Shown here in pieces: positions 1 to 30,088 of a stretch of 30,088 nt of DNA (its first letter is position 1; each line of letters starts with the position of its first letter). Made by a program: the position numbers and the translations under genes. The notes beneath the pieces are model-generated. The model did not search any database. It had not been told where the DNA came from and was given only the letters and a program-made list of their open reading frames with translations. The DNA is taken from the IMG/VR virus record IMGVR_UViG_3300030389_001204, positions 1 to 30,088 of that record; one strand, written 5' to 3'. The stretch is from a virus.

Positions 1-95
1 ATGAAAAAGAAATACTAATAAATATTATAGAAGGAATAAGAAGCCTTGAATTGCAAATTATAGAACAACCATTTACACCCGAGGTACAAGCATGA
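1..95 (+). CDS. C-terminal part of a small hypothetical protein (split by the window edge)
   Basis: The frame is open from the left edge (first full codon at position 3) to a TGA at 93-95, and ends in QPFTPEVQA. The stop overlaps the ATG of the next gene in an ATGA tetranucleotide, the junction style seen throughout the window. The missing start is very probably the ATG at 30082, since joining the window ends continues this frame exactly and gives a 33-residue protein starting MDYEKEIL. The visible part is mostly hydrophobic and acidic, probably helical. No function is recognised. Its position between a conserved basic protein and the head-tail connector is the only clue. Confidence 0.6.
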   Translation, partial: EKEILINIIEGIRSLELQIIEQPFTPEVQA

Positions 96-1081
96 GTACA
101 TACCAACCTAGCTATTGTAATACTACGACCGACCTTACATTTATAGAACCATATCTTGGTGAATTTGACCATAAAAAAGTTTTATCTAGTAATTGGGTAT
201 CATCTGGTACTTCCCATTTATTTTACTTATATAACACAGGTGATTGTAGTGGACAAGTCTACAAAGATGGTAAAGAATTAACTGTAACATCTAGCCAACC
301 AAGTTCAGATGATCAATATAGATATACAGCTTCAACAGATTTGCTTGAATATTATCTTCAAGGTACAAGTGTAAGCACTTTAAATAGTAGTGTATTTGAA
401 GCATCCAGAGACTGGAGTGACCTAAAGACAGAGGCAGTCAAGCGTGCCAGCGATTTTGTGCGAAGTTACCTCCCATTCCCGATATACCCTAACAAGGGCG
501 TTGGCACTGCGGATGCTGTTGGCAATGATTATCCAGAGATTATTGTAAGGTCAACTGCAATTATGGCTGTAGAAAGTTTAGTGAGACCTCACGACTTTGA
601 AAAAGCAGACCAGATTAAATCTCAAGCTATGAATGATGAAGAAACAGGTTTTCTTGATAGACTTAGAAAAGGTGAAATAACTCTGTACCAACATGAAGAT
701 GAGAACAAATACAGAGGCATATTAAGACCTGTATCTGTTAATGGTAGTACTACTGGAGGAATAGTTGATATAAAAGGTAGGTCAACTTACCCTTGGGATG
801 TTATAAAAATTATCATTAGTAGTGGAGGTACGTTTACCGCTGGAACGGCAAATACAACTGTAAAATTCAATACATTTATCGGCAATGAAAACGGACTAAA
901 ATTAGAGCAGATGGCAATTGATGAAATTATAGATGGCTATTGGCAATTAATAGGTCATAACATGTATGTAAGGTTCTCGCCAGGAGTTTATACAACTAAT
1001 GATGAATGGGAGCTTGAAGTATCTGGAGAGATTGACCAAAGACTCTCTGGAATTAAATCAGTAAGAGCAAGTAGATACTAA
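92..1081 (+). CDS. Putative head-tail connector (adaptor) protein
   Basis: This 329-residue protein probably joins the portal vertex to the tail. Residues about 105-200 form a helical block (DWSDLKTEAVKRASDFV, then EIIVRSTAIMAVESLV) that looks like gp6/DUF1320-type connectors, where helices flank a SYLP-type segment. Residues 1-100 look beta-rich, and so does the end after about 210, so the protein is longer than minimal connectors of about 110-150 residues. The start follows a GAGG ribosome-binding site and overlaps the previous stop. Next come a tail terminator and tail tube gene, the usual connector position. The fold is inferred from pattern and context, not from an invariant motif. Confidence 0.55.
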   Translation: MSTYQPSYCNTTTDLTFIEPYLGEFDHKKVLSSNWVSSGTSHLFYLYNTGDCSGQVYKDGKELTVTSSQPSSDDQYRYTASTDLLEYYLQGTSVSTLNSSVFEASRDWSDLKTEAVKRASDFVRSYLPFPIYPNKGVGTADAVGNDYPEIIVRSTAIMAVESLVRPHDFEKADQIKSQAMNDEETGFLDRLRKGEITLYQHEDENKYRGILRPVSVNGSTTGGIVDIKGRSTYPWDVIKIIISSGGTFTAGTANTTVKFNTFIGNENGLKLEQMAIDEIIDGYWQLIGHNMYVRFSPGVYTTNDEWELEVSGEIDQRLSGIKSVRASRY

Positions 1082-1503
1082 TGCCAGTAGATTTTACAAA
1101 TGTATTTTACGACAATATTATGGAAAGCTTGGCCACAGTCATTAATGGAGAGTTCAACACGCCAGTGCATTATGATGAGCATAGAGGTAATCAATCATTT
1201 TTGCTTACTCCAACCTCAGATGAGTTTGTTACTTTTATGTCAACTGGTCAGCAAAGGGAGTATAATATTGAAATATCATATCAATTAAAGATTGGTGGTC
1301 AATATACAAAATTAAATATGAAGCAAGTTGCCCAAATTATGGAAAGATTAAAAAAGCTAATATTTGAAAATAAAATTTATAGTAGTGGCTCAGTATGGTT
1401 TGACGCTCACATTACAACAATAGAGTATGCAAGAGATGAAGATGATGATACAATTCTAAAAGGAATAGCTAATTTTAATTGCAATAGCATAGAGGTTATA
1501 TGA
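1081..1503 (+). CDS. Putative tail terminator / tail completion protein
   Basis: A 140-residue protein with the usual length and feel of lambda gpU-like tail terminators, which cap the tail tube and dock it to the head connector. It has an N-terminal helix, a central pair of strands (EYNIEISYQLKIGG), a helix with IMERLKKLIFENK, and a C-terminal strand segment WFDAHITTIEYARDEDDD followed by a final strand. A WFD...EY..DEDD stretch near the end is common in such proteins. The ATG overlaps the preceding TAA by one base (TAATG), so translation is probably coupled. It lies between the connector and the tail tube gene, which supports the role. Confidence 0.55.
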   Translation: MPVDFTNVFYDNIMESLATVINGEFNTPVHYDEHRGNQSFLLTPTSDEFVTFMSTGQQREYNIEISYQLKIGGQYTKLNMKQVAQIMERLKKLIFENKIYSSGSVWFDAHITTIEYARDEDDDTILKGIANFNCNSIEVI

Positions 1504-1697
1504 TGAAAATAAAAGGTATGGTAAAAAAATTACATAGACTAAACCCGAATGGTGTTTTATGTGATGCAGGTGCGCTTGATAGTCTGAAAGAAGGCCAGGC
1601 TGTAAGCGTGTCTGATAAAGAAGGTCAACAACTCATAGATATGGGTTTGGCTAAACAAGTAAAAGAAAAGAAAATAAAGGAGGCCAAGAATGGCTGA
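1500..1697 (+). CDS. Small hypothetical protein in the tail tube region
   Basis: A 65-residue protein, basic at both ends, with a central segment EGQAVSVSDKEGQQLIDMGL that reads like a small strand-turn-helix module. Two ATG codons in tandem (1500 and 1503) overlap the previous stop, and either could start it. The C-terminus is lysine-rich and its last bases carry the GGAGG ribosome-binding site of the tail tube gene. Small proteins of this kind often sit just before the tail tube gene in marine siphophages. No function can be assigned; a minor connector or tail assembly factor is a guess from position. Confidence 0.6.
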   Translation: MMKIKGMVKKLHRLNPNGVLCDAGALDSLKEGQAVSVSDKEGQQLIDMGLAKQVKEKKIKEAKNG

Positions 1698-2766
1698 TAC
1701 AAGAGTGCTTCCCGTAAGTTCGGTCAAATATGGACTAAAGGCTGAAACATCTTTCGGGGTTGGCTTAGATAGTGATGGTAATGATGGTACTGCATACTTT
1801 ACGCAACCAGCAGTGCAGGCTCAAAAACCAACATTTAACATAAATAGAGAATCAAGATTGTTAAGCGGCAGAGGAAGTGTTAAAAATGCTGCAGACACAA
1901 TTACAAACTTAAGAGGCGGTACAGTAACTATGCCATTTGAAATGGTAGCTACACCAAGGACACTGGCTCAACACTTATTATTAGTTGGCCAAGAATCTGG
2001 GTATTCAAGCGGTGTGCATGAAACCGAGTTTGATGGTTCTAGTAATTCTGATTCAATAGGTGGTTCAATTTCAAATGGTATGCCACATAGTTGTAATCTA
2101 GCTTACTATCCAGCTGCAGGCGAAGGTATTAAGGTTTGTGGAGTAGTAGCCTCAGACCTTTCAATTGCAGGCGATGTAGGTGCAAATAACGGACTTGTAA
2201 GTATGTCTGGGAATTACTTTAGTGGCTTTAGTAACCCATTAAGTACATCAACTGCATTAGAACAGACTTTTGATGGCACATGGACAGCTGCAGAAACAAC
2301 TTATTTTAATATGATGGATGCAGATACAAGAACACTAGATGTAGAAGGTAATACAGCTCAGACATTTATTATGAAATCATTTTCTTTTAATATTGCAAAT
2401 GGTATTAATAGAGTTGGATTTGATACTAATGGAAATGCTGAAGTATATGTATTCCCTGAATATGCAATTACAGGAAGCTTGATGATTAAGTACGATGATG
2501 AATTTGATTATGGTGCTGCAAATAATGTGATTCAAGATTTTCTTGATGGAGACACAATGAGCCTAGCAATTAAGATAGGTGATGGTACAATAAGTTCTGA
2601 AGGTGAATTAAATATTTTAGCTGAGATTCAGTACACTGGTGACCCAGCTCAAGATTTAAGTGAAAATGGAGTATTCCATTCATTAGAGTTTGAGTGTGTT
2701 CAAAATGGCAGTACCGAAGCACTTAAAATATCAACCTACAAGAATGAGGCACCAGACGCATTTTAA
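1690..2766 (+). CDS. Putative major tail (tail tube) protein
   Basis: A 358-residue, glycine- and serine-rich, apparently beta-rich protein. It probably polymerises into the inner tube of the tail. The N-terminus (LPVSSVKYGLKAETSFG) and the repeated short strands with polar turns fit the tail tube fold. Context is strong: it follows a tail terminator candidate and is followed by the G / G-T tail chaperone pair and the tape measure gene, which is the canonical siphophage order. A good ribosome-binding site (GGAGG at 1679) precedes the ATG, and it overlaps the upstream gene by 8 bases. The assignment rests mainly on order and composition. Confidence 0.7.
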   Translation: MADTRVLPVSSVKYGLKAETSFGVGLDSDGNDGTAYFTQPAVQAQKPTFNINRESRLLSGRGSVKNAADTITNLRGGTVTMPFEMVATPRTLAQHLLLVGQESGYSSGVHETEFDGSSNSDSIGGSISNGMPHSCNLAYYPAAGEGIKVCGVVASDLSIAGDVGANNGLVSMSGNYFSGFSNPLSTSTALEQTFDGTWTAAETTYFNMMDADTRTLDVEGNTAQTFIMKSFSFNIANGINRVGFDTNGNAEVYVFPEYAITGSLMIKYDDEFDYGAANNVIQDFLDGDTMSLAIKIGDGTISSEGELNILAEIQYTGDPAQDLSENGVFHSLEFECVQNGSTEALKISTYKNEAPDAF

Positions 2767-2785
2767 TTAGCAAAAGGGAGGAATT

Positions 2786-3076
2786 ATGATAGTTGAAACA
2801 CCTCATGGGGAGTTTAAAGTAAACGACATAACAAGAAAGCAACGCAGAGAACATTATGGTAAGGTTAAAATGGTTTTTGCGATAAGCGATGAAGATGTCA
2901 CAAAGATAGACAAGTTGCACGCACTAGCAGATGAGTTTACTTTACTTGCTTTTAGTAGTGAAGAAGAAGCCGAAAAAAAATTAAAAGGCTTAACTGTTGC
3001 TCAAGAAGATGAAGTATTGACTGCAATCATAGTTGCGTATATGGGTATGCAAGAGGGAAACGATACTGGCGACTGA
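2786..3076 (+). CDS. Tail assembly chaperone, G-like (unshifted product)
   Basis: A 96-residue acidic protein, helical in its second half (EEEAEKKLKGL...EDEVLTAIIVAYMGMQEG). Lambda gpG-type chaperones coat the tape measure protein and recruit tail tube subunits during tail assembly. It lies directly before the tape measure gene, with a shifted downstream frame as in lambda G/T. A strong ribosome-binding site (GGGAGG) precedes the ATG. The normal stop TGA at 3074-3076 lies 12 bases after a GGGAAAC slippery heptamer, so part of the product is expected to be extended in the -1 frame. Confidence 0.75.
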   Translation: MIVETPHGEFKVNDITRKQRREHYGKVKMVFAISDEDVTKIDKLHALADEFTLLAFSSEEEAEKKLKGLTVAQEDEVLTAIIVAYMGMQEGNDTGD

Positions 3077-3468
3077 GATGCGCAGTCTGGTTTACTCAGC
3101 TAGGTTTTCCAGATAATACATATGAATTTCCGTATGAGGCTCGGTCGCCTATCAATGGTAAAAGAATATTATTTAATAATATAGGTGAAGTGGAAAGAGA
3201 AATTGGAAATGTATTATTGCAAAAATCAACAAAAAAGTTTGGTATCGGGCAAACCTTATACTATGAGATGCCTTTCTTTACAAATCCAATTTATCATATT
3301 AAGCAGTGGTGCTGGGATATGTTAGAGGATTATAAAATTTCAACCACTTACAATGTTCCAATAGGAACTGATTTAGATTCTATCCCAGTATTTAGAACAG
3401 ATTGTTTTGCTATAATTGATGATGAGATAGCAAGAATAAATAAACACAAGGCTGATCAGAATGGCTAA
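2786..3468 (+). CDS. Tail assembly chaperone G-T fusion made by a -1 ribosomal frameshift
   Basis: The -1 frame is open from 3013 to the TAA at 3466-3468. It overlaps the end of the G-like frame and reads straight into a protein with no convincing start of its own. Slipping at 3055-3061 gives a product of 227 residues: 92 from the G frame, then RYWRLRCAVWFTQLGFPD and on to the end at HKADQNG. The Trp/Tyr-rich segment and the later YHIKQWCWDMLEDY fit a T-like domain that contacts the tail tube protein. The only start in the T frame is a GTG at 3190 without a ribosome-binding site, and using it would discard about 43 residues of coding-like sequence. The T frame overlaps the tape measure start by 8 bases. 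Confidence 0.8.
3055..3061 (+). promoter_or_regulatory. Programmed -1 frameshift site GGGAAAC
   Basis: In the zero frame the codons read GAG GGA AAC GAT, giving the X XXY YYZ arrangement G GGA AAC. This differs only in the last base from the lambda G/T site GGGAAAG. A possible stimulatory stem (GACTG 3071-3075 with CAGTC 3083-3087, seven-base loop) starts nine bases downstream and includes the zero-frame stop. A purine-rich AAGAGG lies just upstream. The downstream frame stays open to the next gene. Confidence 0.8.
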
Positions 3469-5593
3469 AAATTTAATATTAAAAGTAAGTGAGAAAGGAG
3501 CAAAGAAAACTGCGAATGCCCTAAAAAGCGTAGGTAGTGCAGTAAAAGATGTAGGGGTAAAAGCTGGTATTGCAACTGCAGGTATTGGAGTATTGTCTGC
3601 AAAACTAGCAGGAGACTTTCAAAAAAGTCTTTTAGAGGTTAGTACACTTACTGGTGATTTTAGTGATGTAGCATTAAAAAAGATGAGCAGAGAATTAAGG
3701 CAAGTCGCTAGTGATTCAGGCCTTGCTCTTGGTTCTATTAGTAAAGCTAAATATGATATTGTCTCTGCTGGTTTTTCTAGTGCTGCAGAGTCAGCTGAAG
3801 TTTTAAGAGTATCTGCGCAATTGGCAGTTGGTGGCGTGACAAGTGCGGCAGAAGCAGCGGACTTACTCACTACATCATTAAATGCGATGGGATTAGACTT
3901 TACCAGTACTCAAAGAGTAGCTGATGAATTATTTACTACTGTCAGGCTAGGTAAGACCACAATGGGTGAATTATCTGCTACGCTAGGGCAAGTATTACCT
4001 TTTGCTAATGCTGCTGGTTTAAGCCTGTCTGGGGTGGGTGCAGCTATGGCTACACTAACAGCATCTGGTATATCAACTGCACAATCCGCTACTGCTTTGA
4101 GGTCAGCAATACAATCTCTACAAAGCCCAACTGACCAATCCAAAACTTTAATGAGGGATATGGGGATAGAAGTAAAAAGATTTGATGATGGCAGTATAGA
4201 TTTAATAAATACTGTAAAGCAGTTTCAAGGCTTAGATGCCGATACCATGAGAAAATTAATTCCTAGAATCGAGGGTATCCTAGCAATTCAAACTATGGCT
4301 CAAAACTTTACAACACTAAGCAGTAATGTAGAGCAGTTTGCAACCAATTCAGTAGGGGCATCTACAAAAGCTTTTCAGCAAATGGAATCGGCTTTTAATA
4401 CGCAGTTTGCTAAATTAAAAAACAATGTTCAAAGCATTATGATTACTATTGGGGATGTAGTTATTGAACAAATACAACCTTTTGTAGAAGATGCAAATGA
4501 AGAATTATCAGAACTTGGTAACATAGGTTTTGACCATATGGCAAAAGTAATAGGTGAGAATTTTAGTGTGGTTCTTGAAGCTTTAAATGTCACTATTTCT
4601 TTATTTATAGATTCAATTCAAAACAGAGTAACTCTTGCTGGAATGTTTATTAAAAAAGAGTTAGCAAGTTTGCTACCTGATTTTATTAGTGGCTCTGAAG
4701 ATTTACAAAAAGAATATGATGCTATGTCTGAAAAGATAACTAAAAGAAATGCTGATAATTTTGACATGGTTGCAAATCAATTATTATTTACTTTTGATTT
4801 TATAAAAGAAAAAGCAAAAGAATCTTCTGAAAATGAAATAGCAGAGATGGAAAAAACCAATCTTGCCAAAGCAGAATTAAGAACTGCTGATAATGAAAAT
4901 CTGCAAGAGAATTTACAAATCAAATCTGAAATAGAAAATGCAGATTCAGAAAGAGAAAAAGAATTATTGACTGTTAGAGGGTTAGCTCAAAAGCAATATT
5001 TTGATAAAGTTGGAGAACAAGTAAAAGAATTAAAAAATTTAGGAGTAGATGCTACACAAGCAGAAAAACATGGTGCAAAATTAAGAATGCAGTTTATGAG
5101 CAAAGAGTTGTCTGCTAAGACAAATCAAGCAGCTGGGTTTTTATCTCTTGCAAAACAAGCATCTGGTGTCAATAAAAACAATGCAAAACTTACGAAAGCA
5201 CTAGCAAAAGGCGAGGCTACTGTAAGAGCATTTGAAGCTGCAAATAAAACATTCGCAAAATTTGGAGGTTGGCCTACTGGCATAGTTCCTGCAGGTCTTG
5301 CTTTGGCTATTGGTATGGGTAATGTTGCCTCAATAGACGCTCAATCTTTTGCTGGTGGGGGTATAGTTCAAGGCATAGATACTGGGCAAGGTGATACAGT
5401 ACCAACTATGCTTACTCCTGGTGAGTTAATTTTAAATCAGGCTCAACAAGAAAATCTAGCTAGCAGTATGGGTAGTGTTGTAATAAATATTCAAGGTGAT
5501 TTTTTAGGTAGTGCAGAACAAGCTGACAAACTAGCTAATGTAATTGAAGATAGAGCAAGGTTAGGGTTTAATAGGATTTCTACTGATGCTTAG
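3461..5593 (+). CDS. Tail tape measure protein
   Basis: This 710-residue protein sets tail length and is threaded out during DNA ejection. The N-terminus is lysine-rich with a hydrophobic Ala/Gly segment. Residues about 45-330 match the TP901-type tape measure core: SLLEVSTLTGDFS, then Ala/Ser-rich helices such as SAAEAADLLTTSLNAMGLDF and a LRSAIQSLQSP stretch. The middle (about 400-600) is charged and coiled-coil-like. Near residue 630 comes a Gly-rich FAGGGIVQGI...VPTMLTPGELILN segment, typical of the C-terminal end of such proteins. It overlaps the chaperone fusion upstream and the tail-tip gene downstream by eight bases each. At this length the tail would be of moderate size. Confidence 0.88.
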   Translation: MAKNLILKVSEKGAKKTANALKSVGSAVKDVGVKAGIATAGIGVLSAKLAGDFQKSLLEVSTLTGDFSDVALKKMSRELRQVASDSGLALGSISKAKYDIVSAGFSSAAESAEVLRVSAQLAVGGVTSAAEAADLLTTSLNAMGLDFTSTQRVADELFTTVRLGKTTMGELSATLGQVLPFANAAGLSLSGVGAAMATLTASGISTAQSATALRSAIQSLQSPTDQSKTLMRDMGIEVKRFDDGSIDLINTVKQFQGLDADTMRKLIPRIEGILAIQTMAQNFTTLSSNVEQFATNSVGASTKAFQQMESAFNTQFAKLKNNVQSIMITIGDVVIEQIQPFVEDANEELSELGNIGFDHMAKVIGENFSVVLEALNVTISLFIDSIQNRVTLAGMFIKKELASLLPDFISGSEDLQKEYDAMSEKITKRNADNFDMVANQLLFTFDFIKEKAKESSENEIAEMEKTNLAKAELRTADNENLQENLQIKSEIENADSEREKELLTVRGLAQKQYFDKVGEQVKELKNLGVDATQAEKHGAKLRMQFMSKELSAKTNQAAGFLSLAKQASGVNKNNAKLTKALAKGEATVRAFEAANKTFAKFGGWPTGIVPAGLALAIGMGNVASIDAQSFAGGGIVQGIDTGQGDTVPTMLTPGELILNQAQQENLASSMGSVVINIQGDFLGSAEQADKLANVIEDRARLGFNRISTDA

Positions 5594-7742
5594 TTTCCCA
5601 ACTTCTTTGACAAATGAGATAGCTAGGGATGCAAGTGATTTAAAGTACCTTGTAAAATTAGAAAAAAGATTAATTGCCTCGCCTTACACCACCTCTTTTA
5701 TTTATTTCAGTAACGATGACTGCACTGTGTACGATGACGATGCTAGTGCAAATGTTGATGTATTAGGTTCTTTACAATCCGATATAAGAATATCAGAAAG
5801 AATTGATATTAAAACTCATGTTTCATCTGTTGGTGGCTTTTCAATAAAGTTAGTTGATTTAAACCACGCAAATGTATCTGATATATTTTTAACTCATGAT
5901 ATATTCAATAGGCCAGTAGAAATTTGGTTGTTAGATAAAACAAATAATACTAGCAATGGAAGTTTATTGTATAAAGGCATCTGTGGTGTACCTGTATATA
6001 ATCAAGATTCAATTAGCTTACCTATAGAAAATAGTACATTTAATGTGAATACAGAATTGGGTCAAGATAAAATTTCTGAAACTGATAAAGTAGTAGGTGA
6101 TGTTCCTAGCAAATCATTAGGAAAATCAAAGCCTATTGTTTATGGTGACCATGTTACAAATATAAATAATACTACAGTTGCTAATGCAAACTTTAGTCAA
6201 AGCACAAATTTAACCCCTTGTATCGATATGGGTGAGCATAGGAGTGGCACTTCAAGTTTTAGTAATTGGTATATTGCTGGTCATGAGTGTAAATCTATTG
6301 ATGAAATGTGGATAAATGATACTGACATAGGAAGCTTTACACAAATAAAAACCTTTACAACTGTTACAAATGATTCAACTAAAGCTGTTATTCAACACGA
6401 AACATTAGGAAATAGATATGCTTATGTCTACCCTAGCAGTACATTTATAGATAATCAATTAAATGGTGCTACAGTTACAAATGCTGATAATGTGCTAGAT
6501 TTTGATTTAACTACTTTTGCAACTTTATCTGCTCAAGATGTTGAAACTGAAGGTCAAATACAAAGAGCAGAATTAACTGCTCAATTTTCTGATGACACTT
6601 TTAGAATATCTGGAGGAGATTTTACCAACTCTAATATTGTACAATCAAAACTTTATGTACGTTTAAATTATTCTCATCAAGGTTCTACGGGAAATGAGGT
6701 GGTTCAAATATTTGATATGAATAGTTTTTTTGGTAGCAATGTAGACTTGAGAGGGTTTACTAATGACACTATTTTTAATGAAGTAACACCTACAAACACA
6801 AATATCCCTGGCCCTACAGTAAGGTTTAGAGTTCAAAGTGCTTTTGGAGGAGATATTTTTCCAACTAGGGTTTTAAAAATTTATGGTTTGTATTTAAGGG
6901 TTGAGTATATACCAATAAGCAGGGGCAATGTTTTTTTTGGTGGCACTGGTAGAAAAGATGATAGTTCAGGAACAGTTACAGGGTCAGCTAATTCTTTAAT
7001 TGAAAACCCTAGTCATATTGCAGAAGATATTGCAAGAAATTACATGGGGTTATCAACCAGCAATATAAATACATCATCTTTTGATAATGTCAATACAGAA
7101 CTTACTTCTAATTATAAATTATCTTTTTTTGTAAACTCTCCTATAAATTCTAAAAAATTATTAGAAAAAATAGGGTTTCAAGGTAAAAGTTTTTTTAGGT
7201 TTGATAGTCAAAATAAAATAAGTGCTGACACTTTTTTTGCATCTCCAAGTGTAGATATTGACAGTATAACCTTAGACCATATAATTAAAATAGGTTTTTC
7301 AAAGATAAGTTTAAAAGACTTAGTGAATAAATTATTTTTAAACTATTTTTTTGACGGAACGGATAATACAAAACAATTAACAAGGTCTTATGATACAGCA
7401 AACACAGGAAGCCAAGCTAGGTACAATGTTGTTAATGAAAAAGTAATTAATGCTGATTTTATAAAAACAGATACAACTGCTGGTTTATTAGCTGACCACT
7501 GGGTAAAAGATTCATCAGATTCGTTTTGGTCATTACCAAGAAATATTGTTGATGTAGATTTCATTACAAGTAGAAAAAATTTTCTATCATTAGAATTAGC
7601 AGATGTAATACAATTTGACCATAATTCATTAGATTCTTATAAAAAAATATATGGTGCTAGTTTTAATGGTAAAAAATTTAAAATAATAAGTATTACAAAA
7701 AACTTAAAGAGTGTTAAAGTAAAAGCAATAGAGGTTCCGTAA
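5586..7742 (+). CDS. Putative tail-tip / baseplate hub protein
   Basis: A 718-residue, beta-rich, Asn/Ser/Thr-rich protein encoded directly after the tape measure gene, where siphophages encode distal tail and hub proteins. The first 120 residues (DLKYLVKLEKRL, then IDIKTHVSSVGGFSIKLVDL and FNRPVEIWLLD) look like a strand-rich domain shared by many tail-tip proteins. Around residues 160-200 a GKSKPIVYGDHV segment follows. The central 200 residues are beta-rich, and the last 200 include KKLLEKIGFQGKSFFRF and a closing KKFKIISITKNLKSVKVKAI, consistent with a hub-like C-terminal domain. No catalytic motif for a wall hydrolase was seen. It overlaps its neighbours at both ends. Confidence 0.55.
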   Translation: MLSFPTSLTNEIARDASDLKYLVKLEKRLIASPYTTSFIYFSNDDCTVYDDDASANVDVLGSLQSDIRISERIDIKTHVSSVGGFSIKLVDLNHANVSDIFLTHDIFNRPVEIWLLDKTNNTSNGSLLYKGICGVPVYNQDSISLPIENSTFNVNTELGQDKISETDKVVGDVPSKSLGKSKPIVYGDHVTNINNTTVANANFSQSTNLTPCIDMGEHRSGTSSFSNWYIAGHECKSIDEMWINDTDIGSFTQIKTFTTVTNDSTKAVIQHETLGNRYAYVYPSSTFIDNQLNGATVTNADNVLDFDLTTFATLSAQDVETEGQIQRAELTAQFSDDTFRISGGDFTNSNIVQSKLYVRLNYSHQGSTGNEVVQIFDMNSFFGSNVDLRGFTNDTIFNEVTPTNTNIPGPTVRFRVQSAFGGDIFPTRVLKIYGLYLRVEYIPISRGNVFFGGTGRKDDSSGTVTGSANSLIENPSHIAEDIARNYMGLSTSNINTSSFDNVNTELTSNYKLSFFVNSPINSKKLLEKIGFQGKSFFRFDSQNKISADTFFASPSVDIDSITLDHIIKIGFSKISLKDLVNKLFLNYFFDGTDNTKQLTRSYDTANTGSQARYNVVNEKVINADFIKTDTTAGLLADHWVKDSSDSFWSLPRNIVDVDFITSRKNFLSLELADVIQFDHNSLDSYKKIYGASFNGKKFKIISITKNLKSVKVKAIEVP

Positions 7743-8491
7743 TGGCAAAAGCATTTTATTATGATTCAGGTGGTTTATTAGAGGCAACAGTAAATGATGG
7801 AACATTGTCCAGCAATGCTTTTAGCGATGCCGATACAATGACAAACGAAGAAAGGTTAATTGACCAATCTATTGCAACAGCAGTATCTGGGTTTGGAAAT
7901 ACAGATGCTTTTAAAATTACTTTTGCAACTTCAACAGCACTTGATTTTATAGCATTATATTTTAGTGCAGCTGAAACAGACAACCTTAGCTTTCAAAGAG
8001 AAGTAGCAACAAATACTTATGCTTCCGTCTCAAACATTTCAACTGACTTTGTAGTTGGTTGGAATATCTCAGAGTTTAGTTCTGCGTCTTCAGAAAATTG
8101 GATAGTATCGCCAACAGGAGACATTGCAAATCTTACTGAAATAATTACGGGAAGCAAATTAGAGTTTGAAATAAATCCAGATATTGGCATTTTAGAATCA
8201 GATAATTTTGGTGTGGACTTAACAAAAAGTTTAGGGGGTGTGCAATACGCACTTAAAAGACACAACCCTATACAAACTATTACATTAAGCTTTTCAAGCA
8301 TTTCTAATACATTTAAAACAAGTTTACAGTCAATGCAAGACGATGTTCAAAACTTTAAAAAGTTCATATACAGTGAAAACGGAACCACTGGACCATTTCA
8401 CTATGTAAGATTAGAAAAGCCAATGCAGTTTAAAGAAGTATCAAGTCAAAGGTTTTCTGTTAATATTTCTTTAATTGAACAATTATCATAA
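7742..8491 (+). CDS. Putative tail-tip protein, last gene of the tail operon
   Basis: A 249-residue, mostly beta protein with few Cys or Trp residues. Its start overlaps the preceding stop (TAATG), and it is the last gene before a 216-base non-coding region. The C-terminal half (GVQYALKRHNPIQTITLSFSS and LQSMQDDVQNFKKF) alternates strands with one helix, ending RFSVNISLIEQL. Size and position would fit a distal tail or receptor-proximal tip protein. No family could be named from the sequence alone. Confidence 0.5.
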   Translation: MAKAFYYDSGGLLEATVNDGTLSSNAFSDADTMTNEERLIDQSIATAVSGFGNTDAFKITFATSTALDFIALYFSAAETDNLSFQREVATNTYASVSNISTDFVVGWNISEFSSASSENWIVSPTGDIANLTEIITGSKLEFEINPDIGILESDNFGVDLTKSLGGVQYALKRHNPIQTITLSFSSISNTFKTSLQSMQDDVQNFKKFIYSENGTTGPFHYVRLEKPMQFKEVSSQRFSVNISLIEQLS

Positions 8492-8507
8492 TTAAATTTC
8501 TACCCTA

Positions 8508-8577
8508 AAACCAGGGATGAACAGGGCGATTGCTCCGTTGTTCGTCCTTATTCACAACTATAAAGCATCCCTGGTTT
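8508..8577 (+). terminator. Structured RNA element, probable terminator or attenuator after the tail genes
   Basis: A perfect 12-base inverted repeat, AAACCAGGGATG at 8508-8519 and CATCCCTGGTTT at 8566-8577, encloses 46 bases. Inside, GGATGAACA (8515-8523) can pair with TGTTCGTCC (8539-8547) with one G-U pair, so the inner and outer stems compete for 8515-8519. The segment is visibly richer in G and C than its surroundings. A run of five T follows at 8588-8592, ten bases after the outer stem, so it is not a textbook intrinsic terminator. It sits where the late tail operon ends and the early operon begins. Confidence 0.55.
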
Positions 8578-8590
8578 CCCTCTATTGTTT

Positions 8591-8644
8591 TTAGATAAGT
8601 CTTAGATAAGACTAAAAAAAATAAAAAAAAGTCTTTTACTTATC
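8591..8644. repeat. Direct and inverted repeats in front of the early promoter
   Basis: TTAGATAAG occurs at 8591-8599 and again at 8602-8610, an 11-base period. The same bases form inverted repeats: AGTCTTA (8598-8604) with TAAGACT (8607-8613), AAGACT (8608-8613) with AGTCTT (8630-8635) across a poly-A spacer, and GATAAGT (8594-8600) with ACTTATC (8638-8644). The right arms overlap the proposed -35 box. Repressor operators or an A-tract upstream activator of the promoter are both possible. Confidence 0.45.
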
Positions 8645-8662
8645 AAACAGTATTGCTAATAT
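8635..8662 (+). promoter_or_regulatory. Predicted promoter of the early operon
   Basis: TTTACT (8635-8640) and TAATAT (8657-8662) are separated by 16 bases, resembling a sigma-70 -35/-10 pair. Transcription would start near CGTGAATA (8667-8674), giving a leader of about 40 bases that ends in AAACACGGAG (8692-8701), the ribosome-binding site of the first gene. The same -35 box, CGTGAATA and AAACACGGAG recur before the amidoligase gene at 14914-14980, which strengthens both predictions. Confidence 0.6.
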
Positions 8663-8707
8663 ACATCGTGAATAAAATAAAAATACTAACTAAACACGGA
8701 GTTTAAA

Positions 8708-8995
8708 ATGGAAAAACAATATCCTTATCAAATACTACTAGAGGGTGCACCAGTTTGTGATGATTTGCAAGATGATTTCGATTGTTGTCTTGCTGATGGA
8801 GAAATGAGTTGGTGGGAAGAAAAAACACCACTTCAGGTCATAAGTGCTTTGCAAGAAATACATGACAGATATGAAGAAGGATCTGGCTGGACTTGGGCAG
8901 AAGATGAAAATGCAAAAGAACATCAAAAGCCAATTAAGAAGGTTCTTGCTCATGTTAAGAGAAGATATAAGAAATACTATAAAGGGGGTAAGTAG
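8708..8995 (+). CDS. Hypothetical protein, first gene of the early operon
   Basis: A 95-residue protein with an acidic, Cys- and Trp-containing N-terminal half (DDLQDDFDCCLADGEMSWW) and a strongly basic C-terminus (KKVLAHVKRRYKKYYKGGK). The middle predicts a helix, LQVISALQEIHDRYEE. The start is set by the GGAG site at 8698-8701, which belongs to the conserved promoter leader. As the first gene expressed it could act on the host, but no family is recognised. Confidence 0.7.
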   Translation: MEKQYPYQILLEGAPVCDDLQDDFDCCLADGEMSWWEEKTPLQVISALQEIHDRYEEGSGWTWAEDENAKEHQKPIKKVLAHVKRRYKKYYKGGK

Positions 8996-9168
8996 TGGAC
9001 AACAAACAAATAGATTTCCTTATTAATATTATTAACGTAGAAAAAGAAAGGCTTTTAGTTCTTAGGGCTGATAATGAATGGTTTTGTAATACTAATGAGG
9101 TTAAAAAGATAAATATGAAAATAGATTTATGTAATTCAACTTTATTATCTTTAAAAGGAAGTAAGTAA
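8995..9168 (+). CDS. Small hypothetical protein with a GTG start
   Basis: A 57-residue protein starting with GTG at 8995, which shares its G with the TAG stop of the previous gene, after a strong GGGGG site at 8984-8988. Its TAA stop shares a base with the next ATG (TAATG). Tight overlap at both ends plus the good ribosome-binding site make it a real gene despite its size. The sequence starts MDNKQIDFLINIINVEKERL and is helical and charged, ending SLKGSK. Function unknown. Confidence 0.7.
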   Translation: MDNKQIDFLINIINVEKERLLVLRADNEWFCNTNEVKKINMKIDLCNSTLLSLKGSK

Positions 9169-9437
9169 TGAATCCAAAATCAGAATTTTATGCAACTATA
9201 TCTTGGAATGAATGTATTGAAAATGGTAAGGTAACAGCACCAGCAGGGGAATATACATTCTACAGAGATAGACTTGATTGGTTAGTTGAAAGCATTAAAG
9301 AATATTTAGAACAGTGGAAAAACAGGGGTGCTTATTTAGAAACAGCATCAGAAGAGTACGATGACCCTAGTGGCTACCGTACTAGATTTGTAGACCATAC
9401 TGAATATATTAAATCAAAACTACAAGGAGGTGAGTAA
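9168..9437 (+). CDS. Hypothetical early protein
   Basis: An 89-residue acidic protein rich in Tyr, Trp and Glu (for example LDWLVESIKEYLEQWKNRG, a likely amphipathic helix, then DDPSGYRTRFVDHTEYI). It is coupled to both neighbours by TAATG overlaps, and its last bases, GGAGGTGAG, supply the ribosome-binding site for the next gene. No family recognised. Confidence 0.68.
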   Translation: MNPKSEFYATISWNECIENGKVTAPAGEYTFYRDRLDWLVESIKEYLEQWKNRGAYLETASEEYDDPSGYRTRFVDHTEYIKSKLQGGE

Positions 9438-9859
9438 TGCCATATCCAATGTTAAATAAGCATAGTGAAAAACAATATATAGAATTAGAAACAAATTTTT
9501 TGAATCTTTTTAACTTTGTTCAATCTCTTCTAACTCATACAGAAGGAGAGCATTTAGATTCAGATTCACAAAAGTTAAATCATTTTGGTGCACTTTGTAT
9601 CCGTGTTCAAGAGGGCGTTGAAAGATTTAGCGATTTTGCCAAGCAGGTTCAGGATGTCATGTTTAAAGGGGACTCCGCAACTACAAATCCTCCTTTACCT
9701 GAGCCTGCTGGTAGTATTAAAATTGTATGTAACAAAGAGGAATATGCACTCATAATAGAGGCTTTAGAGCATATGGCGTGTAGTTTTCCAGATGTAAAAA
9801 TATCAGACCAATTTCAGGCGATTGCAGATGATATTAAAAACCTAAAAAAGGAGTCATAA
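9437..9859 (+). CDS. Hypothetical early protein
   Basis: A 140-residue, mainly helical protein. Residues 1-80 form one helical unit (FLNLFNFVQSLL, FGALCIRVQEGVERFSDFAK). A proline-rich linker (NPPLPEPAG) follows near residue 85-92, and then a C-terminal strand-helix unit (IKIVCNKEEYALIIEALEHM). The two-part layout could suit a small adaptor protein. It starts by TAATG overlap with the gene before and is followed by the HTH gene after an AAGGAG site. No family recognised. Confidence 0.65.
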   Translation: MPYPMLNKHSEKQYIELETNFLNLFNFVQSLLTHTEGEHLDSDSQKLNHFGALCIRVQEGVERFSDFAKQVQDVMFKGDSATTNPPLPEPAGSIKIVCNKEEYALIIEALEHMACSFPDVKISDQFQAIADDIKNLKKES

Positions 9860-9861
9860 TA

Positions 9862-10101
9862 ATGAGTCAAGAAAAACAAATAAAACACTACCTTGAATCA
9901 GGTGGTAAAATATCAGGCATATCAGCTTTGGATAAATTTGGTTGCTATAGATTGTCTGCGGTCATATTTAATCTGAGGGAAAAGGGGCTTGACATTAAAA
10001 CAAAAATGGTAGCCACAAATAATGGTCAGAAAAAATATGCTGAATATTATTTAGAAAATCCAACTGGCAATAAAGATCAGTACAAACTGGAGTTATTATG
10101 A
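9862..10101 (+). CDS. Small helix-turn-helix protein (HTH_39-like)
   Basis: A 79-residue protein that matches the pattern of phage HTH_39-type domains: IKHYLESGGKISGISALDKF, then GCYRLSAVIFNLREKGLDI, and a short wing with KYAEYYL. In that family the Gly-Gly-x-Ile segment begins the winged-helix fold and the Arg-Leu-Ser/Ala helix is the recognition helix. It probably binds DNA, for example the repeats in front of the early operon promoters, but targets cannot be read from the sequence. An AAGGAG site precedes the ATG, and the stop overlaps the next start (ATGA). Confidence 0.72.
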   Translation: MSQEKQIKHYLESGGKISGISALDKFGCYRLSAVIFNLREKGLDIKTKMVATNNGQKKYAEYYLENPTGNKDQYKLELL

Positions 10102-10274
10102 GGTATTACTGGGAGGTATTATTTAGCACTGAGTATTTTCCATATTGGGAATTCACCATGCTTATGATGTTGGCATTGCAGCTTAGTCAATTATGGAGGC
10201 TGCACAGAATAGAAAAAAAGGTTGATATACAGAACGAACTATTACATCATATAATTGATGAGGTTGAAGAATGA
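10098..10274 (+). CDS. Small hypothetical protein, possible membrane segment
   Basis: A 58-residue protein coupled by ATGA to the HTH gene. The first half is aromatic (MRYYWEVLFSTEYFPYWEF) and leads into a hydrophobic run MLMMLALQLSQLW that could be a membrane-associated helix. The second half is a charged amphipathic helix ending HHIIDEVEE. Its stop overlaps the next start at 10271. Size and shape fit a small phage accessory protein; no function is recognised. Confidence 0.6.
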   Translation: MRYYWEVLFSTEYFPYWEFTMLMMLALQLSQLWRLHRIEKKVDIQNELLHHIIDEVEE

Positions 10275-10363
10275 TTAGTGATTGCTGTGATTCAAAAATA
10301 ATTTATTCAGATATTTGTTCTAATTGTAAAGAGCATTGTGAAGCTCAAAAGGAGGATAAATGA
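10271..10363 (+). CDS. 30-residue zinc-knuckle microprotein
   Basis: This tiny gene runs ATG 10271 to TGA 10361-10363 and overlaps both neighbours by four bases. The product begins MISDCCDSK and carries Cys5, Cys6, Cys16, Cys19, His22 and Cys23, with an IC-SNCKEHCE segment. The same S-[DE]-C-C-x-S ... I-C-S-x-C-K-x-H-C pattern is the C-terminal tail of the 125-residue protein at 12783-13160, with identical C-x2-C-x2-H-C spacing. It therefore looks like a free-standing copy of that metal-binding module. Zinc binding is inferred from the residues. A GGAGG site near its end serves the next gene. Confidence 0.65.
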   Translation: MISDCCDSKIIYSDICSNCKEHCEAQKEDK

Positions 10364-10500
10364 TAGTTATGGATATTGCAGAGTGGATAGCAAACTTGTT
10401 TATTTTAGGTATTGCTAGCCTACTTTGGATAATAGTTGGTTTCGGTTTGCTTATGTTTTTTTCAATATTAAACAAATTTATAAAGGATATAATACAATGA
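10360..10500 (+). CDS. Tiny membrane protein
   Basis: A 46-residue protein with one long hydrophobic segment (residues about 10-37, including LFILGIASLLWIIVGFGLLM) followed by a short basic tail (NKFIKDIIQ). It overlaps the zinc microprotein and the next membrane protein by ATGA at both ends, and a GGAGG site lies just upstream. Being encoded as a coupled pair of membrane microproteins, it could be a holin-type or host-membrane-acting protein, but nothing beyond the membrane segment is visible. Confidence 0.62.
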   Translation: MIVMDIAEWIANLFILGIASLLWIIVGFGLLMFFSILNKFIKDIIQ

Positions 10501-10613
10501 TAAACTTAATGGAAATGATAATAGATTGGCTTGATAATTTTTTGCCATTAATTTTAGCACCAGTTGTTATAGTGCTATTTATTAGAATAATTTATCAAAT
10601 AATAACATACTAG
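10497..10613 (+). CDS. Tiny membrane protein
   Basis: A 38-residue protein with an acidic N-terminal helix (MEMIIDWLDN) and one membrane segment, FLPLILAPVVIVLFIRIIY. The ATG at 10497 overlaps the previous stop, which is the reason to prefer it over any upstream alternative start codon in the same frame. A near-perfect AGGAGGT at 10612-10618 overlaps its stop and serves the SSB-like gene. It may work with the preceding membrane protein. Holin, antiholin or superinfection functions are all possible and unproven. Confidence 0.62.
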   Translation: MINLMEMIIDWLDNFLPLILAPVVIVLFIRIIYQIITY

Positions 10614-10621
10614 GAGGTACA

Positions 10622-11260
10622 ATGGCTTTTTTACAACTAAGAAAAAAACATAATTTATCAACAAAAGATAATGACAGAGGTATTGATGTGCAGTTATTAG
10701 AGGACCCAAGTGACTGCAACCCTAAAGTCAATAAGTACAAGAAAACTGAATTTGAAGTTAATTGCACAAACATAGGCGGTGACTATACCACAGAGGATTC
10801 TGGTTCTTTCATACTATATCACGATAAGCCTTTTAAATTAACTTGTACTGAATACTTAATGAGAAAGTTATATCCTTTTTCTAAGGGTGATTGCATTAAA
10901 ATAGTTATGTACCAAGACGGAGAAAACATAAACTATCATATTAAACCAAGTAAGATAGAGTGGGACAAAGAGCCTGAAGAGATAAAGACTGTAAATGAAT
11001 CTAAGTATGGATATGATTCTGTAAAAGAAAGAGATACAGACAGAAGATTAGACATATTATGGGGTATGGCTTTTAATAATGCCACAAGACTAGCTGCATC
11101 AATTCCATTACATGAAGATGAAGGTGATATAAAAAGCAGAGTGCAGACCATAGAAAGTATAATGCCAAAAATGTTTAAGATAGCACAAGGGCTTGATTCT
11201 GTATTAAAAAAGCAAGATGCTGAAAAAAGAAAGGATGACACAAGTGACTTACCATTCTAA
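10622..11260 (+). CDS. Putative single-stranded DNA-binding protein
   Basis: A 212-residue protein whose last residues, DDTSDLPF, match the acidic, Phe-terminated tip that SSB proteins and T7 gp2.5 use to recruit replication partners. Residues 1-115 look like a strand-rich, OB-like domain (FEVNCTNIGG, SFILYHDKPFKLTCTEYLM, DCIKIVMYQDG). The rest is helical and charged, with an ILWGMAFNNATRLAAS helix. It has the strongest ribosome-binding site of the early operon, fitting a protein needed in quantity. An HNH nuclease and a replication-initiator candidate follow. The role is inferred from the tail and context. Confidence 0.6.
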   Translation: MAFLQLRKKHNLSTKDNDRGIDVQLLEDPSDCNPKVNKYKKTEFEVNCTNIGGDYTTEDSGSFILYHDKPFKLTCTEYLMRKLYPFSKGDCIKIVMYQDGENINYHIKPSKIEWDKEPEEIKTVNESKYGYDSVKERDTDRRLDILWGMAFNNATRLAASIPLHEDEGDIKSRVQTIESIMPKMFKIAQGLDSVLKKQDAEKRKDDTSDLPF

Positions 11261-11384
11261 AAAAGAACACAAAGCAAGTATAAGAATGATTGTAAGTTTT
11301 TATAAATCATTATTAAGAAAAGGTATTATAAAAGAAGGTAGTAGTGCTTACAGTAGAATGATAGAATTAAAAACCAAGATTTAA
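11235..11384 (+). CDS. Small basic hypothetical protein
   Basis: A 49-residue protein starting with the ATG at 11235, inside the end of the SSB-like gene (26-base overlap) and preceded by an AAAGG site. Its TAA shares a base with the HNH gene start (TAATG). The product is basic and helical (HSKKEHKASIRMIVSFYKSL, then SRMIELKTKI). It fills an otherwise empty 123-base gap exactly, which supports it. Function unknown; DNA or RNA binding is possible from its charge. Confidence 0.55.
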   Translation: MTQVTYHSKKEHKASIRMIVSFYKSLLRKGIIKEGSSAYSRMIELKTKI

Positions 11385-11743
11385 TGACAAAAGCACAAAA
11401 AACTAAACTTCATAAATTGGTTCGAGAGTACGTCATCCTTAGGGATAAGATGTGTTTGAGGTGTGGAAAAAACCAAAACCTTCATGCTTCACACATCTAT
11501 CCTAGGGGTAAATATCCGAAGATGCAATTTAATACTGATAATGTTAAGGCTCTTTGTTTAGGCTGTCATCTTTATTGGTGGCATAAACACCCTATAGAGG
11601 CTAAAGAATGGGCTGAAAAAGCATTAGGAGTAGATAGATTAGATAAATTAAAAAAACAGGCAAATACGATAAATAAAACACCCTGGAGTTTTAAAGAAAT
11701 ACAAAGTGAATTAAAAGATAAAATAGGAGAGATAAATGGCTAA
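11384..11743 (+). CDS. HNH endonuclease, NinG-like
   Basis: A 119-residue protein with the layout of small phage HNH nucleases. A zinc pair C24-x2-C27 is followed by the catalytic SH motif (LHASHIYPRGKYP, His37), Asn53 in NTDNVKALC, and a second pair C58-x2-C61 followed by His62. This ASH...R......F....NV..LC..C pattern resembles NinG/Rap-type recombination nucleases. Here it sits in a replication block between SSB-like and initiator-like genes, fitting recombination or branched-DNA processing. As terminase is far away, a packaging HNH role is less likely. It overlaps the next gene by 8 bases. Confidence 0.72.
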   Translation: MTKAQKTKLHKLVREYVILRDKMCLRCGKNQNLHASHIYPRGKYPKMQFNTDNVKALCLGCHLYWWHKHPIEAKEWAEKALGVDRLDKLKKQANTINKTPWSFKEIQSELKDKIGEING

Positions 11744-12500
11744 AAGATTCATTGACACAAAGATGTGGGATAAAGCTTGGTTCAGAAGGCTTACGCCACA
11801 AACTAAATTAATATGGATTTACTTACTAACTAAATGTGATCACGCTGGAATCTGGGATGCTGACTGGGAAGCTGCAGAATTTTTCATAGGTGAAAAAGTA
11901 AGCTATAGAAGATTGCCAAAAGCGATTACTGACAAGATGGAAGAAATAGAAAATGGAAAGCAGTATTTTATACCTTCATTTATTGAATTCCAATATGGAG
12001 AGTTAAAAGAAAAAGTTGCACCTCATAAAAGTGTTATTAAAAGACTAACAGATAAAAAACTTTTAAACACTATTAAAAGTGTTCCTATAACTCTTAAAGA
12101 TAAAGATATAAAAGAAGATATAGATAAAAGAAAAAAAAAATTTATAGATAAATGTATGGAAATAAATAAAAAACATAATCTTGATAATAAATTAATTAAT
12201 GAATTTGTATCTTACTGGACAGAAAAAAATCAGAGTGGTAGAAAGATGAAGTTTGAAATGCAACAAACGTTTGACATTAGTAGAAGAATGAAAAAATGGC
12301 TTTCTAATCATAAAGAATGGAATGTTGATAAATCACAAAAGACTAATTTTATTTCTAAATTCAGAAAAACAGATACTGGATTATATAGAGCGTGGTGCAG
12401 TAAATGCGGTAAAAGAGAATATCCTAATAATGAATGGCAATTAAAAAATGGTTCTTCTTGTTGTGCGGTCGAATATTTACCAGAGCCAGTAAATGTATAA
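11736..12500 (+). CDS. Putative replication initiator / replisome organiser
   Basis: A 254-residue protein. Residues 15-90 look like the winged-helix N-terminus of phage initiator and DnaD-like proteins: WFRRLTPQTKLIWIYLL, then CDHAGIWDADWEAAEFF. A long basic, AT-coded linker follows (about 95-150). A helical domain is next (about 150-195), and the end carries Cys221, Cys224, Cys242 and Cys243 that could bind zinc (WCSKCGK...GSSCC). It is the only protein here that could start DNA replication, since no polymerase, primase or helicase is recognised. The linker DNA contains inverted repeats and could hold the origin, as in lambda O. It overlaps the genes on both sides. Confidence 0.55.
   Translation: MAKRFIDTKMWDKAWFRRLTPQTKLIWIYLLTKCDHAGIWDADWEAAEFFIGEKVSYRRLPKAITDKMEEIENGKQYFIPSFIEFQYGELKEKVAPHKSVIKRLTDKKLLNTIKSVPITLKDKDIKEDIDKRKKKFIDKCMEINKKHNLDNKLINEFVSYWTEKNQSGRKMKFEMQQTFDISRRMKKWLSNHKEWNVDKSQKTNFISKFRKTDTGLYRAWCSKCGKREYPNNEWQLKNGSSCCAVEYLPEPVNV
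12026..12200. other. AT-rich repeat region inside the initiator gene, possible replication origin
   Basis: TAAAAGTGTT occurs at 12026-12035 and 12074-12083. ACTTTTAA (12059-12066) and TTAAAAGT (12073-12080) form an inverted repeat with a six-base loop, and AACACT (12066-12071) pairs with AGTGTT (12078-12083). An almost pure A/T stretch follows to about 12200, encoding a Lys-rich linker. Lambdoid phages place their origin in the middle of the initiator gene. The repeats are short, so this is only a candidate. Confidence 0.25.
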
Positions 12501-12771
12501 GGATGATGAGCATATCATAGATTGGATACTAAAAAAAACCGACTTGAGGGCAAACAAGGAAAAGTTTAGGGAAAAAAAGAGGGCTTCTAAATTTGACAAT
12601 AGAAAACATAAAATTGACAATATGATATTTTTTTGTTTATATTGTAACTGTTGCTGGTCTTATGTAACTAAATACATAGATGGAAGCGGTTGGAAATTAT
12701 ACCCTAAAGGTAATATTCCAACGATAGGTAAAAAAAGGAAAGATTGTCCAGATTGTAACAATAAGGAGTAA
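12493..12771 (+). CDS. Zinc-ribbon hypothetical protein
   Basis: A 92-residue basic protein. Residues 1-45 are helical and lysine-rich. The second half is a zinc-ribbon-like unit: FFCLYCNCCW with Cys48, Cys51, Cys53 and Cys54, a strand segment GWKLYPKGNIPTIGKKRKD, and CPDC (Cys85, Cys88). It starts within the end of the initiator-like gene (8-base overlap). Two copies of AAGGAGTAA lie at its end, serving the next gene. It probably binds nucleic acid or acts as an adaptor; no named family. Confidence 0.65.
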   Translation: MYKDDEHIIDWILKKTDLRANKEKFREKKRASKFDNRKHKIDNMIFFCLYCNCCWSYVTKYIDGSGWKLYPKGNIPTIGKKRKDCPDCNNKE

Positions 12772-12782
12772 AAGGAGTAATA

Positions 12783-13160
12783 ATGAGTAAAAAGTTTCAA
12801 GATACTGAAGAGGGTAAAAAGCAAGAAACACTATTTGATAATATGGATAACTTCGATTGGTGGAAAAAAGAATGGAAAGATATGCCAGAATTTATTATGA
12901 AAGATTTATCATCAGAGCATTCTGTTATAGTCCACTTTGAAAGTACAAAAGATAGGGATGAGTTTGCAGAATTAGTCGGTCAGAATATATATTCAACTAC
13001 AAAATCAATATGGTATCCTAAGGTCAAAGTAGAAAGATTTATGAATAAAAGATACATTGATGAAAAAAAACTTAGTGAATGTTGTGGCTCTGAAATGTTG
13101 CCGTATGAGACACCAATATGCTCTAGCTGTAAAGACCATTGCGATACAGAGGAAGAATAA
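12783..13160 (+). CDS. Conserved-type phage protein with C-terminal zinc knuckle
   Basis: A 125-residue protein in two parts. Residues 22-85 form a compact domain (NFDWWKKEWKDMPEF, then SVIVHFESTKDRDEFAELVGQ and TKSIWYPKV) of a type I associate with phage genes near ParB-like and base-modification enzymes; this association is from memory and unverified. The tail has Cys100, Cys101, Cys113, Cys116, His119 and Cys120, matching the 30-residue protein at 10271-10363. It is coupled by TAATG to the glycosyltransferase gene, so the two may work together. Function unknown. Confidence 0.65.
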   Translation: MSKKFQDTEEGKKQETLFDNMDNFDWWKKEWKDMPEFIMKDLSSEHSVIVHFESTKDRDEFAELVGQNIYSTTKSIWYPKVKVERFMNKRYIDEKKLSECCGSEMLPYETPICSSCKDHCDTEEE

Positions 13161-13996
13161 TGAATCCTAGGTATCCAGTTTATATAATATCAAAAGGCAG
13201 ATGGGAAAAAAGAAAGACAAGTAGAACATTAGAAAGAATGAATGTTCCCTATAAAATTGTAATAGAGCCACAAGAGTATGATAATTATGCGGCAGTAATT
13301 GATCCTAAAAAGATACTTGTAACTCCATTTAGTAATCTTGGCCAGGGTTCGATACCGTCAAGAAATTTTGTATGGGAGCATAGTATAAGTATTGGAGCAA
13401 AAAGACATTGGATATTAGATGATAATCTATTCAACTTTTATAGAGTCAATAACAATCTACCTGTTCCTGTTTCTTCTGGCACAATATTTAGATGCGCTGA
13501 AGATTTTGTAGACAGATATACTAATGTTGCAATATCAGGCTTTGAGTATTTTATGTTCATGCCTAGAAAAACAAAGAAAGCACCATACAGAATGAATACA
13601 AGGGTGTACAGTTGTATTCTAATTCAAAATGATATACCATACAGATGGCGTGGAAGGTATAATGAAGATACTGACTTGTCACTAAGAGCATTAAAAGATG
13701 GTTGGTGCACTATTCTGTTTCAAGCATTTCTATGTGATAAAACAACAACAATGACAGATACTGGAGGAAATACAGAGGACTTGTATTTTATTGATGATGG
13801 TAGATTAAAAATGGCAAAGTCATTAGAAGAGCAACACCCTGATGTTACGAAGGTTACAAGAAAATGGGGTAGATGGCAACATCATGTAGATTACAGACCA
13901 TTCAGATTTAATAAACTTAATAAAATTAAAGGCTTAGACATTCCAGATAGAGTAAACAATTATGGAATGAAACTCATACAACTGGAGGACAAATGA
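13160..13996 (+). CDS. TET-associated-type glycosyltransferase (TAGT), candidate DNA base glycosyltransferase
   Basis: A 278-residue GT-A-like enzyme. It starts YPVYIISKGRW and has SNLGQGSIPSRNFVWEHS (residues 58-75), HWILDDN with Asp87-Asp88-Asn89, expected to bind the metal and sugar nucleotide, and GRYNEDTDLSLRAL with Glu169, Asp170 and Asp172 for catalysis. These match the TAGT family described from phages, where it is predicted to glycosylate oxidised pyrimidines in DNA. The ATG at 13160 shares a base with the upstream stop and follows a GAGGAAG site, so a TTG 21 bases upstream is unlikely. A sugar epimerase follows directly. No base hydroxylase or hydroxymethylase is recognised in the window. 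Confidence 0.72.
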   Translation: MNPRYPVYIISKGRWEKRKTSRTLERMNVPYKIVIEPQEYDNYAAVIDPKKILVTPFSNLGQGSIPSRNFVWEHSISIGAKRHWILDDNLFNFYRVNNNLPVPVSSGTIFRCAEDFVDRYTNVAISGFEYFMFMPRKTKKAPYRMNTRVYSCILIQNDIPYRWRGRYNEDTDLSLRALKDGWCTILFQAFLCDKTTTMTDTGGNTEDLYFIDDGRLKMAKSLEEQHPDVTKVTRKWGRWQHHVDYRPFRFNKLNKIKGLDIPDRVNNYGMKLIQLEDK

Positions 13997-14862
13997 ATGT
14001 ATTGGTAACAGGAGGTGCTGGATTTATAGGGCATCACTTAATTAAAAAACTATTAAACAAGAATTATAATGTAGTGTCTCTTGATAACTATAGCACTGGT
14101 AAAAAAGAAAATGAAGTAGATGGATGTGAATACATATATACAGATTTATATGAAACAGATATGAATGAATTTTATATGTATTCAGATTATAAGTTTAAAA
14201 TGTGCTTTCATCTTGCTGCACTTGCTCGGATACAGCCGTCATTTATAAATCCTGCTATGTCTATTAAAAATAATTATTTATCAACTTTAAATGTAGCAGA
14301 TTTTTGCCGTATTAATGCAGTACCAATAATATATGCTGGTAGTAGTTCTATACATCACGACTCACTTAGAAGTCCTTATGCATATTCTAAGGGAGCTGGA
14401 GAGCAATTGCTTGATTTATATACTAAGTTATTTGATTTAAACTGCTCAACAAGTAGGTTCTATAATGTATATGGTAAAAACCAGATAGAGTCTGGAGATT
14501 ATGCAACTGTAATTGGAATATTTGAAAAGCAATACAGAGAGAAAAAGCCACTGACAATAGTAGGAGATGGAAATCAAAGGAGAGACTTTACATATGTAGG
14601 CGATATAGTCGATGCATTAATATCTTCAGCACATTACTTATTAGATAAAAAAAGAGATAATGTTACATTTGAATTAGGTACTGGAGATAATTGGTCAATA
14701 AATCAAGTAGCAACAATGTTCGGCAAAGATTATCCTGTAAAGTATTTAGATGTAAGATTAGGCGAATATCCAGAGACAAGAGCAGACTATAGTAAGGCTT
14801 TTGAACTATTAAACTGGAAAGCAAAAATAAAATTAAATAAATATATTGAGTCAGTTTTATGA
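13993..14862 (+). CDS. NDP-sugar epimerase/dehydratase (extended SDR, GalE-like)
   Basis: A 289-residue extended short-chain dehydrogenase/reductase. It has the NAD-binding TGGAGFIG motif (residues 6-13), HLAA (73-76), catalytic Ser in AGSSS (115-119), the Tyr129-x3-Lys133 pair in YAYSK, then RFYNVYG and RRDFTYVGDI, which are typical of enzymes acting on UDP- or dTDP-sugars. Such enzymes alter sugar nucleotides used as donors. Its ATGA overlap with the glycosyltransferase suggests it makes that enzyme's donor. Exact sugar specificity cannot be read. It is the last gene before the second promoter. Confidence 0.85.
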   Translation: MNVLVTGGAGFIGHHLIKKLLNKNYNVVSLDNYSTGKKENEVDGCEYIYTDLYETDMNEFYMYSDYKFKMCFHLAALARIQPSFINPAMSIKNNYLSTLNVADFCRINAVPIIYAGSSSIHHDSLRSPYAYSKGAGEQLLDLYTKLFDLNCSTSRFYNVYGKNQIESGDYATVIGIFEKQYREKKPLTIVGDGNQRRDFTYVGDIVDALISSAHYLLDKKRDNVTFELGTGDNWSINQVATMFGKDYPVKYLDVRLGEYPETRADYSKAFELLNWKAKIKLNKYIESVL

Positions 14863-14875
14863 CGACAAAAGCTAT

Positions 14876-14942
14876 AAGAGTTTAAAAAGAGTTAAAAAAG
14901 TGTTAGAAAACTCTTTACTTTTATGTTGAGGCGTGTTATGTT
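14876..14942 (+). promoter_or_regulatory. Predicted promoter of the amidoligase operon with an overlapping inverted repeat
   Basis: TTTACT (14914-14919) and TATGTT (14937-14942) are 17 bases apart. An inverted repeat AAGAGTTT (14876-14883) / AAACTCTT (14908-14915) with an A-rich spacer overlaps the -35 box, as in the early promoter at 8635. Downstream, CGTGAATA (14948-14955) and AAACACGGAG (14971-14980) repeat the early leader. The repeat could be an operator, or a weak terminator for the preceding epimerase gene. Confidence 0.6.
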
Positions 14943-14987
14943 CTGTACGTGAATATTAATACAAACAAACAAACACGGAGAAATAAC

Positions 14988-16010
14988 ATGAAAGGTACTT
15001 TTAACAACGAGAGAGGTTTCGGAGTCGAAATAGAATTTGCAAGACCAAGAAACATAACTAAGCAAGATATTGTAACGGCTATCAATCTTTACTCTAGTAC
15101 ACCATCAGTGCATTGCGAAGTAGAAGGTTACAATCATATAACAAGACCACATTGGAAACTTACAAGTGATAGTTCAGTAGATGGCCATAGAGGATATGTA
15201 GGTGGTAATGAGTTAGTCAGTCCTATACTTTACGGGCAAGATGGTAAAGAGCAATTAAGAGCTGTACTTCAAGTTCTTAATGACTTAGAGTGCGAAGTAA
15301 ATGTATCATGCGGAATACATACACACCACGATGTAACTGGCGTAATGGTTCAAGAAGAAGAAGTTGCAGCAAAGTTCTTAAATAATCTTATTAAGTTTGT
15401 CGCAAAATTCGAGCATTTTATTTACAGACTTGTATCAGCTTCAAGACTTAGAAGAAGTTGGTGCTTACCTGTTCGCAGAATCTTTGCAAATATGCATCGT
15501 ACTGAATTTGCTAGTGTACAACAAACTAGAAATGATGCGACACTTAAAGCAATCGCAAAGCGTGTATTCAAAAACGTAAAAGATGGTGTAAAGTATAAGT
15601 ACAGTCAAGTTGGTTCAGGTACTGGCTCAAGCTACGCACCAAACTTTCAGCCAACAAGATACTGCGGACTTAATCTTAGAAACATCTGGACACGCGGTTC
15701 TGTTGAATTTCGTTATATGCAAGGGTCATTGAACTTCGATAAAATCTGGAGCTGGATTGTATTTACTCAAGCAATCATCAACGTTGTAGAGTCTGCTAAT
15801 TCAGTAGCTTTTAAAAACGTACCAACAACTGAAGCAGGTTTTTTCTACTTCAGAAAAGCACTTGGATTTATCGGTAGTAAAGACAGAGATGGAGATGTAA
15901 AATTTGCTAACAAAGAAATACAAAAGAGATTTAAAGCAATGACTACATATGAGCAAGAGTCAAGAAGAAGTAGTGCTCAAGATTATCATTTAACAAGGGC
16001 TGGTATTTAA
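14988..16010 (+). CDS. Putative amidoligase (COOH-NH2 ligase family)
   Basis: A 340-residue protein matching the phage and bacterial amidoligase_2 pattern of the glutamine-synthetase-like fold. It has FGVEIEF (residues 11-17, with Glu14 and Glu16 as metal ligands), HWKLTSDSSVDG...GNELVSP (about 55-79), CGIHTHHDV (108-115), and VEFRYMQGSLN further on. Such enzymes use ATP to join a carboxyl to an amine. The ATG at 14988 has a GGAG site seven bases upstream; a GTG at 14949 lies at the predicted transcription start and is not credible. Base use here is visibly less AT-rich than in the neighbouring epimerase gene. It heads an operon with a glutamine amidotransferase and a GGCT-like protein. Confidence 0.78.
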   Translation: MKGTFNNERGFGVEIEFARPRNITKQDIVTAINLYSSTPSVHCEVEGYNHITRPHWKLTSDSSVDGHRGYVGGNELVSPILYGQDGKEQLRAVLQVLNDLECEVNVSCGIHTHHDVTGVMVQEEEVAAKFLNNLIKFVAKFEHFIYRLVSASRLRRSWCLPVRRIFANMHRTEFASVQQTRNDATLKAIAKRVFKNVKDGVKYKYSQVGSGTGSSYAPNFQPTRYCGLNLRNIWTRGSVEFRYMQGSLNFDKIWSWIVFTQAIINVVESANSVAFKNVPTTEAGFFYFRKALGFIGSKDRDGDVKFANKEIQKRFKAMTTYEQESRRSSAQDYHLTRAGI

Positions 16011-16017
16011 CCAGCCC
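15997..16017 (+). other. Hairpin over the amidoligase stop codon
   Basis: GGGCTGGT (15997-16004) and ACCAGCCC (16010-16017) form a perfect eight-base stem with loop ATTTA, and the TAA stop straddles the loop and the second arm. No T run follows, so an intrinsic terminator is unlikely. It may protect the 3' end after processing or lower read-through into the glutamine amidotransferase gene, whose ribosome-binding site lies just downstream. Confidence 0.55.
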
Positions 16018-16038
16018 ATTAGGGAAAGGAGAGAAATT

Positions 16039-16929
16039 ATGTGTGGACTAGCAGGAGTAGTTTTAAAAAAGAAAGATAGAACGGATAATGAACTATCTTT
16101 AATCACGAAAGGGTTTACAAGAATGTTGAAAAAAGCAGATATGCGAGGTGGCCACGCTACTGGATTTGCAGTGATAGATAGATTTGGTGGCTACATACTT
16201 ATGAAAAGACCTCAAGATGCATATAAGTTTTGTTCTAGTAAAGACACTGAGTCTGCTCTAAGTATTACAAACAATGATGTGACTTGCATACTTGGTCACA
16301 CTAGATACGCTACACTTGGCACACCAAAGATAAATAAAAACAATCATCCTATCCGTACTGGAAATACTATAGGTACTCATAACGGTTCTATTCATAATCA
16401 TAAAGAACTATTTAAAAAGTACAATATGGAAAGACACGCTCAGGTTGATTCAGAGGCAATATTTAGACTGTACGAAACATCTGAAAGTGCAAAGGACTTT
16501 TCAGATAACAGGTTACCCGATGTCCGTGGTCGGGTAGCCATCGTATGGTCGGACTTAGAGTACCCTGAGTATGTATATATGGTCAAAGGTAATAATCCAT
16601 TAGAGATGGCTTTTATTCCTGGATTGGACATTTACATATATGGTAGCACTACTGAGATACTGAAAGCGTCAAATTGGCTACATTACAAGCCAATCAAGAT
16701 TGATGCGGATACTATGCTCAGAGTAAATACAAAGACACTTAAAATCAGAACTAAATCTATTACACATAAAAAGCCATTTAGTTTTAAAGGTCAATCTTAC
16801 AATAAAAAGATTGGTGCATATGTAGATACAGTTCCTCAATTCGTTCCAAGATATTCTTGGAAAGAGCAACAAGAGTTATTTAAAAAAGTAAAAGCCAGTG
16901 ATGGTTCAACTATAAGGAGAGTAAAATAA
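16039..16929 (+). CDS. Class II glutamine amidotransferase (Ntn hydrolase)
   Basis: A 296-residue protein that starts MCGLAGV, with Cys2 as the expected N-terminal nucleophile once Met is removed. It has RGGHATG (36-42), LGHTRYAT (85-92), GTHNGSI (112-118) and VDSEAIF (136-142), the glutamine-binding and oxyanion features of GlmS/PurF-type glutaminase domains. It releases ammonia from glutamine. There is no sugar isomerase or synthetase domain, so ammonia must go to a separate partner, most likely the upstream amidoligase or its product. An AAAGGAGAG site precedes the ATG, and the stop overlaps the next start (TAATG). Confidence 0.85.
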   Translation: MCGLAGVVLKKKDRTDNELSLITKGFTRMLKKADMRGGHATGFAVIDRFGGYILMKRPQDAYKFCSSKDTESALSITNNDVTCILGHTRYATLGTPKINKNNHPIRTGNTIGTHNGSIHNHKELFKKYNMERHAQVDSEAIFRLYETSESAKDFSDNRLPDVRGRVAIVWSDLEYPEYVYMVKGNNPLEMAFIPGLDIYIYGSTTEILKASNWLHYKPIKIDADTMLRVNTKTLKIRTKSITHKKPFSFKGQSYNKKIGAYVDTVPQFVPRYSWKEQQELFKKVKASDGSTIRRVK

Positions 16930-17555
16930 TGAAATTGTTTGTATATGGTACATTAAAAGCTGGTGGAGGTAATCATGGGTTTCTTACAGAAAGAAACAGT
17001 AAGTTTGTTTGTCATCATGAGATGCATGGATTTGAACTTATTGATTTAGGCTATGGATTTCCATATATGATGATTGGCAACGGTAGTGTACTTGGCGAGG
17101 TGTATGAAATAGACCGAGAGACCCTTGTTAATATAGATTCATTAGAAGGACATCCATTTCATTACAAAAGATACTTAACTAATTTTAATGGACAAGTTGC
17201 AGAAATGTATTACTATCTTTCAAGATTTGACATTTTGCCAACAAAAGCTAAAATTCTAAAAGACGGATATTGGCCAATAGACAATCAAAAAATAGATGTA
17301 ATTATTGACGGCAGAGAATATCGTGACAAAGCACATAAGATAGTATTCAATATGAGATTCTTTGATGGCGATAGAACACCTACAAATCGCAGTTATATGA
17401 AATTAGTGAGTAAACGTAGTCATATGAAATTAAATACCGAAAATGAAGAGATTTTTGTAAGGCAATGTATTACTCGTGGAATATACGAAGGACTTAATCC
17501 TTTTATCTATGATGAAAAGTTAGTAAATTCAAACGAATTAAAAATAACGGAGTAA
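16929..17555 (+). CDS. Gamma-glutamylcyclotransferase-like protein (AIG2/GGCT fold) with a C-terminal extension
   Basis: A 208-residue protein. Residues 1-110 match the GGCT/AIG2 fold: LFVYGTLKAGGGNH at the N-terminus with the YGTL loop (6-9), GEVYEID (56-62), and DSLEGHPFHYKR where Glu73 is the expected general acid/base. Members cleave gamma-glutamyl amines to 5-oxoproline. The last 100 residues are an unusual extension without a recognised domain and contain a 9-residue tandem repeat (RSYMKLVSK, RSHMKLNTE). It is coupled to the amidotransferase by TAATG, so it likely trims or recycles a gamma-glutamyl product of the cassette. Confidence 0.78.
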   Translation: MKLFVYGTLKAGGGNHGFLTERNSKFVCHHEMHGFELIDLGYGFPYMMIGNGSVLGEVYEIDRETLVNIDSLEGHPFHYKRYLTNFNGQVAEMYYYLSRFDILPTKAKILKDGYWPIDNQKIDVIIDGREYRDKAHKIVFNMRFFDGDRTPTNRSYMKLVSKRSHMKLNTENEEIFVRQCITRGIYEGLNPFIYDEKLVNSNELKITE

Positions 17556-17557
17556 TC

Positions 17558-18028
17558 ATGAATATATTTGTACTAAGTAATCATCCGACTACAGCTGCAA
17601 GAATGCAACACGACAAGCACGTTGTAAAGATGGTACTAGAATCAACTCAGATGCTTTGTAGTGCTTTTGAGCCAAAACATAAGCCACCATACAAGCGTGC
17701 ATACTTTAATCACCCCTGTACTATATGGACAAGAACAAGTAAAGAAAACTATGAATGGTTATTATTACACGCCCTGTCTTTATGTACAGAATACACATAT
17801 AGGTATGGAAAGACTCACGCATCAGAAAAAGTTATAGAATGGTGCTGGAATAATTACGAATCATTAATTGACTTTCCAGAAGCAGGTATGACCAAACACG
17901 CTACTGCTATGCCAAATCAATACAAGACTGATGACGCAGTAGAATCTTATATAGGTTACTACATAGGAGAAAAGCTAAACAACGCTAAATGGACAAGAAG
18001 AAAGCAACCCGATATATTTAAATGTTAG
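17558..18028 (+). CDS. Conserved-type phage protein of unknown function, His-rich
   Basis: A 156-residue protein with many likely functional residues: MNIFVLSNHP at the start, DKHVVKMVLESTQML, FNHPCTIWTRTSKENYEWL, EYTYRYGKTHAS, and near the end HATAMPNQYK and YIGYYIGEKL. The clustered His, Asp, Lys, Cys and Trp suggest an enzyme. I recall similar proteins in other marine phages annotated only as hypothetical. It lies three bases after the GGCT-like gene with a CGGAG site and closes the amidoligase operon, so it probably shares that pathway. No reaction can be named. Confidence 0.65.
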   Translation: MNIFVLSNHPTTAARMQHDKHVVKMVLESTQMLCSAFEPKHKPPYKRAYFNHPCTIWTRTSKENYEWLLLHALSLCTEYTYRYGKTHASEKVIEWCWNNYESLIDFPEAGMTKHATAMPNQYKTDDAVESYIGYYIGEKLNNAKWTRRKQPDIFKC

Positions 18029-18089
18029 TTATTTTATAAAATACCTTTTCAATAATAAATTCTAAAGTATAAATCTACAGGAGTTTATT
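18029..18089 (+). promoter_or_regulatory. Short intergenic region, weak promoter candidate and palindrome
   Basis: The perfect palindrome ATTTTATAAAAT lies at 18031-18042. TTTTCA (18046-18051) and TATAAA (18068-18073), 16 bases apart, could be a promoter for the packaging and head genes, but transcription would then begin almost on the AGGAG ribosome-binding site at 18079-18083, which weakens the case. A boundary between operons is likely here. Confidence 0.25.
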
Positions 18090-18179
18090 ATGCCTTATCA
18101 CCAAGGCCCAAAAAAGAAAAACAAAAAAGCCAAAGGAACCAAGAAGAAAAAGAAGATGAGATTTGGCAAAAGAAAATAG
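18090..18179 (+). CDS. 29-residue lysine-rich microprotein
   Basis: ATG 18090 to TAG 18177-18179, with a good AGGAG site seven bases upstream. The product is MPYHQGPKKK followed by a Lys/Arg-rich tail ending MRFGKRK, with about half the residues basic. Such short basic peptides occur in front of terminase genes in marine phages. DNA or RNA binding is inferred from charge only. It overlaps the next small gene by 17 bases. Confidence 0.55.
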   Translation: MPYHQGPKKKNKKAKGTKKKKKMRFGKRK

Positions 18180-18342
18180 AGGAATTACACTTACTACTGA
18201 GTTGGTAGGTATAAAGAACCTTAAGACAACAGGCAACTACAGGCTTGAATTTGACGTTTATGAGATAGATACAGCAAAGGTTAAAGAGTTGATAGATAAA
18301 CTTAACAAAGCCTTTGTTATGGCTTTAGTAGAATATGACTGA
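18163..18342 (+). CDS. Small hypothetical protein with a probable TTG start
   Basis: The frame opens just after a TGA and offers TTG at 18163 as the first start, giving 59 residues: MAKENRGITLTTELVGIKNL and on to VKELIDKLNKAFVMALVEYD. The second half alternates strand and amphipathic helix like a real protein. The stop overlaps the next gene by eight bases. No ATG start covers this part, and the only ribosome-binding hint is a purine-rich GAAGATGAG, so the start is uncertain but the coding frame looks genuine. Confidence 0.5.
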   Translation: MAKENRGITLTTELVGIKNLKTTGNYRLEFDVYEIDTAKVKELIDKLNKAFVMALVEYD

Positions 18343-18676
18343 TAAACAAACGCAGAACAAACGACAAGACCATAAAACAAATGGTCAATTTGCTAAAGGA
18401 AACAAGTTAGGCAATAGATGGAAGAAAGGCGAATCGGGAAACCCTAATGGCAGAAAGAATGCATATACTGATTTAATCAAAGAGTTTAGTTTCACAAAGA
18501 CTGGCGAAAAAGAAAGAAGGGAAATTGTAGTGTCTAAATTATTTCAATTAGCAGAGAGAGGAGACCTTAGAGCAATACAATTTATTATAGAAAGGCTTGA
18601 GGGTAAGGCTCTTGAAAGGCAAGAAAGAACAACTAAATCAGAACCAATACAAGTAATGGTAATAGATGATGGCTAA
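18335..18676 (+). CDS. Putative terminase small subunit (DUF5681-like)
   Basis: A 113-residue protein with the DUF5681 signature: NGQFAKGNKLGNRWKKGESG and NPNGRKNAYTDLIKEF, then LFQLAERGDLRAIQFIIERL and EGKA. Proteins with this domain frequently lie upstream of a large terminase and are considered small-subunit or DNA-recognition candidates. TerL begins about 620 bases downstream, with three small basic genes in between, so the position fits. The C-terminal IQVMVIDDG strand is typical of this protein type. It overlaps both neighbours. Confidence 0.6.
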   Translation: MTDKQTQNKRQDHKTNGQFAKGNKLGNRWKKGESGNPNGRKNAYTDLIKEFSFTKTGEKERREIVVSKLFQLAERGDLRAIQFIIERLEGKALERQERTTKSEPIQVMVIDDG

Positions 18677-18926
18677 GAGAAAATCAATATCAACAAGAAT
18701 AGGAGCATTATCAAGAAAGCATAGGATTGCAAAATCTACATTAATGAAGGTATACAGGCGAGGGGTAGGAGCTGCAGTTAGTAGTGGAACACGCAAAGGT
18801 ATGACACCAAGCAGTTGGGGGATAGCAAGAGTAAATTCATTTATTAAGATAGTAAAAGGTCAGAAGAGAATTAAACACGACCCGATACTTGCAAGACAAG
18901 CCAGAAAGAGGAGAAGAAAGAAGTGA
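18666..18926 (+). CDS. Small basic protein, DUF5824-like
   Basis: An 86-residue, very basic protein. It has KSISTRIGALSRKHRIAKS, then VYRRGVGAAVSSGTR and SSWGIARVNSFI, a pattern I associate with the DUF5824 family of phages (YRRG.GA......W..ARVNSF), ending in an Arg/Lys-only tail. ATG ATG at 18666-18671 overlaps the end of the small-terminase candidate. Function unknown; binding to DNA during packaging is plausible from charge and location. Confidence 0.62.
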   Translation: MMAKRKSISTRIGALSRKHRIAKSTLMKVYRRGVGAAVSSGTRKGMTPSSWGIARVNSFIKIVKGQKRIKHDPILARQARKRRRKK

Positions 18927-19096
18927 AAGTAAAAGGTGTAAGTGTCACTGGCTTAAATAAAAGACAAGTATCTGCGATGAGAAGGCATGCTAGGCATCAT
19001 ACTAGAAAACATCTCAGAGCAATGGTAACAGCAATGAGAAAGGGAAGTACATTTACACAATCTCACAAAGTAGCAATGAAAAAAGTTGGTGTGTAA
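18923..19096 (+). CDS. Small His/Arg-rich basic protein with a GTG start
   Basis: A 57-residue protein beginning with GTG at 18923, which overlaps the previous stop in GTGA, after a GGAGAAG site. Its TAA shares a base with the next ATG (TAATG). The product has NKRQVSAMRRHARHHTRKHL, then AMVTAMRKGSTFTQSHKVAM, highly basic and helical. It fills the gap between 18926 and 19096 exactly. No function known; nucleic-acid binding is inferred. Confidence 0.68.
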   Translation: MKVKGVSVTGLNKRQVSAMRRHARHHTRKHLRAMVTAMRKGSTFTQSHKVAMKKVGV

Positions 19097-19296
19097 TGGC
19101 TAGAAAGAAAAAGAAAAAAAAGATGAATAGAAGAGTTGTAAAGGATAAAAAGTTTAAAGGAATACCAAGGGCATATTTATCTGGTACTAAAGGAGCAAAA
19201 AGAAGCCAGAGAGGTAGAGACATAATGAGAATGCGCAGATTGTATAAGCAAGGTAAAAAGATTCCTAAAACATTATATAATAGATTATTTGGATGA
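19096..19296 (+). CDS. Small basic protein upstream of TerL
   Basis: A 66-residue protein with a Lys-rich N-terminus (ARKKKKKKMNRR), then KGIPRAYLSGTKGAKRSQRG and MRRLYKQGKKIP. The IPRAYLSG...R..R..I......Y..GKK pattern is common in small phage proteins near packaging genes. Its stop overlaps the TerL start (ATGA). The high charge suggests DNA binding; the role is unknown. Confidence 0.65.
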   Translation: MARKKKKKKMNRRVVKDKKFKGIPRAYLSGTKGAKRSQRGRDIMRMRRLYKQGKKIPKTLYNRLFG

Positions 19297-20498
19297 TGCT
19301 CCAGTGGACAGTTAATAAGACTAGGCGTGACATACTAAATCACCCTGCTAGATTTAAAGTAATAGTTGCTGGACGTAGATGGGGAAAGACAGTCCTTAGT
19401 TTAATGTATTTATTAAAAGATGCTTTTGAATCTGGAGAGCGCAGATGGTTTATAACACCCACATACCGCCAGGGGAAAATGATTGTCTTTCCAGTACTGA
19501 GACAAATGTTTGCTGGGTTTGATAACGCTAAATTAAATGAATCAGAGATGAGTGTAGTATTTGATAATGGTGCAGAGTTAGCAGTAAAGGGAGCAGATAA
19601 CGAACATAACCTTAGGGGCGTTGAACTAACTAAAGCAGTAATGGATGAAATGGCATATATAAAGCCACATGTATGGGAAGAGATTGTAATGCCTATGCTA
19701 GCAACTACCGAAGGGGAATGTTTATTTATTGGAACACCTAGCGGTTATGATATTATGTACGAATTATATTCAAGAGGGCAGTCTGATAACACGTGGAAGT
19801 CTTGGCAGTTTACTACATTACAAGGTGGCTTTGTAAGTAAAGAAGAAATAGAACTTGCTAAAAGAACTATGGATGAAGTTGTATTTAAGCAAGAGTTTGA
19901 AGGATCATTTGAGACAACAGGTAACAGAGCTGCATGGAACTTTGATAGAAATACGCATTGTATAAAAGCAAAAGAACTATCTAGTAAGTTATGGTGGGGT
20001 TGCGATTTTAATGTTGATTTCAATACGGCTGTATTATGCACTGAATATACTGATGGTACTCTACACTTTTATAATGAGATTAGATTAAAAAATAGTAATA
20101 CTGAAGAGTTAGCTATTGCTATGAAAAAGATTGCACCTAATACAGAGGTATATCCTGACCCAGCTGGTAAAGCTAGAAGTACAACATCAAGACGCAGTGA
20201 TCATCAAATACTAAGAGACCACGGATTTTTGATAAGAGCAAAAAAATCTCATCCAAGTCATGTTGATAGGCTCAATGCTTTAAATAGAAAACTAAAAGAT
20301 GCAGAGGGTAAAATAGGTATGACTGTTGATCCTAAATGCATTCACTTAATAAAAGACTTAGAACAGTGTCAGAGGGATAAAAGGGGTGGATTAGCAAAAG
20401 ATAACATGGAACTAACTCACGCCCTGGATGCTTGCAGTTATGGAATTGCATATAAATTTCCAATAAGGCGTATGGTAGGTTCATCAATGAAATGGTAA
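19293..20498 (+). CDS. terL: Terminase large subunit (packaging ATPase-nuclease)
   Basis: A 401-residue protein with both terminase domains. The ATPase has Walker A AGRRWGKT (26-33), Walker B VMDE (116-119) and the coupling motif GTPSG (148-152). The RNase H-like nuclease has Asp238 in WGCDFN, Asp289 in YPDPAG and Asp379 in THALDACSYG, the expected metal ligands. It pumps DNA into the prohead and cuts it. It is compact for the family. ATG codons at 19293 and 19296 are both possible; the first overlaps the upstream stop. The portal gene follows nine bases after its stop. Confidence 0.93.
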   Translation: MMLQWTVNKTRRDILNHPARFKVIVAGRRWGKTVLSLMYLLKDAFESGERRWFITPTYRQGKMIVFPVLRQMFAGFDNAKLNESEMSVVFDNGAELAVKGADNEHNLRGVELTKAVMDEMAYIKPHVWEEIVMPMLATTEGECLFIGTPSGYDIMYELYSRGQSDNTWKSWQFTTLQGGFVSKEEIELAKRTMDEVVFKQEFEGSFETTGNRAAWNFDRNTHCIKAKELSSKLWWGCDFNVDFNTAVLCTEYTDGTLHFYNEIRLKNSNTEELAIAMKKIAPNTEVYPDPAGKARSTTSRRSDHQILRDHGFLIRAKKSHPSHVDRLNALNRKLKDAEGKIGMTVDPKCIHLIKDLEQCQRDKRGGLAKDNMELTHALDACSYGIAYKFPIRRMVGSSMKW

Positions 20499-20507
20499 GA
20501 GGATTAT

Positions 20508-21878
20508 ATGTATAATTTTGGTAAATCAGTAAACAAGGTAGTCATCCCCGAACTATCTGAAATGGCAGTACTACAGAGTGTAAAAGATGCTGGCTACAAT
20601 CATAAAGCACAAGAACATTATAATTTAATGGAGTCTCTTGATTTTTATTACAATAATAATTTAGACAAGCATTTAGAGGTTTGGTTTGCAAGTGAGTCTT
20701 TAAGTCAGGTACCACCTTTCATTAGTTCTTGTGTTCCTAGATTTGCAAAAGCAAGAATGATGTTATACAAAGAGCCCCCAAAGAGAATGCTTGCAGGAGA
20801 GGTGAGCGATGCTTACAATGAACTTACATATAAACTAAACTCTAAAACACGTGAATACGCTGAATTATCGTGGTTATTAGGTTGTTGCTATATGAAAACA
20901 AAGTACAATGAAAAGAAACAAAGACTTGAATATGAGATATTGCCAAAGGTGCAAGAGTTTTATGCATACGGAGATACAGAGCCATTTGGATATAGCTACG
21001 AAATAGAAAGTATGGATGATACCAATAGAAGGTTTGTATTCTGGTCAGAGCAAAGAGACAATATGGAAGGTATGCATTTTGAATATGATGAGAAAGGAAG
21101 AAGGTATGCCGTAGGTACTAATCAAGATATGGTAAACCCCTATGACATATTACCTATTAGCAAGGTTGAGTTTTCTAAAAATAGTTATGACGTCACAAGG
21201 ACTGCCTTACATATAGCAATAGCTATGACTGAAATAGCTTTATCTGTTAGATTTAGATTAGGTCAGCCCGTGTTTACAGGCATAGAAGATGGCCAAAGTA
21301 AATTATCTGCTGGTATTGATAATGCTTATATGCTACCAGAAGGAGCGTCATTTAACTATGTAGCACCTGGAGGTAGTCTTGTAGAAATGATAGAGGCTAC
21401 TAAATCAATGGCCAATCAAGTAGCAGAAAACAACCAGCTTAGAATTAGATGGGGTGATGCAACTGGTAATGCTCCAAGTGGCGAAGCATTAAAAATATTA
21501 GAGATTGAAAACTTAGAAGCAAGAGAAAGTGACATATCTGTATTTAGAGAATGGGAGCATCAAAGGTATGAAATAGATAAAAGAATTTTAGAAGTTCATA
21601 ATGTTCTAAATCTACCTGAAGAATACTCAGTTGACTTTGCTGAAGTAAATTATCCGATGTCACCAAAAGAAGAGCGTGAGATGTTATCTTGGAAACTTGA
21701 TAATAATATTATGAGCCAGAAAGATTTATTGTTGTATTATAACCCAGATATGAGTGATGAAGAGTTAGAAAGCAAGTTGTCTGGTATTATGGAACAGAAT
21801 CAACAAGTGGCTAATTCGCAACAACCTCAATCTACATTTCAAAGAATACTAAATGGCGCAGGTACAACCAGCGGTTGA
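20508..21878 (+). CDS. Portal protein
   Basis: A 456-residue protein in the canonical slot between TerL and the MuF-type gene. It shows portal-like features: SCVPRFAKARMMLYKEPPKR near residues 80-100, a central alternating strand region, a helical LTEIALSVRFRLGQPVF-type segment around 240-260, and an acidic C-terminal helix pair (EEREMLSWKLDNNIMSQKDL) followed by a Gln-rich tail. The dodecameric portal is the DNA entry channel and docks terminase. A GAGG site precedes the ATG. The C-terminal 26 bases overlap the next gene. Confidence 0.82.
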   Translation: MYNFGKSVNKVVIPELSEMAVLQSVKDAGYNHKAQEHYNLMESLDFYYNNNLDKHLEVWFASESLSQVPPFISSCVPRFAKARMMLYKEPPKRMLAGEVSDAYNELTYKLNSKTREYAELSWLLGCCYMKTKYNEKKQRLEYEILPKVQEFYAYGDTEPFGYSYEIESMDDTNRRFVFWSEQRDNMEGMHFEYDEKGRRYAVGTNQDMVNPYDILPISKVEFSKNSYDVTRTALHIAIAMTEIALSVRFRLGQPVFTGIEDGQSKLSAGIDNAYMLPEGASFNYVAPGGSLVEMIEATKSMANQVAENNQLRIRWGDATGNAPSGEALKILEIENLEARESDISVFREWEHQRYEIDKRILEVHNVLNLPEEYSVDFAEVNYPMSPKEEREMLSWKLDNNIMSQKDLLLYYNPDMSDEELESKLSGIMEQNQQVANSQQPQSTFQRILNGAGTTSG

Positions 21879-22545
21879 TGCTTTTATAAGCGAAATACAA
21901 AGAGCAGATAACAAGTTTAAAAAAGACCTAAACAAGGTCGTATCTAGTTTTAGCAAGATGAGTGACACTGAGTTGATTAACTCTATGAGTCAATTAAACT
22001 TACTTAATGAGATAGGGGAAAGTGGTTACGCTCAAGCATTAAATAGATTAGAAGGTGAATATGCCAAACTACTTGAAGGTGCTATAAAAGAAGCAGAGAG
22101 GAGGGGTGTCACTGCTCTATCTGGTCCAGGGTTACAAGGCTTAGAAGTATTAAAAGACTTAAATACAGAGATGTTATTAAATCAAGCTGGTATGTATGCT
22201 GATACTTTAAAAACTCAATTATTTCAAAATTTATATGCTGGATTACCACCTAATGAAATTGTGTCAAGTCTTGCTGGAACAGAATTAGCAACATATCAAT
22301 TAAATGTAGCTACATATACAGGCATTAAGACTTTCGATGATATGGCAAGATATAAAGTATTTGAAGGTACGGGTGCCAGATGGACATACTTTGGCCCACT
22401 AGATGATAGGACTAGAGATACTTGTAGGAATACAATAAACAACGAACCGAAAGAAGGTTATACAGCAGAAGAGGTTTTAAAATTAGATACGCCATTTGGA
22501 GTAAGAGGTGGGTTTAATTGCCGTCATTCTTGGGAGGTAAAATGA
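21853..22545 (+). CDS. MuF-type minor head (head morphogenesis) protein
   Basis: A 230-residue protein that begins within the portal gene and ends with the MuF-type signature: GARWTYFGPLDDRTRDTCRN, then a Gly-Gly-Phe-Asn-Cys-Arg-His stretch (VRGGFNCRHSW). Cysteines in TC and NCRH are typical of this domain. It is mostly helical before that. Proteins of this family attach to the portal and may be ejected with the DNA. A GGGAGG site at its end serves the next gene. Confidence 0.82.
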   Translation: MAQVQPAVDAFISEIQRADNKFKKDLNKVVSSFSKMSDTELINSMSQLNLLNEIGESGYAQALNRLEGEYAKLLEGAIKEAERRGVTALSGPGLQGLEVLKDLNTEMLLNQAGMYADTLKTQLFQNLYAGLPPNEIVSSLAGTELATYQLNVATYTGIKTFDDMARYKVFEGTGARWTYFGPLDDRTRDTCRNTINNEPKEGYTAEEVLKLDTPFGVRGGFNCRHSWEVK

Positions 22546-22997
22546 AAACAAAAGATGTAATGCCTTTTAAGAAAAAGATGTGGCTGATACTTGGCGGTAA
22601 GCTTGTCACAAGAATATTACAAGACACCGATAAGGGTATAAGTCAGGATGGAGCTGGTACAAAGTTTCCTAAATATAGTGATGATTACGAAGCAAAGAAG
22701 AAAGCTGGAAAAGCTGGACCTAAGGGTGTTTCTAATAATAGACAGACTTCACCACCTAATCTTAGATTGACAGGTGTTATGCTTAATTCTTTAAAGGCTC
22801 AGAAGCCTACAAGTTCTAGTGTTGAATTAAATTATAGGGATGGTCTAAAGTTTGAAGGTAATGCTAAAAGAAAAAGAAATGTGTATGGCTTAAATGATAA
22901 GAACTTTGAATTTGTTAAAGAGTTTTTTAGGGATGAGTTAGATGATAGGATAATAAAATTTAGCAGAAAAGATATTGTAATTGATTTAAAAGTATAA
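22542..22997 (+). CDS. Putative HK97 gp10-like neck / tail completion protein
   Basis: A 151-residue basic protein with features of gp10/virion-morphogenesis proteins: KFPKYSDDYEAKKKAGKAGP followed by PPNLRLTGVMLNSL, then VYGLNDKNFEFVKEFFRDEL. The pattern of F..YS..Y..KK...G......LRLTG.ML.S is characteristic. The ATG at 22542 overlaps the MuF-type stop and follows GGGAGG; an upstream TTG in the same frame is less likely. Such proteins sit in the neck or tail terminator complex. Confidence 0.68.
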   Translation: MKTKDVMPFKKKMWLILGGKLVTRILQDTDKGISQDGAGTKFPKYSDDYEAKKKAGKAGPKGVSNNRQTSPPNLRLTGVMLNSLKAQKPTSSSVELNYRDGLKFEGNAKRKRNVYGLNDKNFEFVKEFFRDELDDRIIKFSRKDIVIDLKV

Positions 22998-23066
22998 ATA
23001 TCATTATGACTATTTTTAAAAACATACACTCTAAATTAAATTTTAATAACAAAAGAGGAAGGCAGA

Positions 23067-23603
23067 ATGTCTGAAACTACAACAGAAACGGCACAAGATA
23101 CTGTGCAAGAGGTGGCTCCTCAAAGCCAGAATGAAGAACCAACAAACCCTGAAGTTGGTAATTTAATTGCTGAAAGCAAAAAGTACAGAAGCAGGGCGCA
23201 AGAAGCAGAATCTCAACTTGCTGAGTTAAGAGCCTCTCTGGAAAAGAAAAAAGAAGAGGAACTTGCAGAGCAAAATAAGTGGGAAGAATTAGCAAACAAA
23301 AGACAATCAGAATTAGATTCAATGAAATCTGACTATGAAAGACTTAAGGGTGCTGAACTAGCCTATAAAGAGGAACTGCTTAATTCATTAGGTGAGGAAG
23401 AAAGAGAAACATTTAAAGATTTATCTGTTTCTCAGTTAAGAGCCTTATCTGAAAAACTTAAAATTGAAACGCAAGAAGTGCCTTCGACAAGCTCTACACC
23501 TGCTAGGACCGCAAACACATCTAGTAAAAGTTGGGTTGATATGTCTAATGAAGAGCGTAGGGCAAACTGGGGTGCTATATTGCAAAGCTATGTTAAAAGG
23601 TAA
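23067..23603 (+). CDS. Putative capsid scaffolding protein
   Basis: A 178-residue, very acidic protein just before the major capsid gene. Residues 30-105 are a coiled coil (AESQLAELRASLEKKKEEEL and so on), followed by a Ser/Thr-rich linker with STSSTPARTANTSS and a basic C-terminal helix ending ILQSYVKR that could bind the coat protein. This layout, coiled-coil rod plus small coat-binding tip, fits scaffolds of P22/HK97-like phages, which leave the prohead or are digested on maturation. An AAGAGGAAGG site precedes the ATG. Confidence 0.8.
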   Translation: MSETTTETAQDTVQEVAPQSQNEEPTNPEVGNLIAESKKYRSRAQEAESQLAELRASLEKKKEEELAEQNKWEELANKRQSELDSMKSDYERLKGAELAYKEELLNSLGEEERETFKDLSVSQLRALSEKLKIETQEVPSTSSTPARTANTSSKSWVDMSNEERRANWGAILQSYVKR

Positions 23604-23608
23604 ATAAA

Positions 23609-24505
23609 ATGGCAAAAATGTATCAAGGTAGTGCTGCCACCGTTTCTACTGATAGTCACTTTATCCCAGAGATTTGGGGTGAAGGCATCTATAAATACTT
23701 TGAACGTAAAAGTGTTTTTCGTGGATTAGTAGATGACTATTCAGCTGTCTTTTCTGGAGCTGGATTTGGTGATGTATTACATATTCCAGAAATTAGTTTA
23801 ATTAGTGCAAGTGATAAATCTGCAGGCTCTGATGTATCTTATGATGCAACATCCACTACAGAAACTCAATTGACAGTTAATAAGCATAAATATGTCGCAA
23901 AGCTTTTTGAAGATGTTCTTGAAATACAAAGCAATGCAGATATGGTTGAACGCTATTCAAGAATGATGGGTGAAGCTCTAAGTCGTCAGGTTGATTCTGA
24001 TATTTGGACAGAGTTACAATCATTAGAAGATTCTTTGAATTTATCTGCTGATGACACACTTACAGCGGCAAAGTTTGAAGAAGCTTTGGCAACTCTAGGT
24101 GAAGCAGATGTTCCTTATATGGATGGCGATGTTTCTATGGTTGTTAATCCAACTTTGTTTGCAGACATCTTAAATCCTGCAGCAGGTATTGCACAATATT
24201 TCATTAGAAATGATGCAGTTGGCGAAGGCAATAGAGGTCTAAGGTCTGGATTAGTTGGTTCACTTTATGGTATGGATGTTTATATGTCTAATACAATAAG
24301 TACTGGCGGCAATCAAAATACAATCAGTGGCGCAATATTTCACAAGTCAGCTGTAGCTTTTGCTTCACAGCAAGATGTTAGAGTGCAAAGTGAATATTCT
24401 ATTGACGCACTAGGTACTAAAGTTGTTGCAGACTTACTGTATGGTGTCAAAAGAATAGATGACACAGACAATAAGAAAGGTCTAAAAATCCGTAACGTAG
24501 ATTAA
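23609..24505 (+). CDS. Major capsid protein (HK97 fold, P22-coat-like)
   Basis: A 298-residue protein following the scaffold gene by five bases. It begins with an N-terminal arm and FIPEIWGEGIYKYFERKSVF, then GFGDVLHIPEI and LTVNKHKYVAKLFEDVLEIQ, the segment that precedes the long spine helix in HK97-fold coats. The domain MVVNPTLFADIL, with YGMDVYMSN and SAVAFASQQDVRVQSEYS, is highly typical of phage coats. Its stop lies in a 14-base palindrome, and a strong hairpin follows, which would help set high levels of this transcript. Confidence 0.88.
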   Translation: MAKMYQGSAATVSTDSHFIPEIWGEGIYKYFERKSVFRGLVDDYSAVFSGAGFGDVLHIPEISLISASDKSAGSDVSYDATSTTETQLTVNKHKYVAKLFEDVLEIQSNADMVERYSRMMGEALSRQVDSDIWTELQSLEDSLNLSADDTLTAAKFEEALATLGEADVPYMDGDVSMVVNPTLFADILNPAAGIAQYFIRNDAVGEGNRGLRSGLVGSLYGMDVYMSNTISTGGNQNTISGAIFHKSAVAFASQQDVRVQSEYSIDALGTKVVADLLYGVKRIDDTDNKKGLKIRNVD

Positions 24506-24543
24506 TCTACATTAATTAGGTGGGGGTGGTTAATTCCACCCTC
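24497..24543 (+). terminator. Palindrome and hairpin after the capsid gene
   Basis: GTAGATTAATCTAC (24497-24510) is a perfect palindrome that contains the capsid stop codon. GGGGGTGG (24522-24529) and CCACCCTC (24536-24543) form an eight-base stem with one G-U pair and loop TTAATT. The next bases, ATTTAAAAGG, lack a T run, so partial termination or 3'-end protection is more likely than full termination. Confidence 0.55.
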
Positions 24544-24559
24544 ATTTAAAAGGTTTATT

Positions 24560-24778
24560 ATGCAATATTGGTTACAAAAAAAGACAAACAGAATGGAAAG
24601 GCTTGAAGATGAAGTGTTTGAAAAACACCCTGAAAAGCTTGAATTATTAGAAAGACAGGGGTTTATAAGGGTTACAAGCGAAAGCAACCACGAGCCATAT
24701 AAAAAACGCTCTAAAAAGGCATCCATTAAGAAAACAGTAAAGAAAGTTGCTAAGAAGGTAACTAAAAAGAAAAAATAA
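24560..24778 (+). CDS. Small protein with a histone-H1-like lysine tail
   Basis: A 72-residue protein. Residues 1-40 form an amphipathic helical part (MERLEDEVFEKHPEKLELLE, then RQGFIRV), and the last 25 are Lys-rich with KKTVKKVAKKVTKKKK, a repeat reminiscent of histone H1 and bacterial Hc-type tails. It sits between capsid and a small virion protein, so it could condense or bind DNA inside the head or attach to the capsid. A weak AAAAGG site precedes the ATG. Confidence 0.62.
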   Translation: MQYWLQKKTNRMERLEDEVFEKHPEKLELLERQGFIRVTSESNHEPYKKRSKKASIKKTVKKVAKKVTKKKK

Positions 24779-24782
24779 ATAT

Positions 24783-24810
24783 ACAAAGCACGATTCCGTT
24801 CACGCTTTGT
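24783..24810 (+). other. Hairpin before the small virion gene
   Basis: ACAAAGC (24783-24789) and GCTTTGT (24804-24810) form a seven-base stem with a 14-base loop. It lies in the 56-base gap between the Lys-rich gene and the next one, whose AGGAAGG site follows. It could be a processing or attenuation element; there is no T run. Confidence 0.4.
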
Positions 24811-24834
24811 CATTAGCTTAGGAAGGAAGGGAAA

Positions 24835-25179
24835 ATGGCAGACTTACACACTTATTCTGTACAAGAATCACTAAATACAACTGTTGGAGGTACATGGACA
24901 GTAGCCTCGGCAGGAACCGCTGGAAGTTCAGCAGACGTAAATAATACAACTCACAAATTATTAGCAAGTAGTTCTGGAACAATTGGAGTTCATTCGGCAG
25001 TAGAGATTTATTTCAACTTTACTACATCAGAAACAAATGTAAATGCTAGTAATGATTTAATACTACCAAAAAATACACTAACATTTTTGACAGTGCCGAG
25101 AGGTTTTGGCAACACAATATATTTCAATTATAATTCTACAAGTACCACAACTGGTGCTGTAAGAATAGTGGAGGTATAA
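24835..25179 (+). CDS. Small beta-rich virion protein, possible head decoration or fibre-linked protein
   Basis: A 114-residue protein rich in Thr, Ser, Asn and Gly with alternating short strands (GTWTVASAGTAG, AVEIYFNFTTSET, LTFLTVPRGFG, TIYFNYNSTS). It has no cysteine and few charges, as in decoration proteins and other external virion parts. It lies between capsid genes and the tail fibre gene, and its stop shares a base with the fibre start (TAATG). Exact role unknown. Confidence 0.55.
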   Translation: MADLHTYSVQESLNTTVGGTWTVASAGTAGSSADVNNTTHKLLASSSGTIGVHSAVEIYFNFTTSETNVNASNDLILPKNTLTFLTVPRGFGNTIYFNYNSTSTTTGAVRIVEV

Positions 25180-28100
25180 TGCAAAGTTCAATGTTAAAAG
25201 CTATTGTTGAAGATTTTGGCAATGGTGGTACAATAGATGGCGATTTAGTAGTATCTGGTGATTTAACTGTATCAGGCGGTGGCTCATTAAGTTTTGATGA
25301 GATTATAGAAGGTACACAGCAAATAAAAGTAACCAGTACAACTGCATTGCTAGTTGAGAAAGCTGATGGAACAGATGTATTCACAGTAGATACAACTAAC
25401 TCAGCAGTAGAGGTTGGTGGTCATTTAACCTTACCAGATGCAAGTGGTTCTGGTGGGGTTTTAAAACTTGGTGCAAGTGAAGATATACAAATATACCATG
25501 ATGGTAGCAATTCATATCTTGATCATTTAAACACTGGTAACTTAAACATAAGAAGTTTAAGGCATGGTGGTGATATAAAATTTCATACTGAAGCAAGTGA
25601 TGGCACTCAACATTCAATATTAACTCTTTCTAATGATAGTTCTGCTACTTTTTCTGGAGACGTAACTGTATCTAAATCATCCGATGGTGGCGATTCATCA
25701 CTTACTATTAATAACTCAGCATCTCACGGCTCTACTGATGAAACTGCATCTTTAAAATTTCAACAAGCTGGATATACTGGTGGTAAAATAGTTTCAAATA
25801 GAGCTTTTAATTATTCTTCTGCTGGTAATAGAGATAGCACATTACAGTTTTATACTTCTCAAGATGCTACAGACACTTTAGCTATGACCATAGATGCCAA
25901 TCAAAACGTTGGTATAGGAGATGCAAGCCCCGATTATAAATTAGATGTCGAAACTACAGCTAATTCAGATGTAACAGTAGCAAATTTTCAAAGTGCAATA
26001 GATGCTAATGGAGAACATTCTATAATACGAGTTGGTCATGGTAGTAAAGCCGCTTATATGGGGTTATTATTAAACTCATCAGATACTGCATACTTTGGTA
26101 TTGATGACAACCCAGATGATGGCAATGGAATATATGTAAATGAGTCAGCTAGTGTTGGTATCGGAACGAAAAACCCCAATGTAAAAAATCACATTTTTGG
26201 TGGTAGTGCAAGTCAAGAAAACATATTATTAAAAGTTCAATCAAATGCTGTAACCAATGATGGAAGTCTTAGTACATCAATATTACTTGCAAATTCTACT
26301 GGCTTAGACTCTACTCACGGAGCAAAGATACAAGCAATTAGGACTGGCTCTGGAACAGATGATTTAGTATTTCATACATTTAACTCAAGTCTAATAGAAG
26401 CAATGCGTATAGACTCAAGCCAAAATGTTGGTATAGGTTCATCGCCTATAGTTAGGTTAGGTCAAAAACTTTCAACGGCTACAAGTGCTAATTATGGTGG
26501 TGCTTCTTTAAATACATACTCCACTGACAATGGTCATTCTTCAGTATTGGATTTTAATAAAAGTGGTAACGCTACTATTGGTTCACATACAGCAGTAGCT
26601 GATGATGAAGATTTAGGATATATAATATTTAGAGGCTCAGATGGAGTAGAATTTCTTGATGCTTGTTATATAAGAGCAAATGTAGATGGTGCGGTTACTG
26701 GTGGTGGTACAAATGATATGCCGGGTCGTCTAACTTTTTGGACAACAGCAGATGGTAGCTCATCTCCAACTGAAAGAATGAGAATTGATTCATCAGGCAA
26801 GGTCGGGATAGCTGGAAATATATCTTTAAATAAATCATCAGCCAATCAATACATATTAAAAAATACTGGTGGTAGTTTAAGATTAAAACACGAAGGCACA
26901 AGTGCTGGCGATGACATAATACTTGAGTTAAGTGATGGTGGTAAACAACACATATTTGACCACGATGGTTCGTCTACCTTTGCTGGTGCAATTACTTCTG
27001 GTGGTAATGTAAACATTCCCGCTGGAAATCTTTTGTATTTAGATGGTGGCACAGATACATATATATATCAAGAAACAGATAATAAAATTTCTTTCGCTAC
27101 TAATTCTGGTGTTAGATTGTCTATTGACAACAGTTCTGCTACTTTTTCTGGTATTTTAAATGTATCTGGAGCTGGTTTAAAGATTACTGGTGCAAACACA
27201 GCTCATTTAGCATCTTCATTAGTTTTTGGTCAAGACACATCAGCTTTATCTCAAATTCGTGCTTATGGTGCTGATGATTCAACTGCTGGTACTCTTGAAT
27301 TTAGAATGACCAGTAGTGCTGGGGCAGTTAATCAAGGTGTAATGAAACTTGATGTCAACTCCCGAATCTCGCTTACAAATAATGATGCTGGTGGTAGCGG
27401 TGGTTCAGATGGTTTAAGCGCAAATACAATCTTTGGATATTTGGCAGGTCAGGACATCGCTTCAGGTGGTGTGGATAACACCTATTTCGGACACAAAGCA
27501 GGCTCAAATAACGCTACTGGCGATGACAACACCTTTGTCGGTTCAAATGCGGGTAAAGGTTCACATGGAAATAGCCATAGTAGCAATGTTGGCGTAGGCT
27601 CAGATGCTTTATTAGCTGTTAGTACAGGTAGTTATAACGCAGTAATGGGTAATGCTGCAGCAAAAGCTATGACTGACGGACATAATAACATAGCTATTGG
27701 AAATCAAGCTTTAATGACATCTACAAGTGCTGGTATATGTGTTGTAATTGGTGATGATGCCATGAAAAATGGTAATGCGACACAAGATGGTACGATTGCT
27801 ATCGGTGGTTCTGCTCTTTACGCATTGACAACTGGAGCTGGAAATACGGCAGTTGGTCATCAAGCCTTAGATGCTACTGCCACTGGGCAGTACAATACTG
27901 CTGTTGGATTTGAAGCATTGACTTCTTTACCAGACGGAGGAGACCAAAATACTGCCATAGGATGGAAGGCTCTTCATAGTGCTACAAGTTCCGCTTGTGA
28001 TAATTTAACCGCACTGGGTTATAAAGCTGGGTTTCAAATAAGCACTGGTTTTAACAATACTTTCATAGGTGCAAATGTTGATGCAAATACTGGAAATTTT

Positions 28101-28598
28101 GATAATGTAACTGCTATTGGTAATAATTTTGAAGCTGATGCAAGTGATGGTGTATTTCTTGGGAATACAAGTGTTTCAGTAATTAAAGCACAAGTTACAA
28201 GCATAACTGCATATTCTTCTGATGAGAGAACTAAAAAAGACATAAAAGATTACGACCTAAAAGGTGTTGATTTTATAAAAGATTTACAGTTAAAAACTTA
28301 TGTTTATAAAAATCCAGCAGACTATCCAGATGAAATAAGAAGTGATAAATGGGATAAAAAAGATGAAGATGGTAATTTATTATATGAAAAACCAAAAGAC
28401 TCAAGTGCAACACAAGTTGGATTAATTGCACAAGAGGTCGAAGAAGCACTTGCAAAACATAATGTTGGAAATACAGAAACGTATGCACCTACCCAAGACA
28501 GTGGTATTAAGACTTTAACTTATGGAAATCTTATTTTTCCTTTAATTAAAGCTGTGCAGGAATTATCTGCAAGAGTAGAAGAATTAGAAAAGAAATAA
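25179..28598 (+). CDS. Tail fibre / spike with S74 intramolecular chaperone
   Basis: A 1139-residue trimeric-fibre candidate. The N-terminal part has repeats such as DLVVSGDLTVSGGGSL and SNDSSATFSGDVTV. IDSSQNVGIG-type units recur three times with variation. Residues about 745-985 are G-NNTAVG-like repeats (GDDNTFVGSNAG, GHNNIAIGNQAL, GAGNTAVGHQAL, GQYNTAVGFEAL) as in YadA-type beta-roll heads. The C-terminus is a peptidase_S74 chaperone beginning SDERTKKDI, with the expected cleavage before Ser1014 and Lys1019 in the dyad, and VGLIAQEVEEAL later. It would trimerise the fibre and then cut itself off (126 residues). It ends in a coiled coil. Confidence 0.85.
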   Translation: MQSSMLKAIVEDFGNGGTIDGDLVVSGDLTVSGGGSLSFDEIIEGTQQIKVTSTTALLVEKADGTDVFTVDTTNSAVEVGGHLTLPDASGSGGVLKLGASEDIQIYHDGSNSYLDHLNTGNLNIRSLRHGGDIKFHTEASDGTQHSILTLSNDSSATFSGDVTVSKSSDGGDSSLTINNSASHGSTDETASLKFQQAGYTGGKIVSNRAFNYSSAGNRDSTLQFYTSQDATDTLAMTIDANQNVGIGDASPDYKLDVETTANSDVTVANFQSAIDANGEHSIIRVGHGSKAAYMGLLLNSSDTAYFGIDDNPDDGNGIYVNESASVGIGTKNPNVKNHIFGGSASQENILLKVQSNAVTNDGSLSTSILLANSTGLDSTHGAKIQAIRTGSGTDDLVFHTFNSSLIEAMRIDSSQNVGIGSSPIVRLGQKLSTATSANYGGASLNTYSTDNGHSSVLDFNKSGNATIGSHTAVADDEDLGYIIFRGSDGVEFLDACYIRANVDGAVTGGGTNDMPGRLTFWTTADGSSSPTERMRIDSSGKVGIAGNISLNKSSANQYILKNTGGSLRLKHEGTSAGDDIILELSDGGKQHIFDHDGSSTFAGAITSGGNVNIPAGNLLYLDGGTDTYIYQETDNKISFATNSGVRLSIDNSSATFSGILNVSGAGLKITGANTAHLASSLVFGQDTSALSQIRAYGADDSTAGTLEFRMTSSAGAVNQGVMKLDVNSRISLTNNDAGGSGGSDGLSANTIFGYLAGQDIASGGVDNTYFGHKAGSNNATGDDNTFVGSNAGKGSHGNSHSSNVGVGSDALLAVSTGSYNAVMGNAAAKAMTDGHNNIAIGNQALMTSTSAGICVVIGDDAMKNGNATQDGTIAIGGSALYALTTGAGNTAVGHQALDATATGQYNTAVGFEALTSLPDGGDQNTAIGWKALHSATSSACDNLTALGYKAGFQISTGFNNTFIGANVDANTGNFDNVTAIGNNFEADASDGVFLGNTSVSVIKAQVTSITAYSSDERTKKDIKDYDLKGVDFIKDLQLKTYVYKNPADYPDEIRSDKWDKKDEDGNLLYEKPKDSSATQVGLIAQEVEEALAKHNVGNTETYAPTQDSGIKTLTYGNLIFPLIKAVQELSARVEELEKK

Positions 28599-28620
28599 TT
28601 AACTAACATAAGGAAAAACA

Positions 28621-28872
28621 ATGGCTAAAAAAGAAAATCAAATGCCTAAACTTGTTCTTAATGGTGTTGAGTATGATGTCAATAAGGACTTAAATGATGA
28701 GCAAAAGCAGATGTATCTACATCTTGAAAACATAGAATCAAAGATAAATAGCAATAACTTTATTCAACAGCAACTAGCAGTAAATAAAGATGCTTTTATT
28801 AGATTGTTAGAAGAGTCTCTTGCTAAATCAAATGACCCTTCTCCACATGATCCAGGAGATGAAAACGACTAA
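28621..28872 (+). CDS. Small conserved-type phage protein (DUF6447-like)
   Basis: An 83-residue acidic protein after an AAGG site. It begins with a short strand unit (PKLVLNGVEYDVNKDLNDEQ) and continues as a helix (MYLHLENIESKINSNNFIQ), which is how DUF6447-type phage proteins look; the family name is from memory. It ends in a disordered DPSPHDPGDEND. Its stop overlaps the next start. Function unknown. Confidence 0.6.
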   Translation: MAKKENQMPKLVLNGVEYDVNKDLNDEQKQMYLHLENIESKINSNNFIQQQLAVNKDAFIRLLEESLAKSNDPSPHDPGDEND

Positions 28873-29162
28873 TGATTATTAGATGTGCCTATGACCATGA
28901 TGTGGTAATTCATTTTAATAATAAAAAAGGAATGACTAAAAAAGTAAAGTTGGCTGATGGAACTTTTACTACATTAACATATCCAAGTAGTAAGAACTAC
29001 TTTCTTAGAAATGGTGAGGACATTATTAAAAAAAGTGACTCATTTAAAACCATAGAAGAAGCGTATGTGAAAGAGTGTGAAAATTTAAAAGACTCTGATG
29101 GTCATGGGCGTATTGATATTGTCAAACATAAAATAGTAGAACATAAGGTTGTTGAAAGATGA
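28872..29162 (+). CDS. Hypothetical protein
   Basis: A 96-residue protein with a strand-rich start (MIIRCAYDHDVVIHFNNKKG) and a charged helix-rich end with the repeat-like KHKIVEHKVVER. It is coupled by TAATG to the gene before and by ATGA to a tiny frame after it. No family recognised; position after the fibre suggests an accessory role. Confidence 0.6.
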   Translation: MIIRCAYDHDVVIHFNNKKGMTKKVKLADGTFTTLTYPSSKNYFLRNGEDIIKKSDSFKTIEEAYVKECENLKDSDGHGRIDIVKHKIVEHKVVER

Positions 29163-29215
29163 ATAATACAAGTACATCATATGATATTCCAGTTAAGTAT
29201 ATTTTTGTTAAATGA
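29159..29215 (+). CDS. 18-residue micro-frame between two genes
   Basis: ATG 29159 to TGA 29213-29215 encodes MNNTSTSYDIPVKYIFVK and has ATGA overlaps at both ends, which is how genuine genes join in this genome. The DIPVKYI part resembles HISVKWM at the N-terminus of the following membrane protein, so it may be a leftover of a duplicated start or a leader peptide for coupled translation. Chance is possible at this size. Confidence 0.35.
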   Translation: MNNTSTSYDIPVKYIFVK

Positions 29216-29487
29216 AAAAAACATTAAATGATGAGTTGCAAATTCACATATCAGTTAAATGGATGGTTCAAATACTAATTATGGTTTTTACACTTACAGG
29301 AGCATGGTTTACAATAAATTCAAATATTAGTGACAATACAAAAGAAATAGAAAGCATTAAAGAAGCTTTAATTGAATTTGAAGAAAGCCTTGATGAAAGA
29401 ATGAACCCATTAGAAGCAGAAAGAGAGCAAAGATTAGCAGAGATGAATAAAAGCTTGTTAGATAAAGTACTGAGAAAAAGCGATTGA
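29212..29487 (+). CDS. Membrane-anchored coiled-coil protein
   Basis: A 91-residue protein with an N-terminal membrane segment (residues about 16-35, WMVQILIMVFTLTGAWF) and then a charged coiled coil (EIESIKEALIEFEESLDERM). The shape, one anchor and a rod, occurs in small lysis-related proteins (holin or spanin type) and in phage envelope proteins. No lipobox is present. It is coupled to a second protein of the same shape by TGATG, so the two probably act together. Confidence 0.62.
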   Translation: MKKTLNDELQIHISVKWMVQILIMVFTLTGAWFTINSNISDNTKEIESIKEALIEFEESLDERMNPLEAEREQRLAEMNKSLLDKVLRKSD

Positions 29488-29804
29488 TGGATTTTATAGC
29501 ACTATATGGCGAAGCGGGAATGATAGGTGTAGTTGGTGCTATGTTTGTTTATTTAGTAATCAGTATGTCAAATAAATCAGCAAGGCAACAAGAAGAGTTA
29601 GAGGCTTTAAAAGTAGAAAATAGAGGCCAATCGGAAACTCTTGAAAACATGGAAGGGATGATTATTAAATTAATTGCTAGATGGAATCAATCAGATGATA
29701 AGTTAGATAGGAAATTTGATGCCCTTACAAAAGAGGTGAATGATTTAGATAACCAGGTATCACGAATAGATGGAAGTCTATCGAGAATAAATGGAAAGCA
29801 TTAA
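29487..29804 (+). CDS. Membrane-anchored coiled-coil protein
   Basis: A 105-residue protein. An N-terminal membrane segment (about 9-27, GEAGMIGVVGAMFVYLVISM) is followed by a long coiled coil (ARQQEELEALKVENRG and later DALTKEVNDLDNQVSRIDGS). The ATG at 29487 shares a base with the previous TGA; a TTG one codon earlier is less likely. Together with the preceding gene it is the best candidate for a membrane pair with lysis or envelope function, since no endolysin or canonical holin is seen. The stop overlaps the next start (TAATG). Confidence 0.62.
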   Translation: MDFIALYGEAGMIGVVGAMFVYLVISMSNKSARQQEELEALKVENRGQSETLENMEGMIIKLIARWNQSDDKLDRKFDALTKEVNDLDNQVSRIDGSLSRINGKH

Positions 29805-30082
29805 TGGCAAAAGACCCTAGATTAAAAAGATTTGGTTTGCGTGGATACAATAAACCAAAAAGAACTCCAGGACATAAGTCTAAGAGCCATATTGTATTGG
29901 CTAAATCTGGAAGCAAGATAAAGCTGATTCGATTTGGTCAGCAAGGAGTTAGGGGTGCTGGAAAGAATCCTAAAACAAAAGCTGGAAAGGCTCGCAGAAA
30001 ATCATTCTTGGCTAGACATAGAAAAAATATTAACAGGGGTAGAATGTCTGCAGCTTATTGGGCAGCAAAGGTGAAGTGGTAA
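29804..30082 (+). CDS. Small very basic conserved-type phage protein (DUF6321-like)
   Basis: A 92-residue, very basic protein: RLKRFGLRGYNKPKRTPGHK, then SHIVLAKSGSKIKLIRFGQQ, GVRGAGKNPKTKAGKARRKS and a final GRMSAAYWAAKVKW. I recall this motif order (YNKPKRTP..., KLIRFGQQG..GA, MSAAYWA.K.KW) from small phage proteins of a DUF6321-like family, which are common beside capsid and terminase genes; the family name is unverified. Function unknown; DNA binding is inferred from charge. Its stop overlaps a further start at 30082. Confidence 0.68.
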   Translation: MAKDPRLKRFGLRGYNKPKRTPGHKSKSHIVLAKSGSKIKLIRFGQQGVRGAGKNPKTKAGKARRKSFLARHRKNINRGRMSAAYWAAKVKW

Positions 30083-30088
30083 TGGATT
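30082..30088 (+). CDS. Start of the small gene cut by the window edge
   Basis: An ATG at 30082 shares a base with the preceding TAA and follows AAAGGTG at a suitable distance. Only ATG GAT T is visible. If the sequence is circular, the frame continues at positions 1-2 (TAT) into the 1-95 frame, completing a 33-residue protein. Confidence 0.55.

Follow-up and report, generated by a model that had tools for sequence, protein, structure and literature searches.

Modules that encode an amidoligase, a glutamine amidotransferase (GATase) and a gamma-glutamylcyclotransferase (GGCT) are attributed to Iyer et al. 2009, with phiEco32, LUZ24-like phages, RIO-1 and PSA-HP1 as carriers. Homologous modules occur in unrelated phages, including the LUZ24-like phiIBB-PAA2, Zobellviridae and Arthrobacter phages, and for the homologous cassette of phage HP1 expression right after infection has been reported (PMC7082346). 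Phages of very different kinds carry amidoligase cassettes, whose function has only been predicted since 2009. The DNA analysed here, referred to as the window, is a viral stretch of 30,088 nucleotides (IMG/VR record IMGVR_UViG_3300030389_001204). A first-pass annotation had pointed to comparative work predicting that phages use cassettes of this kind, and such a prediction is indeed in print for those of phiEco32, RIO-1, PSA-HP1 and PhiM6.

As in the phiEco32/LUZ24-like/RIO-1/PSA-HP1 cassette, homologous genes for an Amidoligase_2 protein, a class-II GATase and a GGCT/AIG2 protein lie side by side in the window, and the operon is located, as in the phiEco32/LUZ24 type, in a region outside the structural module. 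In contrast to the phiEco32/LUZ24 form, the window has a shorter GATase, an extra C-terminal domain on its cyclotransferase (GGACT) and an adjoining slot of DNA-modification genes. An ATP-grasp ligase, which belongs to the full form seen in phiEco32/LUZ24, was detected in 0 of 21 records of the window's lineage, with the control phage Slicky01 positive (2e-57), and the phiEco32-like COOH-NH2 ligase (PF14395) was likewise found above the cut-off in 0 of 21, with four control phages positive. The window operon is a reduced version of the known phage module.

A three-gene set without the ATP-grasp or COOH-NH2 ligase is also present in the Arthrobacter phages Salgado and Laroye (gp97-gp99), in the order GGCT-amidoligase-GATase and with about 30% identity to the window proteins, although there the GGCT lacks the C-terminal extension and the host is actinobacterial. 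The OM43 phage MEP401, for which an amidoligase and a GATase are reported, was set aside as a different genome of Zobellviridae type. For substrate finding, the simplest starting point is a natural minimal three-gene set read from a promoter of its own, because it reveals which partners are dispensable.

Table 1. Features of the operon and its surroundings in the window
Feature	Position	Strand	Basis
Second copy of the operon promoter	8595..8711	+	Profile built on relatives without the window, E 9.4e-11
Small protein, family f19, accompanying TAGT in the slot	12783..13160	+	Neighbourhood comparison
TAGT (PF20691), DNA-glycosyltransferase family, present slot cargo	13166..13996	+	Pfam 5.9e-43
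NAD-dependent nucleotide-sugar epimerase/dehydratase, TAGT-accompanying cargo	13993..14862	+	Pfam Epimerase 1.5e-40
Lineage-specific operon promoter (putative)	14875..14980	+	Profile built on relatives without the window, E 2.4e-8
Amidoligase, Amidoligase_2 (PF12224), 340 aa, glutamine-synthetase-like amide ligase	14988..16010	+	Pfam 7.5e-28
Stand-alone class-II GATase, Cys2 nucleophile	16039..16929	+	Pfam GATase_6 2e-16
GGACT/YtfP-type gamma-glutamylamine cyclotransferase (predicted) with C-terminal domain	16929..17555	+	Pfam GGACT 3.3e-19
C-terminal extension of the GGACT protein, beta-beta-alpha-alpha-alpha	17288..17494	+	Motif DK-VF-MRFFDG---PTN--YM-LV--RS
Member of PF03013 (Pyr_excise) and phrog_624; adjacent to the core but outside it	17558..18028	+	Pfam, PHROG match

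Conserved genes of the operon

The four open reading frames described in the first-pass annotation were borne out at the positions given in Table 1, and the Pfam matches of the amidoligase, GATase and GGACT proteins were all far above the cut-offs. The amidoligase starts at ATG 14988, with GGAG at about 14976-14980, and shares 58% identity with its counterpart in the sister contig L002. A single-sequence search of IMG/VR with this protein returned one relative, and a three-row alignment was used instead. Of the catalytic residues, H111, H113, R153, E240 and R242 were kept in all 81 distinct homologues, and E14, E16 and E75 in 77-80 of them.

The GATase comprises a glutaminase domain of GlmS type and a further 85 or so residues, and it has the Arg and Asp that in GlmS bind free glutamine. 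Cys2 was present in every homologue that retained its N-terminus (43/43), and Arg89, Asn115, Gly116 and Asp137 were as invariant as Cys2.

In the GGACT protein, a cyclotransferase (about residues 1-115) is fused to a C-terminal domain specific to the lineage (about residues 120-190). Its AF2 model (pLDDT 84) matched human GGACT (3juc) and E. coli YtfP (1xhs) in Foldseek with probability 1.0, and Glu73, which aligns with the catalytic Glu of GGACT, was found in 51 of 51 homologues. In both sequence and fold the cyclotransferase was closest to the gamma-glutamylamine type, and its activity on gamma-glutamylamines is predicted. Essentially no loss of Cys2, Glu73 or the amidoligase glutamates, the residues singled out in the first-pass annotation, was seen among the homologues.

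The two reference proteins share the fold and the catalytic Glu with the N-terminal domain but lack the C-terminal extension. This conserved stretch of 70 residues is always fused to GGACT and contains the most conserved part of the whole protein. No relative of it was found in genome_contigs, no match was obtained among PDB folds (Foldseek), and the best match among PHROGs was only 0.036. The extension therefore appears to be a new feature, found nowhere else among the databases searched.

Gamma-glutamyl protection and deprotection is known from PuuA/PuuD, EgtA/EgtC and butirosin BtrG, and a glutamine-synthetase-fold ligase combined with a gamma-glutamyl-removing enzyme follows their logic. 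By analogy, the amidoligase might add glutamate to a polyamine, amino acid or thiol, with GGACT and/or the GATase removing the gamma-glutamyl group, as the gamma-glutamylamine type of the cyclotransferase and the reach of the GATase profile to EgtC would suggest. We consider this unlikely, as the GATase is far nearer to the GlmS glutaminase domain (2e-23) than to EgtC (only 4e-4) and no enzyme dedicated to amine modification is a constant neighbour across the lineage.

The amidoligase, GATase and GGACT genes were present in all 13 clusters of the window's lineage that had both flanks, and their order was usually kept. The view that ligase, ammonia donor and gamma-glutamyl-cleaving enzyme form one unit was thus confirmed for three genes that are constant across the lineage, and these make up a true three-gene unit, a compact operon of a marine phage.

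Promoter of the operon

The operon had been said to possess its own promoter, and this was supported by the comparative profile (Table 1), whereas a plain scan for the sigma-70 consensus gave nothing above chance (32 sites against 28.1 +/- 5.2 expected, no better than shuffles). The element carries operator-like AAGAGTT/AACTCTT repeats and putative hexamers, -35 TTTACT (14914-14919) and -10 TATGTT (14937-14942) with 17 bp between them, which were picked by eye, alignments of relatives also being behind the element. The second copy sits at the start of an upstream gene cluster (gene 8708-8995 onward), which is probably early; the promoter class would follow from position. By profile, the lineage-specific promoter with its second copy is a new feature of this locus.

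Gene downstream of the operon

The fourth gene had been counted as a member of the cassette, and in this respect the earlier proposal did not stand. Its adjacency to the cassette is limited to the sub-clade of the window and to L023, and among the 80 viral homologues nearest to it an amidoligase was absent from the searched 5 kb in 79, so that a co-occurrence survey links three genes constantly and leaves the fourth mostly without the cassette. Nor is the product untyped, as had been stated: it scores 30.3 bits against PF03013 Pyr_excise, where the cut-off is 23, and matches phrog_624 at 2e-49, and the PF03013 match recurred in 57 of 58 homologues.

T4 endonuclease V and the fourth gene product both match PF03013, and they cover the same part of the profile. 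The nucleophile of T4 endonuclease V is its N-terminal Thr2, whereas residue 2 of the fourth gene product is Asn in 58/58 homologues. Glu28, equally invariant (58/58), was aligned by MAFFT with Glu23 of T4 endonuclease V, but a direct profile comparison with T4 DenV was not significant. The AF2 model was of high confidence (pLDDT 97), and Foldseek against PDB returned nothing better than E 1.7; in PDB sequence searches nothing usable was obtained, the carbonic anhydrase matches being due to chance. Lacking Thr2, a direct profile match and a fold match, the protein is assigned to the T4 endonuclease V family by profile only, and it would be a separate DNA-repair-type protein, apart from the amide operon.

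Proposed function

With confidence evenly balanced, we propose that the promoter-equipped three-gene operon edits amide or gamma-glutamyl bonds on a non-DNA target, probably early in infection. The glutaminase would release ammonia from glutamine, the amidoligase would amidate a carboxylate with this ammonia, or with another amine, at the expense of ATP, and the GGACT domain would strip gamma-glutamyl groups from amines as 5-oxoproline. The combined enzymes would act on a host peptide, a cell-wall precursor or a small amine, which is our best guess for the substrate, and not on phage DNA.

A more specific proposal is peptidoglycan editing, in which the operon would amidate or cross-amidate host wall precursors and so block superinfection. 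Wall modification has been put forward for the cassettes of phiEco32, RIO-1, PSA-HP1 and PhiM6 (PMC5498523, PMC10580990, PMC6256558), and glutamine-dependent amidation of wall precursors is real in bacteria (MurT-GatD, PMC3267633). Nevertheless, no supporting experiment was found for any phage member, and two enzymes of the proposed pathway, the ATP-grasp and the second ligase, are missing from the records of the window's lineage. Moreover, GGACT chemistry demands an N-terminal gamma-glutamyl group with a free alpha-amine, and an intact peptidoglycan stem offers none, so that a wall target is not straightforward. The earlier argument from a missing endolysin carries no weight, because the 30,088-base IMG/VR record may be incomplete. 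Overall, this reading is rather unlikely.

A helper role in nitrogen or amino-acid metabolism, as suggested for phage ZRK32, seems to us very improbable. That report describes an amidoligase, a glutamine amidotransferase, a glutathione synthase and a gamma-glutamylcyclotransferase in a phage that promoted host growth with nitrate or ammonium (PMC10945688), but the link it draws between the gene set and growth is correlative.

Exchange slot for DNA-modification genes

The operon, for which a non-DNA target is preferred here, adjoins a slot of DNA-modification genes. The TAGT of the window, slot cargo outside the amide operon, belongs to the same family as the beta-glucosyl-HMC-alpha-glucosyltransferase of T6-type phages and has 48% identity to the Aeromonas phage enzyme of that name; solitary TAGTs are reported from many phages (PMC13216743). 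In nearly all relatives that carry TAGT, the f19 small protein lies ahead of it, whereas relatives without TAGT lack f19; this protein had no match in the phage collection. The epimerase was also found in L012, L013, L019 and L103.

TAGT plus epimerase is one of four interchangeable cargoes, the others being thymidylate-synthase-type genes, a C5 methyltransferase and an N6/N4 methyltransferase. The cassette tree implies at least six exchanges of cargo, through all of which the cassette itself stayed constant, and TAGT was missing from 13 of 24 related cassette-bearing records. Four records (L027, L028, L220 and L223) keep the cassette with no DNA-modification cargo identified in the slot; as the lineage contigs are fragments, such genes may lie elsewhere. 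L027 and L028 form long branches. As for a base oxidase or hydroxymethylase that would supply the substrate of TAGT, PF00303 was absent from the TAGT-bearing records, which are fragments, and a Tet_JBP search of the 24 records gave no match, but neither did its positive controls.

By these comparisons, the cassette does not depend on TAGT. An addition to glycosylated DNA, one option raised in the first-pass annotation, is thereby weakened, as the constancy of the cassette through at least six cargo changes argues against a fixed role on such DNA. More generally, the cassette could put an amide- or amine-bearing group on modified bases together with the slot genes, in line with its position beside the slot and with the Mom-family gene 3' of the cassette in L022. 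This is improbable, as some cargo changes lead to methyltransferases that leave no obvious handle and the LUZ24-type and Arthrobacter cassettes have no DNA-modification gene annotated alongside. No link between thymine hypermodification of the SP-15/PhiW-14 type and amidoligases was found in the literature checked.

It is equally hard to favour a reading of the operon as the constant core of a counter-defence locus, in which a new amide or aminoacyl modification, directed to its target by the C-terminal domain of GGACT, would act on DNA bases, a nucleotide or a defence-related small molecule and complement the cargo loaded in the slot.

An operon that adjoins a swap slot for DNA-modification genes is, on the gene neighbourhoods compared, a new feature of this locus, and so is the constancy of the cassette through the cargo changes. 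Phages would trade such genes at a single site and leave the amide operon in place, a pattern that parts two functions which gene-neighbourhood reasoning could have merged, and the conserved flanks of the slot could help to find more DNA-modification genes in metagenomes. The closeness of the operon to the slot is itself a hint of related functions.

Cassette genes and active-site residues

All four open reading frames claimed at 14988-18028 by the first-pass annotation proved real in an ORF check, and the first three were assigned by Pfam to an amidoligase, a GATase and a GGACT protein (see table). Tailed-phage structural genes flank the cassette region on either side within the 30,088-base IMG/VR window.

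Features of the window and of related viral contigs (L-numbers)
Record	Position (strand)	Feature	Match
Window	8595-8711	Putative lineage-specific promoter copy with operator-like repeats	E 9.4e-11
Window	12783-13160	Small protein 5' of TAGT	
Window	13166-13996	TAGT	PF20691, 5.9e-43
Window	13993-14862	Nucleotide-sugar epimerase	Pfam
Window	14875-14980	Putative lineage-specific promoter copy with operator-like repeats	E 2.4e-8
Window	14988-16010 (+)	Amidoligase	Amidoligase_2, 7.5e-28
Window	16039-16929 (+)	GATase	GATase_6, 2e-16
Window	16929-17555 (+)	GGACT protein	GGACT, 3.3e-19
Window	17288-17494 (+)	C-terminal extension of GGACT protein	
Window	17558-18028 (+)	Gene 4	Pyr_excise PF03013, 5.5e-7; phrog_624 (PHROGs), 2e-49
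Window	25179-28598	Long fibre-like protein, C-terminal intramolecular chaperone domain	Peptidase_S74
L010	7085-8709	Tandem pair of divergent TAGT genes in slot	
L022	3503-4054	ParB_N gene	
L022	4051-4860	Mom-family DNA-modification gene, 3' of cassette	PF25680, 2e-29
L027	11178-11723	Peptide deformylase with SEC-C motif, between GATase and GGACT	PF01327, 4e-30
L028	952-2719 (-)	ParB-like gene paired with a PAPS-reductase/DUF3440 gene, several kb from cassette	
L060	4119-4604	Gene-4 homologue directly 5' of amidoligase	
L061	481-954	Gene-4 homologue directly 5' of amidoligase	
L080	8426-8911	Gene-4 homologue directly 5' of amidoligase	
L220	5421-6008	Phage integrase directly after GGACT gene	PF00589
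L223	5237-5824	Phage integrase directly after GGACT gene	

The 81 distinct amidoligases never differed at H111, H113, R153, E240 or R242 and rarely at E14, E16 or E75. Cys2 of the GATase was kept in 43/43 homologues with an intact N-terminus and R89, N115, G116 and D137 in 46/46, and the GGACT residues Glu73, with which the catalytic Glu of human GGACT aligns, and Tyr79 were present in 51/51 homologues. Therefore, the objection named in advance, loss of Cys2, Glu73 or the amidoligase glutamates, does not hold.

Two more enzymes belong to the published phage cassette, one of the ATP-grasp type and one a second COOH-NH2 ligase, phiEco32-like (PMC3890496, PMC5498523). Neither was found in 21 lineage records, in searches that did match their positive controls, and PF14395 gave one sub-threshold match, inside a 1,801-residue frame of the L220 record. 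Arthrobacter phage Salgado carries the same minimal form as the window.

Linkage of the three genes

Viral contigs were scanned with alignments of the amidoligase, GATase, GGACT and extension, and at least about 30 close relatives were present among the top-scoring loci listed. The IMG/VR relatives are mostly fragments. Loci were clustered at 85% amidoligase identity, and lineage clusters were counted only with at least 2.5 kb on each side. Among the matches listed, GATase and GGACT were both present in 13/13 lineage clusters with two flanks, TAGT was nearby in seven, and gene 4, the fourth reading frame, in only four, so that the proposed four-gene co-occurrence stood for the first three genes but not for the last. 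In L027, L220 and L223, GATase and GGACT were separated by other genes. Among the listed distant clusters (n=24, not picked for the cassette; L003-L006 and L008, five cassettes that had been selected, are left out), GGCT was nearby in 12 and GATase in four. As background, the nearest 80 gene-4 loci had amidoligase plus GGCT within 5 kb once and GATase never. Thus, amidoligase and GGCT have long been linked, and the window lineage has the full set of three as a fixed unit.

The sister contig L002 lacks the epimerase but has TAGT, followed by all four genes in the order of the window. The integrases beside the cassette in L220 (where PF00589 was tested) and L223 suggest a temperate branch of cassette carriers.

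Gene 4

Gene 4, earlier described as untyped, exceeded the PF03013 cut-off, as did 57 of 58 homologues by profile, and belongs to a family present in 588 phage records, chiefly of cyanophages, Vibrio phages and Acinetobacter phages. T4 DenV matches PF03013 over the same profile span; direct comparison of the gene-4 profile with DenV was not significant, and the gene-4 model (pLDDT 97) matched no PDB fold. T4 endonuclease V has a nucleophilic Thr at residue 2, whereas the gene-4 family has Asn in 58/58. On sequence grounds, gene 4 is a predicted PF03013-type protein, possibly for DNA repair.

Among the matches listed, it adjoins the cassette only in the window sub-clade (window, L002, L010 and L217, the last with gene 4 between TAGT and amidoligase) and in L023; it is outside the conserved core of the amide operon. 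The homologues in L060, L061 and L080 precede distantly related amidoligases, followed in L060 and L080 by GGCT, with no GATase found at either locus. Gene 4 and amidoligases may meet more often than by chance.

Exchange slot upstream of the amidoligase

The cargo immediately 5' of the amidoligase is of four kinds among the relatives: TAGT, alone or, as in the window, with the epimerase (12 loci); a thymidylate-synthase family gene (PF00303) with dUTPase and DUF6378 (L014, covered except for the upstream part, L015, L018/L025 and L090); a C5-cytosine methyltransferase and a further methyltransferase (L016, L023); or an N6/N4 methyltransferase (L020, L021, L022). In nucleotide alignments the borders of this slot were sharp: between L012 and L016, homology extends up to 6939/7090 and resumes at 8890/8883 after a divergent slot, a pattern repeated for L012 with L020, L012 with L025 and L002 with L023, the right border lying about 110 bp 5' of the amidoligase start. 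A tree of amidoligase and GATase required at least six changes of cargo type, and L012/L013 and L016, with unlike cargo, formed one supported branch. Therefore, the cassette is constant and the adjoining DNA-modification genes are variable. The cassette may have a DNA role, but such a role must account for its indifference to the kind of neighbouring modification.

The Mom-family gene of L022 is a second site of DNA-modification cargo. With few exceptions, relatives with TAGT have the small protein 5' of it, and relatives lacking TAGT do not; the protein matched nothing in Pfam or the phage collection and is likely a TAGT partner. A Tet_JBP search of 24 records gave no match, its positive controls being unmatched as well.

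Proposed chemistry

The GATase profile is nearest to GlmS (2e-23), with the hydrolase EgtC a distant match (4e-4), and the enzyme would therefore act as a glutaminase. The amidoligase would use ATP to form an amide from a carboxylate and either ammonia or another amine, and the GGACT protein would release the amine of a gamma-glutamylamine by removing the gamma-glutamyl group as 5-oxoproline. Action on the host wall has been proposed in print, but GGACT chemistry needs a free gamma-glutamyl amine, which counts against intact stem peptides. The most economical substrate class would be a small amine, a wall precursor or a peptide of the host.

The GGACT extension

Cyclotransferases of the window lineage have 188-238 residues, compared with the usual 130 or so, and conservation along the protein is highest within the extra 70. 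In a model (pLDDT 84), residues 1-115 form the GGACT fold, matching GGACT and YtfP in Foldseek, and residues from about 120 to 190 form a separate beta-hairpin and three helices, for which Foldseek gave no match. Among the matches listed, the extension alone found solely GGACT-fused copies, save L211 (cut off by the contig end), accompanied by both GATase and amidoligase on every contig long enough to show them; none was found in bacterial genomes at the sensitivity of the scan used. The extension is taken to be a new domain, which might position a substrate or partner.

Putative promoter

The stretch between slot and amidoligase is conserved among relatives and, read by eye, has repeated AACYCTT/AAGRGTT units and a -35-like TTTACA separated by about 17 bp from a -10-like TATATT, with an element resembling GTGAATA further downstream. 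A profile made from relatives, with the window left out, matched the window twice, the second match supporting the earlier claim that the cassette has its own promoter; T4, MEP401 and phiIBB-PAA2 sequences gave none. Most relatives have the same pair, one copy opening an upstream gene cluster, which is probably early, and the other 5' of the amidoligase. This conserved pair makes it appear likely that the operon starts its own transcript, from a putative promoter type common to the upstream genes. In phage HP1, a homologous cassette is expressed immediately (PMC7082346). By eye, the two arms of the repeats seem to change together from one relative to another (ACTCTT/AAGAGT, ACCCTT/AAGGGT, AAGTCTT/AAGACT).
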